Assembly: GCA_016788705.1 (NCBI GenBank)
Contig: JAEUSQ010000025.1
Location: 1-64,000, forward strand
Length of the DNA stretch: 64,000 nt
From: Bacteroidetes Order II. bacterium
GTDB taxonomy: Bacteria > Bacteroidota > Rhodothermia > Rhodothermales > UBA2364
Reading direction: 5' to 3'
The notes under the pieces are model-generated. The model had not been told where the DNA came from. It did no database searches and saw only the letters and a program-made list of their open reading frames with translations. Position numbers and translations under genes: made by a program. Below, in pieces: positions 1 to 64,000 of this stretch. The first letter of the stretch is position 1. Every line of letters begins with the position of its first letter.

Positions 1-162
1 GTTGTACAGCACCTGTTCGCTCACACCGAGCAGTTCGGCCACTTCTTTTACGCTCTTGCCGTTTTGAAGCATCCGCACTGCTTCTTCTTTGAACGCCCTG
101 TCATACTTGCGCCGCAACCGGTTCGCACTTGCAGGACTTAATGCTTGTTCTTGTTTCTTCAT
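1..162 (-). CDS. IS3-family transposase OrfA (partial, runs off the window)
   Basis: This encodes the N-terminal 54 residues of a small helix-turn-helix transposase subunit, which in IS3 elements binds the terminal repeats and is fused to OrfB by frameshifting. The visible part has the charged stretch RRKYDRAFKEEAVRML followed by the helix-turn-helix KEVAELLGVSEQVLYN, characteristic of OrfA (HTH_8/Tnp_1). It starts at ATG 162, the equivalent position to the start at 47650 in the second copy. There is no premature stop in the visible part, so unlike the right-hand copy it could be intact. Confidence 0.8.
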   Translation of the reverse strand, partial: MKKQEQALSPASANRLRRKYDRAFKEEAVRMLQNGKSVKEVAELLGVSEQVLYN

Positions 163-210
163 GACACAATATTAAGTTAGATTTGTGTCCGCCTAAATCA
201 GACCACCTCA
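1..210 (-). mobile_element. IS3-family insertion sequence, end fragment
   Basis: This is one end of an insertion sequence that runs off the left edge. Read on the minus strand it opens with TGAGGTGGTCTGATTTAG, a spacer and an orfA start. The same arrangement recurs on the plus strand at 47602, with near-identical sequence through the first 50 codons, so both copies belong to one element. The end at 210 is inferred from where similarity between the copies stops. The element lies inside a GLPGLI-family gene. Confidence 0.8.
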
Positions 211-703
211 CATCTATGAAGGTGTTGGTAGAAATAAAAGTTGTCGTATCAGGTATAATGGCTTTAATGCATAAATGCCCCGCAATAATTTTTGTTTCTG
301 TTCCAATCTCCCATGCTAAAGATGACATTTTATCTTCAATAATAAAATAGCGCCCGTAAAGACTTGTTTTCCGAATATACTGTTGCTGGGCAAGGTTTTT
401 GTAAAAGAGTTCTTCAGAAAAATTTCGCTGATAATATCCTCCACGAGACATCGCTACCATAGCTCTTTGGGATTCTCTTTTATTATTAGACGCTACATCG
501 TAGGAATAAAATGATTGATCTGTGTTAAAATACAAGATAAAAGCCGCATTTTCTGACTCAGGAGCAAAAACTTCATTGTTTTTACTTATGGATGAACCTG
601 AAAATATATTAGGATATTTACTATAATAAATTGTCCCTTGGGATGTAGTTTGTGCTTGTACAGCAAATGAAAAAAATAGCAGGAGTGGAAGGAGATTTTT
701 CAT
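101..703 (-). pseudogene. GLPGLI family protein, truncated by IS insertion
   Basis: Signal peptide (MKNLLPLLLFFSFAVQAQ) followed by the N-terminal two-thirds of a GLPGLI-type exported protein. Motifs shared with the intact homologue at 18248 include GTIYYSKYP near the start, LYGRYFIIEDK and the WEIGTETKIIAGHLCIKA block. Native sequence ends near residue 164, where the IS3 end lies at 210; the last 36 codons read through the element in the wrong frame. The missing part would include the GLPG-type loop that names the family. It is the last gene of the operon containing the DsbA-like protein (35-bp gap) and the two cysteine-rich peptides. The function of GLPGLI proteins is unknown; they usually accompany outer-membrane barrels. 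Confidence 0.75.
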
Positions 704-738
704 GGTCGTATAGGTTTTAAAATGACGAAACGAGATGG

Positions 739-1383
739 TTAGTTTTTTATATCAATTGCTTCTTTTATTTGCTCGAATGAAAGGCTACCCGAATACAACT
801 TATCCTTGATAACAATGGTAGGTACACCATGGATCCCAAACTCTTTCGCCACGCTTCGATGTGCTTCGATACGCAACTTGTAGGTCGTATCTTGCTGACA
901 CGTTACAAAAGAGTTTAGCTGTTTAACCCCTATGCCCTCTGCAATGGTCTTCCAATCGGTTTTAGGTTGAGAAAAGGTTTCCTTCTTGAAAACAGTATCA
1001 TGATATTGATCAAAAAAACCTAATTCTTTAGCACATTCTGCTCCATTTGCCGCCATGTAGGCATTCGGATGGATTTTATCAAGCGGAAGATGATACCGAT
1101 GAATCGAAACTTTATCAGGATATGCTGCAACAACCTTTTTTAGAACCTTCTCTTGTTCACGACAAAAGGGGCATTCATAATCCATAAATTCGATAATCTT
1201 AATTTTATTTTCAGGATCAGGATGCATACCCAGTTTCTGCGCAATCCCTTTCACTAAAATAGGTTTCACAGGCGCTTTGGGTACTTCATTTTGAGCAAAA
1301 AACTCTCTACGGACGACCAATGCAGTGATAATAATGGCACATATAATTAACACAATATCCGTCAAGTAATTACTTTTCTTCAT
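739..1383 (-). CDS. membrane-anchored DsbA-like thiol-disulfide oxidoreductase
   Basis: A 214-residue thioredoxin-fold protein. Residues 8-26 form an N-terminal membrane anchor or uncleaved signal. The catalytic CPFC motif is at 71-74 in the context FMDYECPFC, followed by an inserted helical domain and the cis-proline loop GVPT at 186-189. This is the DsbA/BdbD/DSBA-like layout; the family makes or shuffles disulfides in exported proteins. Two extra cysteines (about 117 and 162) lie in the helical domain. It sits directly downstream, on the same strand, of two genes for secreted peptides with eight conserved cysteines each. I infer that these are its substrates. Family assignment is firm, substrate assignment is inference. 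Confidence 0.88.
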   Translation of the reverse strand: MKKSNYLTDIVLIICAIIITALVVRREFFAQNEVPKAPVKPILVKGIAQKLGMHPDPENKIKIIEFMDYECPFCREQEKVLKKVVAAYPDKVSIHRYHLPLDKIHPNAYMAANGAECAKELGFFDQYHDTVFKKETFSQPKTDWKTIAEGIGVKQLNSFVTCQQDTTYKLRIEAHRSVAKEFGIHGVPTIVIKDKLYSGSLSFEQIKEAIDIKN

Positions 1384-1451
1384 GGGATCCTTCTATATGT
1401 TTGGCAATTCTTCAAATTGTTGATTGGTTTAAATGGCTAAAGCGTGTTCAA

Positions 1452-1685
1452 TCAACAACATGCTTTAGATGTTTTCCCTGCTTCTTCTGTACATACCACA
1501 CACTTTTCAGTCGTACTGCATTTACCCTGCTTCGTCTCGCATGAAACAGTAACGCCATTGCTACAAATTCTGCTAAGAGAGCATTCTGCTGTTTCCGTGA
1601 CCTTAAGAACAGGCTGACAAGAAAGAAAAATCGCACCGAGTAAAATTAATGAAATAGACAATCCTCGAATAATTTTTGTTCTCAT
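1452..1685 (-). CDS. small secreted 8-cysteine peptide (copy A)
   Basis: A 77-residue protein with an N-terminal signal sequence (MRTKIIRGLSISLILLGAIF) and a mature part with cysteine spacing C-x5-C-x7-C-x6-C-x5-C-x2-C-x10-CC. A longer frame begins at 1700, but GGAGGT lies 7 bases before ATG 1685 and this start aligns exactly with the paralogue at 1847-2080, so 1685 is preferred. I do not recognise a named family. In size and layout it recalls the short exported NVEALA-type peptides of Bacteroidota, but the NVEALA motif is absent. A cysteine follows the signal (FLSC), so lipidation cannot be excluded, although the paralogue has phenylalanine there. Likely cotranscribed with the DsbA-like gene 68 bp downstream. 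Confidence 0.72.
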   Translation of the reverse strand: MRTKIIRGLSISLILLGAIFLSCQPVLKVTETAECSLSRICSNGVTVSCETKQGKCSTTEKCVVCTEEAGKTSKACC

Positions 1686-1846
1686 TGGTTTACCTCCCAT
1701 TTAAACGATGAACGTGAGTTCAAGATATGCGATTGCATTCGCCACCATCGACAAGTCTAAACTCACGTTCAATCAAGGTACATAAATCACGCAATCTCGT
1801 TTTGGATCATTGTCAAAGACAAAAAATCATACCCTACAACAATCTT

Positions 1847-2080
1847 TTACTCACAACAAGCTCTTACTTCTGGCCCTGAATCTTTGCAAACCAGACAGTC
1901 TCCAAATGATCTACATTCGCCACCGTTTGCAGCTTTGCATGAAATCGTAATTCCATCACCACAAGATTTGCTGATGGTACACTCTGCTGCTACTGATGAG
2001 ATTGCAGGTTGAAAAGAAAGAAAAGAGGCACCGAATAGGATTACAAAAAGTGATAACCCCCGAATAAATTTTGTTTTCAT
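1847..2080 (-). CDS. small secreted 8-cysteine peptide (copy B)
   Basis: A 77-residue paralogue of the peptide at 1452-1685: signal sequence MKTKFIRGLSLFVILFGASF, then C-x5-C-x7-C-x7-C-x5-C-x2-C-x9-CC. All eight cysteines and the SCGDGITISC neighbourhood (SNGVTVSC in copy A) are conserved although the rest diverges, which suggests purifying selection on a disulfide-bonded fold. GAGGT stands 8 bases before the ATG. This start region is duplicated by a 25-bp tandem repeat at 2074-2123. It is the first gene of the minus-strand run peptide B, peptide A, DsbA-like, GLPGLI. An antimicrobial, signalling or surface-structural role is possible but nothing in the sequence decides. Confidence 0.72.
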   Translation of the reverse strand: MKTKFIRGLSLFVILFGASFLSFQPAISSVAAECTISKSCGDGITISCKAANGGECRSFGDCLVCKDSGPEVRACCE

Positions 2081-2123
2081 AAGGTTTTACCTCACTTATT
2101 TTCATAAGGTTTTACCTCACTTA
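2074..2123. repeat. perfect 25-bp tandem duplication of a ribosome-binding/start region
   Basis: Two identical 25-bp units (2074-2098 and 2099-2123) lie head to tail. On the minus strand each contains GAGGT and an ATG. The inner unit drives peptide B; the outer one places a second complete start signal 25 bases upstream, out of frame with the peptide. Confidence 0.9.
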
Positions 2124-2127
2124 CATT

Positions 2128-2278
2128 GTAACTACTTAGCACCCTCCTAAATTGGGTGTTTTTCGAACAAAGCAACCCCTGAGAAATCGATTGTGGTGCG
2201 TCAAATCTCTCAAATTGTAGCAAAAAAGATTTTGACGAACGTGACAGCATTAAAATCGAGGGGGTGCTAAATAGTTAC
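2128..2278. mobile_element. MITE of IS66 type
   Basis: A 151-bp element without a coding frame. Its ends are inverted repeats: GTAACTACTTAGCACCC on the left and, on the opposite strand, GTAACTATTTAGCACCC on the right (16 of 17 identical). It is bracketed by perfect 8-bp direct repeats CTTACATT (2120-2127 and 2279-2286). GTAA termini with 8-bp target duplications are the signature of the IS66 family, so this is most simply a non-autonomous IS66 derivative. A short internal hairpin (CACCC/GGGTG) lies near the left end. It sits just upstream of the peptide B gene and may affect its promoter. Confidence 0.85.
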
Positions 2279-2286
2279 CTTACATT

Positions 2287-2442
2287 TAAGGTCAATAGAT
2301 TTAAGGAAAATTATGAGTACTTTGTTTAGTTGCAAATTTATGTAAAAGTACAAAACTATGTTATTTATACACATATATAAAAAATTAATAATTTGTTAAG
2401 ATTATCTTAACCATTGCGGAGTTGCTGTCAGATGCAAGAAAG
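2287..2442. other. AT-rich spacer with no recognised feature
   Basis: The stretch between the MITE target duplication and the IS5 relic is AT-rich, with no coding frame, hairpin terminator or repeat that I could identify. Confidence 0.5.
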
Positions 2443-2672
2443 TCATGTAGTTTTCATATTTTTATCGTAGTGAGTGGTAATCCGTCGGTAATGCTTGATA
2501 CGATTAAAGTAATTTTCGACTTTATGCCGATCCTTATAGCGTTCTTTGTCATGTTCACGGAGGTGTTTACGATTACAACGGCTCTCGGAATGACTGGCAC
2601 GGCCTCTAAGGTGTGGATGTGGTTTATAGCCGCGAACTCGTTGCTATCGTACCCTTGGTCGGCTATAACGCC
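2443..2672 (-). pseudogene. IS5-family transposase, C-terminal relic with frameshift
   Basis: On the minus strand the segment GVIADQGYDSNEF is the third-aspartate region of an IS5-type DDE transposase. A frame change near 2585-2600 leads into REHDKERYKDRH, VENYFNRIKHYRR and a C-terminus at the stop 2445-2443. Both blocks are hallmarks of IS5-family transposases, including the catalytic glutamate in VEN. The N-terminal half is absent. The apparent plus-strand frame at 2422-2838 is the antisense of this relic. Sequence from 2676 to 2828 looks degenerate and could not be assigned. Confidence 0.75.
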
Positions 2673-2828
2673 TGCATTTCACACAAGATCGCTTAGTGCC
2701 GAATTATTTTCCTTTAAACCCTTTAGTCAGCCCATCCTTTTTCTTATGGGTAGTTTGGGGCAAACAAATTACCTTCAGGAGGGTCGTATGATGAATGGGG
2801 CAAAGTTGGTTGAAGCCCAAAATGCGCT

Positions 2829-4106
2829 TTATTCATGACATTCAGCAATAGACATTTCGATGATGTGTAAAGCGTCACGAATTTGTTCTTCGGTAATCAC
2901 CAAGGGTGGGGCCAGTCGGATTTTATTGCCATGCGTCGGTTTGGCTAAAAGCCCATGCTTTTTAAATGCAAGACAGAGGCGCCAGGCGAGATCTGAGCTT
3001 TCTTCACAATTCACCACAATAGCGTTTAATAGCCCTTTGCCACGAACAGATCGGATCAATGGGTGACGAGTGGCTATTTCCAGAAGACCCTCACGGAAAA
3101 CCTCGCCGAGATGTGCTGCTTTTTCCGCCAAGCCTTCGTCAGCCACCACCTGTAAAGCCGCCATACCAACCGCACAAGCAAGCGGATTCCCACCAAAGGT
3201 GGAACCATGCTCTCCCGGACGAATGGTAAGCATGATTTCGTCGCGGGCCAGAACCGCCGAGACAGGCATCACACCGCCAGAAAGGGCTTTGCCTAAAATA
3301 AGAATATCGGGTTTAATTTCGGGCTGATTTTCGCAACTTTTGGCACAGGTGCAATTTCCACAAGTCGCCAAGAGCTTTCCAGTACGTGCAATTCCTGTTT
3401 GAACCTCGTCTGCAATGAATAAAACACCGTGTGCATGACAAATTTCGGAAGCTTTCCTAAGATATCCCTCGTCTGGAACCACGACACCCGCTTCGCCTTG
3501 CATGGGTTCTACGATAAATCCGGCAATGTGTGGTTCATCGCGTAATAGGTTCTCTAATGCCGCCAAGTCGTTGTAGGGAACGTGTGCAATGCCTTCCATA
3601 TGTGGCCCAAAACCCGTGCGGCTACTCGGATCGGTTGATCCCGAAATGACGGAAAGTGTTCGGCCATGAAAGTTGTCTTCAGCAAACATGATGATGGCTT
3701 CGTTTTCAGGAATACCCTTCACTGTATAAGCCCACTTTCGGCAAAGTTTGAGCGCGGTTTCTACGGCCTCAACACCAGAATTCATCACCAAGGCTTTATC
3801 GTAGTCAAATGTTTTACTTAATAATGCTTCAAATTCCCCTAATAAATTATGGTGAAATGCTCGCGAAGTAAGAGTTAGTGTTTGCGCTTGTTCAATCAAT
3901 GCACCCACAATGCGAGGATGACAATGCCCTTGATTGACCGCAGAATAAGCCGAAAGAAAGTCGTAGTACCGCTTGCCTTCCAGATCCCACAAAAAAACAC
4001 CTTCTCCACGTGCAAGCACAACCGGAAGCGGGTGATAATTGTGCGCACCGTAACGGTCTTCTAATGCGATATAATGACTGGCGGAATGGAAAGCTGTGGT
4101 CTTCAT
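2829..4106 (-). CDS. rocD: ornithine aminotransferase
   Basis: PLP-dependent class III aminotransferase that converts ornithine and 2-oxoglutarate to glutamate semialdehyde and glutamate. Diagnostic segments are [12 protein letters not shown] at the N-terminus, [17 protein letters not shown], the cofactor site [12 protein letters not shown] and [10 protein letters not shown], and the Schiff-base lysine in LGKALSGG. The ATG at 4106 gives about 425 residues and aligns with family N-termini; an in-frame ATG at 4145 would add 13 residues. Odd feature: an insertion with four cysteines ([10 protein letters not shown]) just before the PLP-lysine strand, where typical enzymes have a short cysteine-free linker. 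It is divergent from an Lrp/AsnC regulator, the usual arrangement for amino-acid catabolic genes. Confidence 0.93.
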
Positions 4107-4180
4107 GAGGGCTGCTTTAAGGGGTTGAAACATTGAAGATACCATAATGTAAAAATAAAATGCAGAAAAAATGGATAATG

Positions 4181-4200
4181 ATTTTAAAATATTTTAAAAT
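4181..4200. promoter_or_regulatory. perfect 20-bp AT palindrome, candidate Lrp/AsnC operator
   Basis: ATTTTAAAAT occurs twice in tandem and the 20-bp whole is self-complementary. It lies in the 150-bp space between rocD and the divergent Lrp/AsnC gene. Lrp-family proteins bind AT-rich imperfect palindromes, so autoregulation and rocD control from here are plausible. A purely AT palindrome also arises easily by chance. Confidence 0.45.
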
Positions 4201-4256
4201 TTAGATTTGAATACGCTTTTTTGAATAAAAAAATGTCAAAAAAATCATATTGAAAA

Positions 4257-4688
4257 ATGGATACGTTTGATGTACAAATCTTGCATTGCTTAGAAACCGA
4301 TGGCCGAATGCCACATTCCTCCATTGCCACTATGCTGGGCATCTCCCATACTATGGTGCATAAACTCATAGAACAAGGTGTACTCGTTGGTATCAAACCC
4401 GTACTGGATGAGAAGAAGTTAGGCTATGATTGGGCCGCCTTCACAGGATTGACATTCGAAAAAGATGCAGACTCCGAGCGAGTGATTGAAGCGCTTAAAA
4501 ATATACCAGAAATAACTGAGTATTTTTATATAAGAGTAAGTTATAATTTATACATTCGTATGGTGACAAAAAGTCATAGCCATATGCGTGAGATTTTGTA
4601 TCATAAAATTGACACCCTTCCCGGTATTGCCAAAACCGATTCTATGGTTGAACTGGGGTGCGCCTTCAAACGTAATATTGGCTTGTAG
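4257..4688 (+). CDS. Lrp/AsnC family transcriptional regulator
   Basis: A 143-residue protein with the AsnC layout: an N-terminal helix-turn-helix beginning DVQILHCLETDGRMPHSSIA and continuing LGISHTMVHKLIEQGVLVG, then the PVLDEKKLGYDW linker and a RAM/ligand-binding domain (residues about 65-140). The recognition helix to wing segment is a few residues shorter than usual: the typical R-x-x-x-L-E-x-x-G-V-I region is condensed to HKLIEQGVLVG. It is divergent from rocD and separated from it by an AT-rich palindrome, so it probably senses an amino acid and controls ornithine degradation. Confidence 0.88.
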   Translation: MDTFDVQILHCLETDGRMPHSSIATMLGISHTMVHKLIEQGVLVGIKPVLDEKKLGYDWAAFTGLTFEKDADSERVIEALKNIPEITEYFYIRVSYNLYIRMVTKSHSHMREILYHKIDTLPGIAKTDSMVELGCAFKRNIGL

Positions 4689-4865
4689 TTGGATTATGAG
4701 GCTTTGGTTGTTATGATGAAGAAAAGAAAAAACCAAGAAGAGAATAAGCAAATGGTCTTTTGTCAAAAGATTAACCGTTTAATAAGTTATATATAATCTG
4801 CCTTTTGGCGGTAAAATATTTGTACTTTCTTTTATCACGATTCTCATCACCAGCTGGAGACGACC

Positions 4866-5510
4866 ATGCGTATCATTTCAAAATTTGTACTGACCTTCTT
4901 TGTATTCATGCTTGTGGGCTGTGGCAGCGAAGCCGAAAAAACGGTTCAAGAAACCACACCTGCCGTACAGGATTTACAATCGGCGGCAAAAGAAGCCCAA
5001 AAAGCACTTGAAGGACTTTCTGCCACACAAAACGGAGACGGCAAAACCCAAAATGTGGATCCTATACCCTTTAAAGACCTCCAATCGGTTCTACCAGCAA
5101 GCGTGGCAGGAGCTGCCCAAAGTGATTTAGAGGGCGAAAAAGTGGGTATGATGGGTTTTAATATCTCGAATGCCGGGGCGCGTTACGAAAATGGCGATAA
5201 ATCTATTTCTATCAAAATTACGGACACGGGCAATATGAAAGGCTTTGCAATGCTTGGTTTTGCTTGGATCAACAATAATTTTGAACGCGAAGATGCTAAT
5301 GGCTACGAACGTACCACCAAAATAAATGGAAACCCTAGCCTCGAAAAATACAACCAAACCAACCAAGACGGCGAGGTATCCTCACTAATCGGTGGACGCT
5401 TTGTGGTTACGGTGGATGGCCGAAAGGTTACCGCAGAAGAATTAAAAGCCGCGCTTGCCTCCGTTAATACCAGCCAATTGGTCGGATGGAAAGACCGGGG
5501 TGTACAATAA
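4866..5510 (+). CDS. lipoprotein with coiled-coil N-terminus (paralogue of 9160-9840)
   Basis: A 214-residue lipoprotein: signal peptide MRIISKFVLTFFVFM with lipobox LVGC (cysteine about 19), a charged alanine-rich helical segment (about 22-60), then a beta-rich domain with ENGDKSISIKITDTG and YERTTKINGNPSLEKY, ending LVGWKDRG. The whole layout, including the conserved Y-E-x2-T-T-x-I-x-G-x-P core and the W-K-D-x-G end, is shared with the lipoprotein at 9160-9840. I recognise no named family. The two paralogues flank a membrane propeller regulator, suggesting a common origin by duplication. A terminator follows at 5536. Confidence 0.8.
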   Translation: MRIISKFVLTFFVFMLVGCGSEAEKTVQETTPAVQDLQSAAKEAQKALEGLSATQNGDGKTQNVDPIPFKDLQSVLPASVAGAAQSDLEGEKVGMMGFNISNAGARYENGDKSISIKITDTGNMKGFAMLGFAWINNNFEREDANGYERTTKINGNPSLEKYNQTNQDGEVSSLIGGRFVVTVDGRKVTAEELKAALASVNTSQLVGWKDRGVQ

Positions 5511-5535
5511 AGGTACACTATAGAGGACTGAAAAT

Positions 5536-5566
5536 CGGCCGGGGTTTTGCTCCGGCTATTTTTTTA
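5536..5566 (+). terminator. intrinsic terminator
   Basis: GCCGG/CCGGC stem with a loop of about nine bases, followed by a run of eight T with one A, downstream of the lipoprotein gene and before the convergent regulator gene. Confidence 0.7.
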
Positions 5567-5612
5567 AGCAATTGATCTTTGAGATTCGGTGAATATTGTT
5601 TTTTAGAATAGG

Positions 5613-8600
5613 CTAAGATGTAGAATTTAGTGTGTTGGCAAAGGATTTTAAGTAAAGAGTAAGGTCTTCTTCAGGCGTCAGTCCGAGTTTCTTCTTGAGC
5701 CGATACCTGCTTTTTTCCACACCTTTAGGAGATATATTAAGAATAGAAGCCATTTCTTTTGTGTTAACATTGATAAGCATGAGTGAACAAATACGAAGGT
5801 CATTGGCAGAAAGGTCGGGGTGTTTCCTTCGGAGTTCTTGTGCAAAAGCGCTATTGGTTTCTTCAAAAAAAGCATTAAACCGTTCCCAAAAGTCTTCGCC
5901 ACGAACCTCTGCGTCTATCAGTTTAATAACGTGTCCATGTAGTGATGGCGAAGCTTCTTGTGCATCCGGGGGCGTTTCTTTAAGTTCTTTTTTTACTTTG
6001 TTCAGGAAATCATTTTTATGTGCCATTTGTAAGCTCATGGATACCAATTGATTGCTTTTTGCTGCGAGGTCGGAGGCCAACTTCTCATTTTTAAGTTGCA
6101 GCAAAGCCCGCTCCGACTCTATCATTTGTTGCCTAAGATGGCGCTCCCGACGGTTTAGCAGTAAACGATAACTTTGCCAGAATGCCCAGACAAATAATAA
6201 AAAAACGAAGATCCGAAATAGAGTGCTTTTCCAAAAAGGAGGTGAAATGTGGATGATAAGAGAGGTTTCGTGTGGACTCCATTTCCCCATGCTATTGGTC
6301 CCTTTTATCCTAAAAGTGTAATTGCCCGGCTCAAGGTTAGTAAAGTTTACAGAATGTCTTGGAATTTCCAGTTGCTGCCATTCTTTATGAAACCCTATCA
6401 GCATATATTCAAACCGATTATTCTGCGGTTCGCTGAGGTCGGAAGTTGCAAAATCTAAGGAGAACGCATTATCAAGATAGGACAAAAAAATAGTCGGTGT
6501 ACTTTCCAGCCGACCCTGATAAATCACGCGCCCATTTGGTCCTTTTCCCGGTAGAATCGAGTCGTTAAATACCCGTAATTCTGTAATTCGGACTTGTGGA
6601 TGAAGTTCGGACTTTGTTACCTCTTCGGGGTTGAGCATCATGAGGCCATTAATTCCTCCAACCATTAATTGACCACTTCGGCTTAAAAGAATGGCGGCTT
6701 GGTTAAATTGGTTGGCTTGTGTATGGTGGTGAAAGTTGAAGTTCTCGATGGTACCAGATTGTGGGCTGAGTCGTGCAAGTCCTGAAAGGGTGCTAATCCA
6801 AAGATACCCTTTCGGGTCTTCTCGGATACCCATCACGCTTTCAGATAACAAGCCCCTTGGTGAATCCCCTTTCCAAAATTGGTTTCCTCCTTTCCATAAA
6901 TTGAGGCCACCGTCTTCGGTTCCGACCCAAATGCGCCCTTTTCGGTCCTCAAACACAGTCCGTACTTCACTTCCGTTTAGGCCACTGGGTTTACTATGAT
7001 CTGATTTGAAAGATTTAAACTCGCCCGAATTCGGCATAAACAAAACCAATCCTTGGTCTCTGGTTCCAATCCAAACACGGTTCTTTGTATCTGTCCGGAC
7101 ATACATGAGGTCATTGGTCGGGAGATTTTGGGCATTGGACGCACCTGCTTTATAATGGGTAAAGCTTTTTGATTTTGGTTCATAGACAATAAGCCCATCT
7201 CCCAGAATAGCGATAAAAATATGCCCGTCCGGACTACCCGATATACTCCAGACATTGCCATCATGGATGGATGCGGGGACATCGGGACTGGTTTGGAAGT
7301 GGGTAACTTTCCCTGTGATAGGATCCAAGACATCCAGACCTCGCCCAAAATAGCCAATCCAGATTTTGCCATCGGGTGCTTCATACAAAGATTTTACGAC
7401 ATTTCCGGACAACGAAGACGGATTGGTGGGTTGGTGCGTAAATGCGCTGAATGTGCGGGTGATAGGATTAAAACGGTTAAGACCTCCACCATCGGTGCCA
7501 ATCCAAATTTCTCCTTTTCGGGTTTCTAATAAGCACAAAACAGATGAATGGCTCAACTCACCTTGTACAAAGCCTGTATGGGCAAAATGGTCGAAGCGCA
7601 CCTTGCGTGCTTTATGGACATTGATGCCGCCATTGTAGGAGCCGATCCAGATATTTTGGTCTTTGGCGACAAAAATATCATATAGGGCATTGGTGTTCAG
7701 GTTGCCGGGACGGGTAACGTTTTTCGTTTGGTTCATAAAACGAGTTGAGCCTGCACGCAGGTAGTATAACCCGCCACCGTCGGTTGCAACCAAAATCGTT
7801 CCATCTTTCGCAAAGTCTATGTCCCGCACTTCGTTGTACGAAATACCAGCGGCTTCCAAAGGAAAACGATCTAAAGCACCCGTCGCCGGACGAAATTTAA
7901 ATAGCCCCTGACGGTCTGTTCCAATCCACAAGGTGCCATCTTTTTGGGCACGAATTACCTTTCGGTAGCCCAATAATTCGATCGTATGGGGGGAACCTAA
8001 TGTTACCGCCGTAAAGCGTTTGGTACCTGCATGAAACCGAGAAAGATAGGATTTATCCGTAACTACCCAAATGTGACCTTGTTCATCTTGGGTAAGGTCA
8101 AACGCATGATCCGTTGTCAATTTTTTATTGGCGCGATTAAAGGCATGCAATTCTTTTTTATCTGGGTCGTATGCAAAAATGCCTTTTCCAATGGTTGTAA
8201 TCCACACCCAGCCTTTTTTGTCTTCAAACAAGCGTGTAATCCATGTATCTGAAAGTGCCGAAAGTTGGGGGTGTTTTCTAGAAGCTGTAAATCTTCCGCT
8301 GTGTAGGTCTAAAATGTTAACCCCACGATTTTGTGTACCTACCCAAATATGTCCATTCCGATCCTCCAAAAGCGTTGTGATAATCCGGCCTTCAAAAGCG
8401 GGATCGGTTTTAGAAGAGGTATTAAAAACCTTAAATCCATAGCCATCATATTTATTTAGACCATTGTGTGTTGCAAACCACATCATGCCAAAACGATCTT
8501 GTAAAACCGAATATACCGTGTTGTGAGACAATCCCTGTTCAATGGTAAGGTGCTCAAAAATATAGGGCGCAGCTTGTGCAACCAATGAGTTCGGTTGTAA

Positions 8601-8651
8601 GGCGAACAACCAGATCAACCATAGGGAATGTATTTGGCCTAAACGCACCAT
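5613..8651 (-). CDS. membrane propeller sensor with Y_Y_Y domain and LuxR-type HTH (no kinase)
   Basis: About 1012 residues. After a signal peptide, the periplasmic part carries repeated two-component regulator propeller blades (recurring I-W-V/I-G-T and G-x-I-W-x-G motifs, residues about 30-700), then a Y_Y_Y domain, a transmembrane helix near 805 (LFRIFVFLLFVWAFW), a coiled coil, and a C-terminal helix-turn-helix of the LuxR/GerE type (TKEMASILNISPKGVEKSRYRLKKKLGL). There is no HisKA, HATPase or receiver domain, so it should act as a one-component sensor that binds DNA from the membrane. The start at 8651 gives a proper signal peptide; the frame extends upstream to 8705. It lies between two paralogous lipoprotein genes. 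Confidence 0.87.
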   Translation of the reverse strand: MVRLGQIHSLWLIWLFALQPNSLVAQAAPYIFEHLTIEQGLSHNTVYSVLQDRFGMMWFATHNGLNKYDGYGFKVFNTSSKTDPAFEGRIITTLLEDRNGHIWVGTQNRGVNILDLHSGRFTASRKHPQLSALSDTWITRLFEDKKGWVWITTIGKGIFAYDPDKKELHAFNRANKKLTTDHAFDLTQDEQGHIWVVTDKSYLSRFHAGTKRFTAVTLGSPHTIELLGYRKVIRAQKDGTLWIGTDRQGLFKFRPATGALDRFPLEAAGISYNEVRDIDFAKDGTILVATDGGGLYYLRAGSTRFMNQTKNVTRPGNLNTNALYDIFVAKDQNIWIGSYNGGINVHKARKVRFDHFAHTGFVQGELSHSSVLCLLETRKGEIWIGTDGGGLNRFNPITRTFSAFTHQPTNPSSLSGNVVKSLYEAPDGKIWIGYFGRGLDVLDPITGKVTHFQTSPDVPASIHDGNVWSISGSPDGHIFIAILGDGLIVYEPKSKSFTHYKAGASNAQNLPTNDLMYVRTDTKNRVWIGTRDQGLVLFMPNSGEFKSFKSDHSKPSGLNGSEVRTVFEDRKGRIWVGTEDGGLNLWKGGNQFWKGDSPRGLLSESVMGIREDPKGYLWISTLSGLARLSPQSGTIENFNFHHHTQANQFNQAAILLSRSGQLMVGGINGLMMLNPEEVTKSELHPQVRITELRVFNDSILPGKGPNGRVIYQGRLESTPTIFLSYLDNAFSLDFATSDLSEPQNNRFEYMLIGFHKEWQQLEIPRHSVNFTNLEPGNYTFRIKGTNSMGKWSPHETSLIIHISPPFWKSTLFRIFVFLLFVWAFWQSYRLLLNRRERHLRQQMIESERALLQLKNEKLASDLAAKSNQLVSMSLQMAHKNDFLNKVKKELKETPPDAQEASPSLHGHVIKLIDAEVRGEDFWERFNAFFEETNSAFAQELRRKHPDLSANDLRICSLMLINVNTKEMASILNISPKGVEKSRYRLKKKLGLTPEEDLTLYLKSFANTLNSTS

Positions 8652-9159
8652 GTGAGGGTTGGTTTGAAGGGGGGCCACATCATAGATATAGGAAACGCAA
8701 AACAATTTTGCAGCAATAGATTCATTTTTTGAGGCCCAGACAATTTAGGAAAAGAAATGGTGTAAGCGAAAACGTAAGACCGAAAATGCAATGCCTATAG
8801 TCGCAAAGTGCTTTATAGGTGTTATTATAAAACTTGGTAGCATCTTTGGTTTGTTTGTGATCATACCCAATTTGGATCGGTTTGGTGTCCATACCACCAT
8901 TGAAACAAAATTATTAAAGCATTTCTGGTTATGAACCATGTTACCTTATAGAATAAAGACCTAAAAGCAAGACAAAATCCAGACATAACTATTCTCAAAG
9001 AGGGTATGGCCTGATTACAACTATAAACAAGGGAAATCCTTTTTAGGTGATTAGATACCCATTAAAGGGATTTGTAAATTCTCCATACCGAAAGCGCAAC
9101 CAGACAAAGCGATGAGCCGTATTCAGACAAATGTTTTTTTCACTCTAATTGTTGAACCC
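8652..9159. other. 508-bp intergenic region, no gene recognised
   Basis: This divergent region between the propeller regulator and the second lipoprotein should contain promoters for both. Short frames here have no family features or ribosome sites. I found no hairpin terminator or convincing repeat. Confidence 0.4.
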
Positions 9160-9840
9160 ATGAAATACCCGTTATTGTTCTTAGGTTTTTTATTGCTTGT
9201 TATTGGGGGATGTACCGAGGCCGAACGGCAAGAAGCGCGTCAGGTGATTCAGGATACCCGGCAAGCTACGGACGAAGCCAAGAGATTGGCTGAGGAAGCC
9301 CAACGAATGGGGGAAGAGGTTTCCCCTGAAGTGAAGCAAGCGCAAAAAGACCTTAAAGAAATGATTAGGCGTCCGGAGCCTATAGATTTTCGTGAACTAA
9401 AAACCCTATTTCCAGAAAAGTTAGGGGTTTATGCCCGTGTGGATGCCGGAGGAGAACGCACTGCAATCTTGGGCTATGGTTTATCTAAAGCCCATGCCTT
9501 TTATGAAGGTAAGCGTGGTGAAATTAAAATGCACCTCTACGATTCAGGAGGTCTCCGTAGTGTCAAGGCGGTCCATGCAGGATGGTTGTATGCCCAACTT
9601 GATCGGGAAAATGGGACGACCACCGAGCGAACCACCACGATAAAAGGGTATCCGGGGCGAGAAAAATACCGGTCAGACACCCAGACGGGTGAATTGGACC
9701 TTGTGGTTGCAGACCGTTTCATTGTAAAAGTATCGGGCGACAATGTGCCTTTACAGGTTTTGCACCAAGCTTTGGATAAAATCCAGTTGGGTACGTTGGC
9801 GTCTTGGAAAGACAAAGGTTCGACTTCAGGATCACATTAG
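9160..9840 (+). CDS. lipoprotein with coiled-coil N-terminus (paralogue of 4866-5510)
   Basis: A 226-residue lipoprotein: signal MKYPLLFLGFLLLV with lipobox IGGC, then a strongly helical Glu/Ala/Arg-rich stretch (about 20-65), and the same C-terminal domain as the protein at 4866: ILGYGLSKAHAFYEG, TTTERTTTIKGYPGREKY and LASWKDKG. The frame starts at 9112, but ATG 9160 places the signal peptide at the N-terminus. No named family recognised. The domain resembles a small beta-sheet fold with a conserved basic YP-x-R-E-K motif. A strong hairpin follows at 9851. Confidence 0.8.
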   Translation: MKYPLLFLGFLLLVIGGCTEAERQEARQVIQDTRQATDEAKRLAEEAQRMGEEVSPEVKQAQKDLKEMIRRPEPIDFRELKTLFPEKLGVYARVDAGGERTAILGYGLSKAHAFYEGKRGEIKMHLYDSGGLRSVKAVHAGWLYAQLDRENGTTTERTTTIKGYPGREKYRSDTQTGELDLVVADRFIVKVSGDNVPLQVLHQALDKIQLGTLASWKDKGSTSGSH

Positions 9841-9850
9841 GCATCAAAAA

Positions 9851-9884
9851 AAACGGGGTGAAAGATTTCGCCACCCCGTTTTTA
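9851..9884. terminator. bidirectional intrinsic terminator
   Basis: AAACGGGGTG and CACCCCGTTT form a perfect 10-bp stem around an 11-base loop, with T-runs on both sides. It separates the plus-strand lipoprotein gene from the convergent helical-repeat gene. Confidence 0.9.
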
Positions 9885-9902
9885 TTTTGGTGTTGGATCT
9901 AC

Positions 9903-10220
9903 TTACGCTTTTGGGGCTTCGTCTTTTCCACCGCCCGTCAAATCCGAGATTTTGTCCTGAACGGTTTCCACAACATCGCCCGCTACATCTTTGGCTTTTT
10001 CAAACCCATCTTGGGCCATTTCGACCGCATCACCTGCAAGTTCTTTGCCTTTTTCGATGGCATCACCTGCAACATCCTGTACGGTTTCAACCACATCTCC
10101 AGCCATATCTTTGGCTTTTTCGAGACCTTCTTGTGCCAGCTCCATTGCATCACCTGCAAGTTCTTTGCCCTTTTCGAGTGCGCTTTCGGCCATATTCTTT
10201 AGGTTATCAAATAAGCTCAT
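9903..10220 (-). CDS. small LEA-like amphipathic helical repeat protein
   Basis: A 105-residue acidic/basic alternating protein without a signal peptide. After MSLFDNLKNMAESAL it consists of two nearly identical 40-residue repeats (residues 16-55 and 56-95), each beginning EKGKELAGDA and containing EKAKDMAGDVVETVQD or a close variant. The 11-residue periodicity predicts a long amphipathic helix, as in LEA, YtxH-like or apolipoprotein-type stress proteins. AGGAG lies 9 bases before ATG 10220, which decides the start; the open frame extends to 10301. Probably cytoplasmic, in membrane or protein protection; that role is inference. Confidence 0.75.
   Translation of the reverse strand: MSLFDNLKNMAESALEKGKELAGDAMELAQEGLEKAKDMAGDVVETVQDVAGDAIEKGKELAGDAVEMAQDGFEKAKDVAGDVVETVQDKISDLTGGGKDEAPKA
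9936..10175 (-). repeat. two tandem 120-bp coding repeats
   Basis: Units 10175-10056 and 10055-9936 encode the two 40-residue repeats of the helical protein. High DNA similarity (for example AAAGAACTTGCAGGTGATGC in both) indicates a recent in-frame duplication. Confidence 0.75.
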
Positions 10221-10323
10221 GGTTATGCTCCTGTTATTTTGGGAATTATAGGTCAGTTGTATAAGTCGGAAGATATTCAATTGGAATAAAAAATGAAACA
10301 CTTCCTTAAAAAATAGCCATTTG

Positions 10324-11847
10324 TTAAATCAATACTTCACCATCCATCACTTCCGGACGAGGCAGGCCCAAGATGTGGAGGATCGTCGGAGCAATGTCGC
10401 CCAACTTTCCAGGGTGTATCGGGCCTTGAAAGCCCTCTTTGATGATGAGATGTGGAACCAAAGCGGTTGTGTGTGCGGTATTGGGCGTTCCATCTTCATT
10501 ACGCATTTTATCGGCATTACCATGATCGGCGATAATCTCGACGGTATAGCCGTTCTGTAGGGCCGTTTCGACCACCAATTTTGTGCAGGTATCTACGGTT
10601 TCGATGGCTTTTACGGCAGCCTCAAAGACGCCCGTATGACCAACCATATCCGGATTGGCAAAATTGAGTACGGCCAAGGCGTATTCATTTTCCTTGAGGG
10701 CTTTTGAGACGGCTTCCGCCAGTTCGAGGGCGCTCATTTCGGGCTGTAGGTCATACGTGGGTACTTTGGGCGAGGGAGCTAAAATGCGGTCTTCTCCATC
10801 AAAGGGTGTTTCTCGGCCCCCATTAAAGAAGAAGGTGACATGAGGGTATTTTTCGGTTTCTGCGGCGCGTAATTGCCGGAATCCTGCATGGGAAACCACT
10901 TCACCCAAGGGGGATACAATATCAATTTTAGGAAATGCGATCGGTATGGTAAAGGAATTATCGTATTTCGTAAATGAACAATAAAACAAGTCTTCTAAAT
11001 AATCTGCTACAAATCCAGAAAAATCCTCAAAGAGGAAAGGCCGAGAGAGTTGACGCATTCGGTCTGAACGAAAGTTGAAGCAAATAACCGCATCGCCGGG
11101 GGCGATTCGTGGGCTTCGGTGGTTTTCATCCATCACCAGTAGGGGCTTTATAAATTCATCTGTAATCCCATTCGCATGGCTTTCTTGCAGGGCTGCGATG
11201 GGGTCATCCACTTTTGTTCCAGAGCCATGTACCAATAAATCATAGGCTTGCGCGGTACGTTCCCAGCGGTTGTCGCGGTCCATGGCATAATACCTTCCAA
11301 TGATGGATCTGACCTTCCCGACACCAATGCGTGCGGCCTCTTTTAAGAATTCGGACATATAGTCTATACTACCTTGGGGGTCAGTGTCTCGTCCATCGGT
11401 GAAACAATGTACATTTACCTGCTCTTGCGAAAGACCTTCGCGTTTTGCCATTTCTAAGAGGGCAACAAGGTGTGTATTAGAGGCATGTACCCCGCCATCG
11501 GAAAACAACCCCATCAGATGCAGGTTGGTACCCTTGTTTTTGGCGTGAGACATGGCTGTTTTGAGGACAGTATTGTCATAAAAAGCTCCTTCTTTAATTT
11601 CTTTATCAATGCGTGTGATATCTTGATAGACCACCCTTCCGGCACCGAGGTTCATGTGCCCTACTTCTGAGTTTCCCATCTGGCCGTCTGGCAGCCCTAC
11701 GGCCAATCCACTAGCTTCGAGGGTGCTGTTCGGATACGTGGCAAACAAATGGTCTATAAAAGGTTTTTGGGCGGCATCTATGGCGCTGACAGTAGGATCA
11801 ACGGCTTTTCCGTAACCATCCAAAATGATAAGAATATGCTTGTTCAT
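10324..11847 (-). CDS. gpmI: 2,3-bisphosphoglycerate-independent phosphoglycerate mutase
   Basis: Mn-dependent glycolytic enzyme interconverting 3- and 2-phosphoglycerate, alkaline phosphatase superfamily. Markers: the metal-binding start ILIILDGYG, the phosphoserine loop GQMGNSEVGHMNLGAGR, HCFTDGRDTDP, IGRYYAMDRD.RW, ICFNFRSDRMRQ and IADHGNADKM. The ATG at 11847 gives 507 residues, the family length; the longer frame to 11967 would overlap nth and has no homology. It follows nth on the same strand with a 38-bp gap. Confidence 0.96.
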   Translation of the reverse strand: MNKHILIILDGYGKAVDPTVSAIDAAQKPFIDHLFATYPNSTLEASGLAVGLPDGQMGNSEVGHMNLGAGRVVYQDITRIDKEIKEGAFYDNTVLKTAMSHAKNKGTNLHLMGLFSDGGVHASNTHLVALLEMAKREGLSQEQVNVHCFTDGRDTDPQGSIDYMSEFLKEAARIGVGKVRSIIGRYYAMDRDNRWERTAQAYDLLVHGSGTKVDDPIAALQESHANGITDEFIKPLLVMDENHRSPRIAPGDAVICFNFRSDRMRQLSRPFLFEDFSGFVADYLEDLFYCSFTKYDNSFTIPIAFPKIDIVSPLGEVVSHAGFRQLRAAETEKYPHVTFFFNGGRETPFDGEDRILAPSPKVPTYDLQPEMSALELAEAVSKALKENEYALAVLNFANPDMVGHTGVFEAAVKAIETVDTCTKLVVETALQNGYTVEIIADHGNADKMRNEDGTPNTAHTTALVPHLIIKEGFQGPIHPGKLGDIAPTILHILGLPRPEVMDGEVLI

Positions 11848-11885
11848 AATATATAAGTGGTTGAGATGATGGCCATGACATAAGG

Positions 11886-12722
11886 TCAGACCCGAAAATC
11901 TTGAATTCTGACAGTTGTCTTCCCCGTTTTGGCATGGTGCAAGTAAACCGAACCACAATGGGGACATGATCCTTGCTCTAAGCCGTTTTCATCGGTTATA
12001 GGAACAAATTGGTTACAATATTGATGACAATTGGTGCAATAATAAGTCCCCAGTTTAGGTTTCAAACCAAGAAGTACAGCGGGGAGTTTATCCATTTGGG
12101 CTTTATACCTACACCATGTGGCCAAGACACAAGAGGAGCACTGTGGGTTTTGGGCCTTGCAGGTGTATCTTCCATGCAAAATTAATAAATGGTGTCCTTC
12201 ACTCCATTCGGACTTCGGGAATAAGGCTTTGAGTTGTATCTCTACTTCTTTTACGGTTTTTCCAGAAGCCAAACCAATACGATTAGAAACCCGAAAAACA
12301 TGGGTATCTACCGGAAATGCTGGAATTCCAAATGCCACCGATGCCACCACTTCGGCTGTTTTATGACCACATCCGGGTAGTTTTTCAATTTCCTCCACCG
12401 ATGCTGGGATGTTCCCCCCATGTTTTTCCATCAAGACACGCCCTAATTTTGCAAGGTGGGCGGCTTTGTTGTTGGGAAAAGTAACCGACTGGATATAAGG
12501 TAATATTTCATCGGGAGAAGCGGCGCAAAGGGCATCCGGGCCTGGAAACCGGAGGAAAAGGGCAGGTGTTACCAAGTTTACACGTGCATCGGTGCATTGT
12601 GCAGATAACAAAACGGCAACCAATAACTCAAACGGATTTGTATATTGCAATTCCGTTACAGGGTCGGTGATGACGCTCCGGAGCGCCTCAAATGTTTTTG
12701 TGGCAAGTATGCTTTTTTCCAA
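11886..12722 (-). CDS. nth: endonuclease III with C-terminal zinc ribbon
   Basis: DNA glycosylase/AP lyase for oxidised pyrimidines. The HhH-GPD core includes AVLLSAQCTDARVN, the helix-hairpin-helix LPGCGHKTAEV with catalytic lysine, and the aspartate in VDTHVFRVSNRIG. The 4Fe-4S loop C-x6-C-x2-C-x5-C is present (CKAQNPQCSSC..C). Unusually, about 55 residues follow with two CxxC pairs (CTNC and CPHC), a zinc-ribbon-like tail absent from standard Nth. No ATG lies near the domain start: the frame is open to 12941 but would overlap the divergent gene by over 150 bases, so a TTG at 12722 is my best start. The start is uncertain; the identity is firm. Confidence 0.9.
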   Translation of the reverse strand: MEKSILATKTFEALRSVITDPVTELQYTNPFELLVAVLLSAQCTDARVNLVTPALFLRFPGPDALCAASPDEILPYIQSVTFPNNKAAHLAKLGRVLMEKHGGNIPASVEEIEKLPGCGHKTAEVVASVAFGIPAFPVDTHVFRVSNRIGLASGKTVKEVEIQLKALFPKSEWSEGHHLLILHGRYTCKAQNPQCSSCVLATWCRYKAQMDKLPAVLLGLKPKLGTYYCTNCHQYCNQFVPITDENGLEQGSCPHCGSVYLHHAKTGKTTVRIQDFRV

Positions 12723-12779
12723 AACCAGTTGGTTTACGTTTGATGGATTTCCCTTTTTATCCCCTAAAATACGAGTTTG

Positions 12780-14018
12780 ATGTCCTTTGTTCGGTTGTTT
12801 TACCAAGTATTTATGATGGTTTCCGGCCTCGTTTTTGCACCTGTTGGGCTTTTCTCTCAGCCGATCCCGCTCTCGGATGATGCGCATATCTCTTTGCTCA
12901 CGGTCTCGGAAGGGGATGCCTTGTACAGTGCTTTTGGGCACACAGGGTTACGCTTTAAAGATGAAAAACGTGGGTTGGATATCGTGTTTAATTATGGAAC
13001 ATTTGATTTTAATACCCCGGGATTTTACTTGAAATTTCTGCGTGGTCAATTGGATTATGTTTTGGCGGTTGAATCTTTTGAGGCATTTATGTGGACTTAC
13101 CGAGATATAGAAAAACGGGGCGTTCGGGAGCAAGTCTTAAACTTGTCTTCCGAACAAAAGAAAGTACTTTTTGACTTGGTTCAAGAAAATTACAAACCTG
13201 AAAACCGTTATTACCGATATGACTTTTTCTTTGATAATTGTGCCACCAAACCCCGAGATCTTTTTGAGCGTGCTTTTGGGGATGCTTTCCTGTGGGGAAA
13301 TACGCCTAATCCCCAGAAGACCTTTCGGGTGCTGTTGGATGAGGCTTTAGATGATAAACGTTGGGCAAAGTTTGGTATAGACCTGATTCTGGGGCAGAAA
13401 ACAGATCGGATCGCGACGCGGAGAGAAGTAATGTTTTTACCAGAATACCTTAGGCAAGCAGTTGGAAAAGCGACCATTTCACATCAAGGCCAAAAGGTTT
13501 CTTTTGTGGCTTCTGAGATGATTTTGATACCAGAGCCTTTGCGTCCATCAGCACTAGACTTACCCACCTGGCTGGCGTGGGGACTTTTAATCGCCTTCCT
13601 CTTGCAAATGATGATGTCATTCAGGACACAAACAACCATACTCAAGTGGCAAGGCATAGATGCTTTTCTGTTTTTGTTTTCCGGCTTAATCGGATGTCTT
13701 ATTGTCTTCTTATGGTTTTTTACGGATCATAAAGTTACGCCGGATAATTGGAACGTGGCCTGGTTATTGCCCACACATGTGCTGGCGGGGGTAGCTTTGT
13801 CCATTGGTTCTGTAGGTACATTTATCAAGCGCTATGCACAAATAAATTGTTTACTGATCTGCGTATTCCTATTGTTTTGGGGAATTGTACCGCAAGATTT
13901 GCACCCTGCATTTTTTCCTTTGTGTTTAATTCTCCTATTGCGCAGTATGGTTTTAGGATTTGATTTCCTCAAGGTTGCAACATATGTGCCTCAAATAACG
14001 ACTAAACCATCGAGGTAA
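12780..14018 (+). CDS. DUF4105 (Lnb N-terminal-like) membrane protein
   Basis: About 412 residues. A signal peptide ends near LFSQP, followed by a periplasmic DUF4105/Lnb N-terminal domain with the conserved GDALYSAFGHTGLR, NYGTFDFNTPGFY and YDFFFDNCATKPRD segments (a papain-like H...C pair is typical of the family). The C-terminal third has four to five transmembrane helices (about 265-405). The family is widespread in Bacteroidota outer-envelope contexts and related to lacto-N-biosidase accessory domains, but its reaction is not known. The start at ATG 12780 is chosen because it is the first after the divergent nth; TTG 12777 precedes it directly. Confidence 0.85.
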   Translation: MSFVRLFYQVFMMVSGLVFAPVGLFSQPIPLSDDAHISLLTVSEGDALYSAFGHTGLRFKDEKRGLDIVFNYGTFDFNTPGFYLKFLRGQLDYVLAVESFEAFMWTYRDIEKRGVREQVLNLSSEQKKVLFDLVQENYKPENRYYRYDFFFDNCATKPRDLFERAFGDAFLWGNTPNPQKTFRVLLDEALDDKRWAKFGIDLILGQKTDRIATRREVMFLPEYLRQAVGKATISHQGQKVSFVASEMILIPEPLRPSALDLPTWLAWGLLIAFLLQMMMSFRTQTTILKWQGIDAFLFLFSGLIGCLIVFLWFFTDHKVTPDNWNVAWLLPTHVLAGVALSIGSVGTFIKRYAQINCLLICVFLLFWGIVPQDLHPAFFPLCLILLLRSMVLGFDFLKVATYVPQITTKPSR

Positions 14019-14025
14019 ATATTTC

Positions 14026-14172
14026 ATGATTTTAATTGTAGAGAGGGATGGCTTTTTACAGGCGGTTGGCTTACTTTGCATCACGACTACCTTAGGTTGT
14101 TTCGTGGTTTTGTACCTTTTATTGGATCTTAAACAGGGCACTGGTTTGGTGTCCACGGAGTGTTATGTATAG
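14026..14172 (+). CDS. possible 48-residue single-pass membrane protein
   Basis: A short frame between the DUF4105 gene and ddl that starts at ATG 14026, eight bases after the previous stop, and ends eight bases inside ddl. It encodes a charged start (MILIVERDG) and one strong hydrophobic helix (about residues 10-34). Its position and overlap with the ddl start suggest translational coupling. No family recognised, and a chance frame is possible. Confidence 0.4.
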
Positions 14173-15283
14173 AAAGATTCGCGTTGGTGTGGTCATGGGA
14201 GGGCGTTCCTCCGAACACGAAGTGAGCCTTCGCTCGGCACAATCGGTTATCCAAGCGATGGATAAGGAACGATTTGAGGTGGTTCCCGTCGGAATTACCA
14301 AAACAGGCAAGTGGATCATTCATCCCGAAGCCCTCTCCATTTTATTGGCTTTGGCGGATAAACACATGTTGCCTGCGGATTTTGTTGCCGCCCATGCACG
14401 TTCAGAAGTCCCTGTATCTGTGGCCGAGGCTGCGTCTATGCTTCCGACCACGCAGGAATTAGCAGCCTTTGATGTGCTTTTTCCGGTGTTGCATGGGCCT
14501 TATGGCGAGGATGGGACCATGCAGGGATTGTTGGAGATGGCGCATGTTCCTTACGTTGGAGCGGGGGTATTGGCTTCGGCTGTAGGCATGGATAAAATTG
14601 TTTTTAAAGATGTTATGAGAGCGAATAATATTCCAGTTTCGCCCTACTGGCATTGTTTGCGCTCGCGGTGGGAACAAGAGCCGGAAACCGTATTAGACGA
14701 GGTGGAAACCACGCTGGGGTACCCTGTTTTCACCAAGCCTCCTAACATGGGATCTAGTGTGGGCATCTCCAAGTGCATAGATCGGGATGCTCTGCGAAAA
14801 GGGATTACAGAAGCGGTTCGTTTTGACCGAAAGGTGTTAGTTGAAGCAGCGGTACCGAATGTTCGAGAGATTGAAGTAAGTGTCCTTGGGAATGATCATC
14901 CAAAGGCCTCGGTTCCAGGAGAAATTGTGCCCAACCATGAGTTTTATGATTATGCAGCCAAATACCTTGGAAGTGCAGACAACGATAGCAAATTGTTGAT
15001 TCCTTCCCCCTTGACCGATGAGGAAACGGCATATATCCGGCAGTTAGCCGTCCGCACCTACCGTGCCATTGATGGCTCAGGACTTTCGCGGGTGGATTTT
15101 TTGATGAATCGTGAGACCGGCGAAGTATTTATTAATGAAGTAAATACCATGCCTGGTTTTACGTCTATTTCCATGTACCCCAAAATGTGGGAGGTCACCG
15201 GTATTCCATATCAGACATTGATTACCCATCTCATAGAATTGGCCATTGAGCGTTTTAAAGACCGTGAAAAATTGGAAGTGTAA
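14165..15283 (+). CDS. ddl: D-alanine-D-alanine ligase
   Basis: ATP-grasp enzyme making the D-Ala-D-Ala dipeptide for peptidoglycan in the cytoplasm. Markers: [16 protein letters not shown] at the N-terminus, [16 protein letters not shown], the ATP-grasp segments [15 protein letters not shown] and [16 protein letters not shown], and the Mg-binding end [20 protein letters not shown] followed by [11 protein letters not shown]. At 372 residues it is the VanA/Ddl long form. GGAG five bases before the ATG supports the start. It may be coupled to the tiny membrane frame that overlaps its first codons. A strong terminator follows at 15363. Confidence 0.96.
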
Positions 15284-15362
15284 ACCGACAAATAGTGGAA
15301 AGAGGGCACGTTTATGAACACAAACTTGTACATTTGAAAAGAGTCCAATTTACTTATAATGC

Positions 15363-15399
15363 CAAAAACCAATCCACATTTGTCCGGGATTGGTTTTTG
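15363..15399. terminator. bidirectional intrinsic terminator
   Basis: CAAAAACCAATCC pairs perfectly with GGATTGGTTTTTG across an 11-base loop. It lies between convergent ddl and the outer-membrane barrel gene, with T-runs in both directions. Confidence 0.88.
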
Positions 15400-15428
15400 A
15401 CATTTATAGATGAATGTTTCGATGGCGT

Positions 15429-18152
15429 TTATTTTCCAAACGTTCGGAAAGAATAAGTAAAGCGCATCAAAATATGTCTTCCCAAAGTTTTTACGGTCTC
15501 ATCTGTGATGACATTGGTGGCTTCTGTTCGGTTGAAGCCGGAGTTCTGATCCAATAAGTCGTAACCAGCCAATTCGATTAAAGCCCTATCATTCAGAATC
15601 CGGCGCGAAATCCGGGCTTCCAAAATAGAAGTAGAGGATGCCTCGGCCAAAGAAGATGCGGGATACTGTGTGTATCGGAAGTTGGAGCCTAAAGTCCATT
15701 CTTTTGCCTTGCCAAGATACAAACTAAGGTCTGCATTCATAGACGGCGTCAGGTAATTGCGGTTTTGGTCGGTATTCAGAGAATAACGGCTGATACTCTG
15801 TGCTACCTGACCACCTACCCGAATGTCTAGGGTCTCCTTGCGGATATTGTCCAAACTTAATCCCACACTGTTATTTAGGGTGTTGGTTTGGTTTTCGGCT
15901 TTATTAATTAGCGTATAGCTACGGCCAAAACGAGAACTCAGGTTGAGGCTATACTTGATTTTTAGCGGGCGAATGGGCTTGCCGTAATTTCCAAATCCCA
16001 TTATAGACCAGTTTTCTTTGTCGCTGTTAAATGGGGTCGTGGTTTGTTTAAAGTTCTCGCCAATGGTTTGCTCGTTCGTGATCTTATTGAGCGTATAACT
16101 TGCATTCACAAAAGCCATCATATTGGTTTGGGTGAACATGTCGAACTTGAAAAAGTTTAGGTTCAGGTTATGCGCATATTCATTGTTCAGGTTCGGATTA
16201 CCAATATAAACGTTTTGTGGGTTGCGGTTATCGGCTACTGGCTGGAGTTCCCGCACGGAAGGTTCCCGAACACGGGTACTATAATTTATGCGTACATTAG
16301 CACTTTGTGGTGCATTAAAATTGAAGTTTAGTTCCGGCAAAAAGTTCAGGAAGTTTTTTTCTACCGTAGGGTTCTTTTGAGAAATGCCCTCTAATTGCGA
16401 TGACTGAACCTTCACCCCGAAGTTGACATTCCATGTTGACGCCCGGTAGTTGTAGCGCGTTCCCGCCGTATGATATTGATAATCGTTGTTGTAAAGGTTG
16501 GTGAGCAATTCATTGATGGTTCTTTGTCCTGTTACCAGATCAAATACCTGCTGGTCTTGGTCATTCTGGTTATTGCGGTATGTGTAACTGGTTTCCAGAA
16601 TAGACTTAAGCGAGAGTGGCTCGGTATAAGTAACGGTTCCTTGATAATTTACCACATCCGATGCACTGCTTTGCTCTTGGTCTAATAACACATCGGGCTT
16701 CACAGGCAGAAAGTATTGATCCAATGTTTTAAGGAACGAAAGTTTGTCCGACGTGTTGTTGCTGAACTGTCCGTTCAAGACCAAGTTGCGACCGACTTTG
16801 CCTAAACGTTGACGATACGTTACTTGTACAGAACTTTGCATTCCGTCGGTGCTCCCATCTTCTTTTCTCGTTCCATAGACGCTTTTTTCGTCCGTCGCAT
16901 TAAATGTATTTTGGACGGCACTGTAACCTAATTCACCGTCACTAAGACTCAGGGAACTTCTGACGATCAATTCTTGTCCTTCAGAAGGATTGTAATTTAT
17001 GCGGGCATTAATGCGGTGACTATTATTTTCTTCCGATTGCAGGCTCTCGTCATTGAGGCGGAAACTATTCCCGGCACCTAAAAGTTGCTGCTGGTTGGCC
17101 GAGCGTTCGGTTTCAGTTAGTACCGAGCCATAAGAATAACTTGAATTAAGTTTGAGATTTTTCGTGAAGTCATAGTTGAAGTTAACCCCGCCAGATTGTG
17201 TGGTGGACAGGCCGGAACTGTTTCCGCTGGTAAAGTTAGTAGCCATGCGAACCCCGCCACCACCGACCGATACCGACATTCCTTCGCCCCGTGTAAAATT
17301 CTGACGGTTCACATTGTTTAGGTTGCCTACAACCGAGAATTGCATTTTTCGGTTAAAGCGGTTGGCACTTAATTGGTTGTCATAACGTTGATCGGTCCCG
17401 TATCCCGCTTCAATTTTACCAAAATATCCCTTCTTTTTATCTGCTTTAAGGGCAAGGTTAATGACACGTTCGCGTTCACCGTCGTCAATACCCGTCATAC
17501 GCGACATGTCGTTGCGTTCGTCCAGTACCTGGACCCGTTCAATGATGTCGGCATCTAAATTTCGGGTTGCTTGTTTGGGATCTTTACCAAAAAAGTCTTT
17601 CCCATCCACCAATACCTTGGTAACCTCTTTTCCCATGGCAGTCACTTTTCCATCGGAGGCGACCTCTACCCCCGGTAATTTTTTCAGCAGTTCCTCTACA
17701 TTTGCATTGGGACGGGTAGCAAAAGCACGGGCATCATATTCCAATGTGTCTTGTTTAACCGTGATAGGATTTCGGTCTGCGGTAATGGTAGCTCCGGTCG
17801 CGTCAGCAATAAAATCATAGAGCAAGAGTTCTCCTAAAGCCACATCTTTGTCCTCAATTTTAAACGGGCGTCTAAGGGTTTGTTTGCCCACATAGGTAAT
17901 CTGGAGGGTGTAGTCACCGGGTTTGATGTTCTTCACTTCGAAGTAGCCATCGGCATTGGAAAAGCCAAATCCGGTCAAAACATTGTTTCCCATCTTCAGC
18001 ACAGACACCGAGGCCTGTTTTAGTTTCGTTTTCGTCGAATCCACAACGGTTCCCGAAACCTTGAAGGTACTAACTTGGGCAAAGGCCAGAGAGGAGCCTC
18101 CTAATCCCATTAGAATGCCACAAGTTAGCACAATAAATTTAAGTGATTTCAT
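15429..18152 (-). CDS. outer-membrane beta-barrel protein with carboxypeptidase-like N-domain
   Basis: A 907-residue TonB-receptor-like protein. Signal peptide ending AFAQ, then a carboxypeptidase-regulatory-like domain (about 30-110; FKVSGTVVDS, GYFEVKNIKPGDYTLQI), a plug (LLKKLPGVEVASDGKVTAMGKEV..LVDGKDFFG) and a large beta-barrel of alternating-hydrophobicity strands ending in an aromatic-rich RFTYSFRTFGK. This matches the outer membrane beta-barrel family (OMP_b-brl_3). Such proteins take up or export ligands in the outer membrane; no substrate can be read here. The GLPGLI gene lies 95 bp upstream on the same strand with an attenuator-like hairpin between, a recurrent pairing in Bacteroidota. 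Confidence 0.9.
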   Translation of the reverse strand: MKSLKFIVLTCGILMGLGGSSLAFAQVSTFKVSGTVVDSTKTKLKQASVSVLKMGNNVLTGFGFSNADGYFEVKNIKPGDYTLQITYVGKQTLRRPFKIEDKDVALGELLLYDFIADATGATITADRNPITVKQDTLEYDARAFATRPNANVEELLKKLPGVEVASDGKVTAMGKEVTKVLVDGKDFFGKDPKQATRNLDADIIERVQVLDERNDMSRMTGIDDGERERVINLALKADKKKGYFGKIEAGYGTDQRYDNQLSANRFNRKMQFSVVGNLNNVNRQNFTRGEGMSVSVGGGGVRMATNFTSGNSSGLSTTQSGGVNFNYDFTKNLKLNSSYSYGSVLTETERSANQQQLLGAGNSFRLNDESLQSEENNSHRINARINYNPSEGQELIVRSSLSLSDGELGYSAVQNTFNATDEKSVYGTRKEDGSTDGMQSSVQVTYRQRLGKVGRNLVLNGQFSNNTSDKLSFLKTLDQYFLPVKPDVLLDQEQSSASDVVNYQGTVTYTEPLSLKSILETSYTYRNNQNDQDQQVFDLVTGQRTINELLTNLYNNDYQYHTAGTRYNYRASTWNVNFGVKVQSSQLEGISQKNPTVEKNFLNFLPELNFNFNAPQSANVRINYSTRVREPSVRELQPVADNRNPQNVYIGNPNLNNEYAHNLNLNFFKFDMFTQTNMMAFVNASYTLNKITNEQTIGENFKQTTTPFNSDKENWSIMGFGNYGKPIRPLKIKYSLNLSSRFGRSYTLINKAENQTNTLNNSVGLSLDNIRKETLDIRVGGQVAQSISRYSLNTDQNRNYLTPSMNADLSLYLGKAKEWTLGSNFRYTQYPASSLAEASSTSILEARISRRILNDRALIELAGYDLLDQNSGFNRTEATNVITDETVKTLGRHILMRFTYSFRTFGK

Positions 18153-18215
18153 GTTCGTAACTAATTGGATGAATCAAATCAACATGCGTGCAGTTATTAA
18201 TAAATGGCCAGAAAT

Positions 18216-18245
18216 AAAGCCCTCACCAAAAAAGGGAGGGCTTTT
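18216..18245. terminator. hairpin terminator between GLPGLI and barrel genes
   Basis: AAAGCCCTC pairs with GAGGGCTTT over a 12-base, A-rich loop. On the minus strand it directly follows the GLPGLI stop, so it may reduce read-through to the barrel gene, which then needs its own promoter or partial read-through. Confidence 0.75.
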
Positions 18246-18247
18246 AA

Positions 18248-19123
18248 TCAATTTCCGATACGGATTGTCGTTCTGCCGCCCTCGTTCCCACGTCCGCCTG
18301 GAGGCCCCATGGATTCGCGCATTTCCCGCATTTTTTCTTCGCTCATTTTCTGAAACTCTTTGCGGTTCATTTTTTGGCCGCCTTCAGGTGTTTTGATCAC
18401 ATTTTCAGGCACCTTGTCTATTTCTACACTGGTGGCAACAAAAACCGTCCGACCAATTTCTAATTGAAGAATTGCACCTGGCAATTGGCCGTATTCATTG
18501 GGGCCTACCGAAGCCTGAATTTGTGGTGCAAACCATGCTGTGATTTTACGGGGTTCTGGTTTGGGAGTAGCTTGGGCATTGTTGTTACGATTGCCACGTG
18601 GGCCACCGAAAGCCATTTGAAACCCGCCCACCGCCGATGTATCCACAAACGTGGCTTTGATGCACTGATAGCCGAGAATGGTTTTTTGGTCTTCGTGTAC
18701 TTGCCATTCAAAGGTTTTTGGGGGATCAGTAACAATAAATTTCCTGCCCAGAAAATCTATTTTTTGCACAAAAATACCATTTTCCTGATCTGCATAATAG
18801 GCATTATCGGCACCTCCACGCCGGAACATCATCCGCATACCGCCGCGACCACCGCCTTCGGCACCCGCATTACGACTTTCTTCCAAAAGAGCAGCTTTGT
18901 CGCGTTCTGCTGCATCAGCAACATAAATAGATTTTGGACCGTCGAAATATAGAATAGAATAGTTGTCGAAGGAGGATGGCATATTGGCCATGCGTTGTTG
19001 CATTTCCGGATCATCGGTTTCAACCCGGACATTGACTGTCTCTTTGAATTTTATGGTCCCTTTCGATTGACCGAGTACCATAAATGGGAGACAAAAAAGG
19101 ATTCCACGTAGGAGTGTTTTCAT
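18248..19123 (-). CDS. GLPGLI family protein
   Basis: A 291-residue exported protein with a signal peptide (MKTLLRGILFCLPFMVLGQ). It has the family core: FLGRKFIVTDPPKTFEWQ, the QKTILGYQCIKATF block, ITAWFAPQI, and the eponymous loop as GQLPGAILQL. A glycine/arginine-rich stretch (about 95-105) and a low-complexity Arg/Gly tail (GGRGNEGGRTT) are extra. The biochemical role of the family is unknown; it nearly always sits next to an outer-membrane barrel, as here. The truncated relative at 101-703 shows the family is duplicated in this genome. Confidence 0.9.
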   Translation of the reverse strand: MKTLLRGILFCLPFMVLGQSKGTIKFKETVNVRVETDDPEMQQRMANMPSSFDNYSILYFDGPKSIYVADAAERDKAALLEESRNAGAEGGGRGGMRMMFRRGGADNAYYADQENGIFVQKIDFLGRKFIVTDPPKTFEWQVHEDQKTILGYQCIKATFVDTSAVGGFQMAFGGPRGNRNNNAQATPKPEPRKITAWFAPQIQASVGPNEYGQLPGAILQLEIGRTVFVATSVEIDKVPENVIKTPEGGQKMNRKEFQKMSEEKMREMRESMGPPGGRGNEGGRTTIRIGN

Positions 19124-19224
19124 GATTCTTGTTTGGTTAGGAGTGTTGTATAACTGAAGCTAAAGACGGTACAACGACAAGCAGGTTACGCCGTAGATAC
19201 GGGTTTGTTGACTTATGAGGGGAT

Positions 19225-19259
19225 TTCTTGCGACCAATACCCGTTTTCTTGCGACCAAT
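19225..19259. promoter_or_regulatory. 14-bp direct repeat spaced by exactly 21 bp, candidate regulator site
   Basis: TTCTTGCGACCAAT occurs at 19225-19238 and 19246-19259, two helical turns apart. It lies in the divergent space between the GLPGLI gene and the M14 peptidase gene. Paired direct repeats with about 21-bp period are the geometry recognised by LytTR-type response regulators; which protein binds here is unknown. Confidence 0.5.
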
Positions 19260-19417
19260 TGGCAAGACCTTTACGAATCGTTCATTAAGTTGTTATATTG
19301 TTTCGAGTAAACGCGAGGATAAATTGTCCTTGCTTTCCCCGACCTTTTCCTTGTTCCATAACCCATAAGATAACACATCCTGATTGGCGGATTTTGTGTT
19401 GTTTCTAAACCAAATTT

Positions 19418-21031
19418 ATGTTGCGAATTATTTTTCTCGTTTTGATGATTGGCAGTTCGGTATCGCTATGGGGACAGCAACGTCCTAAGACCATAACTGC
19501 ACCGTTAAATCGCCCTGAAAAGACTTCATATACCGAAACTTCTCGGTACGAAGACGTGATGGCTTTTTTGAATGCACTTCCCAAAAATGCCCTCCTGCAT
19601 CAAACCACGATGGGATATTCGATGGAGGGCAGGGCCTTGCCGTTATTGGTTTGGGGGAAGGTGAAAAGTCCTGTTGCCTCAGATGTGTTGGCAAGTGGAA
19701 AACTTCGGTTTTTTGTTATGGCCAATATTCATGCAGGAGAAGTGGAGGGCAAAGAAGCCATGTTACAATTGTTACGCGAGTTATCTACGGGCAAATACCG
19801 TAAATGGGCCGATTCGTTGGTCTTGTTGATTGCGCCGATCTACAATGCAGATGGGAATGAACGTATTCGGTTAACCAATCGCCCGCTGCAGCTTGGCCCT
19901 ATTGGTGGTATGGGACAACGGCCGAATGCACAAGACCTGGATTTGAACCGCGATCATATGAAAATAAATTCGCCGGAAGCCCGTTCGCTGATTGGTTTTT
20001 TGGATTCCTATAACCCACATGTCTGGATGGACTTACATACAACCGATGGTTCGGTTCACGCATATCATTTAACCTATGCACCGCCACTAAATCCGACGGT
20101 TGATCCTGCGATAGATCGGATGTTGCGGGATCAATGGCTGCCGTCTGTTACACAAACGGTAGAAAAAACCCACGGCTGGGCATTTTATCATTACGGTAAT
20201 TTGCCGGAATCTGGCCCCAGTTATACCAACGCGGCACGTCAACCGGAACGAGCATGGTATAGTTTTGACCATCGTCCACGGTTTTCTAATAATTATGCGG
20301 CACTGCGCAATATGTTTGGCATCCTTAGTGAGGCTTATTCTTATGCAACATTTGAGGAACGGATTAAAGCCACCCATATTTTTGTTACTGCTTGTGCAGA
20401 TTATGCCTATAAAAATCGTTCTACCATTGTTCGGATTAAACAAAACGCTGACGGGGCAGATATGGTCGGGAAATCGTTGCCACTACGGGCTGCACTTGCC
20501 CGATCAGAAAAAAAAGAAACCATCCTCGTTGGTGAAATATCTGAAGAACGTCACCCTTTTACTGGCGAGACCATGTGGCGGCGTAAAGAGGTAAGGATGC
20601 CGGAAGAAATGCCCGTTTATTTGCATTTTGAATCGAAGGAAGCCGAGGTAGTTCCGCTGCGGTATCTTATTCCAAAAGACCAAAAAGGAATCCTTCAAAA
20701 ATTGGAAGGACATGGATTTGTCATGCGTCCATTAGAAAAAACGGAACGCTGGAGGGTTCAAGAATTCCAAATAGACAGTACAAGAACCACGCGCTTTGCC
20801 TTTCAAGGACATAAAGAACGGACTGTCTTTGGTCGGTATCAAGAAAAAGAAGTGGATGTCCCTGCCGGAACGTATTCCTTAGACCTCTCTGAAAACCGTT
20901 CAAAAGCCCGCCTTGCCTTTTACTTATTGGAACCCCGCTCTGATGACGGATTGCTAAATTGGAACTTTTTTGATGCTTGGCTCGAAAAACAACCCAAGAT
21001 ATACCCCGTCTGGCGAGAAATGCGCCGTTAG
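19418..21031 (+). CDS. secreted M14-family zinc carboxypeptidase
   Basis: A 537-residue protein with a signal peptide ending near LWGQ. The M14 fold shows the zinc ligands H105 and E108 in NIHAGEVEGKEA, the DLDLNRDHMK segment, the third zinc ligand in WMDLHTTDG, and the probable catalytic glutamate in LSEAYSYATF. A C-terminal region of about 150 residues is beta-rich and carries no motif I recognise. It probably cleaves peptides or cell-wall-derived substrates in the periplasm or outside. The start at 19418 gives the signal peptide directly. It is followed by two thioredoxin-fold genes, a possible operon. Confidence 0.9.
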   Translation: MLRIIFLVLMIGSSVSLWGQQRPKTITAPLNRPEKTSYTETSRYEDVMAFLNALPKNALLHQTTMGYSMEGRALPLLVWGKVKSPVASDVLASGKLRFFVMANIHAGEVEGKEAMLQLLRELSTGKYRKWADSLVLLIAPIYNADGNERIRLTNRPLQLGPIGGMGQRPNAQDLDLNRDHMKINSPEARSLIGFLDSYNPHVWMDLHTTDGSVHAYHLTYAPPLNPTVDPAIDRMLRDQWLPSVTQTVEKTHGWAFYHYGNLPESGPSYTNAARQPERAWYSFDHRPRFSNNYAALRNMFGILSEAYSYATFEERIKATHIFVTACADYAYKNRSTIVRIKQNADGADMVGKSLPLRAALARSEKKETILVGEISEERHPFTGETMWRRKEVRMPEEMPVYLHFESKEAEVVPLRYLIPKDQKGILQKLEGHGFVMRPLEKTERWRVQEFQIDSTRTTRFAFQGHKERTVFGRYQEKEVDVPAGTYSLDLSENRSKARLAFYLLEPRSDDGLLNWNFFDAWLEKQPKIYPVWREMRR

Positions 21032-21074
21032 GTTTTCTTTTAATTTGCTTTATTATAAAAATAAATAGTATCAT

Positions 21075-21569
21075 ATGAGATATATTTTAGGCTTAATTCT
21101 TCTTGTTGCTGCTTGCCGAACAGAAGCCCAGCCTGCACCCGAAATGAAGGATTATGCAGGTTTGATGAGCGAAATCAAGCAGCGCGATGCTTCGTTGGTA
21201 GTGCTAAACTTCTGGGCGACATGGTGCGTACCCTGCGTGGAAGAATTTCCACATTTCATTCGCCTTAAAACGGAAAGCGACCCCAAAGAAATTTCCGTTA
21301 TGTTTGTAAGTGTGGATTTTGAAGATGAAATGTCGGCTGTGGTCACCTTTCTAAAAAAACAACATGTGCAAGACCGCACCTTTATGGCTGATGGAGATGC
21401 AAATACCTTTATTCAATCCTTTCACAAGTCGTGGAGCGGAGCGGTTCCGGCAACATTTGTATATAACCGTAAAGGAGAACAATTAGATTTTTGGGAAGGC
21501 AAAGTTACCTACGAGCAACTGGCCGAAAAAATAAATCGTTTGAAAACCCCTAAAACACAATCCCCATGA
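21075..21569 (+). CDS. TlpA/ResA-like thioredoxin, putative lipoprotein
   Basis: A 164-residue periplasmic thioredoxin-fold protein. The signal peptide ends in a lipobox (LVAAC, cysteine 14). The redox motif WCVPC is at 50-54 in LNFWATWCVPCVEEFP and the cis-proline loop is GAVPAT. It has the TlpA/ResA layout, used for reduction of cytochrome or periplasmic thiols. Its stop overlaps the start of the next gene by ATGA, so the two are translationally coupled. Confidence 0.9.
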   Translation: MRYILGLILLVAACRTEAQPAPEMKDYAGLMSEIKQRDASLVVLNFWATWCVPCVEEFPHFIRLKTESDPKEISVMFVSVDFEDEMSAVVTFLKKQHVQDRTFMADGDANTFIQSFHKSWSGAVPATFVYNRKGEQLDFWEGKVTYEQLAEKINRLKTPKTQSP

Positions 21570-22243
21570 AAAAAATCTTGTTTTTTGCCATTTTTGGTGT
21601 ATTGGCCTTGGTGAACTATTTTGTTATAAGTAAGGAAGAGGTGAAAGCGCCCCCTACACAAACGGCCAACCTTGCTCCTCAAGTGCCCTCAGAAATTAAA
21701 TCTGAACTCGCGATCGGAGCGGTGATGCCACTCGCTGACCATTTGATGGAAAATGTAGATGGCAAGACCCTTTCTACAAAAGGGGTCAAGGGCGCCAAAG
21801 GCACGGTTGTTCTCTTTTGGTGTAATACTTGTCCTTGGGTGGCGCGCTACGAGTCGAGGGCTATTTCACTGACAAATCTATACAAAAGCAAAGGGTTTGG
21901 CTTTATCGCAGTAAATCCCAATGATCCTGTAGCTTATCCGGAAGAAGCGATAGGTTTTATGAAGGCCAAGGCCCAAGAAAAGCAATACCCATTTCCCTAT
22001 GTGGCGGATGTAGGCTCCACCTTGGCCCGTGCCTATGGCGCTGCGCGTACGCCTCATGTGTTTTTATTTGATGCCACCGATAAATTGGTTTACGTAGGGG
22101 GAATAGACGATAATCCTCAAAAGGAAGCTGAAGCCAAGCCATATTTGAAAAATGCTTTGGAGGCAGTACTTGCAGGGAAAATGGCCCCAGACACAAAAAC
22201 ACGGGCTTTTGGCTGTACCATCAAATGGCAAGAGAAGTTGTGA
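21566..22243 (+). CDS. peroxiredoxin-like/thioredoxin family protein, membrane-anchored
   Basis: A 225-residue protein with an N-terminal hydrophobic anchor (about 4-20) and an AhpC/TSA-type thioredoxin fold. The active-site loop is WCNTCPW (C86, C89) and a conserved third cysteine near the end, GCTIKW (C217), is typical of the PRX_like1 group. The order VLFWCNTCPW, GFGFIAVNPND, TPHVFLFDA and GGIDDNP matches that group. It is coupled by a 4-bp ATGA overlap to the TlpA-like gene, suggesting that the lipoprotein partner recycles it. Substrate unknown. Confidence 0.9.
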   Translation: MKKILFFAIFGVLALVNYFVISKEEVKAPPTQTANLAPQVPSEIKSELAIGAVMPLADHLMENVDGKTLSTKGVKGAKGTVVLFWCNTCPWVARYESRAISLTNLYKSKGFGFIAVNPNDPVAYPEEAIGFMKAKAQEKQYPFPYVADVGSTLARAYGAARTPHVFLFDATDKLVYVGGIDDNPQKEAEAKPYLKNALEAVLAGKMAPDTKTRAFGCTIKWQEKL

Positions 22244-22301
22244 GGAGTTGTGGCGTGAATAAGTAAATTGGGATATCTACCGGCCAGCCTAACCAAGTTC
22301 T

Positions 22302-22332
22302 AACCTGTTTACTTTTGTAGGCAGGTTTTTTT
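22302..22332 (+). terminator. intrinsic terminator
   Basis: AACCTG/CAGGTT stem over a 14-base loop (with an inner AC/GT pair), followed by seven T. It ends the M14-TlpA-peroxiredoxin run. Confidence 0.6.
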
Positions 22333-22544
22333 AGTTGGATGGGGCCTGGAGTAAGCAAGTGTTTTTAGATTTTGGCATATTCCTTGTGAAAATAAGAGGC
22401 GAATTCGCTTGATAATCGTATCTGGCTTGTTTCTGAATTATCTTGTGTAACCGCTTAACCTTTCATAAATAAGGATTATTTCAAGGGAGCAAGCCTTTTT
22501 GATAAAGGAGCGGGATTACCATCTGAACAACAACCGCCATAACC

Positions 22545-23579
22545 ATGTCTTTAAAAAAGAAAATCACCATTTTTGATGTTGCTTCAAAAGCAGGTGTTGC
22601 CATTTCGACCGTCTCCAGGGTTGTAAATGGTAGTGCATTGGTTAAAGAGGAAACCCGTCTAAAGGTGCAAAAGGCCATAGACGAACTACAGTTTATCCCA
22701 GACCGAACCGCAAAACTGCTTGCACAGAAAAATAAAATTCCGGTCATTACTGTCGCTGTACCTTCTTTTACCACACGTTTTTATAATGCCTTGCTAAAAG
22801 GGGTCAAACGTGCCCTTGATCAGGAGCAATTAGTGGATATCCTCATTTTCGATATGGGATTTCAAGATCCGGATCAACGGTTGATTGATTTTCTGGATCG
22901 AGGGTCTGTAGATGCACTTTTATACGCCTCATCCGCCATGTCGGAACAATTGGAAGAGCGGTTGTTGCAAAGCCGGACGCCCGTAGTGACCGTGGGTGTT
23001 CAGTCGGAACACTTTGATTGTTTCTGGTGGGATAATCGGGCTGGTGTTCGGGCTGCACTCCAACACCTTATCGACATGCAGCACAAAAAAATAGGCATGA
23101 TTGCTGCTGCATCTTGGAATGTAAATGCTCAGACAAGGGTCGAGGTGTATAAAGAGTCTATAGAAAAGGCAGGACTCTCGTTTGACCCGAGCTACATCCA
23201 AACGGGCGAAACCTTAGACAATGCCGGATACAGCGAAGAGGCGGGTTATGAGGCGATGAAGCAACTACGCCAGATTCACCCCGATGTTTCGGCGGTTTTT
23301 TGTGCGAGTGATGTTCAGGCATTGGGTGCTTGGAAGGCCATCAATGAGGCCGGATTACGCATTCCTGAAGATATTGCATTGGTTGGCTACGACAATATCA
23401 ATATGACGGATTTTATGGGTTTGTCTAGTGTGGATCAGGCAATGGGGGTCGTGGGCGAACAAACCATGCGTCTGTTGTTAGAACGGATGTCGGGGGGGAA
23501 TGGTGATCGGATACAAGAGTGTATTACACCGAATTTGGTGGTACGGCGATCCAGTAACTACCAACGGATTGAAGAGTAA
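22545..23579 (+). CDS. LacI-family transcriptional regulator
   Basis: A 344-residue repressor. The N-terminal helix-turn-helix reads TIFDVASKAGVAISTVSRVVNG, with the hinge helix and a periplasmic-binding-protein-like effector domain (about 60-335; HIDMQHKKIGMIAA is the usual second-lobe helix, and AVFCASDVQALGAWKAINEAG and DIALVGYDNINMTDFM are standard). It probably senses a sugar or derivative. No sugar gene lies beside it, so it may act elsewhere. A weak AACCGCTT element at 22449-22456 in its own upstream region could be an autoregulatory site. A terminator follows at 23601. Confidence 0.93.
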   Translation: MSLKKKITIFDVASKAGVAISTVSRVVNGSALVKEETRLKVQKAIDELQFIPDRTAKLLAQKNKIPVITVAVPSFTTRFYNALLKGVKRALDQEQLVDILIFDMGFQDPDQRLIDFLDRGSVDALLYASSAMSEQLEERLLQSRTPVVTVGVQSEHFDCFWWDNRAGVRAALQHLIDMQHKKIGMIAAASWNVNAQTRVEVYKESIEKAGLSFDPSYIQTGETLDNAGYSEEAGYEAMKQLRQIHPDVSAVFCASDVQALGAWKAINEAGLRIPEDIALVGYDNINMTDFMGLSSVDQAMGVVGEQTMRLLLERMSGGNGDRIQECITPNLVVRRSSNYQRIEE

Positions 23580-23600
23580 ATCCCTATGTTTTATGTGAAG

Positions 23601-23632
23601 CGGGCAAGCAAAAATTGTTTGCCCGTTTTTTT
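23601..23632 (+). terminator. intrinsic terminator
   Basis: CGGGCAA pairs with TTGCCCG over an 11-base loop and is followed by a T-run, just after the LacI-type gene. Confidence 0.85.
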
Positions 23633-23678
23633 ATGGAACTATAAAGTGTAATTTCGCTCTTGTACAAACGCTCAAATC

Positions 23679-24455
23679 ATGGATACGACACCAAAAAAAA
23701 CAATTCCCCAAGATGCAGCCCCCTATGAAATCCTCGCAGCGGGCTATGATCTGGTTATGTCTCATGTGGACTATGAAGAATGGGCAGTTTATATCCATCA
23801 ATTACTGATGAAACATAGCCCGGCGGATGTGGAAACCGTTATTGAATTGGGATGTGGAACCGGATTGTTCGCCATTGAACTCCAGCCATTGGCAGACTAT
23901 ACCATGGCGGGCATTGATAAAGCACCTAATATGATTCGGTTTGCAAAAGAAAGAGCAGAATGGGAGGGTATCCCTGTTCAATTTGAAGTAGCGGACTTTA
24001 CCGATTTTAAATTAGACCAAGCCGTAGATGCCATGATTTTGCTCCAAGATGGGCTAAATTATTTATTGCATACTGAAGATATTATGCGCTTGTTTTCCTG
24101 TGTCTATAATGGCCTTAAAGCAGGTGGTTTATTTGTATTTGACCTGAGTACCCCCCATAATTCCATCAACAATGCCGCGTATTTTGATGATGAAGACGAG
24201 GAAGGCGGGTTCCACTACATCCGAAAAAGCCATTATGAACCCGTCAGCAAAATCCACACCACGAAATTTACCCTAAACTTCCAACAACAGACCTATTATG
24301 AAACCCATATTCAACAAGCCTATACCTTCGAAGAAATCCATGAATTGATCCGACAGACCCCCTTCGTACTTCTTGCGGCTTATAATGATACCACGTTAAA
24401 ACCTGCAGATACTGCATCCGAGCGCATCCACTGGATTTTGCAAAAAATAGCGTAG
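23679..24455 (+). CDS. class I SAM-dependent methyltransferase
   Basis: A 258-residue cytoplasmic protein. Motif I is VIELGCGTGLFAIEL (about 53-67), followed by the acidic strand end GIDKAPNMIRFAKER and the post-motif VADFTDFKL. The C-terminal region matches methyltransferase domains near ubiquinone/menaquinone or tRNA-modifying types, but the substrate cannot be told. It is followed, 73 bp on, by ftsE; no clear functional link. Confidence 0.85.
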   Translation: MDTTPKKTIPQDAAPYEILAAGYDLVMSHVDYEEWAVYIHQLLMKHSPADVETVIELGCGTGLFAIELQPLADYTMAGIDKAPNMIRFAKERAEWEGIPVQFEVADFTDFKLDQAVDAMILLQDGLNYLLHTEDIMRLFSCVYNGLKAGGLFVFDLSTPHNSINNAAYFDDEDEEGGFHYIRKSHYEPVSKIHTTKFTLNFQQQTYYETHIQQAYTFEEIHELIRQTPFVLLAAYNDTTLKPADTASERIHWILQKIA

Positions 24456-24528
24456 GTCATGTATCTTGATGGGTACTAAATAGCACCTTATTTAAGTTTT
24501 GTTTTGATGTTCTAATAATTAAGCCATT

Positions 24529-25230
24529 ATGATAGATTTGGAAAATGTTTCCGCATCCTATGAGTTGCCAACAGGCGGGCGTCGCACGGTATTCGAGCAC
24601 TTGGATTTTCGCGTAGAACCGGGAGAAATGGTGTATTTAATCGGTCCAAGCGGGTGTGGCAAGAGTACCTTGCTCAAGTTGCTTTATATGGAAATAAAAC
24701 CAGACACCGGGCGTGTAATGGTAGATGATTTTTTTTCCAATCAGATAAAAGACCGCGATATTCCTTTTTTGCGGAGGAAATTGGGGGTTGTTTTTCAGGA
24801 TTTTCAATTGCTACCCGACCGAAATGTAGCAGAAAATGTGGCGTTTACCCTATATGCACAAGGACATGGCATACGGGAGGCACGCCGTAAAGCATTAGAA
24901 ACACTGGCCAAAGTTGGTCTTTCGTACAAACGCAAGAATATGCCCCACGAACTGTCGGGCGGGGAGCAACAACGGGTATGTATTGCACGTGCCGTTGTAC
25001 ACGAGCCCCGTATCCTGCTTGCCGATGAACCAACGGGAAATTTGGATCCTGCCGTAGCCACAGGGATTATTGAGCAATTGGTATCCTTGAACCAACAAGG
25101 CATGACCATCGTGATTGCAACCCATAATTATGCACATGTAAAACAATTCCCGGCCCGGACCATCGCCTTTTTTGATGGGAAGCTGCGCGAAATAGATCCT
25201 GAATTAATCGAAAAAATCAGGACACCATAA
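24529..25230 (+). CDS. ftsE: FtsE-like cell-division ABC ATPase
   Basis: A 233-residue ABC ATPase. Walker A is GPSGCGKST (39-47), Q-loop VFQDFQLLPDRNVAENV, signature LSGGEQQR, Walker B ILLADEP, H-loop ATHNYAHV. The FQLLPDR segment and overall length are characteristic of FtsE, which with FtsX activates septal peptidoglycan hydrolases. No ftsX permease follows; the next gene, ten bases away, is a HAD phosphatase. Assignment over other MacB/LolD-type ATPases is likely but not certain. Confidence 0.85.
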   Translation: MIDLENVSASYELPTGGRRTVFEHLDFRVEPGEMVYLIGPSGCGKSTLLKLLYMEIKPDTGRVMVDDFFSNQIKDRDIPFLRRKLGVVFQDFQLLPDRNVAENVAFTLYAQGHGIREARRKALETLAKVGLSYKRKNMPHELSGGEQQRVCIARAVVHEPRILLADEPTGNLDPAVATGIIEQLVSLNQQGMTIVIATHNYAHVKQFPARTIAFFDGKLREIDPELIEKIRTP

Positions 25231-25239
25231 AAGGACATT

Positions 25240-25887
25240 ATGGCCACGAAACTCATTATTTTTGATTTAGATGGAACCCTGGTGGATGCAGTACCTGCTG
25301 TGACAGAGGCTGCTAATCGAGTGCGGGTTCGTAGATCACTGCCAGATATTGATCAGAGGTTTGTCCGCAAAGTGATGGGCAATCCAGAGGGTTATGGTGG
25401 AGAAACGGCCTTTTTAGTGGATCCATCAGCAGGAGGCAAAGAGCGTCGGGATGCTTTGATGCTTTTTGGTCGAAATTTAGACGTGGTTTTCCCCGATTTT
25501 GCCCGACCTTATCCGGGAGTTGAAGAGGGCCTTGCATTTTTCCAGGACAAGGGCATCAAACTGGCCATAGTGGCAAACCGTATTACACTTTTTCTGCATC
25601 AATGGGTAGAGTGGCTCGGATGGGAGTCCTATATACAGTGTATTGTTGGGATAGACATGGTTGCCCATCCTCCCCCGGCACCCGATGTTATTCAGTATGC
25701 CCTTCGCTTTCTCGAAACTTCTCCCGACGAGGCTTGTTTGTTGGCAGATGGGGAGCCGGAACTCAACGCAGGCATTCAGAGTGGTATCCGCACCATCCAG
25801 GCGACATATGGGTATGCTGATCCGTTGCCGCATCTGACGGGTATTTCACGATTTGAAGACCTTTCGGGTCTTGTCTTTCCTTTCTGA
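25240..25887 (+). CDS. HAD-superfamily phosphatase (phosphoglycolate phosphatase-like)
   Basis: A 215-residue cytoplasmic hydrolase. Motif I is IFDLDGTLVDAV at residues 7-18 (nucleophile and acid aspartates), motif II is the AIVANRIT region, and motif III/IV is LLADGEPELNAGIQSG. A helical cap lies at about 20-95. The length and motifs fit the Gph/PGPase subgroup; substrate not determined. It is cotranscribed with ftsE upstream and the lipoprotein gene downstream (11-bp gap). Confidence 0.83.
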   Translation: MATKLIIFDLDGTLVDAVPAVTEAANRVRVRRSLPDIDQRFVRKVMGNPEGYGGETAFLVDPSAGGKERRDALMLFGRNLDVVFPDFARPYPGVEEGLAFFQDKGIKLAIVANRITLFLHQWVEWLGWESYIQCIVGIDMVAHPPPAPDVIQYALRFLETSPDEACLLADGEPELNAGIQSGIRTIQATYGYADPLPHLTGISRFEDLSGLVFPF

Positions 25888-25898
25888 ACCTTTTTTGA

Positions 25899-26963
25899 AT
25901 GATGAAGCGTCTTTATATATTTTTTGTCTTCATGGGATTGATGACCGTTCAAAGCGGGTGTGCTTATAAAAGCACAAGCTATATGACATATACATCGGAA
26001 TTTCGACGTTCTGAAACCCCACCTACAACAGATTATAAAAACGGGCAACATTGGGCTGCATTACCAGACCGTGAGGACCGTGCCGATGGATATCCAGCAA
26101 ATACGCGATTTCCTGAACGACAATCGGGTAGTAAGGTAGATGTCTTTTTTGTCCATCCAACCATATACACCAAAAATCCGGGCGCTCCCTACCGTTGGAA
26201 TGCCGATGTGGGCGATCAAGAATTAAACAGAGAAGTGGACGATTCGACGATAAAGTTTCAGGCTTCGGCATTAAATGCTGCTGGAAGGGTATTTGCTCCC
26301 CGCTATCGTCAAGCGCACATTGCTGCATTTGGGACGGCAAATCCTGTTGCAGGTGAAGCCGCACTTGATGTGGCATATGCCGACGTCAAGGCCTCTTTCC
26401 AGTATTATATTGCGTATCTGAATCATGGACGCCCCTTTATACTGGCTTCGCACAGTCAGGGGACCCAGCATATGATTCGGTTAATAAAAGAATTGGTGGA
26501 TGGCCAATCGCTCCAAAAACAATTGGTTGTAGCCTATCTGGTGGGGATGCCCGTTGAAAAGACAGCCTTTAATAATCTCCGTCCGTGCGGGTACTCCGAG
26601 GAAATAGGATGTGTGGTTTCATGGCGGACGTATGCGAAAGGTTTTTATCCCAAAACATACAAACCACAACCAGAAATGTTGTGTACAAATCCCCTATCTT
26701 GGACTTCAGACGAACAATACACGCCTCATACGATGAATAAGGGAGGGCTTCTACAAAATTTTGACCAACTGATTTCCGGAGTGAGCGATGCGCAATGTGA
26801 AGCGGGCTTTTTGCGTACAACCCTGCGGTTAAATCCGGCAACAAAATGGTTTTTAAGGAAATTGAAAAATTATCACGTAGCCGATTATAATTTATATTAT
26901 GAGTCCATTCGTGAAAATGCGGTGGTTCGTGCAGGGAAATTTACTTTACAGGCAGGGCGATAA
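25899..26963 (+). CDS. DUF3089 alpha/beta-hydrolase lipoprotein
   Basis: A 354-residue protein with a lipoprotein signal (lipobox QSGC, cysteine 21). It has the DUF3089 layout: VDVFFVHPTIYT near residue 80, a beta-strand/nucleophile elbow ASHSQGT (about 186-192) and the CxxNPLSW element. The fold is a lipase-like alpha/beta hydrolase anchored in the envelope. The substrate is unknown. It ends only three bases from the convergent M32 peptidase gene. Confidence 0.87.
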   Translation: MMKRLYIFFVFMGLMTVQSGCAYKSTSYMTYTSEFRRSETPPTTDYKNGQHWAALPDREDRADGYPANTRFPERQSGSKVDVFFVHPTIYTKNPGAPYRWNADVGDQELNREVDDSTIKFQASALNAAGRVFAPRYRQAHIAAFGTANPVAGEAALDVAYADVKASFQYYIAYLNHGRPFILASHSQGTQHMIRLIKELVDGQSLQKQLVVAYLVGMPVEKTAFNNLRPCGYSEEIGCVVSWRTYAKGFYPKTYKPQPEMLCTNPLSWTSDEQYTPHTMNKGGLLQNFDQLISGVSDAQCEAGFLRTTLRLNPATKWFLRKLKNYHVADYNLYYESIRENAVVRAGKFTLQAGR

Positions 26964-26966
26964 GCT

Positions 26967-28469
26967 TCATAATTCATATATTTCACCATACTTTTTCTTG
27001 ATGTATTGGATCCACGGCGCAGTGGTTAACCCTGATCCAGTAATGTCATGAACCAGCATTGTTGCAGATTTAGCTCTTCCATACTGATGAATATGGGTAC
27101 GTAGCCAGCTTCTTAAAGGGTCAAAATCACCTTTTTGTATCTGATTATCCAGATCACCTAGTGCGGTGGCTGCCTGCTCATAAAATTGTGCAGCATACAG
27201 AGTACCTAAGGTATAAGTGGGGAAATATCCAAAAGCGCCCAGAGACCAATGAATGTCTTGCAAAACCCCTTCGGTTTCATTTTGTGGCGTTACCCCCAGA
27301 TAAGACTGCATTTTTACCCGCCAAATCTCTGGTAAATCCCGCACTTCTAATCGGCCCTCTATAAGGTCTGCTTCTAACTCAAATCGTAGCAATACATGTA
27401 GCGGGTAAGTCACCTCATCAGCCTCAACCCGAATAAGGGAAGGCGCAACGCGGTTGATTGCGCGGTAGAAATCCTGAAGGGTAATCTCAGACAACGATTC
27501 GGGGAAATACGATTGAAGAATTGGGAGCATAGCAGTCCAAAAGGGGAGACTACGACCAATGTGGTTTTCCCAAAGGCGCGATTGCGACTCATGTATGCCG
27601 AGCGAAGTACCCTCAGCGACCAAAGTCCGGCGCCACTTAGTATCCACTTGTTGTTCATAAAGGGCATGTCCAAACTCATGTAAAGTACTGAAGATGCCCG
27701 AAATCAGGTTGTTTTCGAGAATCCTGGTTGTGATGCGGACATCAGAGATATCAAAAGTGGTTGAAAAAGGGTGTGTGGACAAGTCTTGACGGCCTCGGCT
27801 GAAATCATATCCTACGGTTTTGAGTGCGTGCATCCCAAAATCCCATTGTTTAGCTGAGTCAAATTTTTGGTATAAAAATGCGTCTGTTGGTTGTGCAGCA
27901 GCGGTCATTTGCTGAACCAGTGGAATCAGTTCCTGTCGCAAGTCCTCGAAAAGGGTTTTAACTTGCAGGGTGGTCATACCCGGTTCAAACTCATCTAGGA
28001 GCGCATCGTAAGGATGCTCCGAATAGCCCAAAATAGCAGCTTCCTGTCGGGCAAAATCAACCAATCGAGAAAGGTCAGACTCAAAGCGGCTAAAGTCTTG
28101 ATGGATTCTCGCCTGTTTCCAACTTTCCTTTGCATATCCGATGGCTTTGCTTTTTTGGAAAACCAATTCTGAAGGCAATTTCCGTGCACGGTCAATATCC
28201 CGTTTCCAAGTAGTCAGCAAGAGATGATGATCGGAATGGGGGTTGGATGGATATTCGGACTGAAGGGCTTCGTCGAGTAAAAGGGCGGCTTCGTCGGAAG
28301 TTAGGAGGGAATGAGCGAGTTTTCTAAGGGTGGCCACCTGGTGTGTGCGAACTTCACTAGCGTTTTCCGGCATGTAGGTTTCCTGATCCCATTCTAAGAC
28401 GGCGGCTGCGCTTTTTAGATCGGCAACTTCGGCGATCTGCTCCTTGAGGCGAAAAAAAGATGGATTCAT
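26967..28469 (-). CDS. M32-family thermostable carboxypeptidase
   Basis: A 500-residue cytoplasmic zinc carboxypeptidase (carboxypeptidase Taq/Pfu family). The metal site is STLHEFGHALYEQQ (HEXXH about 262-266), with the third ligand in the downstream helix GIHESQSRLWENHIGR. LHVLLRFELEADLIEG and LGAFGYFPTYTLGTLYAAQ are family-specific. The start at 28469 (MNPSFFRLKEQIAEVADLKS) is the expected N-terminus. It releases C-terminal amino acids, except proline-linked ones. It is convergent with the DUF3089 gene. Confidence 0.95.
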   Translation of the reverse strand: MNPSFFRLKEQIAEVADLKSAAAVLEWDQETYMPENASEVRTHQVATLRKLAHSLLTSDEAALLLDEALQSEYPSNPHSDHHLLLTTWKRDIDRARKLPSELVFQKSKAIGYAKESWKQARIHQDFSRFESDLSRLVDFARQEAAILGYSEHPYDALLDEFEPGMTTLQVKTLFEDLRQELIPLVQQMTAAAQPTDAFLYQKFDSAKQWDFGMHALKTVGYDFSRGRQDLSTHPFSTTFDISDVRITTRILENNLISGIFSTLHEFGHALYEQQVDTKWRRTLVAEGTSLGIHESQSRLWENHIGRSLPFWTAMLPILQSYFPESLSEITLQDFYRAINRVAPSLIRVEADEVTYPLHVLLRFELEADLIEGRLEVRDLPEIWRVKMQSYLGVTPQNETEGVLQDIHWSLGAFGYFPTYTLGTLYAAQFYEQAATALGDLDNQIQKGDFDPLRSWLRTHIHQYGRAKSATMLVHDITGSGLTTAPWIQYIKKKYGEIYEL

Positions 28470-28600
28470 TGAAAAAGATGCAGATTAAGGGATTTTGTTG
28501 ACTGAAAAATAAACTGTACAGAGGGTTTCCCCAAATGGAAAGCACATTCTTTTTAAAAATGGTCTGCTTTTTGATGTAAGAATTTTAAAAGTTATTCACC

Positions 28601-29584
28601 ATGAATCGTTACGGATATTTCATTCTGTTGTTGATGTCAACGAGCACCGCGTCATCGTTTGCCTTCGATGGGTCCGATTCCCTTGGTAGTGTCCGCCGTT
28701 GGCGGGTCACCGCGACCTTAATGCCCGTTAAAACGGTAGAAGCTCGGCAAGAACATGCAGTAAGGGAGGGGGAAACATTGCTCATGTTCGCGGAGGTGCA
28801 GTCGGGAATACCTAAAGTCTATGCCGAACAGCCAGAAAAAAAAAGGCCAATCATGGTTGTAAGGGACACGAAAACAGAAAGCCCTATTGAACCAAAAGCA
28901 ACCCTTAGACGGAACTGGCGATCTGGTATAGAGGGCAATTCCTACGAGAGAACCGCTTCTCCCCCTAGGTATAGTGGGACAGAAAGGGAAGGAAACGGGG
29001 AAGCCCGTATAGGTGATCTTTTACAAGACAAACAAACATCGGTCACTTCGGATCCCGATGGGCTTGTAGCCTTTGCTTGGGAAGAAGAAAACCGCTTGCC
29101 GATAGATAAGCCGTTAGGGAATCCGCGATTAGAAGTGAATAAACAAAAACGCATTCTCTATATTTACGATGGCGATAAGTTGATAAGGCGTTACAAGGTT
29201 AGCTTAGGCCGAAGTCCAGAACTGCCCAAACGGCAATTTAAAGACGGACTCACCCCTGAAGGACAATACCTGATTACCAGTAAATCCACCAAAAGTAAGT
29301 ACCATAAAAACCTTGCAATTGGTTATCCCAATTTATTGGATGCCAAGTGGGGGCTTGAAAATGGCCTGATTACCCAAAAGGAATTTCAGCGGATCAAAAT
29401 GGCCTTGGAAATCGGGGAGACGCCTACCGCAACTACCAAACTGGGTGGATCTATCTTTATTCACGGGGAGGGGCGTACAAATGGAGATTGGACGGAAGGG
29501 TGTATTGCTCTTAAAAATGAGGAAGTTGATGAACTTTTTAGCATCATTCCTCTTGGGACGCCCATCCAATTGTACTGGAAATAA
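28601..29584 (+). CDS. L,D-transpeptidase (YkuD domain)
   Basis: A 327-residue exported enzyme. It has a signal peptide (about 1-23), a poorly conserved charged linker (about 25-180) and a C-terminal YkuD domain: LEVNKQKRILYIYDGDKLIRRY, the TPEGQYLI and NLAIGYPN elements, and the active site IHGEGRTNGDWTEGC with nucleophile C301, ending GTPIQLYW. It makes or edits 3-3 peptidoglycan crosslinks or links proteins to the wall. It is followed by a lambda-R-like muramidase gene, so the pair may remodel peptidoglycan. Its mature N-terminus and the muramidase C-terminus both contain an RRWRV motif. Confidence 0.9.
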   Translation: MNRYGYFILLLMSTSTASSFAFDGSDSLGSVRRWRVTATLMPVKTVEARQEHAVREGETLLMFAEVQSGIPKVYAEQPEKKRPIMVVRDTKTESPIEPKATLRRNWRSGIEGNSYERTASPPRYSGTEREGNGEARIGDLLQDKQTSVTSDPDGLVAFAWEEENRLPIDKPLGNPRLEVNKQKRILYIYDGDKLIRRYKVSLGRSPELPKRQFKDGLTPEGQYLITSKSTKSKYHKNLAIGYPNLLDAKWGLENGLITQKEFQRIKMALEIGETPTATTKLGGSIFIHGEGRTNGDWTEGCIALKNEEVDELFSIIPLGTPIQLYWK

Positions 29585-29679
29585 TTGATGATGTCTTTAA
29601 GCCTTTTGGGGTTGATAAGACTCTATTAATCGGTTTATGGCGGTAATCTGCCACCGCCCGGCAATAATCCAAAAACAAA

Positions 29680-30861
29680 ATGATTAAATTGAATCACTAT
29701 CTTTTTTCTTTTCTCTTGGTACTGACACCTCTTTGGGCCATCGCACAAGAGGGGACGCAGGAAGCACCGGGATGGCGGTCACAATATCGGACCAAGGCAC
29801 GCTTGGGAATGCAAACACCTGTTTTAGAACATATGCCAGTTACGGAAAAAAAATCGTTCGCATCCGAAACGCCAAGCCAGGATCCTAATGATCCGCGAGT
29901 GCCAAGAAATAGTGCCAATCCGGATGCTCACCGTAGGGCTTCATCATCGCCAAGTCATCCTGCATCCGCACCAGCAGAAAGTCGGTTTGCCGTTCAATTA
30001 TCCACTCCCGTTGGTGAAGTGAACGAACAGCGCCAGTTATTAGAGGTAGATACGGATGCGCCTCCAGCGCACAGCAGCCCTGCGATCTCAGGTGCCACTG
30101 GCGAAGCGGGTAAGTGGACAGAAATCTCGGCCACTGGCGAACATAAAACCGTTTCTATGGCGAGAAAGGCTTATGAGGATGCAAGAGTACGGGCATTTCT
30201 GGATGTTATTGCACGAGGTGAAGTTGGTGATATGGGCTACGACGAAGAATCATATAAAGTTTTACATACGTTTAAGCGGATCAAGAACTTCACACGAATG
30301 CACCCAGGCATTAAGGTAAAGGGAAGTACTGCCGCAGGCCGTTATCAGTTTTTAAGGAAAACATTTAATCCGATGGTCTATCGGTACCCCAGCGCCAACC
30401 TGACTTTTGAGCCAGAAGGGCAAGATATGGCGACCATCTTGTTATTACATGAACGCGGCGTTTTGTCCTATATTGGGCGGGATGATGTACATGGAGCCAT
30501 TCGGAAAGCGGCGCCAACTTGGGCCAGTTTACCTTATTATGATGGTTGGGGTAATGTAAGTTATTATCGCGGAAATGGACATAACCGGAATACGATGACC
30601 ATGAACCAAGCAATAGACCATTACAACGAACGTCGTCAGTTTTGGCAGTTTAATGGTGAAAAATGGGAGCCTGTCGAAGTGGCAAGTCCGTTGGTGGTGC
30701 ATATGGCCTTGGCTGTTGCCGGGGAACAAAAATCTCCGTCAAGTTTCCAAAGTCGGTTGATTTCCGAGCCGCAAACCATTACCTTGCCTCACCCGCAACC
30801 AGAGGTATCTCCTACACCGACTTCGACATCTGGTGCCCGACGTTGGCGCGTTAGTCAATAA
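29680..30861 (+). CDS. exported lysozyme-like muramidase (GH104, lambda R type)
   Basis: A 393-residue protein with a signal peptide ending AIAQ, a proline/serine-rich linker (about 25-155), a lysozyme domain (about 165-325) and a low-complexity tail. The domain is like lambda endolysin R: VRAFLDVIARGEVG (catalytic glutamate), STAAGRYQFL, LLLHERGVLSYI, and the PTWASLPYYDGWG end. Such enzymes cut glycan strands as lytic transglycosylases. A phage origin is possible in principle, but the signal peptide, the long linkers and the L,D-transpeptidase neighbour point to a resident wall-remodelling enzyme. Confidence 0.8.
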   Translation: MIKLNHYLFSFLLVLTPLWAIAQEGTQEAPGWRSQYRTKARLGMQTPVLEHMPVTEKKSFASETPSQDPNDPRVPRNSANPDAHRRASSSPSHPASAPAESRFAVQLSTPVGEVNEQRQLLEVDTDAPPAHSSPAISGATGEAGKWTEISATGEHKTVSMARKAYEDARVRAFLDVIARGEVGDMGYDEESYKVLHTFKRIKNFTRMHPGIKVKGSTAAGRYQFLRKTFNPMVYRYPSANLTFEPEGQDMATILLLHERGVLSYIGRDDVHGAIRKAAPTWASLPYYDGWGNVSYYRGNGHNRNTMTMNQAIDHYNERRQFWQFNGEKWEPVEVASPLVVHMALAVAGEQKSPSSFQSRLISEPQTITLPHPQPEVSPTPTSTSGARRWRVSQ

Positions 30862-30900
30862 TCTCTGTGTAGGCAGCCTATTTTTATTTTAAGGCTTTAT

Positions 30901-31734
30901 ATGCACAGACAAGATTATTTTCACGGACATAAAAATCGCATTTTTGAGCAGTCTTGGCATCCTGATTCAGGTAAGGCGAAGGCTGCTTTACTTTTGGTTC
31001 ATGGCCTTGCCGAGCATTCCGGGCGCTACGTCCCCTTTGCACGAGACTTGTGTACACAACAAATAGAAGTATTTGCCTACGATCAACTTGGGCATGGTAA
31101 ATCTGAAGGATTAAGGGCCTATGTGGATCGTTTTGATGATTATGTGGACGATCTGGATTTGGTTGTGAAACGGGTTCAGGCGCGAATTGGTACACGCCCA
31201 CTATTTATTATGGGCCATAGCCTTGGTGGGGCTGTGGTGATGAAATATCTATTGGATCATCCCACAGATCAGGTAAGAGGTTGGATTTTTAGCAGTGCAG
31301 GAACCAAAGTACACCCCAGTGTTTCACCAGTCTTGCAAAAACTGGCGCCTTTGATCGGGTTCCTTTTCCCAAAATTAGCGACTTCGCCTCTTCAGGCTGC
31401 CCATCTTTCGCGAGACGAACAAGTGGTTCAAGCCTATGTAAATGATCCACTTAACTACATTGGTGGGATAAGAGCAAGAACCGGAGCGGAAATCCTGAAG
31501 GCGGCGCAAATCTTTTCACAACGTTTCTCCGAGATACAGGCTCCCGTTTTGTTGTTTCATGGCACGGCAGACCAACTCACGGATCCGGGAGGCAGTCAAA
31601 TGGCTTATGAGACCATCTCTTCAAAAGACAAACGCCTCTACCTTTGGGAAGGGCTTTTCCACGAAACATTGAATGAGCCAGAACGGGCAGATGTCATCGA
31701 AAAAGTGGTAGAGTGGGTACTGGAACGTTGTTAA
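30901..31734 (+). CDS. monoacylglycerol lipase-like alpha/beta hydrolase
   Basis: A 277-residue cytoplasmic hydrolase of the lysophospholipase/monoglyceride lipase group (Hydrolase_4). Oxyanion motif LLVHGLAEHSGRY (about 31-43), YDQLGHGKSEG, nucleophile elbow MGHSLGG with S107, then the acid in HGTADQLTDP and the histidine in GLFHETLNEP. It has no signal peptide. It releases fatty acid from monoacylglycerol or lysophospholipid. It converges on the RluA-type gene with a gap of 22 bp and no terminator in between. Confidence 0.9.
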   Translation: MHRQDYFHGHKNRIFEQSWHPDSGKAKAALLLVHGLAEHSGRYVPFARDLCTQQIEVFAYDQLGHGKSEGLRAYVDRFDDYVDDLDLVVKRVQARIGTRPLFIMGHSLGGAVVMKYLLDHPTDQVRGWIFSSAGTKVHPSVSPVLQKLAPLIGFLFPKLATSPLQAAHLSRDEQVVQAYVNDPLNYIGGIRARTGAEILKAAQIFSQRFSEIQAPVLLFHGTADQLTDPGGSQMAYETISSKDKRLYLWEGLFHETLNEPERADVIEKVVEWVLERC

Positions 31735-31756
31735 GGATAAACAATAGGTTGTAGCG

Positions 31757-32419
31757 CTATTCGTATAGTGCTAGACCCCATATTTGCGGCACGGGAGCCA
31801 TAATAGAGAGGAGTTGATCTTGGGTAGGATGTTTAAAGGTCATTACCCGGCAATGGAGTGCGATGCTACGATCGGGCAAAGTGGTTTTTGCACCGTATTT
31901 CAGGTCTCCACGTATAGGCATGTTACGTGCAGAAAATTGTACACGGATTTGGTGGGGCCTTCCAGTCTCCAATGCTACTTCTACCAAAGAATCTTTGCTA
32001 AATACCTTGAGAGATCTCCACGAAAGACGGGCTAACTGTGCCCGTGCCTGCGAGCCATCTACCAACCGGACAAATGAATCTTCCTTCAATAGGTAGTCTT
32101 CGCACGTGCCATTTCCAGACACTTTGCCTTCTACCATTATCCAATATGTTTTTTGAATGGTACGGCTTCGGATTTGCTCGGATAATCGAGAGGCTGCTTT
32201 GGAAGTCCTGGCAAGCACCATTACGCCGGAAGCAGGACGGTCTAAGCGATGGACAAGCCCCAAGAATACGGCACCGGGTTTGGTGTACTTCTCCTTAAGG
32301 TATTGTTTGCAAATCGTCAGCACATCGAGGTCGCCTGTAGCGTCTTCTTGCGCCAAGAGTCCTGCTGGCTTATTGATAACCAACAGATGGTTGTCTTCGT
32401 AAAGTACGTCTGGCATCAT
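31757..32419 (-). CDS. RluA-family RNA pseudouridine synthase
   Basis: About 221 residues. RluA domain: [13 protein letters not shown], the catalytic [16 protein letters not shown] (aspartate in RLD) and the [11 protein letters not shown] and RIALH-like SIALHCRVM elements. No S4 domain. The long frame extends to 32575, but that part overlaps the upstream ferredoxin gene; the ATGATG at 32419 overlaps its stop, implying translational coupling. Target uridine (rRNA or tRNA) is not evident. Confidence 0.9.
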
Positions 32420-32775
32420 AATGGTTTTTCCAAAATTAGGTATTCTTGCACAATTTGGCCGCTTATAAGATGTTCTTGAATGATGCGTTCTAATACTTGA
32501 GGCGTGCAAGAGTGGTACCATGTACCCTCTGGATACACCACCGCTACCGGGCCTTGCAGACAGATGCGCAAACAATTCGCTTTGGTACGGAAAATTCCAC
32601 CCGATTTAGTAAGGTTCAACTCATCCAACCGTTTTTTAAGGTAATTCCAAGATGCACGTCCTTCTTCTTCGGTGGCACATTTGCACTTTGTTGGAGTAGC
32701 ACATAAAAAAATATGACGTTTTATTTGGTGGATTTCGAGGGCCTGAGCGGCTTTTTGGGTTTTTTCCAGCAGCAT
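32416..32775 (-). CDS. small thioredoxin-like 2Fe-2S ferredoxin
   Basis: A 119-residue protein of the (2Fe-2S) ferredoxin-like family. The four likely cluster cysteines are in [14 protein letters not shown] (first pair region) and NCLRIC (C-x3-C), followed by the characteristic [14 protein letters not shown] and EHLISGQIV segments. Start at ATG 32775 removes a N-terminal stretch that reads into the divergent promoter region. Its stop overlaps the start of the RluA gene. Role unknown; possibly an electron carrier or cluster-binding partner. Confidence 0.85.
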
Positions 32776-32844
32776 ATTCAACAATTTTGGGGATGATGGC
32801 CTTATTTTAGACAAGCCAATGTACCGTAAAAAAGATCTTTTATC

Positions 32845-34413
32845 ATGCAATTTAATAAAGTATCGGCTGCGCCTACCAATCCACATGCAGAGCGCCCCTC
32901 AAAAAAGTTTGATATAGCAGACCTTTTCGCAGGTCCAATGGCAGAAGCATCAAGTGGTGAATCCGTTATTGTAATGGATGAAAAGCTTCGTCAAGCATAT
33001 TTTTGGATAGTAAATAACGCCATTATTAGTCCATTCTATGACATATCCTATCAGGATGGGCCTTCCGCTTTGTTTGTTTTTGGGGATGCAAAACATACCC
33101 TGATGTTACCTTCTGGACAAAGTTATTCCAGTTTTGTCTTGATCCCATTACTCAACCTAATGGTGCGGCGAAGATGCCTTTTTGTCGGAGGTCCCGGGAG
33201 GGGGAAGACCGCAAGTGCCATCCTTATGGCTGTTTTGGCTGGCTATTCCATCAAAGAAATTCGCAGGGGCATTCAACACGGCCAGCCAGAAATGACGGTA
33301 ACCGACTTGTTGGGCAATCCGCTTCCCAAAGATTTGGTGAATGCAGAAAATATGGATGATATTCGTATTGCTTGGCGGAAGTGGTTGGGGATGCGTGTGA
33401 AAATAGTGGATGAGTATAACCGAATTCCCACCCGCACGCAATCGGCATTGCTCACGTTAATGGGCGATAACTATGCCGAAGTTTTGGATCAGATCTACGA
33501 ATGTCCAGAAGCTGCTTGGTATCTTACGGCCAATGATGATGGGGGTGGGGGGACCTATCAGGTGATTGAGGCGCTCCGAGACCGAATAGATGTGGTGGTG
33601 AAGGCCCTACATTTTCCATCGCGGTTCATTGGAGACCTGATGAACCGTATCGAATCTGGCATTCGTCCGGAAGAAATTGTCCCCCAAGAAATCATTTTCA
33701 CGGCTGAAGAATTAGACCGTGCGTACACCCAAATAATAGCCGTGCAGGTCCCTTATTCGGTGCAACGTCGTTTGGAGTTTTTTACAAGCCAGTTCGAGTT
33801 TATGGAACGGGCCGCCGAACAATTTGAGTATAAAACCAAAGACACCCTAAAACTGTCGTCCATTGATTTTTTGCAAGTGGCGAATGCGGCAACAGGTACC
33901 GATAAGAGCAAGGACATTGGCTTGCAAACCAAAAATGGCTTATCGGTTAGGGCCATTATGACGGCGATTATATACATTAAAGCCATCGCCTTTTTTAGGG
34001 GCAATACCGAAGCGGATCTGGAAGATGTACGTCAGGTTCTACCATTCGTTTTGCACGATAAATTGGTTCCGAATTTAGATGCCCAGTTTTTTGAGCAGGA
34101 AAATAACAGTATTTATCGTGTGGATCGGATTGGGTGGATACGGAAAATGTTTGACCTTTCTTGTGGAGAATACGACCGATTAGACTTGGACCGACAAGAT
34201 CCGGTTGCTGATTTGTCTAAGGAATTTGATTTGGGAATTGAGGGCTTAACCGAAAAAGAGGTAAAAGCCCGCCTCGCAAAAATAGAAGGATTATTGGCCG
34301 AATGGAGCAGAGGACGGAAGTTGTATGGCAATCTTTATGACGACTTGATAAAACTAAAATATTTACATCAGCGCTATACCAACTACTTAAGGTGGCTACG
34401 ATGGAAATCCTGA
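32845..34413 (+). CDS. MoxR-like AAA ATPase
   Basis: A 522-residue AAA+ ATPase. Walker A is [12 protein letters not shown] (about 113-124), Walker B is [11 protein letters not shown] (about 191-201), then the sensor-type [19 protein letters not shown] (arginine finger region). The length and inserted helical C-terminal extension place it in the MoxR group, chaperones that assemble or activate metal-containing or large complexes. It has an acidic/neutral extended C-terminus. Unlike typical MoxR loci there is no VWA gene next to it; the neighbours are a divergent 2Fe-2S ferredoxin and a convergent lipase. Confidence 0.85.
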
Positions 34414-34416
34414 TAT

Positions 34417-35748
34417 TTAATTAAAAACAGCAACCACAATACCGTCTTTTAAGGCTTGTAAACGGGCAAGGTTCATCGTTCGACTGTTGAAAACCAACGA
34501 AATAGGACCTGCATCTGTGGAGCGTAAATAATAGTCCACCCCTTTTAAGAATGGGAATCCATTAAAAAGTGGAATGGGGCCGAGGTCACTTTGGCGGTTT
34601 CCATTGTCGTCATACAGGAAAAAGGCGATGGTGGTTTGGGATGCCGAAGCAAAGGTGGGGAGGGATAATTCGTTGTTGCCGATGAAAAGACGGTCTCGCT
34701 CGTGTATAACGGCTTTGTTCGCGCTGAAAATTACCAACCCCGTTTCGCTGTCGGTAGCAGGTAAACTTCCGGTTAGGAGTCCGGCTATCGTTCCTGGGCC
34801 GGGCAAGGTACGGAGATACACCAGATGATCAGAACGGGTAAACGGCTCTCGGTAGTACACGACTTTGCGGTCTGCTGCATTGGCAGGTATAACTTGAAAG
34901 GCATAGCGAAGGTCTTTCTTGGCCAAGAAGGGCCCCCACTGCCCTTCTGCATCCGTCTTTAGGGTGGCCATGGGGGAATTTCGAGAAAACTCCCCTGTGG
35001 TAGGGTCTGTTTCAAAGATTTTAATGGTTGCCTTTTCTGCGATGGTATTTTCTCCGAGAGAGACAACTTTTCCGGAAAGAAATAGGTTTTCTTCTGTTTG
35101 CACATTGGTGGTTTGCGGGGCCGTACCATTGTTCAAAAATGCATACAGTGAGGAAAAAGTCGAGGTTCCGGTCGCCACTTCGTAGTGATCTTCTTGGGTC
35201 AGTTTTAGGTTTTGTGCACCAGGTATGTCTCCACCCGTTCGGACAACCGTATCGTTTGTGGAGTAGATATTGAGGGTTGGCAACGAACCATCAGGCCCAC
35301 CTGGTTTGGCTTGGGTAGTTCCGCCAATCAAAACAATTCTTTCTAAGTTACTGGCATTTTCAGCTGTTTTTGCAAAGTTATAAACCAATGAAGCCCCTGC
35401 CGAATGCCCAACCAAAACCACTTTAGCAAGGTTCTGTTCTTGGAGAACTTGGCTTACCTTCTGCCGGAGTATTTCCAACGCCGCAGAGACATTGCCGTTA
35501 TTTAGGGTGTTCCAGTCAAAAGTGATTAATTGCTTGGTGCAATAGCCATTAGACGTAAACCTCTGAGCCTGGAGTGAATAGGTGTCTCCCGAAGCCAGCG
35601 CACCATGAACAAAGATGATCGGCGTTCGGCTATCCGAGCAGATAGTGGGCGTGGGTGTTTGGTCACATCCTGTGAAAAAAGTAAAAACCATTGCCCCAAG
35701 GAGCATGAAGAAACATAAAACCAAGGTGTTATAGATCAGCCTTTTCAT
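34417..35748 (-). CDS. exported alpha/beta-hydrolase lipoprotein (lipase-like)
   Basis: About 443 residues. Signal peptide with a lipobox (FFTGC), oxyanion motif PIIFVHGALASG (about 45-55), nucleophile elbow VGHSAGASL, then YSTNDTVV (acid) and EDHYEVATG (histidine). After residue 230 is a beta-rich C-terminal half with repeated strand motifs (LFLSGKVVSLGENTIAEKATIKIFE resembles a carboxypeptidase-regulatory or Ig-like domain), as in family lipases with accessory domains. Start at 35748 gives the signal peptide directly. It ends three bases from the MoxR stop. Confidence 0.85.
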   Translation of the reverse strand: MKRLIYNTLVLCFFMLLGAMVFTFFTGCDQTPTPTICSDSRTPIIFVHGALASGDTYSLQAQRFTSNGYCTKQLITFDWNTLNNGNVSAALEILRQKVSQVLQEQNLAKVVLVGHSAGASLVYNFAKTAENASNLERIVLIGGTTQAKPGGPDGSLPTLNIYSTNDTVVRTGGDIPGAQNLKLTQEDHYEVATGTSTFSSLYAFLNNGTAPQTTNVQTEENLFLSGKVVSLGENTIAEKATIKIFETDPTTGEFSRNSPMATLKTDAEGQWGPFLAKKDLRYAFQVIPANAADRKVVYYREPFTRSDHLVYLRTLPGPGTIAGLLTGSLPATDSETGLVIFSANKAVIHERDRLFIGNNELSLPTFASASQTTIAFFLYDDNGNRQSDLGPIPLFNGFPFLKGVDYYLRSTDAGPISLVFNSRTMNLARLQALKDGIVVAVFN

Positions 35749-35852
35749 GGTTCGTTGTAGTTGGAGGTGGATCATTTATCAAAGATAAGATGTTTTTTGA
35801 TGGGGAGCACTAAAATGGATCGTATCTTGCCCCGTCAAAAACGGTATATCCC

Positions 35853-38129
35853 ATGAAATACATCCTCTTAACCTTTACACTGGCTGTTTTTCCAGTTTTA
35901 ATGCAAGCACAAAACGTGAGCATCGTTCCCAAACCATCTTCTATTCAGGTACAATCGGGCAATGGATTTGCCATCACGAACCGAGTTGGGGTTGCTGCAT
36001 CTGGCTTTCCCAGCGAGACGCCGTTAACTTCCTATGTTGTACAACAAATACAGGCCCAAACAGGGATCCGGATTGGTCAAACGGCCAATCGGTCAACAGA
36101 GTTGATTGAGCTTATGCTCAATACTGCAAAAATAAACTTAGGACAGGAAGGTTATACCTTAAAGTCTAGCGAGACGGGTGTTCAGATTGAAGCTGCAACA
36201 GAAAGTGGTCTGTTTTATGGCATTCAGTCATTGCTCCAACTCTTGCCGTCCACACCGGGAGGAGAGCGACCTGTTGTACCAGCAGTTCAGATTTTCGATC
36301 GCCCCCGTTTTGCTTATAGGGGTATGCACTTGGATGTAGGAAGGCACTTTATGCCCGTTAGCTTTATTAAGAAATACATAGACCTGATCGCCCTGCACAA
36401 AATGAATACCTTTCATTGGCACTTGACAGAAGATCAAGGATGGCGTATCGAGATTAAAAAATATCCCAAGTTGACAGAGGTGGCCTCGTGGCGAGATGAA
36501 ACTGTTATTGGTCACGCTGCAGGCTCCGAGGTTTATGATGGGAAACGATATGGTGGCTTTTATACCCAAGAGCAAATCAAAGAGGTGGTGGCGTATGCCC
36601 AAAGTCGGTATGTAACCATCATCCCTGAAATCGAAATGCCAGGCCACTCGCAAGCAGCAATTGCGGCCTATCCTGAATTGGGCTGCACCGGTAAAAAAAT
36701 AAAACCAATGACCACTTGGGGCGTTTCTAAAGACGTTTTTTGCCCAAGCGAAGTCACCTTTTCATTTCTTGAAGATGTCTTAACCGAGGTAATGGCTCTT
36801 TTTCCTTCCAAATATATTCACATTGGTGGCGATGAAGTCCCGAAAGACCATTGGAAAGCCCACGCTGGAGCGCAAGCGCTGATACAAAAAGAAGGGCTAA
36901 AAGATGAACATGAACTGCAAAGCTATTTCATCCGTCGGATAGAACGGTTTTTAAATGCCAAGGGCCGTTCGCTGATTGGCTGGGATGAGATTTTAGAAGG
37001 TGGTCTCTCACCCAATGCAACGGTGATGTCGTGGCGAGGGGTAGAAGGCGGTATTGCAGCTGCAAAAGAGGGCCATGATGCCATTATGACCCCTGGGTCT
37101 CATTGTTATTTTGACCATTACCAAGGGGATAAAGTGGCGGAGGAACTCATGATTGGTGGAATGACGACGCTCGAAAAAGTGTATGGCTACGAGCCTATCC
37201 CATCCGATCTGACGCCAGAAGAAGCCAAGCACATTTTGGGCGCACAAGGCAATGTGTGGACGGAATACCTGAAAACGCCAGAACGGGTGGAATATGCCGC
37301 CTTGCCACGCATGTCTGCCTTGGCCGAAGTACTCTGGACACCTGTCAATCAGCGTAACTGGTCCGATTTTTTGGGCCGTATGCAGGCACATTTTAGGCGG
37401 CTGGACGCCAAGGATGTGCAATACCATATCCCAATGGTGCATGGCCTTGGAAAAGACCGGGTTTCTGAGACAGGGCGCGAGATATTAACCCTCACTTCCC
37501 TCCTTCAAAACGCAGAAATTCGTTATACAGTGGATGGGTCAGAACCAACCATTGCTTCCACCTTGTACACTGGTCCAATCACCATTCGTATTCCTGGCAA
37601 TGGCATAACGGTTATGGCAAGGGCCTTTACCCCGAATAAAAGAGGATCGGTTACCCAAAAAGTACGCATTCGGTCTTCTGTGCCAATAGCAGGCAAGCAA
37701 ATTGCACGCCCATCTGGTGGTTTGGCTTACGGGTATTTTAAAGGAGGCTTCCCTTCCGAAGACCAACTGTCCCCACAAAACTTGGTCAAAAAAGGTGCGG
37801 TGGACAAAATAAAAATTCCCTTTGGCATTCCGGATGGTCGTTCCGCCTTGGTTTATGAAGGGTATTTTTATGCTCCCAAAGCAGGAAAGTACCAATTCCA
37901 TCTGGCCGCAGACAATATTTCGGTCTTAGAAGTGTCTAAAGAACGTTTGCACATGAACGAAACTTGGGGACAAGCAAAAGGAGATATGGAAGTGATTTTA
38001 GGCGTAGGGTATCATGACTTCCGGCTCTTGATCATCAATTGGAGCGGCCCACCCAACCTAAATCTCACGTTTACGAATCCGACTGGTGAAAAGGGCGAAA
38101 TACCATCTTACCTCTGGTTTAATGAATAG
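35853..38129 (+). CDS. beta-N-acetylhexosaminidase (GH20) with C-terminal PA14-like domain
   Basis: A 758-residue exported glycosidase. The signal peptide ends MQAQ; a GH20b domain (about 20-140) precedes the GH20 barrel (about 150-500). Catalytic pair is D327-E328 in HIGGDEVPKDHW; RGMHLDVGRHF, HWHLTEDQGWRI and WTEYLKTPERVEY are family motifs. Two beta-domains follow, a chitobiase C-terminal-like one (about 545-620; YTVDGSEPTI) and a PA14-like one (about 640-745; YEGYFYAPKAGKYQFHLAADN). It releases terminal GlcNAc/GalNAc, from chitin oligomers, glycans or wall fragments. A surface or periplasmic location is inferred. Confidence 0.93.
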   Translation: MKYILLTFTLAVFPVLMQAQNVSIVPKPSSIQVQSGNGFAITNRVGVAASGFPSETPLTSYVVQQIQAQTGIRIGQTANRSTELIELMLNTAKINLGQEGYTLKSSETGVQIEAATESGLFYGIQSLLQLLPSTPGGERPVVPAVQIFDRPRFAYRGMHLDVGRHFMPVSFIKKYIDLIALHKMNTFHWHLTEDQGWRIEIKKYPKLTEVASWRDETVIGHAAGSEVYDGKRYGGFYTQEQIKEVVAYAQSRYVTIIPEIEMPGHSQAAIAAYPELGCTGKKIKPMTTWGVSKDVFCPSEVTFSFLEDVLTEVMALFPSKYIHIGGDEVPKDHWKAHAGAQALIQKEGLKDEHELQSYFIRRIERFLNAKGRSLIGWDEILEGGLSPNATVMSWRGVEGGIAAAKEGHDAIMTPGSHCYFDHYQGDKVAEELMIGGMTTLEKVYGYEPIPSDLTPEEAKHILGAQGNVWTEYLKTPERVEYAALPRMSALAEVLWTPVNQRNWSDFLGRMQAHFRRLDAKDVQYHIPMVHGLGKDRVSETGREILTLTSLLQNAEIRYTVDGSEPTIASTLYTGPITIRIPGNGITVMARAFTPNKRGSVTQKVRIRSSVPIAGKQIARPSGGLAYGYFKGGFPSEDQLSPQNLVKKGAVDKIKIPFGIPDGRSALVYEGYFYAPKAGKYQFHLAADNISVLEVSKERLHMNETWGQAKGDMEVILGVGYHDFRLLIINWSGPPNLNLTFTNPTGEKGEIPSYLWFNE

Positions 38130-38265
38130 ATCGCTTCTGGTAACCCAGATAAATGGATGTAGCCATGTATAATTTTTTTACTTTTTTACCGAGGGCGTTT
38201 TAACCATTTTGTATGATACGTCTTCTTTATTCATTCACCATTTCCTAATCGCTATTTATTGAACT

Positions 38266-39033
38266 ATGGAAGATTTGTTTTCAATGGCTTCCCTCATCAG
38301 CCTGGTCACGTTGGCTGTGATGGAGATCGTTTTGGGTATTGATAATGTGATTTTCGTTTCCATCATTATGGGACGACTTCCTAAAGAAGATCAGAAAAAA
38401 GCACGTCAGATTTGGATGGTAGCGGGTATTCTGGTTCGTTGTATCATGTTGTTATTGCTTGGTTGGTTGGTTCAAAATGGAAATACAGAACTATTTTCGA
38501 TTTTGGGCTATGGTTTTAGCTTAAGAAATCTGATTATGTTGGGAGGGGGCTTGTTTCTGCTGGTCAAAACCGTTTCCGAAATTCATAACAAATTGGAAGG
38601 AGAAGAACATCACGGTCAGTCTGAGACGACAAAAAAGGTGGCTTTCGGAGCCATTATGGGCCAAATTATTCTTGTAGATCTTGTTTTTTCTTTTGATAGC
38701 ATGATCACAGCCGTTGGCTTAGCCAAACATGTGGAAATTATGATGGTCGCGGTAATCATTGCCATGATCGTCATGTTCGTCTTTGCAGAACGCATCAGCA
38801 GTTTTATCCATCAGCATCCCACCCTAAAGATGTTGGCCTTGTCCTTTTTGGTGTTGGTTGGGTTTATGCTCTTCTTTGAAGGCCTTGAGTCCATGCACCA
38901 TAGCCATATAGACAAAGGGTATTTGTACTTTGCTATGGCTTTTGCCTTTGGGGTAGAGATGTTAAATATGCGACTTCGTAAACGGGCTAAACCGATTGAA
39001 CTGCGCGAACCCGTTCCAGTTGATCATAAGTAG
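38266..39033 (+). CDS. TerC-family integral membrane protein
   Basis: A 255-residue protein with about seven transmembrane helices. TerC markers are MEIVLGIDNVIFVSIIMGRLP and VDLVFSFDSMITAVGLAKH (two acidic transmembrane motifs implicated in metal handling), and FLVLVGFMLFFEGL. TerC/Alx proteins are associated with metal (manganese) homeostasis and with protein secretion cofactor loading. It has no tellurite-operon context here. The uppP gene follows 51 bp downstream on the same strand. Confidence 0.92.
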   Translation: MEDLFSMASLISLVTLAVMEIVLGIDNVIFVSIIMGRLPKEDQKKARQIWMVAGILVRCIMLLLLGWLVQNGNTELFSILGYGFSLRNLIMLGGGLFLLVKTVSEIHNKLEGEEHHGQSETTKKVAFGAIMGQIILVDLVFSFDSMITAVGLAKHVEIMMVAVIIAMIVMFVFAERISSFIHQHPTLKMLALSFLVLVGFMLFFEGLESMHHSHIDKGYLYFAMAFAFGVEMLNMRLRKRAKPIELREPVPVDHK

Positions 39034-39084
39034 TAATTGGTAAACCCCGGGGATGGGAACAGCCCCATTTTTTCGTTGAACCTG

Positions 39085-39918
39085 ATGTATGATATTTTGA
39101 TGGCCATTCTACTGGGAATCGTAGAAGGCATTACCGAATTTTTACCCATTTCCTCGACCGGGCACCTGATCTTGGTTGGCTCCTTGTTTGGACATCCTGG
39201 TGTTTTTGGGAACGAGCAGTTTGCTTTCGCCTTCGATGTAATTATCCAGTTGGGTGCTATTTTTTCTGTCATTCTATATTTCTGGCACAAACTATGGCCG
39301 TTTTCTGCTGCAAAATCAGACCAGCAAAGGCAATCAACGTATTCCATTTGGCTTAAAGCCATTATTGGCGTTATTCCGGCATTGGGCATTGGTTTTTTTG
39401 CGCACGACTACATTGAAGCGCATTTTACCAATCCGATTACGGTCTCCATCGCCCTCATTTTCTGGGGAATTGTGTTGATCTGGCTTGAGCGCCGTCAGAA
39501 AGAGGCCACTATCAATGATATAGCAGATCTTTCAATAAAAGTGGTACTCGTAATCGGCCTTATACAATGTATTGCGATGATTCCCGGTACTTCGCGCTCA
39601 GCAGCCACCATTATAGGCGCCATGCTGTTGGGTACTTCGCGGGTAGTGGCAGCGGAGTTTTCGTTTTTTTTGGCGATTCCAACGATGGCAGCGGCTTCCG
39701 GGTATGCCTTCCTTAAACTCTTGAAATCGGGGGTAACAATGGGTGGTTTTGAGTACCTTGTATTGGGGGTTGGCTTTATAGTATCCTTTTTGGTTGCGTA
39801 TGCCGTAATTGCTTTCTTGATGCGTTACATTACCCGCCACGACTTCCAATCTTTTGGATATTATCGAATTGCATTAGGGTTCTTGGTGCTACTCTATTTT
39901 GGCCTTTCGGCGCAATAA
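39085..39918 (+). CDS. uppP: undecaprenyl-diphosphatase
   Basis: A 277-residue integral membrane phosphatase that recycles the lipid carrier for peptidoglycan and other wall polymers (BacA/UppP family). Active-site segments are GIVEGITEFLPISSTGHL near the N-terminus and MIPGTSRSAATIIGAML (RSA-type motif). Seven to eight hydrophobic helices. The frame is open from 39037, but ATG 39085 aligns with the standard N-terminus. In a co-directional run with terC. Confidence 0.95.
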   Translation: MYDILMAILLGIVEGITEFLPISSTGHLILVGSLFGHPGVFGNEQFAFAFDVIIQLGAIFSVILYFWHKLWPFSAAKSDQQRQSTYSIWLKAIIGVIPALGIGFFAHDYIEAHFTNPITVSIALIFWGIVLIWLERRQKEATINDIADLSIKVVLVIGLIQCIAMIPGTSRSAATIIGAMLLGTSRVVAAEFSFFLAIPTMAAASGYAFLKLLKSGVTMGGFEYLVLGVGFIVSFLVAYAVIAFLMRYITRHDFQSFGYYRIALGFLVLLYFGLSAQ

Positions 39919-39949
39919 AAATATTTCAATTGGTTAAACCAACACGCTA

Positions 39950-41482
39950 ATGAAGTTACAGATACATGTAAATGCCTTACAAACAATAAGTTCCGATATA
40001 TTAATTTTGCCATTATTTGAGGAGGAGAGTGCTGATAAATTAGCGAAATGGGCCAAGAAGTTTGGCCAAGTACTCGAGGTGTTGGCGAAAGATTTCTCTG
40101 GCAAAAAAGGTCAAACCCAATTACTGTATCCGACAGAAGGACGTGCCAAGCGGTTGTTGTTAATCGGTTTTGGCAAAGCATCCGACGCAACAATGGAGTC
40201 CATGCGTCAGGGAATAGCAGCTGGTGCTGCGGTTGTTCGGAACGTTCAAGCGGCAAAAGTAACGATGGCCTTGCCCGGTTGTTTGCTGGAAACGGCAGAC
40301 GTCTCGCAAGCCTTGACAGAGGGGTTGATGCTGGCATTGTATCAATTTAACCGCTATAAAACCTCAAATAAAGAAGCACTTTATGCGCCTAAACAACTGG
40401 GCATTTGGACAAAATCCAAACCCAATGCGGCGAAAAAAGGGGCCGAAGCAGGTAAGATTGTCGCCGAAGCGGTTTATAGGGCAAGAGATATGGTTAACCT
40501 GTCGCCCAATGAAAAAACACCCCTAATTCTCGCAAATGAAGCACGGGAAGATGCCCAAAAGTGGGGTTTTAACATCGAAATTTGGGGAAAAGAAAGGATT
40601 GAGGCGGAAAAATTTGGTGGCCTGTTAGCGGTTAATCTTGGAAGCCCCGAACCACCCGCGTTCATGATTCTAGAATGGAGACCTGAAAAAGCATTGAATG
40701 AAAAGCCATTGGTTTTGGTGGGAAAAGGTGTGGTGTATGACACGGGAGGTCTTTCACTGAAGCCCACCAAGGATTCGATGGACCACATGAAATGTGATAT
40801 GTCGGGGGCAGCGGCGGTGATTGCTACGTTTCAGGCCATCGCACGAATGGGTTTGCCCCTTCAAGTCATTGGTTTGGTTCCGGCCACAGATAACCGTCCG
40901 GGTGGAAATGCTTACGTTCCCGGAGATGTCATTCGGATGCACAATGGGATGACTGTAGAAGTATTGAATACGGATGCCGAGGGCCGCATGATTTTGGCGG
41001 ATGCACTGAGTTGGGCACAGCAATATGACCCTGAATTGGTGATAGACATTGCCACCCTGACCGGAGCACAGGTGGTGGCCTTGGGGAATTTTGTGGCAGG
41101 CATCATGACCAATGAAGATGCACAGGCCACCGAGCGATTGACCTTGCTTCAAGAAGCGGGTACGCGCTCCGGCGATTGGGTACACCCTTTGCCCATGTTT
41201 GCGGCATTCGGAGACTTGATAAAAAGTACCGTTGCTGACTTGAAAAACGTAGGCGGTCCGGCTGCTGGAACCATTACTGCGGGAAAGTTTCTGGAGCACT
41301 TCACCGCTTATCCTTGGGTTCATGTGGACATTGCAGGTCCGGCTTGGATTGGGGCACCAAGGCATTACCAGCCAGCGGGAGGAACGGGTTTTGGTACAAA
41401 GTTACTCATTGAGTTCCTTCGGATGTGGGTGCAAAAAGCAAGTGCCAAACCAGAAATAAGCGAACAAGCCGAGACAGCGTAA
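39950..41482 (+). CDS. pepA: leucyl aminopeptidase (M17)
   Basis: A 510-residue cytoplasmic binuclear zinc aminopeptidase. The N-domain (about 1-170) precedes the catalytic domain: VGKGVVYDTGGLSLKP (metal-binding lysine and aspartate), MKCDMSGAAAV, PATDNRPGGNAY, and the signature NTDAEGRMILADAL. It removes N-terminal amino acids and may also act in peptide turnover. Cannot distinguish DNA-binding PepA roles. It is followed by a GWxTD-type gene whose long frame overlaps its end; the real start is downstream. Confidence 0.94.
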   Translation: MKLQIHVNALQTISSDILILPLFEEESADKLAKWAKKFGQVLEVLAKDFSGKKGQTQLLYPTEGRAKRLLLIGFGKASDATMESMRQGIAAGAAVVRNVQAAKVTMALPGCLLETADVSQALTEGLMLALYQFNRYKTSNKEALYAPKQLGIWTKSKPNAAKKGAEAGKIVAEAVYRARDMVNLSPNEKTPLILANEAREDAQKWGFNIEIWGKERIEAEKFGGLLAVNLGSPEPPAFMILEWRPEKALNEKPLVLVGKGVVYDTGGLSLKPTKDSMDHMKCDMSGAAAVIATFQAIARMGLPLQVIGLVPATDNRPGGNAYVPGDVIRMHNGMTVEVLNTDAEGRMILADALSWAQQYDPELVIDIATLTGAQVVALGNFVAGIMTNEDAQATERLTLLQEAGTRSGDWVHPLPMFAAFGDLIKSTVADLKNVGGPAAGTITAGKFLEHFTAYPWVHVDIAGPAWIGAPRHYQPAGGTGFGTKLLIEFLRMWVQKASAKPEISEQAETA

Positions 41483-41544
41483 CCCAGTGCCTTCTTGTTG
41501 CGGCCTCTTCAGCGAGTTTTCGTTTCCCAAAATGTAATTCTGAC

Positions 41545-42927
41545 ATGCTTAAAAAAGTGACCATTTCTACCCTCTTGTTGTTGTCCGCCTTTGTGATGGC
41601 TCAGCAAGCGCGTGTGCCCATGCTGATGCCCAGTATGGGCAGAATCTTCAATGAAGCCATTGTTTATCCAACTGAAAATCAAACCGGACTGGCCATCTTT
41701 TTTCGGTTACCTTATGATCGCCTGGTGTTTTCACGAAACCGAGAAGCCGAAGGGGCAGAGGCTTTTATTTCTGAAGTAAAAGTCAATATAGAATTGTATA
41801 AAGACGGAAGACGGGTAACGGATCAGAATTGGACAAGCAAAAAATATGCTTCTTCCTTCGAAGAAACGAAAGATAAATTAAAAGACCTGACAGGCGTGGT
41901 TCATTTTAAAGCAGAACCAGGTGTTTATGCTTGGCGAATGACGCTGAACGATCAACCCGGAATGTGGCGTTCGATTACCTTACCCGATTTTTCAAAAGCA
42001 GGGCAAATTGGAAGACCTTTTCTTCTCAAAGGAGCTGCTGAAAATAACTTGTTGATCCAAAACCTTTCCGGAAATGTCTCTTTTGGTGCCGATGCGTTTT
42101 TGGCCGTTTTTGTAAACGCAGAAACGATGCATTGGAAATTACTTCGGATTCCTGATAAAGCCATGCAACGGATTCAGGAACGAGATGATCGGGACCGAAA
42201 CGACAGCCGTGCGGGAAGACGTCCCAGATTTGGGGGGATTCAAGACAATAATCCGGAACGGATGAAACCTCTTCCTGATCGTGCCGATATGCCACTGCCC
42301 ACCGATACAAAAGAAGTGGCAAATGGTGAGGTTGGAAGATGGTTGAACCTTGGCGATATTCGGCCCATAGATACAGGCTTTGCAACTACCGCCGGGAATC
42401 AAAAAATGGCCCTAATCCCCTTAGAGGCGCGTTTATTGGAAGATGGGCATTATGTGGTGGTATTGGAAACCCTCGCTGGCAAAGCCCATTATGTTTTTTC
42501 TACACTTTGGCGTGACATGCCCTTGTCTTTGTTTAACTTAGATCTGGCCGTAGAAAGCATGAAGTTTATTGTGGATAAGGATGAACTCAGACAGCTTAAA
42601 CGGGGCAATACCTCGGAAAGGGCTGAACGCTTCCGGATATGGTGGAAGGCCAAAGATCCGTCACCAGAGACGCCTTTTAATGAGCTGATGGCCGAATATT
42701 TTACAAGGGTGGACTATGCTGCAACTGCTTTTCAGACCGGAACAAGGGGATTAGATGGGATGCAAAGCGACCGTGCACGGATTTATATTACCAAAGGGCC
42801 TCCCGTTAAAACCTCTCGGTTGCTACCGGATAGCGGCGGGGTTAGGGAAATTTGGGAGTATCCCAATGGCCAGACATTTGTGTTCGAAGCGGCCTCCAGT
42901 CTTGATCCCTTTGTGCTCCTGAAGTAA
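41545..42927 (+). CDS. GWxTD domain-containing exported protein
   Basis: About 460 residues with a signal peptide (MLKKVTISTLLLLSAFVMAQQ). The C-terminal 110 residues are the GWxTD domain: FRIWWKAKDPSPETPFNELMAEYFTR, VDYAATAFQTG, the motif itself degenerated to GLDGMQSDRARIYI, and ITKGPP. Between them is a beta-rich middle with an Arg/Asp-rich linker (about 215-240). The motif is Gly-Met-Gln-Ser-Asp rather than Gly-Trp-x-Thr-Asp. GWxTD proteins are characteristic of the Rhodothermota/Balneolota/Chlorobi neighbourhood; their role is unknown. The longest frame begins at 41425, but 41545 gives the signal peptide. Confidence 0.85.
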   Translation: MLKKVTISTLLLLSAFVMAQQARVPMLMPSMGRIFNEAIVYPTENQTGLAIFFRLPYDRLVFSRNREAEGAEAFISEVKVNIELYKDGRRVTDQNWTSKKYASSFEETKDKLKDLTGVVHFKAEPGVYAWRMTLNDQPGMWRSITLPDFSKAGQIGRPFLLKGAAENNLLIQNLSGNVSFGADAFLAVFVNAETMHWKLLRIPDKAMQRIQERDDRDRNDSRAGRRPRFGGIQDNNPERMKPLPDRADMPLPTDTKEVANGEVGRWLNLGDIRPIDTGFATTAGNQKMALIPLEARLLEDGHYVVVLETLAGKAHYVFSTLWRDMPLSLFNLDLAVESMKFIVDKDELRQLKRGNTSERAERFRIWWKAKDPSPETPFNELMAEYFTRVDYAATAFQTGTRGLDGMQSDRARIYITKGPPVKTSRLLPDSGGVREIWEYPNGQTFVFEAASSLDPFVLLK

Positions 42928-42984
42928 TGGTCTTGGGTATTTTTATGTACGGGTGATCCACGACCTGTCCCAGTTTGCTTTATC

Positions 42985-43950
42985 ATGACTGAAGCCAGAA
43001 TAACCATTGCCCTTACCATGGGTGATCCTAATGGGATCGGATTAGAAGTGCTGTTAAAGGCATTGTCGGAACTAAATCTGCAACCATCAATCGAGGTTGT
43101 GGTAATCGGTAATGCCGAAATGATAAAAGCCCATGCCATACATTTTTCTTTGCCGATTTCTTTTATCATACATGACATCCCTTCTGAAAACATTGCTTTA
43201 GACTGGGGAAAGACAAGCGCCCTTGCGGGCACGCTCAGCATGAAAGCGGTGGAAACGGCTATTGATTGGTGCGTGGCAGGAAAGGTAGATGCAATGGTGA
43301 CCACACCCATCTCTAAGGAAGCAATTGGTCTGGCTGGATATACCATACCCGGGCATACGGAATTCATTGCAGCACGCATTGGGGCTAAAGACCTGACTAT
43401 GATGTTGGTGTGTGATGATTTGCGGGTTGGTTTGGTAACCACACACGTACCCGTTGCCAAAATCGCCGAAAACATACATCAAGAATCCTTGCTGGATAAA
43501 ATCCGCATCCTTCATTACAGCCTGATGAAGGATTTTGGCATCTTAAGCCCCCAAATAGCAGTCCTCGGACTTAATCCACATGCCGGGGATGGGGGGATGA
43601 TTGGACGGGAGGAGGTGGAGATCATACGCCCTGCCCTTGCCCTTGCCCGTGAAAAAGGGTATATAGTTTCAGAGCCTTATCCCTCGGATGGGTTTTTTGC
43701 CACCCGACAATGGAAACACTACGATGCTGTTTTGGCGATGTATCATGACCAGGGTTTGATTCCATTTAAGACCATTGCCTTTGAACGTGGCGTAAATTTT
43801 ACAGCTGGTTTGCCCATTATCCGCACCTCGCCCGATCATGGCACGGCTTTTGGCATTGCCGGAAAAGGAATTGCTAACCCCGCAAGCATGAAAGATGCTA
43901 TTTTGTTGGCCTTAGATTTGGTAAGAAAGAGACGAGAATCCAACGCCTAA
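42985..43950 (+). CDS. pdxA: 4-hydroxythreonine-4-phosphate dehydrogenase
   Basis: A 321-residue enzyme of pyridoxal phosphate biosynthesis that oxidises 4-phosphohydroxythreonine to an amino-ketone. Markers: TMGDPNGIGLEVLLKAL, TTPISKEAIGLAGYTIPGHTEFIA, VPVAKI, LGLNPHAGDGGMIGREE, MYHDQGLIPFKTIAFERGVNFTAGLP and SPDHGTAFGIAG (metal and substrate ligands). It is in the middle of a co-directional run and the last gene before a 158-bp intergenic stretch holding a small leader ORF. Confidence 0.95.
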   Translation: MTEARITIALTMGDPNGIGLEVLLKALSELNLQPSIEVVVIGNAEMIKAHAIHFSLPISFIIHDIPSENIALDWGKTSALAGTLSMKAVETAIDWCVAGKVDAMVTTPISKEAIGLAGYTIPGHTEFIAARIGAKDLTMMLVCDDLRVGLVTTHVPVAKIAENIHQESLLDKIRILHYSLMKDFGILSPQIAVLGLNPHAGDGGMIGREEVEIIRPALALAREKGYIVSEPYPSDGFFATRQWKHYDAVLAMYHDQGLIPFKTIAFERGVNFTAGLPIIRTSPDHGTAFGIAGKGIANPASMKDAILLALDLVRKRRESNA

Positions 43951-44021
43951 TCTTGAATAGTTATCTTTCATGAAAATGGAATTACATGCAGATTGCTCCG
44001 ATTGATTTAAAGGAGGGCGGC

Positions 44022-44108
44022 ATGTCGAAAATCGGTGAGGTCGCCCTTAGGCTATACACATGCAGAGCATTGGTCATCGTAACCTTGTTTTTTTCTGGAG
44101 GTAAATAA
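44022..44108 (+). CDS. 28-codon leader ORF with a perfect Shine-Dalgarno site
   Basis: ATG 44022 is preceded at 4-5 bases by AAAGGAGGGCGGC and encodes a 28-residue basic-hydrophobic peptide (MSKIGEVALRLYTCRALVIV...) ending TAA directly before ATG 44109. Its final codons TCT GGA GGT AAA double as the ribosome site of the next gene. GGGCG before the ATG and CGCCC within the frame could pair and hide the first ribosome site. It looks like a leader for translational coupling or attenuation; peptide function unknown. Confidence 0.55.
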   Translation: MSKIGEVALRLYTCRALVIVTLFFSGGK

Positions 44109-45119
44109 ATGAAACACGATATGATAAAAAGATTCTTGCGGCTGCTGACTTTTTTGATCCTTGTACCAACCAATATTTTTGCACAAACTACTTCTTATAC
44201 ATTCGATGCAAAGCCTGTTCCGCTGTTTGAAACATTTAGCTTGAAGCGGATAGAAGTTGGAAAGGGGGCTGGCAGTTTGGTCGCGTTTCTACCGGCTCTT
44301 TTTGGGGATAATGAAGGGGGAATGGTTCAATTTATGAATGTAGAGATAAATCCGGATTCTATTGTGCATATGTTGACCATCACCAAGAATAAGAAGGTAG
44401 TTTTTCAGACATTTTTATCGGAATTTACGCCCCATTATTCGGAAGGCGTGGAAATGGCAGACCTGAATAAGGATGGACAAAAAGATGTGGTTTTGACCTT
44501 TGCTACCGGAGGAAATGGGCTTGCCGCCAATTGGCGATGGGTGCTGATATTGTTGCAAAAAGAGGGCAACACCTTTGAACTACACCGGTTTACCAATATG
44601 TTGCCAGATGAAACGTATGGTCTTTTTAGAGACATGGATGGAGATGGTCGTTTTGAGGTGGTGGTAGGCAGTCATACCAATGTGATGGATACGGGTTCGC
44701 CAGACGTGCATTCCTACTGGTTTTTTAATGTATTTGGCTGGCAAAATGGAAAACCTGTCAACCTAAACCCAAACTGGGACTTTCCGCTCGTTTACCGCCA
44801 CTTGGATACCATTAACCGTAAGGTGGAAACCCAGTTTTCTCCAACCCAAAAAAAACAATTCTTTACTTTAGCCGCCCTTCCGGAGTATGTATATTCGGAT
44901 GGAAAGGTGAGTGCTCCCGCCTTATTGGATCCGGTGTTCCGTTCACAGGATTTCCGGCCCGGCGAACAAATTAAAGAATCTAATCGCCCTAAATCGAATA
45001 GACCCATTCGTAATAGAAGTCTAATATTTTACATAATTGGTGGAACTGGTTTGTTTATTTTTGCGGCGATAACCCTCCTTTGGCTTAAGGGACAACGAAA
45101 AAAGGCGGTAAAAAGATGA
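44109..45119 (+). CDS. exported FG-GAP-like protein with C-terminal membrane anchor
   Basis: A 336-residue protein. The signal peptide ends NIFAQ; FG-GAP/dockerin-like calcium motifs are seen as DLNKDGQKDVVLTFATGG (about 118-135) and DMDGDGRFEVVVGSH (about 176-190); a single transmembrane helix (about 305-325, SLIFYIIGGTGLFIFAAITLLW) and a basic cytosolic tail end it. No named family. A ribosome site GGAGGT lies 6 bases before the ATG. Its stop overlaps the folB start by ATGA, so it is translated together with the folate genes although no metabolic link is apparent. Confidence 0.78.
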   Translation: MKHDMIKRFLRLLTFLILVPTNIFAQTTSYTFDAKPVPLFETFSLKRIEVGKGAGSLVAFLPALFGDNEGGMVQFMNVEINPDSIVHMLTITKNKKVVFQTFLSEFTPHYSEGVEMADLNKDGQKDVVLTFATGGNGLAANWRWVLILLQKEGNTFELHRFTNMLPDETYGLFRDMDGDGRFEVVVGSHTNVMDTGSPDVHSYWFFNVFGWQNGKPVNLNPNWDFPLVYRHLDTINRKVETQFSPTQKKQFFTLAALPEYVYSDGKVSAPALLDPVFRSQDFRPGEQIKESNRPKSNRPIRNRSLIFYIIGGTGLFIFAAITLLWLKGQRKKAVKR

Positions 45120-45484
45120 CGTGTAAAGGAATGGTGCGGCTCATGAATGCCGTTTTTTATGCCCATCATGGTGTCATGCAAGAAGAACATCGGATTGGGG
45201 GACGATACGAGGTGGATGTGATAATGCGTTTGGATTTCCAAAAAGCCGCCGAAACCGATGAACTGGATGCCACTGTTGATTATGGGGCCGTGTATGAAGT
45301 GATCCGAGAATTGGTGACAACCAATAAGTTTTATCTGATCGAACGACTGGCCTTTTTAATCGGCGAAGCGATTATGTACAAATTTAGCATTGTAGAAGCC
45401 GCCGAAGTGACTGTCCGGAAAGTAAATCCTCCCGTAGGCGGAACTTGTGATAAAGCCGAAGCCGTATTTGAGATTATCCGATAA
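45116..45484 (+). CDS. folB: dihydroneopterin aldolase
   Basis: A 122-residue cytoplasmic enzyme that splits dihydroneopterin to 6-hydroxymethyl-dihydropterin and glycolaldehyde in folate synthesis. Markers: NAVFYAHHGVMQEEHRIGGRYEVDV, DYGAVYEVIRE, IERLAFLIGEAI and VTVRKVNPPVGG. Its start overlaps the previous stop. folK follows after 5 bp; order folB-folK is common. Confidence 0.93.
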   Translation: MTCKGMVRLMNAVFYAHHGVMQEEHRIGGRYEVDVIMRLDFQKAAETDELDATVDYGAVYEVIRELVTTNKFYLIERLAFLIGEAIMYKFSIVEAAEVTVRKVNPPVGGTCDKAEAVFEIIR

Positions 45485-45489
45485 GACCA

Positions 45490-46032
45490 ATGGGAAACCA
45501 GCAATCGGTTTGGAGGTGTACCTATATCGGACTTGGCTCGAATCTGGGAGATCGGGTGGGTTATTTGCAACAAGCGATAGATGCCTTTTGTGTGTCACCA
45601 AATTTCAGAAAGATCGTTGTCTCTCCAGTATATGAAACCATCGCCCTTACCTTAGATGATGAACCACAATCGCACTATTTAAATGCTGTTGTAGGGGTGG
45701 AAACCTGCCTTCTTCCCGAAGCACTCTTGTTTTTTTGCCAGGAAGTGGAAAGGCGGAACCAACGGATTCGTACAAAAAAATGGGCGTCCCGCACATTGGA
45801 TTTGGATATTCTCTTGTATGGTGATCAACAAGTGGCCCTGACCCATCTTGTTATTCCACATCCACACATCGCCAAACGGAGATTCGTTTTAAAACCATTA
45901 AACGACCTTGCACCAATGGTTCTGGTTCCCTTACCTTTTGGCAAAACTGTTACACAGCTTCTTGCTGAATGTCCGGATGACTTGATTCCCCAGATGATGC
46001 CTATTCGCCTGACTCCGTCGGGCAAAACTTAG
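45490..46032 (+). CDS. folK: 2-amino-4-hydroxy-6-hydroxymethyldihydropteridine pyrophosphokinase
   Basis: A 180-residue enzyme that transfers pyrophosphate from ATP to the FolB product. Markers: YIGLGSNLGDR, SPVYET, the metal and ATP loop RTKKWASRTLDLDILLYGD, and IPHPHIAKRRFVLKPL. The first ten residues are an extra N-terminal stretch before the beta strand. A 5-bp gap to folB and 4-bp to the kinase gene make one operon. Confidence 0.94.
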   Translation: MGNQQSVWRCTYIGLGSNLGDRVGYLQQAIDAFCVSPNFRKIVVSPVYETIALTLDDEPQSHYLNAVVGVETCLLPEALLFFCQEVERRNQRIRTKKWASRTLDLDILLYGDQQVALTHLVIPHPHIAKRRFVLKPLNDLAPMVLVPLPFGKTVTQLLAECPDDLIPQMMPIRLTPSGKT

Positions 46033-46036
46033 TGAT

Positions 46037-46720
46037 ATGCAACTGATCCCTCCGCAAATTCCAGAAAACCTCCGTTATATCGCCATTGAAGGCGTGATTG
46101 GTGTGGGCAAAACCACCCTTGCCAATGCAATTACCAAACAATTTGGTGCAAGGCTTGTATTGGAAGAATTTGAGGAGAACCCTTTTTTGAAACGTTTCTA
46201 TGACGACCGGAGCAGGTGGGGGTTTCATACGCAACTCAATTTTCTGGCAAGCCGTTTCCGCCAACAAAAAGCTTTAGAAAATCGAGATTTGTTTCAACAA
46301 GTGGTGGTGAGTGATTATATTTTTGATAAAGACCGCATATTTGCGCATGTAAACCTAAGTGGGGATGAACTGCAACTCTATGAGTCGCTCTACGGTATTA
46401 TGGAGCAATCGGTGGCGATACCCGACTTAGTGGTTTATTTACAGTCAACCAACGAAAGGCTGTTATATAATATTGCGTTACGGGGTCGCTCTTATGAACA
46501 AGCCATTGAGCCGGATTACATTGCGGCGCTTAATGAGGCTTATAACCGTTATTTTTATCATTTTAGTAAATGTCCGCTGCTGATCGTAAACGCAGCACGT
46601 TTGGATTTTGTGAAATACCCGCTCCATTTACAAGAACTCATTCGGCAAATTGTTTTAGAACAACATACCGGGACGCGGTTTTTTAACCCGAATCTGGAGG
46701 CTTTACCGACCCTCTTCTGA
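46037..46720 (+). CDS. deoxynucleoside kinase
   Basis: A 227-residue P-loop kinase for deoxyadenosine/deoxyguanosine or related salvage. P-loop IEGVIGVGKTTLA (about 15-27), the acidic LEEFEENPFLKRFYDDRSRWGFHTQLNFLASRF block, SDYIFDKDRIFA (DRS-like lid region) and the arginine-rich NIALRGRSYEQ lid. The pattern is that of the dNK/dGK family. It sits directly after folK, as in other members of this bacterial group, but the reason is not metabolic. Substrate specificity not resolved. Confidence 0.9.
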   Translation: MQLIPPQIPENLRYIAIEGVIGVGKTTLANAITKQFGARLVLEEFEENPFLKRFYDDRSRWGFHTQLNFLASRFRQQKALENRDLFQQVVVSDYIFDKDRIFAHVNLSGDELQLYESLYGIMEQSVAIPDLVVYLQSTNERLLYNIALRGRSYEQAIEPDYIAALNEAYNRYFYHFSKCPLLIVNAARLDFVKYPLHLQELIRQIVLEQHTGTRFFNPNLEALPTLF

Positions 46721-46732
46721 TCCACAAAGGCC

Positions 46733-46954
46733 ATGTTTAAATATTTCCTCCTCCTCTTCATCTTTTGGCTTATTTACCGAACTGTCCGAAATTTGGTCAG
46801 GGTGGTTTTTTTACCACCGGCCCAGCCTCAGCAGCCTCCATTTTTTTATCAGCCCCCCGAAACCTCCGGTGAAACCATTATACAAACGAAGAAAAACCGG
46901 ACAGACACAACCTTTCAAGGCATTGAAGATGCAAAATGGAAGGAGATTGACTGA
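46733..46954 (+). CDS. small DUF4834-like membrane protein
   Basis: A 73-residue protein with one N-terminal transmembrane helix (about 4-20, LLLFIFWLIYRTVRNLV), a proline-rich linker and an acidic/basic tail ending FQGIEDAKWKEID. The layout resembles DUF4834 proteins of Bacteroidota, which follow the same folate/kinase context in relatives; the assignment is tentative. It is cotranscribed with the deoxynucleoside kinase. Confidence 0.6.
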   Translation: MFKYFLLLFIFWLIYRTVRNLVRVVFLPPAQPQQPPFFYQPPETSGETIIQTKKNRTDTTFQGIEDAKWKEID

Positions 46955-47071
46955 TCGTTCATGGCATCTACAGGGTTTCCGAAGGTTCATTTCCGCAAAA
47001 AAGGAACACAATTGATCCAATACTGCCCCGAACAGGTCTTTCCACCATGATCCGCATCCGGCACAACGGTG
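46955..47071. other. 117-bp spacer with a weak 29-codon frame
   Basis: A frame from 46970 (MASTGFPKVHF...) has no ribosome site and no clear family match. I saw no terminator. Confidence 0.3.
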
Positions 47072-47455
47072 TTATGGCTTAACCTTCACGACCCGTTGCA
47101 ATTGTTGCCACCTCGTTTCATCGGTAAGGCGTAGGAAATAAATACCAGTAGGGAGGTTTTCCGGTCTTCAGACCAGCGGTTCCTCTTCACCTGTTCCGGT
47201 TTTTTTCCGAATAGGGCCAATTCTGCGACCAAGTAGGTCGAATATTTCGAGCCGGGTTGCAATACCCAGCGGTGATGCAAAAGAAATCGTTGCTTGTTGA
47301 TGAAACGGATTGGGAAAAACGGGTCTAAGGATTAATGGCTTATCCGGAGGCAATTCAAACATCTCTTCGATTGAAGCCGAAATCTGGGTGACTCCACCAA
47401 AAGTTGTGCTTTTTAAACGGAATTGAGGTTTCCCATAACGCATCTTTGGAGCCAT
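47072..47455 (-). pseudogene. remnant of a type IX-sorted secreted protein gene
   Basis: On the minus strand the frame reads PVFPNPFHQQATISFASP, LEIFDLLGRR, then an in-frame TGA, then LPTGIYFLRLTDET and QQLQRVVKVKP before TAA 47074-47072. This is the Por/type IX C-terminal sorting domain (PNPF.....ISF, DLLGR, PTGIYFLRL, RVVK) with the tryptophan codon before it changed to a stop. Further upstream the coding frame drifts through another frame (AYGSKDALWETSIPF), so at least one more frameshift exists. Only the 3' end of the gene survives; the IS lies 147 bp upstream of it. Confidence 0.75.
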
Positions 47456-47649
47456 AAGCTAAATACCGCTGCTTTAACATAGCCTATTGATTTCCAGAAG
47501 GGTTTTCCGGTGGGGCCTTTTTCTAAATATTCCATGGTCAGGTTTTGGAACACGTTCATCCCTACAAATACCTTTTGTGTGTACATGGCGCAAACTTTGT
47601 GTGAGGTGGTCTAATTTAGCCGGACACAGACCTAACTTAAATTTGTGTC

Positions 47650-47919
47650 ATGAAGAAACAACAACAAGTAAGTCCTGTAGGTGCAAACTGGTTGCGACGC
47701 AAGTATGACAGGGCGTTCAAACAAGAAGCAGTGCGGATGCTGCAAAGCGGCAAGGTCGTAAAAGAAGTGGCCGAACTGCTCGGTGTGAGCGAACAGGTGT
47801 TGTACAACTGGAAGAGTACCGTCCGTCGGTGCGGGAAGCGGACGAACGGCAGGCACTGCGTAGCAGCTTCATGGAGCACCGCAGCCGCTATGGCAGTCGC
47901 AGGCTTGCACCAGAATTGA
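47650..47919 (+). pseudogene. IS3 OrfA, fused out of frame to OrfB by deletion
   Basis: Encodes the OrfA N-terminus through VAELLGVSEQVLYNWKS, almost identical to the copy at 1-162, and then continues in the wrong frame of OrfB sequence. The OrfB helix HRSRYGSRRLAPELRD is recognisable in an adjacent frame near 47870-47920. Non-functional as a transposase. Confidence 0.75.
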
Positions 47920-48345
47920 GGGACGCGGGCCCATACGATAGGTCGGCACCCGACGAGGCGGCCCATGCGGAAAGAAGGACTGAGGGCGATAAAGCCTCAT
48001 AGCAGGTGCGATCGTACATTCCGACCAAGGCAGCCCGTACGCCAGTGCAACGTTCAGGAAGTACGTGGCCAAGCAGGGCTATCGGCAGAGTATGTCACGC
48101 AAGGGCTACTGCTCCGACAACGCATTGACTGCTCCGACAACGCCTTCGCAGAGTCCTTTTTCAGCAGGCTCAAGGGCGAACTATTGCAAAACGGAATTTT
48201 TGATACCTTTGAGGATGCCTACACGGAAATTTTCAATTACATCGCCTGCTCCTACAACCCGAAAAGGAGGCATTCGGCACTGGGGTATCTTTGCCCCGAC
48301 AAGTTTGAGGAACGCTACTTTTCTAACTTAACGCTGTGTCCGTGA
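47868..48345 (+). pseudogene. IS3 OrfB remnant (frameshifted, catalytic core partly deleted)
   Basis: Fragments of the integrase-like OrfB: HRSRYGSRRL, then [15 protein letters not shown] in a second frame, [17 protein letters not shown] in a third, and [14 protein letters not shown] through [19 protein letters not shown] (the C-terminal DDE block with catalytic glutamate). A 20-bp tandem duplication at 48108-48147 causes one of the frame changes. Confidence 0.75.
48108..48147. repeat. 20-bp tandem duplication inside the OrfB remnant
   Basis: ACTGCTCCGACAACGC followed by ATTG or CTTC occurs twice head to tail. The 20-base unit shifts the frame in the conserved CxDNA segment. Confidence 0.8.
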
Positions 48346-48461
48346 AAAGGGGACGATGTCAGGCTTAAAATTTGAAGAAACTTACTACTTTGTTTTAGTA
48401 AAACAAAAACTTATTATAGAATACGAAATCTGTTATATTCCTTTTCAAGAATAAGTTAAAG

Positions 48462-51400
48462 ATGAAAAATAATCTTCTTCTTGTGTTCCTGTTTACAAGT
48501 CTTCTGCATGGATATCTGATGGCCCAGTCGCAAGAAATGTATGTCAAAAATTTTCAAAAAAGGATATGGAATACCTCTCATGGCCTTCCAGTAAACCATG
48601 CAAATGAAATGGATGAAGATGATGAGGGATTTATATGGATATGTACAGTAGAAGGATTGGTTCGTTTTGATGGAATGATATTTAAGGTTTTTAATAAAGA
48701 AAATGTCTCTATATTTAAAAGTAATTCTTTTCAAAAAGTTGAACCATTAGGTAAAGAGGTGTGGTTTCTCTCTTCGGATCAATTCTTGTACCGATACCAT
48801 AGAGGAGTGTTTAAGCATAGTAATTTGCCATTTAAACGGGTAGATCAAATCTGGGGTGATCGCGTGAATAATCTTTTATATTTAATTGAAAACGGAAATT
48901 TTCATGTAGTTAAGAATCATAAAATAATTTTTACAAAAAAGAATTTGAATCCTTTACTGGGTCGCATTACTAAAGAAGGTATTCTACTAAATATTGAAAG
49001 AAAATTATTTCATTATTTTAATAAAGAAAATAAAACATACGAAATAAACTTTGAAATAATTAAGCCTAGTACTATTTACATGTACTTATATTCTCATGAA
49101 GAAAAAGTAATTTATATGATTGATAATACTTGGAAAATGTGGACGTATTCAAATGGAAAGATATTAAGGAATTCCAACTTAGATGGAATAATTATACCCA
49201 GTTCCGAAGATCAATTCCCACTTTCATTGACATTTTTCAAATCTGGAGTGTTTTATAAAAAGGAAAAAGATAAACTAATCAGAAGAAGTCAAGAAATCAA
49301 ATCCTATTCGCCAAAAAGATCAAAATATTCGCTAACCTCGTTGGGTAGGTTGGAAATTACAGAACGAAGTATCTTGTTTAATGGACAGATTTTTGATGAA
49401 TTTGATACTGCTATATCTGATGTTTTTGTAGATAAAAGAGGCATGGTATGGGCCAGTACTGCAAAAGGTTTGGTGCAGTATTACAAGAAACATGTCCGCA
49501 TGATTGGAAATGAAGAAGGTCTGACAAATGAAGCAGTTTATTGGATTCATGAAACGAAAGAAGGTGAAATATATGCTGGAGATTTGGCCTCAATAGGATT
49601 TCAGTATGATGGAAATAAATTTGCTCCTCGAATGATAAATGGCCATATATTAACTACAGTGACAGAAGATAATAAAGGAAATGTTTGGGCAGGTTCTGGT
49701 AAAATTTGTCAGGTTAGTTTAGATAATTCGCAATCCAAATTTTGTGTAGATGTTCCAAACAATATGGAAGCATTAAACTCTGTTTATAGTGATAAAGTAG
49801 GTGATTTTTGGGTTGCATATCCCAATATTTTATATCGTTCAAGAGATTTATCTAAAGGATGGGAAAAGGTGAATGACACTTCTGGAAAATCCGTTTGGGG
49901 TGTCTATCGGATACAAGATGGTCACAATGGAGAAGTATGGTTTGGAACAAGGTCACAAGGTTTATTTCGATATGAAAAAGGAAAAATGGTACGATTCATT
50001 TCACCGGAAGAAGCATGTGGCAGTGGAGTAAGAGAAATAGTTCCAGACACCCCTACCTCTCTTTTGTTAGGTACCGAAAGCAATGGCATCTGTCATCTTA
50101 AATTGGATATAAATGGAAAATTGCTTAAACAAGTTCGAATTGGAAAAGAGCAAGGACTTTTTCAAAATGGAATTCATCGTATCATAGATGATGGGCTTGG
50201 TCGCTACTGGATGAACACCAATTATGGAATTTTTTGGATTTTTAAAGAAGATGTCTATAGCTACATTTCTGGGAGAACTTCATGGGTTCCATCATTAGCA
50301 TTAACCGAAGCTCATGGCTTAAACAATCGAGAGGGAAATGGTGGAAAACAAGATGCAGGGCAAAAGATGAAGGATGGGACACTTTGGTTCCCTACCATGA
50401 AAGGAATAGCCATAATTGATCCAAAGAAGATGTTGGATCAAATGCTTTCGGGTTTACCAACGTACTTGTCGGAAGTGGAGCATGCGGGGAAAGTGCTTCC
50501 TTTAGAAAATAATATAATATATCCACAATATATTCGTGATATCGTGTTCAAATATGGAGCACTCTCTTTTGAATTCCCTCAAAATACCTTGTTTCGGGTT
50601 AAATTAGTTGGATACGACGAAAATTGGAGACCTACGACAAGCCTTAGAACAGTTAATTATACCAATTTAGACTATGGATATTATACCCTACAAATACAAG
50701 GCGGTATTGGCGGTAAATGGGGAAATACGACCTTTTATTCATTTTATATAACCCCATATTGGTACGAGACAATTTGGTTTAAGTTTGTATCATTTTTACT
50801 GATCATCAGTATAGTATATATAGGTATAAAGAGTCGGATTAGCTTTCTAACAAATCGAGCTAAAGATTTAGAAAAAACAGTTCAGAAGCGCACCACCGAA
50901 ATACAACAACAACAAGAAGTATTAAAAGAACAGCATCAAAAGCTTCAAGAACAAACCCAAAAAATTGTGGAACAAGCAAATAAACTTAAATCATTGGATG
51001 AAGTAAAATCTCGCTTATTCGTCAATTTAGCCCATGAAATTAGAACACCATTAACTGTTATGACGGAGCCTATCCGATTGCTACAAAAGAAATATAGTAC
51101 GCGTCTAACCGAATCGGATAAATGGATGATTGATATGGCATTGGAGAGCGGAGAAAAAATTCTGGATTTGATAAATCAACTTTTACAGATTGCTCGTTTA
51201 GAGGCGGGAATGGTTCCTTTAAATATGAAGCCTGTACCTATTGTAGGAGTGTTAAAAGATTGGATAGAGGTTAATTATGGAAAAATAGGTGCTATTACAG
51301 GCATCGAAATCCTTACCGAGTTACCTAACGAAGAATTTCAGATTTTAACAGATACTGAAAAAGTAAATACCATTTTATCAAATTTAATATCAAACGCCAT

Positions 51401-52535
51401 TAAGTATAGTCCTAAAGGCTCATGTATTACTATTCGATTTCATGTTAGCGTAGAAGAAAAAAGAATGTATTTATCCGTCTCGGACCAGGGAGTTGGTATT
51501 GATTCGCAGTTATTAGATCAGATTTTTACATGGTATTATCGCTCTCCAGAGCACGCAGATTCGACAGGCACGGGCATTGGGTTGTCTCTTTCTAAAGAAT
51601 TGGCCAAGAGTTTGGATGGAGATTTAATCGTAAAGAGTGCAGTTGGAGTCGGTTCCACCTTTACACTGGTATTGCCTTATATGCAAGAATTACCCCACTC
51701 GTTCCAAGAATCTAAGCAAGGGGAAATTGCTCTCATCAACCAAGAATTAGAAAAACAAAAAGAGTATAAAAAAAATGGCAAGATAATACACAAGATTTTA
51801 TTGGTAGAGGATAATGTTGAAATTGTGCAGTTACTTGCAGGATACTTATCCGAGAATTATCAGGTTTCAGTCGCAATAAATGGCAAAGAAGCTCTCGTAA
51901 AAGCAAAAAATAATTTGCCTGATTTGGTAATAACTGATCTAATGATGCCTCAAATGGATGGCTGGACATTTATCGGGCATTTTCGAAGAATAAAAGCTTT
52001 TAGGGCGATCCCCATTATTGTGATTACTGCAAAAGCAGACTCCCAAGCCTTCCATGAAAGTCTTGACTCGGGCGCAGATGCTTATATCACGAAGCCTTTT
52101 TCATTAGAAGTGGTGGGTCTTCAAGTGCGCAATCTGTTACAGTTGCAGCAGGAAATTGCACAAAAAACCCATATCAAAATGTTAATTCCAGAAAATATGC
52201 CGGAAGCGGTATTACCAGTCAAAGATGAAAAAGAAGTTTTTCTTTATATGTTTGACGAATTTGTGTTGGAACATCTGGATGAAGCGAATTTAGATATCAA
52301 CATCTTGGCACAAAAAATGGGGGTGAGCCGAAGTTTATTGTTTCGTAAATTAAAAGAAGCTACGAATGCTTCGCCTAAGCAATACATAAACCGCTTGCGA
52401 ATGGAACACGCGATGAAGCTATTGAAGGCCAATATTCCCGTAACGCAAGTGACATTTGCTGTTGGATATCAAAGCCTCGCAGGTTTTTCTAAGGCTTTTA
52501 AAAACCATTTTGGTGTTAATCCATCTGAAGTGTGA
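48462..52535 (+). CDS. hybrid two-component regulator (propeller, Y_Y_Y, kinase, receiver, AraC)
   Basis: A 1357-residue one-protein signalling system. Signal peptide, periplasmic propeller repeats (about 30-660), a Y_Y_Y domain (about 690-765), transmembrane helix (about 772-792), coiled coil, HisKA with phospho-accepting H858 (NLAHEIRTPLT), HATPase (NLISNAIKYSPKGS, DQGVGI, GTGIGLSL), a receiver with phospho-acceptor D1159 (VITDLMMPQMDGW) and an AraC-type DNA-binding end (MGVSRSLLFRKL, VAFTV-like TFAVGYQSLAGFSKAFKNHFG). These regulators usually sense oligosaccharides and control neighbouring uptake genes; none is here. The first two-thirds is distinctly AT-rich relative to flanking genes, suggesting recent acquisition. 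Confidence 0.94.
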   Translation: MKNNLLLVFLFTSLLHGYLMAQSQEMYVKNFQKRIWNTSHGLPVNHANEMDEDDEGFIWICTVEGLVRFDGMIFKVFNKENVSIFKSNSFQKVEPLGKEVWFLSSDQFLYRYHRGVFKHSNLPFKRVDQIWGDRVNNLLYLIENGNFHVVKNHKIIFTKKNLNPLLGRITKEGILLNIERKLFHYFNKENKTYEINFEIIKPSTIYMYLYSHEEKVIYMIDNTWKMWTYSNGKILRNSNLDGIIIPSSEDQFPLSLTFFKSGVFYKKEKDKLIRRSQEIKSYSPKRSKYSLTSLGRLEITERSILFNGQIFDEFDTAISDVFVDKRGMVWASTAKGLVQYYKKHVRMIGNEEGLTNEAVYWIHETKEGEIYAGDLASIGFQYDGNKFAPRMINGHILTTVTEDNKGNVWAGSGKICQVSLDNSQSKFCVDVPNNMEALNSVYSDKVGDFWVAYPNILYRSRDLSKGWEKVNDTSGKSVWGVYRIQDGHNGEVWFGTRSQGLFRYEKGKMVRFISPEEACGSGVREIVPDTPTSLLLGTESNGICHLKLDINGKLLKQVRIGKEQGLFQNGIHRIIDDGLGRYWMNTNYGIFWIFKEDVYSYISGRTSWVPSLALTEAHGLNNREGNGGKQDAGQKMKDGTLWFPTMKGIAIIDPKKMLDQMLSGLPTYLSEVEHAGKVLPLENNIIYPQYIRDIVFKYGALSFEFPQNTLFRVKLVGYDENWRPTTSLRTVNYTNLDYGYYTLQIQGGIGGKWGNTTFYSFYITPYWYETIWFKFVSFLLIISIVYIGIKSRISFLTNRAKDLEKTVQKRTTEIQQQQEVLKEQHQKLQEQTQKIVEQANKLKSLDEVKSRLFVNLAHEIRTPLTVMTEPIRLLQKKYSTRLTESDKWMIDMALESGEKILDLINQLLQIARLEAGMVPLNMKPVPIVGVLKDWIEVNYGKIGAITGIEILTELPNEEFQILTDTEKVNTILSNLISNAIKYSPKGSCITIRFHVSVEEKRMYLSVSDQGVGIDSQLLDQIFTWYYRSPEHADSTGTGIGLSLSKELAKSLDGDLIVKSAVGVGSTFTLVLPYMQELPHSFQESKQGEIALINQELEKQKEYKKNGKIIHKILLVEDNVEIVQLLAGYLSENYQVSVAINGKEALVKAKNNLPDLVITDLMMPQMDGWTFIGHFRRIKAFRAIPIIVITAKADSQAFHESLDSGADAYITKPFSLEVVGLQVRNLLQLQQEIAQKTHIKMLIPENMPEAVLPVKDEKEVFLYMFDEFVLEHLDEANLDINILAQKMGVSRSLLFRKLKEATNASPKQYINRLRMEHAMKLLKANIPVTQVTFAVGYQSLAGFSKAFKNHFGVNPSEV

Positions 52536-52680
52536 TGCTTGTATGGAGTGGATATATGTACATATTTGCGTCAATCCAAAGTGGCTTTTTTTTCTACAAG
52601 ATTCAAGTTTTTATAAAAAGATGTCTGATTAAATTTAATATTTATAATTAATGTAGTTGTTATGCGTAATAATTAGGTAT

Positions 52681-52690
52681 AAAACGTTTT
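52681..52690. promoter_or_regulatory. LacI-type palindromic operator candidate (site 1)
   Basis: AAAACGTTTT, a perfect palindrome with central CG, as in LacI/CcpA-type sites. A second identical copy lies 131 bp downstream, in the same upstream region of DUF1015-serC. A LacI-family regulator is encoded at 22545. Confidence 0.4.
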
Positions 52691-52811
52691 CAAAATACCT
52701 AGAATCTGAAACAGCAACCTTCCTCTTGTCTTTAGGCTATTAGGCTGATTGAAGTGCCATTAAGAAACAATGAGACCAATAACCTCTGCTTAGGAACCGA
52801 AGAATCTTTGA

Positions 52812-52821
52812 AAAACGTTTT
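52812..52821. promoter_or_regulatory. LacI-type palindromic operator candidate (site 2)
   Basis: Second copy of AAAACGTTTT, with a wider partial dyad (GAAAAACGTTTTC). Located about 70 bp before the DUF1015 start. Confidence 0.4.
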
Positions 52822-52891
52822 CTTCGTGCAGATTTGGCAACTCGATTAGCCTTTTGGAAAGTAGTTTAGCATTTCAATTAACCCTTTATTT

Positions 52892-54091
52892 ATGGCTATT
52901 CTACACCCATTCCGTGCTTTCCGACCTGTACCCCAAGTCGCTGCACAAGTCGCATGTGTACCCTATGATGTCATCAGTACTGATGAAGCACGCGCCTTGG
53001 CATCAGGGAATCCCCTAAGTTTCCTGCACATTATCCGTCCAGAAATAAATCTCTCGGAAGGAACCGACGAACACGCAGACATCGTATATGAGACGGGCGC
53101 AGCAAAACTTGCCGCTTGGAAATTCGGCACAGACACCTTGCAAGAGGCTGAGCCTTCTCTTTACGTATATCGCTTGGTGATGAATGGTCGTTCTCAGACC
53201 GGCATTTTTGGTTGTGTAGCCGTTTCGGATTATGACAAGGGCGTCATTCTACGACACGAACGGACTCGACCCGATAAAGAGGATGATCGGACGCGCCATA
53301 TCCTAACACAGTCGGCTCATGCTGAGCCTGTGATGCTCACTTTTCGAACCGATGGGGTAGTGGAGAAAATGATGGATGAAGCCCAGTGTATAGCGCCGAT
53401 ATACGATTTTGTTGCGCCTGATGGTATTGCTCATACAGTGTGGAAAATAGAAGCTCCTGACGGATTGGTGGCCCGCTTCCAAGAAATTCCCTTCCTATAT
53501 GTGGCCGATGGCCATCACCGGTGCAAAGCAGCGAGCCGTGCGGTTGAAGCCCTCCAACCCTCGCCAGATGCGGAGTCCAACTATTTTCCGGCGGTGTTAT
53601 TTCCGATGGATCAGATGGCCATTTTGCCGTATAACCGCATTGTTTACAATATTCCAATGATGGTAACGGATTTTCTGGAGGCCCTTCAATCTTTTGGGCT
53701 CCGAGAAAATGCGACGCCAACGCCAGAAAGGAAAGGAGAGGTTTCTGTGCTAATCAATGGAAAGTGGTATGGAATTACGTTACCAGAGACGAAAAGAGGA
53801 ACCGTTGCAGACACCCTGGACGTGGCCTTGTTGGGCGAGTATGTATTGGAGCCGTTATTGGGTATTCAAGATCCAAGAACCGATAAGAATATCAATTTTG
53901 TCGGCGGCATCCGTGGTACGGTGGAATTAGAGAAATTAGTCTCGGAAGGGACTGCACAGGTGGCATTCTCGATGTATCCAACCCAGGTTGAAGAATTGCT
54001 TGCGGTTTCTGATGCAGGATTATTAATGCCGCCCAAGTCCACATGGTTCGAACCTAAACTCCGAAGCGGGTTACTGGTACATGAATTTTAA
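52892..54091 (+). CDS. DUF1015 family protein
   Basis: A 399-residue cytoplasmic protein of the DUF1015 family. Markers: AILHPFRAFRPVPQVA, the PYDVISTDEAR segment, ERTRPDKEDDR and the invariant FLYVADGHHRCKAA, then EVLIN-like middle and the C-terminal VSDAGLLMPPKSTWFEPKLRSGL. Reaction unknown. The family is persistently next to serine-pathway genes (serC/serA), as here (33-bp to serC), and probably acts in that pathway or its regulation. Upstream region carries two AAAACGTTTT palindromes. Confidence 0.9.
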   Translation: MAILHPFRAFRPVPQVAAQVACVPYDVISTDEARALASGNPLSFLHIIRPEINLSEGTDEHADIVYETGAAKLAAWKFGTDTLQEAEPSLYVYRLVMNGRSQTGIFGCVAVSDYDKGVILRHERTRPDKEDDRTRHILTQSAHAEPVMLTFRTDGVVEKMMDEAQCIAPIYDFVAPDGIAHTVWKIEAPDGLVARFQEIPFLYVADGHHRCKAASRAVEALQPSPDAESNYFPAVLFPMDQMAILPYNRIVYNIPMMVTDFLEALQSFGLRENATPTPERKGEVSVLINGKWYGITLPETKRGTVADTLDVALLGEYVLEPLLGIQDPRTDKNINFVGGIRGTVELEKLVSEGTAQVAFSMYPTQVEELLAVSDAGLLMPPKSTWFEPKLRSGLLVHEF

Positions 54092-54136
54092 TTTGGCATA
54101 AGCCTATTGTTTATAATGTTTTAGATGGAAAGACAA

Positions 54137-55216
54137 ATGAGCAAACGTTTATTCAATTTCTCTGCCGGTCCGGGTGCTTTGCCGGAGAGTGTGATGTTGG
54201 AAGTGAAAGAAGAATTGCCCGTTTTGGGTAATACTGGTGCTTCGGTGATGGAAATTAGCCACCGCTCAGCAGCTTACAAGGCCATTAACGCCTCGGCAAC
54301 AGAGCGGATGAAGCGGCTTTTGGGCATTGGCGAAGAATGGCATGTCATGTTCCTGCAAGGTGGAGCCTCCATGCAGTTTTTGCAGGTTCCGATGAACTTT
54401 CTGCGTGCGGAGGAGACCGCCGGATACTTGGTGACGGGTGCTTGGGCCAAAAAAGCGATGAAGGAGGCAAAGAGCATTGGGAACGTGCATGTTTATGCCT
54501 CCAGCGATGACCAAAACTTTAATTATATTCCCGCACAAGCAGAATGGTCGCATCATGAAGAAGCACGGTATGTGCATTATACCTCCAATAACACCATTTT
54601 TGGCACGGAATTTCACTTTACGCCCCATGTTAAGGGGCTTCCATTGGTGTGTGATGCCTCTTCGAATTTCCTGAGCCGTCCCATAGACATGGCTTCCCAT
54701 GCGCTAATCTATGCAGGGGCACAAAAAAACATTGGGCCAGCAGGGGCTACGGCGGTTTTGATACGCGAAGATTTGCTTCAGACCAAAAATTCCGGCGTTC
54801 CGACGATGTTGGATTATGGGACGCACGTAGCAGATCTCTATAATACCCCGCCTGTTTTTGCGGTGTATATTATTGAAAAAGTGCTAAAGTGGCTGGAAGA
54901 AAAAGGTGGATTGGCGGCAATGGAACAAGAAAATATTGCCAAAGCAGACCAATTGTATGCGGCATTGGATGCCACCGATTTTTACCGCCCAACGGCACGC
55001 CCAGATAGCCGTAGCCGGATGAATGTAACATTCCGCTTGGCCGATGAAGGTTTGGAGGCCAAATTTGTATCGGAAGCCAAAGCCAATGGGATGACGGATC
55101 TTAAAGGACATCGTTCGGTTGGTGGTATTCGTGCCAGTATCTACAATGCTTGTCCACCCGAAGCGGTTACGGCCTTGGTGGACTTTATGCGCGAATTTGA
55201 ACGCACCAACGGCTAA
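54137..55216 (+). CDS. serC: phosphoserine aminotransferase
   Basis: PLP-dependent transaminase of the serine (and pyridoxine) pathways, 3-phosphohydroxypyruvate plus glutamate to phosphoserine. Markers: RLFNFSAGPGALPESV, GNTGASVMEISHRS, MFLQGGASMQFLQVPMN, YTSNNTIFGTEF, and the PLP lysine in YAGAQKNIGPAGATAVLIR. ATG 54137 aligns with family N-termini (about 359 residues); an in-frame ATG at 54125 is possible. Coupled with DUF1015 upstream; also supplies PdxB/PdxA-pathway substrate with pdxA at 42985. A terminator follows at 55240. Confidence 0.95.
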   Translation: MSKRLFNFSAGPGALPESVMLEVKEELPVLGNTGASVMEISHRSAAYKAINASATERMKRLLGIGEEWHVMFLQGGASMQFLQVPMNFLRAEETAGYLVTGAWAKKAMKEAKSIGNVHVYASSDDQNFNYIPAQAEWSHHEEARYVHYTSNNTIFGTEFHFTPHVKGLPLVCDASSNFLSRPIDMASHALIYAGAQKNIGPAGATAVLIREDLLQTKNSGVPTMLDYGTHVADLYNTPPVFAVYIIEKVLKWLEEKGGLAAMEQENIAKADQLYAALDATDFYRPTARPDSRSRMNVTFRLADEGLEAKFVSEAKANGMTDLKGHRSVGGIRASIYNACPPEAVTALVDFMREFERTNG

Positions 55217-55239
55217 AACCCGCAGAAATTTGCTTATTC

Positions 55240-55275
55240 AACGCCCTTACTATTAAAGTGAGGGCGTTTTTTTTG
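55240..55275 (+). terminator. intrinsic terminator
   Basis: AACGCCCT pairs with AGGGCGTT around a 13-base loop with an inner AC/GT pair, followed by eight T. It ends the DUF1015-serC transcript. Confidence 0.88.
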
Positions 55276-55414
55276 GTGATAGGTGGATTTTAAATTACCT
55301 CAAAGAGTACGACATTTCCGTACAAGAAAAGCGGACAAAAATGGGGTGGTTTTACGTAGCTGAATCATTATCCTATTTGCTACTTAGCATCCAAACCAAT
55401 CAACTGGAGGGTCT

Positions 55415-56548
55415 ATGCGGAGAGAAATGGCTTGGTTCGGGCTTTTGATGCTCCTCTTTTTTATGCAAGATGTTTTTGCTCAGAATAAAGTGGACTTTAG
55501 TCAGTTATTGTATGCATATTTAGGATATTATCCTAAATATGAGACCGTATATGAGGTTGGATTAGGGTATATCCCAAAGTTATCTGCTGAAGTACCGATA
55601 GACTCTTTGCACGGTTTCAAAATGGAGGCATCTCTTACGCTTGGTGCAACTGCGAAATTCCGTGGATTTGAGGAAATAAACGGAAACGCGGGTATTAGTC
55701 CCTATCGCCTTTGGATCCGCTATGCCACACCCCAAGCCGAAGCTCGGATCGGACTACAAAGCATTGAGTTTGGTTCTGCACAGTTTTTGCGCCCGCTTCA
55801 ATGGTTCGACCAGAAAGATCCGAACGACCCATTACGGATGAGTCGAGGGGTTTATGCGCTCTTAGGTCGTTATTATTTTCCGAATAATGCGAATGTATGG
55901 GGTTGGGGGCTTTACGGCAATAAACAACTGGGTTTACAATATGTTGTGCCTGTTAGTCCGAAGCATCTCGGATTGGGAGGGCGCTTCCAGTTGCCCATCC
56001 CGAAAGGAGAGGCCGCCATCTCATTTAATCGTTCAACGCTGCATCAAGAAGTCGTCATGCAAAACAAGCCCATTGTGCATGAAAATCGGTTTGGATTCGA
56101 TGCCAAAGCGGATTTGAAGATAGGCGTATGGGTGGAAATGTCTTTTTCGACGCTATCGGAAGCCTTAAATAAAGTTCGTTATCGTCGGTTATTAACATTT
56201 GGGGTCGATTATACAGTGGGTTTAGGAAATGGCCTGTCACTCCAAACCGAACACTTGATCAGTTCTTTCGGGGATACTCGTTTAGAATGGGGGAATCTGG
56301 ATGTATTGAGTGTATTGTCTTTACAATATCCCCTCACGCTTTCGGATATGATTGGTATCATGGTTTATCGCCAGTGGAAGTCTGAAAAAAGTTTTGTAGT
56401 TGCACAATATCGTCACGATTTTCGGAAATGGACTGTTTTTGCAGTAGGATTTTTGGGAGCCTCGCAACAGGCCAACTTACCGGAGAGTGAAATTGAGGCT
56501 ACGATGTTCACGCCCGGGATTCGGTTTTTGCTCATGTATCATCGTTAA
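55415..56548 (+). CDS. exported beta-barrel-like outer-membrane protein
   Basis: A 377-residue protein with a signal peptide ending VFAQ. The mature part is a succession of amphipathic strands, with many aromatic ends (LLYAYLGYYPKYETVYEVGLGYI, PYRLWIRYATPQAEARIGLQSIEFG), consistent with a 14-16 stranded outer-membrane barrel of porin type; no named family was identified. GGAGG lies 5 bases before the ATG. It is the first gene of a five-gene operon with an ABC ATPase, two FtsX-type permeases and a LolA-like protein, which implies a joint role in export across the envelope. Confidence 0.78.
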   Translation: MRREMAWFGLLMLLFFMQDVFAQNKVDFSQLLYAYLGYYPKYETVYEVGLGYIPKLSAEVPIDSLHGFKMEASLTLGATAKFRGFEEINGNAGISPYRLWIRYATPQAEARIGLQSIEFGSAQFLRPLQWFDQKDPNDPLRMSRGVYALLGRYYFPNNANVWGWGLYGNKQLGLQYVVPVSPKHLGLGGRFQLPIPKGEAAISFNRSTLHQEVVMQNKPIVHENRFGFDAKADLKIGVWVEMSFSTLSEALNKVRYRRLLTFGVDYTVGLGNGLSLQTEHLISSFGDTRLEWGNLDVLSVLSLQYPLTLSDMIGIMVYRQWKSEKSFVVAQYRHDFRKWTVFAVGFLGASQQANLPESEIEATMFTPGIRFLLMYHR

Positions 56549-56552
56549 GGTT

Positions 56553-57254
56553 ATGAAAAATACAAAAGAAATCATACGACTTTCTGACGTAACGAAACGT
56601 TTTCCGGTGGGAGATACAGAATTTACCGCCCTAAAGAACATAGACCTTTCATTTTCTGAGGGTGAATTTGCTGGATTTGTAGGGCCAAGCGGTTCTGGGA
56701 AAAGCACCTTACTCAATATAATTGGCTCGTTAGATGTACCAAGTACAGGACAATCTTTGGTATTGGGACAGGACATTGCCAAACTTAGTCACAAGGCTTC
56801 TGCCGAACTTAGGAACTGCCACCTTGGATTTATCTTTCAGGTATATAACCTTTTACCTGTTTATACGGTATATGAAAACGTAGAATTTGCCTTGTTACTC
56901 CAAAATGTATCCGCATCGGAGCGAAAAAAAGCCGTTATGGAGGCTTTGGAGTGGGTGGGGCTGGCTACCTTGGCACATAAAAAACCCGATAAATTATCGG
57001 GAGGTGAAGGACAACGGGTGGCTATTGCGCGCGCAATGGTGAAGCGTCCCGCGATTCTGCTGGCAGACGAACCGACCGCAAACTTGGACGCAACAAATGC
57101 GCACCTGATTCTTCAGACCATGAAACGCTTGAACGAAGAATTAAATACTACATTCCTTTTCTCTACACACGACGAAAAGGTGATGGGGTATTTAGATCGA
57201 ATTATCCATCTAAGAGATGGTAAGGTCGAGTTAGACGAAGTGTTTAAAAAATAA
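56553..57254 (+). CDS. ABC transporter ATPase, LolD/MacB type
   Basis: A 233-residue ATPase. Walker A GPSGSGKST, Q-loop FIFQVYNLLPVYTVYENVEFAL, signature LSGGEGQRVAIARAM, Walker B AILLADEPTANLD, H-loop STHD. The arrangement VYNLLPVYTVYENVE is that of LolD/MacB/FtsE-like ATPases that partner with FtsX-type permeases. The long frame begins at 56487, but ATG 56553, preceded by AAGG, is 4 bp after the barrel stop and gives the standard N-terminus. It energises the two permeases encoded just downstream. Confidence 0.93.
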   Translation: MKNTKEIIRLSDVTKRFPVGDTEFTALKNIDLSFSEGEFAGFVGPSGSGKSTLLNIIGSLDVPSTGQSLVLGQDIAKLSHKASAELRNCHLGFIFQVYNLLPVYTVYENVEFALLLQNVSASERKKAVMEALEWVGLATLAHKKPDKLSGGEGQRVAIARAMVKRPAILLADEPTANLDATNAHLILQTMKRLNEELNTTFLFSTHDEKVMGYLDRIIHLRDGKVELDEVFKK

Positions 57255-57267
57255 TGATTTACGACCT

Positions 57268-58425
57268 ATGAAGCTCGCTTTTCTATTAGCCTATAAGAAC
57301 CTAATTGGAGCCGGAGTGCGCACATGGCTAAATGTGGGCGTGCTTACATTCGCGTTTTGGGTGATCCTTTTTTATAATGGCCTGCTGGATGGTTGGAACC
57401 AACAGGCGCGCCGAGCAACGATTGCATGGGAATATGGTGAGGGGCAAATTTGGTATAAAGGGTACGATCCGCTAGATCCGTTTAGTATTCAGGATGCACA
57501 TGGGGTGTGGCCCAACGCAACAAAAGATGCCGTTCCTGTACTGATTCGATCTGCGGCTTTATATCCACAAAACAGAATGATTCAGGTTTCTTTAGTAGGT
57601 ATTTCTCGAAATCAAACAAAGTTGGCTTTGCCTACCAAAACGTTTTCTGATGATTCATCGAGTGATGTACCTGCGATAATTGGAAAGCGTATGGCCGAGA
57701 GTGCCAAACTAAAAAAGGGAGACCAAGTATTGTTGCGCTGGCGTGACCAAAATGGGACTTTTGATGCCGCCAATATCACAATCGCTGAGGTCTTTAAAAC
57801 CGATGTACCAACTGTTGATCAGGGTAAAATCTGGATTCCGATTGAGCGGTTGTGGGAGATGACTGGGTTGCAAAACCATGCAAGTTATTATGTGTTCGGG
57901 GATAAAAATGTGCAAAACTTAGATCAGCATTGGGTGTTAATGCCGCAAGAGAAACTTCTTTCCGACTTAGACGCAATCATTGCCTCGAAAAAAACGGGAT
58001 CGGCCATCATGTATCTATTGTTATTGGCCATTGCATTATTGGCCATTTTTGATACCCAAGTCTTGTCTGTTTTTCGGAGGCAACGAGAAATTGGTACCTA
58101 CATTGCGCTGGGGATGACGCGTTGGCAAGTGGTGGGGATCTTCACCGTAGAAGGAAGCATGTATAGCTTTTTTGCGATGCTCGTAGGGGTAGTGCTTGGT
58201 GCGCCGTTTTTGGGCTATGTGGCGCAGAAGGGTATTGCGTTTCCTGCCTCTTCTCAAGATTTTGGCATCGCTATGGCCGAACGGGTGTTTCCTGTTTTTG
58301 GTTTTCAATTAGTTGTATTTACGATTGCATTGGTTGTGATTTCTGCTACTATCGTGAGCTTTTTCCCTGCTCGACGTATTGCTCGTATGAATCCAGTTGA
58401 TGCCCTAAAAGGAAAAATTGTGTGA
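57268..58425 (+). CDS. FtsX/LolE-type ABC permease, first subunit
   Basis: A 385-residue membrane protein: one N-terminal transmembrane helix (about 18-42), a periplasmic domain (about 45-240), and three C-terminal helices (about 245-270, 295-320, 345-375), ending PARRIARMNPVDALKGK, the classic FtsX-like end. It forms a heterodimeric permease with the protein whose GTG start overlaps its stop. Substrates of the family include lipoproteins, peptides and toxins; here the LolA-like neighbour favours lipid-modified cargo. Confidence 0.9.
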   Translation: MKLAFLLAYKNLIGAGVRTWLNVGVLTFAFWVILFYNGLLDGWNQQARRATIAWEYGEGQIWYKGYDPLDPFSIQDAHGVWPNATKDAVPVLIRSAALYPQNRMIQVSLVGISRNQTKLALPTKTFSDDSSSDVPAIIGKRMAESAKLKKGDQVLLRWRDQNGTFDAANITIAEVFKTDVPTVDQGKIWIPIERLWEMTGLQNHASYYVFGDKNVQNLDQHWVLMPQEKLLSDLDAIIASKKTGSAIMYLLLLAIALLAIFDTQVLSVFRRQREIGTYIALGMTRWQVVGIFTVEGSMYSFFAMLVGVVLGAPFLGYVAQKGIAFPASSQDFGIAMAERVFPVFGFQLVVFTIALVVISATIVSFFPARRIARMNPVDALKGKIV

Positions 58426-59693
58426 TTACATTTCTTCTCAAAGGCATGTTGCGCGATAAAAACCGGAGCTTGCTTCCTGTGTTAATTGTTACAATTGGGG
58501 TAGCATTAACGGTTCTCCTGAGTGGCTATTTACGCGGCGTTATGGATGATGTAAGCGACGTAAATGCCCGTTTCGAGACCGGACATGTGAAAATAATGAC
58601 CCGTGCTTTTGCCGAAAATAAAGCCCAATTACCTTTGGACTTGGCTTTGTTGGGTGTAGATAGTTTGCATAAGTCTTTGAAAAAACAATTCCCTAACATG
58701 AGCTGGGTAAGTAGAACCCGTTTTGGAGGCATATTAGATGTCCCTGATACGTTCGGGAATTCTCGTGGCCAAGGGCCTGTGTTTGGGATTGCCTTAGATT
58801 TTCTATCGAAAGGGACGTTAGAGCCAGAAAGGATGAATATCCCGAAATCAATTGTTCGAGGAAGATTGCCACAAACGCTTGGAGAGATGTTGGTGGGTGA
58901 GGATTTTGCACACAAACTCAAGATCAAAATAGGAGATCAAGTGACGCATTTTGGAAGCACCATGAATGGTAGTATGTCTTTCAAAAACTTTGTGGTGACC
59001 GGCACAGTACGGTTTGGGATGGCGGCAATGGACAAGGGAACGGTTCTGATGGACATTCAGGATGCGCAGGCAATGTTGGATATGATAGACGGTACTGGAG
59101 AATTACTCGGATATAGTAATAAGAATATCTATGATGATGCCTCGATGCAAGAAGTAGTTCACACTTTTAACAACCGCCAATCTTTATCGGATGAATTTGC
59201 TCCTGTTATGCTCACCCTAAAACAACAAAATAACTTGGGTGAGTTGATAGATTACTCCACCCAAATGTCGGGTGCTTATGTGTTTATTTTTGTGTTGGCA
59301 ATGGCTGTTGTTTTGTGGAATACAGGCCTCTTAGGCGGTCTCCGCCGCTACAAGGAGTTTGGTATTCGGTTAGCATTAGGCGAAGGCAAAAGCCACATGT
59401 ACCGTACACTCATTTTGGAATCGGTCGCTGTTGGTTTTGTTGGCTCGGTATTGGGGATGCTCGTAGGGCTTTCGGGTGTTTATTATTTACAAACATATGG
59501 CTTGGATATTAGTGATATGATGGAAAACTCGGCGATGTTAATTCCTTCCATTATTCGAGCAAAAATTACGCCCGATTTGTTTATAATTGGATTTGTTCCG
59601 GGTCTATTGGCCACTACATTAGGTGCGATGCTGTCAGGAATTGGCATCTTTAAACGTCAGACAGCATCTCTATTCAAAGAATTAGAAGTGTAA
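58422..59693 (+). CDS. FtsX/LolC-type ABC permease, second subunit
   Basis: A 423-residue permease with the same plan: N-terminal helix (about 15-40), large periplasmic domain with GTLEPERMNIPKSIVRGRLP, and three C-terminal helices, including YKEFGIRLALGEGKSHMYRTLILES, the usual FtsX coupling-helix region. It starts with GTG at 58422, whose last bases overlap the TGA of the first subunit (GTGA). The periplasmic domains of the two permeases are divergent, consistent with a heterodimer. Confidence 0.9.
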   Translation: MITFLLKGMLRDKNRSLLPVLIVTIGVALTVLLSGYLRGVMDDVSDVNARFETGHVKIMTRAFAENKAQLPLDLALLGVDSLHKSLKKQFPNMSWVSRTRFGGILDVPDTFGNSRGQGPVFGIALDFLSKGTLEPERMNIPKSIVRGRLPQTLGEMLVGEDFAHKLKIKIGDQVTHFGSTMNGSMSFKNFVVTGTVRFGMAAMDKGTVLMDIQDAQAMLDMIDGTGELLGYSNKNIYDDASMQEVVHTFNNRQSLSDEFAPVMLTLKQQNNLGELIDYSTQMSGAYVFIFVLAMAVVLWNTGLLGGLRRYKEFGIRLALGEGKSHMYRTLILESVAVGFVGSVLGMLVGLSGVYYLQTYGLDISDMMENSAMLIPSIIRAKITPDLFIIGFVPGLLATTLGAMLSGIGIFKRQTASLFKELEV

Positions 59694-59704
59694 TTGGAGG
59701 TGAT

Positions 59705-60445
59705 ATGAAAACATTTTTTTGGTTAATCTTTTTATTTACTCCGGTAGTATTGCTGCCCCCCAAGATAATTGACCCAGTAGCCATTTTACAAAAAGTGGAT
59801 GCAAACCTAACTTCCCGCACCCGTATTATGGAGAGTAGTATGGTGATTTATGGACGGCGAGCAAATCGAACCATCACCTCGAAGGTGTATGCAGAAGGTA
59901 ACGATAAAGCCTATACAGAGTATTTGTCCCCAGAACGGGAAAAAGGCACTAAAATGCTTAAATTAGGCCAGATGCTATGGATTTATTCTCCTGAAACAGA
60001 TAGAACCATTCAGCTTTCAGGGCACTTATTGCGACAATCTGTGATGGGATCGGATTTGTCATACGAAGACATGATGGAAGACCGAAAACTTACAGACGTT
60101 TATAACGCGAAGCAACTGGGAAAGGAACAAATGGGGAACAGGTCTTGTGTTGTTTTGGAATTAAATGCAAAAGTTAATGACGTAAATTATGTAAAACAAA
60201 AAATCTGGATTGACGAAGAAAGATTTGTGCCATTAAAACAGGAGCTTTATGCTAAAAGTGGGCAATTATTAAAAATTGTTTCTATGACTGATGTGAAAAA
60301 AGTTGGGGTACGTTGGTTCCCACATAAAATGAATTACAAAGATGCCCTAAAAAACGGGCAAGGTACCGATTTTATTATCCTAAAAATTCAATTTGATGCC
60401 CCTATTCCGACAGGGATTTTCTCGAAGGCTGTCTTAAAGCGATGA
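59705..60445 (+). CDS. LolA-like outer-membrane lipoprotein-sorting protein
   Basis: A 246-residue protein with an N-terminal signal sequence (MKTFFWLIFLFTPVVLL) and an outer-membrane lipoprotein-sorting (LolA/LolB-like) fold: MESSMVIYGRRANRTITSKVY, ILWIYSPETDRTIQLSG-type strand pattern (LWIYSPETDRTIQLS), MGSDLSYEDMMEDRKLTDVY, ELNAKVNDVNYVKQKIWIDEERFVP. No lipobox cysteine. A perfect GGAGGTGAT ribosome site precedes the ATG. As the last gene of the operon it probably carries cargo between the permeases and the outer membrane. Confidence 0.87.
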   Translation: MKTFFWLIFLFTPVVLLPPKIIDPVAILQKVDANLTSRTRIMESSMVIYGRRANRTITSKVYAEGNDKAYTEYLSPEREKGTKMLKLGQMLWIYSPETDRTIQLSGHLLRQSVMGSDLSYEDMMEDRKLTDVYNAKQLGKEQMGNRSCVVLELNAKVNDVNYVKQKIWIDEERFVPLKQELYAKSGQLLKIVSMTDVKKVGVRWFPHKMNYKDALKNGQGTDFIILKIQFDAPIPTGIFSKAVLKR

Positions 60446-60474
60446 GATGTTCGCAGGAGGAACTATAGCTACGC

Positions 60475-61200
60475 TTAAGGACAATACACCGCTAAAAATC
60501 GGCGGATAATGGTGGATGCGATGGGGGTATCCTCGAAAGAATCTAAGATAGCAGCCAAGTGATGGGCCACTTCTGGATAATGTTGTTGGTAACGGATCAC
60601 GCGGTCTGCGATCGTTGCGCGGTCTAATTCGCTATGAAACTGAGTGCCATAAATCGGCAACCCTTTTATCCGAAAAGCCTGAAACGGCGCGGTTTCATTG
60701 GTGGCCAATTCAATGGCATCAGGTGGTAGCACGGAAACGCGGTCGTGATGCCCGGCATTTACCCGTAATCTTTGGGGCATTCCACTGAAGACCGGATCAT
60801 TTTGTCCTTCTTCGTTCAGAAAAACGTCTTTTGCCCCCATTTCGGACCGAAGCGGGTCGTGGATGACTGTTCCGCCGAGGGCACGCGCCAAAAATTGATG
60901 CCCCCAACAAGACCCAAAAATGGGTATGTTATCCATCATACAACGATGGATGAAGGCGATAAACTCCGGAACCCAAAGATAATCCGCATAGGCGGAATAG
61001 CCGCTTGAACCACCGATAATTACAGCGTCCAACCCGGTAACAAAACAAGGCAAGGCATGTCCGGCGGCGAGATTGGCTACCAGAAGACTGTCGAATGGTT
61101 GGCCGCAACACGTTGCAAAAGACCGTTGTTCCTCTTGTTGGGTCAACTCATCTTCCCGTACCTGAACCAGTAAAATTTTTCTTATTCGTCCAATTGCCAT
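60475..61200 (-). CDS. class I glutamine amidotransferase-like protein
   Basis: A 241-residue protein of the GATase1/GMP synthase-like family. The nucleophile elbow is GSCWGHQFLARALGG (C98) and the catalytic histidine and glutamate are in TQFHSELDRATIADR. VIIGGSSGYSAYADYLWVPEF is typical. It lacks a synthetase domain, so it is a stand-alone amidotransferase or protease-type hydrolase with unknown partner. Its start overlaps the end of maf by 19 bases. It is convergent with the LolA-like gene 30 bp away. Confidence 0.87.
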   Translation of the reverse strand: MAIGRIRKILLVQVREDELTQQEEQRSFATCCGQPFDSLLVANLAAGHALPCFVTGLDAVIIGGSSGYSAYADYLWVPEFIAFIHRCMMDNIPIFGSCWGHQFLARALGGTVIHDPLRSEMGAKDVFLNEEGQNDPVFSGMPQRLRVNAGHHDRVSVLPPDAIELATNETAPFQAFRIKGLPIYGTQFHSELDRATIADRVIRYQQHYPEVAHHLAAILDSFEDTPIASTIIRRFLAVYCP

Positions 61201-61784
61201 AGATCGGCAAAGTTTTGTTTGAGTGTTTTATACAAAAGGTGCAAGGGTAATCCCATTACATTATAATAATCGCCTTCGATGCGTTCAATAAACAGGGCCC
61301 CCCAATCATCCTGAATGCCATATGCACCTGCTTTATCCATTGGCGAGCCTGAAGCCACATACCGCCGGATTTCGGCATCAGACATTGGATAAAAGAATAC
61401 TTCAGATTGTTCAACTGCGGTCACTATACGGTTAGAGGTGCCCTGTGCGAGGCAAATTCCCGTATAGACCGTATTGCTTCGGCCAGACAATGCTTTTAGC
61501 ATCCAAAAGGCCTCCTCTGGGTCTTTGGGTTTTCCTAAGATGGCCTCGTCTAGCACCACAATCGTGTCTGCGGCCAAGATAAGGCTTGTCGTAAATCGGC
61601 TTAGAAGGTCTTCCACTTTCTGACGCGCCAATGAAGTGACTACTTCCGGAGGGGGTAGGTTTTCTGGCACGATTTCTGTGATATCGCTAGGCTGAGCCCT
61701 AAAATCCCAGCCTAACATGTTCAACAACTGTTTTCTACGTGGCGATTGTGACGCCAAAAGCAGGGGTACTTGGAACCGTATCAT
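61182..61784 (-). CDS. maf: Maf nucleotide pyrophosphatase
   Basis: A 200-residue enzyme that hydrolyses non-canonical or modified NTPs to NMP. Markers: LLLASQSPRRKQLLNMLG (active-site arginines), ILAADTIVVLDEAILGKPKDPEEA, GRSNTVYTGICL, MDKAGAYGIQDDWGALFIERIEGDYYNVMGLPL. The Maf family also has a septum-inhibiting role. Same strand as and upstream of the amidotransferase. Confidence 0.95.
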   Translation of the reverse strand: MIRFQVPLLLASQSPRRKQLLNMLGWDFRAQPSDITEIVPENLPPPEVVTSLARQKVEDLLSRFTTSLILAADTIVVLDEAILGKPKDPEEAFWMLKALSGRSNTVYTGICLAQGTSNRIVTAVEQSEVFFYPMSDAEIRRYVASGSPMDKAGAYGIQDDWGALFIERIEGDYYNVMGLPLHLLYKTLKQNFADLWQLDE

Positions 61785-61941
61785 GTTTTTGGGGCCAAAA
61801 TAAGGGTAATAAAAGTCTTTCGGTATTGTATAATGGTCTCTTTTGAAGAGGTGTTGATAAAAAATGTTTGTCGGGAAGGTCTGTTTGGGCTATTTTAATA
61901 AACTAACCCACCGTTACATCGGACGGATTGTTGTTACGTGC

Positions 61942-61956
61942 GCCGATACAATCGGC
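61942..61956. promoter_or_regulatory. short perfect inverted repeat upstream of the first ParA gene
   Basis: GCCGAT and ATCGGC separated by three bases, centred about 23 bases before ATG 61972. Candidate autoregulatory site for the ParA protein; a chance match is possible. Confidence 0.3.
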
Positions 61957-61971
61957 TAATTCGCCTACCTT

Positions 61972-62736
61972 ATGCCTGTAATTACGCTTTGTAACCATAA
62001 AGGCGGAACTGGAAAGACTACAACCACCATCAATCTGGCCTCTGCCTTCGGGTTGTTGGGGTATAAGACATTGGTCGTAGACCTGGATCCGCAGAGTTTT
62101 CTTTCTGAGATGTTGCGGTTGCCCGCCGTGAAAGAAGAACATACCACGGTGGCATTTTTTGGGCTTCATGAATCCCTTGCAGATATACCAGTGGTACAGA
62201 GTCGTCATTTTGATGTAATTCCTTCTACGCCCAGTCTCACGAAACTCTTACGGCATTTGACAAAGCCCACCGATGTGTTTTGGATGAAAGAAAATATTGA
62301 GAATGGGCATGGGTACGATTTCGTCCTGATAGATACCGCAGCATCCCTTTCTGCATTGACCTTTAATGCCTTGGTGGCCACCGACTTGGTGATCATCCCT
62401 GTTGTCCCAGAATTTCAGTCGGTGGTAGGCGCAGAACAAACGTGGCAAACCTGTTTGATGGTACGTAAATCATTAAATCCGACACTTACGGAACCTCGTT
62501 TCTTGTTAACAAAGGTGGACGCACGGAGAAGAATGCACCAACGTTTTCAGCAGTATTTGCGTGGGCAATATCCCAAAAATGTCTTGCAGCAAATGATCCG
62601 GACGGATACCTTGTTGACAGAACGTGGGAAGGAAGGGGCTTCTGTATTTGACATAGACCATCAGGCCCGTGGTGCGTTGGATTATGCAAATATGGCCGAA
62701 GAAATTCTTCATCAATTTGGCATTATGCCTTCGTAA
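61972..62736 (+). CDS. ParA/Soj-family ATPase, first copy
   Basis: A 254-residue deviant Walker-type ATPase. Walker A with signature lysine is NHKGGTGKTTTTIN (about 8-21), Walker A' VVDLDPQSF, Walker B FVLIDTAASL. No N-terminal DNA-binding domain. It resembles Soj-type ParAs; the neighbour at 62824 is a paralogue (shared LTKPTDV, VIPVVPEF/VIPEYLP, GAEQT, QTC motifs). No parB follows. Function unclear: plasmid-type partition, protein-positioning or regulation. Confidence 0.9.
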   Translation: MPVITLCNHKGGTGKTTTTINLASAFGLLGYKTLVVDLDPQSFLSEMLRLPAVKEEHTTVAFFGLHESLADIPVVQSRHFDVIPSTPSLTKLLRHLTKPTDVFWMKENIENGHGYDFVLIDTAASLSALTFNALVATDLVIIPVVPEFQSVVGAEQTWQTCLMVRKSLNPTLTEPRFLLTKVDARRRMHQRFQQYLRGQYPKNVLQQMIRTDTLLTERGKEGASVFDIDHQARGALDYANMAEEILHQFGIMPS

Positions 62737-62823
62737 ACCTTTTAGTCATCTAAGTCTCTATTGTGCTGACCACCAGTAAAAAAACTCCGTAGCGTTTATT
62801 TTGGGTGATAATCCTTATTTGAT

Positions 62824-63645
62824 ATGAAGATCATCTCGGTTTGTAACCATAAAGGTGGTTCCGGCAAAACCACATGCTCCATTCATTTGGCCGCTTCCTT
62901 ATCGCTTGCTGGCCACAAAACGTTGGCCATAGATTTAGATCCGCAGGGGTTTATGTCCCGAATGGTGGGTATTTCTGAGCCGAACGAAAAACAATCTGCC
63001 CTGACCCTCTTTGGTCACCAAGCCGATTGGCAAACGCAGTATGTTGCTCACTTGACCGAGTTTGATTTTATTCCTTCTACAACAGCCCTTACCACTGCGC
63101 TTAAAAAACTGACCAAGCCAACAGATGTGCTTTGGCTAAAAGAAATTTTGTCGGTAAATACCGATTACGAGTATATCGTTTTAGATACTTCTTCGTCTGT
63201 AACCGTTTACACTTTAAATGCGCTTGTGGCCTCACATCATGTGGTAATCCCCGTTATTCCGGAGTACCTACCCGTGATCGGTGCGGAACAAACCTACCAA
63301 ACCTGCACGCTCGTAAAGTCTAAACTTAATCCGGAACTTGCCAACCCATATTTTTTATTGACACAAGTGGATGGACGGAAAAATATTCACGAGCGGTATA
63401 AGCAATACTTACGCTCAACGTATCAAAATCAGGTCTTGAACGGGTTTATTCGCACCAATGCAGCACTTTCGGAGGAAACACTTCAGGGAAAAACCCTTTT
63501 TAGTGCAGAACCGAATTCTAAAGGGGCAATAGATTTTGCGAATGTGACCGACGAGTTATTGGGCCGCATGAACTCTACCGAGTCGCCAGCCCCAGTCATT
63601 GAACAAACCTTGGATGGTACTTGGAAGCGTTTGGTGGAACTTTAA
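62824..63645 (+). CDS. ParA/Soj-family ATPase, second copy
   Basis: A 273-residue paralogue of the preceding protein. Walker A NHKGGSGKTTCS, A' AIDLDPQGF, Walker B YIVLDTSSSV. The LTKPTDVLWLKE segment and GAEQTYQTC are shared with the first copy, and a C-terminal extension of 20 residues is added. The gap is 87 bp. The two may act as a heterodimer, or one may be a regulator; no partition partner is visible. A terminator follows. Confidence 0.9.
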   Translation: MKIISVCNHKGGSGKTTCSIHLAASLSLAGHKTLAIDLDPQGFMSRMVGISEPNEKQSALTLFGHQADWQTQYVAHLTEFDFIPSTTALTTALKKLTKPTDVLWLKEILSVNTDYEYIVLDTSSSVTVYTLNALVASHHVVIPVIPEYLPVIGAEQTYQTCTLVKSKLNPELANPYFLLTQVDGRKNIHERYKQYLRSTYQNQVLNGFIRTNAALSEETLQGKTLFSAEPNSKGAIDFANVTDELLGRMNSTESPAPVIEQTLDGTWKRLVEL

Positions 63646-63671
63646 TTATACCGCTTTGTCAGAATTTTTTA

Positions 63672-63702
63672 GCCTGCAAACGTTTTTTTGCGGGCTTTTT
63701 TG
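63672..63702 (+). terminator. intrinsic terminator
   Basis: GCCTGCAAA and TTTGCGGGC form an imperfect nine-base stem around a short T-rich loop, followed by six T. It ends the ParA transcript. Confidence 0.8.
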
Positions 63703-63753
63703 TTTGTACTTTGCTCGCTTGTTTTTCTGTTACACATCAATAGCTCCTTTATC

Positions 63754-64000
63754 ATGACACAATCCGTATTTAAAATTGTAGTTGCCTCTCTTCTATGGGC
63801 GTTTTTAGTGGTGTTGGGAGTACACGGCTTGGGTGCTTTACCGGCGATGGGGGCTTTGCTGGATCCGGTGGATGGAGTATATCGTTTGGCCCGCAAGGCG
63901 AATAACTTAGATGTAGATGTGCGAGGAGCCAAAGGATTGAAGGGCCAAGTCACCATCGAACGGGATGATCGGGGGGTGCCATACATTTTTGCCTCACAAG
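63754..64000 (+). CDS. penicillin acylase family protein (N-terminal part, runs off the window)
   Basis: 82 codons are visible. A signal-anchor (residues about 5-30) and the start of the acylase alpha domain: KGLKGQVTIERDDRGVPYIFA, which matches the conserved start V-x-I-x-R-D-x2-G-V-P-x-I-x-A of penicillin/cephalosporin acylases and aculeacin-type enzymes. These self-process to two chains with an N-terminal serine nucleophile, which lies beyond the window. Substrate unknown; many family members cleave acyl-homoserine lactones or beta-lactams. Confidence 0.8.
   Translation, partial: MTQSVFKIVVASLLWAFLVVLGVHGLGALPAMGALLDPVDGVYRLARKANNLDVDVRGAKGLKGQVTIERDDRGVPYIFASQ

Follow-up and report, generated by a model that had tools for sequence, protein, structure and literature searches.

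A small, mobile-like cassette for exported cysteine-rich peptides and a membrane-anchored, probably disulfide-locking enzyme in Bacteroidota and one gammaproteobacterium

The window, a stretch of 64,000 nucleotides from a Bacteroidetes Order II. bacterium (Rhodothermales), begins with a small, mobile-like cassette that encodes cysteine-rich peptides for export and, beside them, an enzyme anchored in the membrane, which probably locks these peptides by disulfide bonds. Cassettes like it elsewhere in the Bacteroidota and in a single gammaproteobacterium identify it as a real system, apparently one that has not been described before. The best explanation, to which we assign a probability of roughly 60%, is a cassette for exported peptides that brings its own dedicated disulfide oxidase and a cognate partner for binding.

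All genes of the cassette are located on the minus strand, which gives the transcription order peptide B, peptide A, DsbA-like protein and GLPGLI protein. The precursors of peptide B (1847-2080) and peptide A (1452-1685) both comprise 77 amino acids, with a conserved leader followed by a mature part with eight cysteines in the patterns C5C7C7C5C2C9CC and C5C7C6C5C2C10CC, respectively (spacings 5-7-7-5-2-9-0 for B and 5-7-6-5-2-10-0 for A). The leader of peptide A contains one extra cysteine. Its mechanically called reading frame runs further, to 1700, and the ATG at 1685, with GGGAGG just 5' of it, is the likely start. The third gene (739-1383) encodes a DsbA-like thiol oxidoreductase of 214 amino acids that is anchored by an N-terminal transmembrane motif. 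It is followed by a gene for a secreted protein of the GLPGLI family (TIGR01200), of which only the N-terminal part (206-703) is present, as an IS3-like element disrupts the gene. One end of this element, including the start of its transposase OrfA, occupies 1-205 on the minus strand (HTH_Tnp_1, 8e-10). Just upstream of peptide B lies a MITE-like element of about 151 bp (2128-2278, without strand) bounded by 19-bp terminal inverted repeats (GTAACTANTTAGCACCC), which the sister genome G001 lacks. This element adjoins a 25-bp tandem duplication (2071-2120).

The eight shared cysteines with nearly constant spacing, already pointed out in an earlier note on this DNA, proved exact in every interval. 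The same note held that the two peptides share little else, which must be corrected: the overall identity of A and B is 47%, 27 of their 35 invariant columns are not cysteines, and conservation is highest in the leader. Judged from their sequences, the two peptides are paralogues. Both are found again in the sister genome, and relatives extend to further families and phyla. The impression that they belong to no known family held up in Pfam and NCBIfam, where no family covering A or B comes near its curated cut-off among matches up to E = 10 and where the peptides of the relatives likewise retrieve no family. A predicted structure yields a beta-rich model (mean pLDDT 78) that matches no PDB structure (best E 2), and the sequence finds nothing convincing among PDB chains (best E 0.31).

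Across genomes, the leaders align whereas the mature parts hardly do, with the motif M[KR]..[IFL][IV]N.[LV][AS]...I..G...L. Profiles were built from the N-terminal 30 residues with the tested genome left out. Scored against the 472 other signal-like N-termini (473 in total), they placed the peptide first in 10 out of 11 tests, including that of the gammaproteobacterium Oleiagrimonas (E 6e-4); the peptide of G300, a genome of another class, came fourth. At the level of sequence, the peptide leaders are homologous across genomes. When a profile of the whole peptide was run against 394 genomes of the phylum, all matches at E < 1e-9 were situated at loci of the cassette type. Weak matches in other genomes of the phylum were not accepted as members, for example that in G348 (E 3e-4), where a cysteine-rich reading frame of 49 amino acids is present but the partner genes are absent beside it. 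Further matches at E 0.001-0.01 occur in G421, G292, G383 and G402. The mature peptides contain six to nine cysteines (10-25% cysteine), including CC pairs, and the number of cysteines is even in 17 and odd in five of the 22 peptides. They are mostly neutral to acidic, and mature A and B contain no tryptophan. G152, G145 and G175 have peptides with the same C5C7C start as A and B, so the window pair represents a recognisable subtype.

The gene next to the peptides had been described as encoding a membrane-anchored CPFC protein, and this description stands: CPFC follows an N-terminal hydrophobic anchor segment, the cis-proline loop reads GVPT, and the protein matches Thioredoxin_4 (1e-20, 75 bits; cut-off 23.2) and DSBA (7e-17, 62 bits; cut-off 25.6). 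Domain, CxxC motif and cis-proline together make it a member of the DsbA-like thiol oxidoreductases. When the order was searched with a profile built from three DsbAs, the scores split into one group at E < 1e-44, nearly all of which align from the N-terminal transmembrane segment onwards, and a remainder at E 1e-33 and weaker, mostly aligned only from about residue 40-57. The full-length relatives, transmembrane segment included, adjoin small exported cysteine-rich reading frames in other Rhodothermales, in other classes of Bacteroidota and in Oleiagrimonas (Gammaproteobacteria). In three other loci (L132, L130 and L144), belonging to Myxococcota and to a genome labelled Comamonas, three or four DsbA-like domains occur in tandem in one protein.

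The earlier note had proposed to check whether the peptides co-occur with the DsbA-like gene. A neighbour was counted if a same-strand reading frame, 50-115 codons long and encoding a signal-like N-terminus and six or more cysteines, was present within 3.5 kb of the DsbA gene, a heuristic of our own that was identical for both sets of DsbAs. Such reading frames were present at 10 out of 14 loci of the DsbA group and at two of the 79 control DsbA loci, which were taken from all phyla. One of the two control positives, however, is Oleiagrimonas soli, whose DsbA is the second-best match in the genome collection and therefore counts in the group. Furthermore, the seeds and two additional genomes had originally come to attention by way of their peptides, and a fair count is for this reason restricted to loci that were found through the DsbA. 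Within the order, a peptide is present at six out of nine such loci (counting a convergent pair in G139), the three misses being two loci adjacent to IS elements in G148 and one at a contig end in G143; elsewhere it is present at all four (G300, G020, G041 and Oleiagrimonas). The corrected total thus amounts to 10 out of 13 DsbA-found group loci against one out of 78 other DsbA loci. The peptides are hence retained beside a DsbA-like gene in relatives, and since peptide and this type of DsbA recur together, the earlier suggestion that the peptides have an oxidase of their own is plausible.

In most relatives, a third component is present in the form of a secreted six-bladed beta-propeller, encoded between or beside the peptide and the DsbA. 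Three tested propellers exceed the cut-off of PF17170, and others match this family weakly or not at all. In G300 and G020, a PF17170 propeller (2e-8 and 5e-8, respectively) is combined with MauE (PF07291; 8e-25 and 1e-24), and the G020 locus additionally contains a C39 peptidase domain. G175 carries three peptide-propeller pairs around a single DsbA. The window and Oleiagrimonas represent a minimal form of peptide and DsbA with no propeller or MauE beside the peptide. In the lineage of the window, the GLPGLI protein takes the place of the propeller. Its gene is intact in G001 (L034:6211-7038; 126 bits against a TIGR01200 cut-off of 50 bits), and even the truncated copy in the window scores 58 bits. 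In the window genome, it is split by the IS3-like element, with the C-terminal remainder on another contig (C43:7356-7688); the disruption is visible at window positions 1-205 and at C43:7356-7820, with an apparent 3-bp duplication (ATG) at the two junctions. The contig break falls inside this element. The AlphaFold model of the GLPGLI protein (pLDDT 76) is similar in fold to the N-terminal domain of PNGase F-II (Z 16) and shows a more distant likeness to half-barrels of the LolA/RseB type (Z around 10). A second, intact GLPGLI-family gene elsewhere in the window (18248-19123) is 32% identical to the cassette copy and is kept in both other species of the genus. The propeller gene of G152 (L035:7889-8581) is interrupted by an apparent transposase gene, much like the GLPGLI gene of the window, and the partner genes seem prone to insertion. 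With no propeller present and the GLPGLI gene broken, the window genome may be able to do without the partner step, or this step may no longer operate there. While the earlier note had recognised the cysteine pattern, it had missed the conserved leader, the propeller partner of the relatives and the broken GLPGLI gene.

In a tree of the quick type, based on the thioredoxin domain with the transmembrane columns left out, a single clade (SH-aLRT 99) unites 14 out of the 16 cassette DsbAs. Two DsbAs with CAYC (G174 and G175) fall outside it. The window DsbA groups with those of G300 and Oleiagrimonas (support 90) and not with those of its order-mates, its exact sister being unsure given the long branches and this quick method of tree building. 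Compared with G001, identity is mostly 96-100% over the block that reaches from an aminotransferase gene across the cassette, and mostly 73-90% in the flanks. A third species of the genus has kept the upstream genes and has no cassette at the same site, and within the family of Oleiagrimonas only one out of 97 genomes contains the cassette. Tree position, block identity, absence in the third species and this patchiness taken together indicate horizontal movement of the cassette. A plasmid origin was considered and rejected, as PLSDB contains no match to the peptides and only generic DsbAs for the DsbA, and a nucleotide match was lacking as well. A defence system was likewise rejected for want of a PADLOC match.

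Within the favoured explanation, the cassette would function in four steps. First, the precursor would cross the inner membrane by means of its Sec-type leader, which would then be removed, as the features and conservation of the leader suggest. Second, the DsbA-like protein, tethered by a single N-terminal transmembrane helix with its CPFC facing the periplasm, as expected from its families, would oxidise the six to eight cysteines of the peptide, in line with the observed association. Third, and more weakly, the mature peptide may work together with the co-encoded secreted beta-protein, presumably by binding: the six-bladed propeller in most relatives and the GLPGLI/LolA-like half-barrel in the lineage of the window. 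Fourth, the peptide may be a fast-diversifying exported ligand between bacteria that serves competition or signalling, and the beta-protein may be its cognate binder, receptor or protector. This role is proposed because of the conserved leaders, the variable and mostly acidic cores, the peptide-propeller pairs around one DsbA, the patchy distribution and the transfer; we lean towards a ligand acting between cells on account of the variable cores, the pairs and the transfer. The first two steps have much stronger support than the ecological role proposed as the fourth. Counting against the explanation are the missing propeller and broken GLPGLI gene of the window locus, the neutral to acidic nature of most mature peptides, which is unlike that of typical cationic bacteriocins, the odd cysteine numbers in five of the 22 peptides, the position of the G174 and G175 DsbAs outside the clade, and the cassette DsbA of G190 (L163:5503-6156), in which CPFS replaces the CxxC motif and which may have lost its oxidase function or may work differently.

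Alternatively, the peptides could be bacteriocins that kill relatives, with the DsbA providing active disulfides in the manner of PedC or BdbB and the propeller or GLPGLI protein conferring immunity. A functional precedent exists in bacteriocin operons with a dedicated thiol-disulfide oxidoreductase (PedC of pediocin, BlpGst of thermophilin and Bdb of sublancin; PMC4919988), which equally combine a small peptide with its own CXXC thioredoxin-fold enzyme and in which such enzymes raise potency. The conserved leader with variable cores, the peptide-partner pairs, the patchy spread, the transfer and the C39 peptidase domain of G020 would all fit. Yet those operons are Gram-positive, their peptides contain few cysteines and the pediocin type has dedicated ABC exporters, whereas the cassette occurs in Gram-negative bacteria and encodes peptides with six to eight cysteines behind a Sec-like leader, in which a double-glycine site is not seen. 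No ABC exporter is located beside the window genes, no bacteriocin family in Pfam or NCBIfam and no PADLOC entry matches, and the mostly acidic nature of the mature peptides speaks against a classical cationic bacteriocin. We therefore consider a bacteriocin system unlikely, though worth keeping in mind.

The co-occurrence of a propeller and MauE in some relatives evokes a different possibility. The mau cluster of methylamine dehydrogenase comprises MauA, the propeller MauB, MauD and MauE, and the small subunit carries two tryptophans that form the TTQ cofactor. By analogy, the peptide could be the periplasmic small subunit of an enzyme or binding complex, seated on the beta-propeller, with DsbA and MauE as dedicated disulfide maturation factors. 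Indeed, the cassette shares with this cluster a small secreted cysteine-rich protein, a beta-propeller, a thioredoxin-fold maturation protein and, in G300 and G020, MauE in combination with all of these; MauE/MauD and the disulfides of the small subunit provide the precedent (PMC7794033). However, the cassette peptides are much shorter, the thioredoxin-fold protein is of the DSBA/Thioredoxin_4 type rather than MauD, other mau genes are not seen beside the cassette, and the minimal loci of the window and Oleiagrimonas dispense with propeller and MauE next to the peptide. Moreover, the mature sequences are too variable for a catalytic subunit, and TTQ cannot form in the window peptides as they lack tryptophan. 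Such a complex is in our view rather improbable.

Still less credit can be given to metal binding by the cysteine clusters for uptake or storage, with the DsbA-like protein maintaining the right redox state. The CC pairs and the high cysteine content would suit this function, but the oxidase-type CPFC and the mostly even cysteine numbers favour disulfides, and no metal transporter or regulator is located beside the window genes. That a housekeeping DsbA just happens to lie beside unrelated small reading frames, a view for which nothing beyond the small size of the reading frames pleads, is scarcely credible given a recurrence far above that at control DsbA loci and the leaders shared across genomes.

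Among published proposals, the nearest that we found is the mauE type of decRiPPter, which predicted Streptomyces RiPP families with mauE or mauD and precursors with at least eight cysteines, and whose authors suggest that these genes modify the peptide (PMC7794033). The likeness, drawn from the description, lies in a small cysteine-rich precursor beside membrane or thioredoxin-type disulfide genes. Peptides A and B, with eight mature cysteines each, would qualify by cysteine number, but mauE is lacking at the window locus and is present in the relatives G300 and G020. In the cassette, unlike in those Streptomyces predictions, the DsbA is anchored, conservation of the Sec-type leader extends across two phyla, and propeller or GLPGLI partners occur, with MauE confined to some relatives. 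The NVEALA peptides of Bacteroides (PF14055) are similarly small exported peptides of Bacteroidota. They are often encoded near six-bladed propellers. PF14055 (cut-off 27 bits) does not match A or B up to E = 10, has no match in the window genome at E ≤ 0.001 and exceeds its cut-off in none of 198 genomes of the phylum, with a positive Bacteroides control. The open-access papers searched offered no description of a peptide, propeller and DsbA together, and no mention of NVEALA.

We return to the exported-peptide cassette with its dedicated oxidase and cognate partner. In its most specific form, this would be a new Gram-negative exported-peptide system in which hypervariable disulfide-locked peptides with a Sec-type leader, a tethered system-specific DsbA and cognate propeller or LolA-like GLPGLI pairs have spread between phyla, a proposal that we put forward tentatively and at somewhat less than even odds. 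With this cassette, the dedication of a disulfide oxidase to exported peptides can be tested in a compact Gram-negative example. A possible function is also suggested for widespread and unexplained orphans of the Bacteroidota, namely the six-bladed PF17170 propellers, the GLPGLI proteins and the MauE-like proteins, while the conserved leader and the DsbA group provide handles for finding many more peptides of the cassette type.
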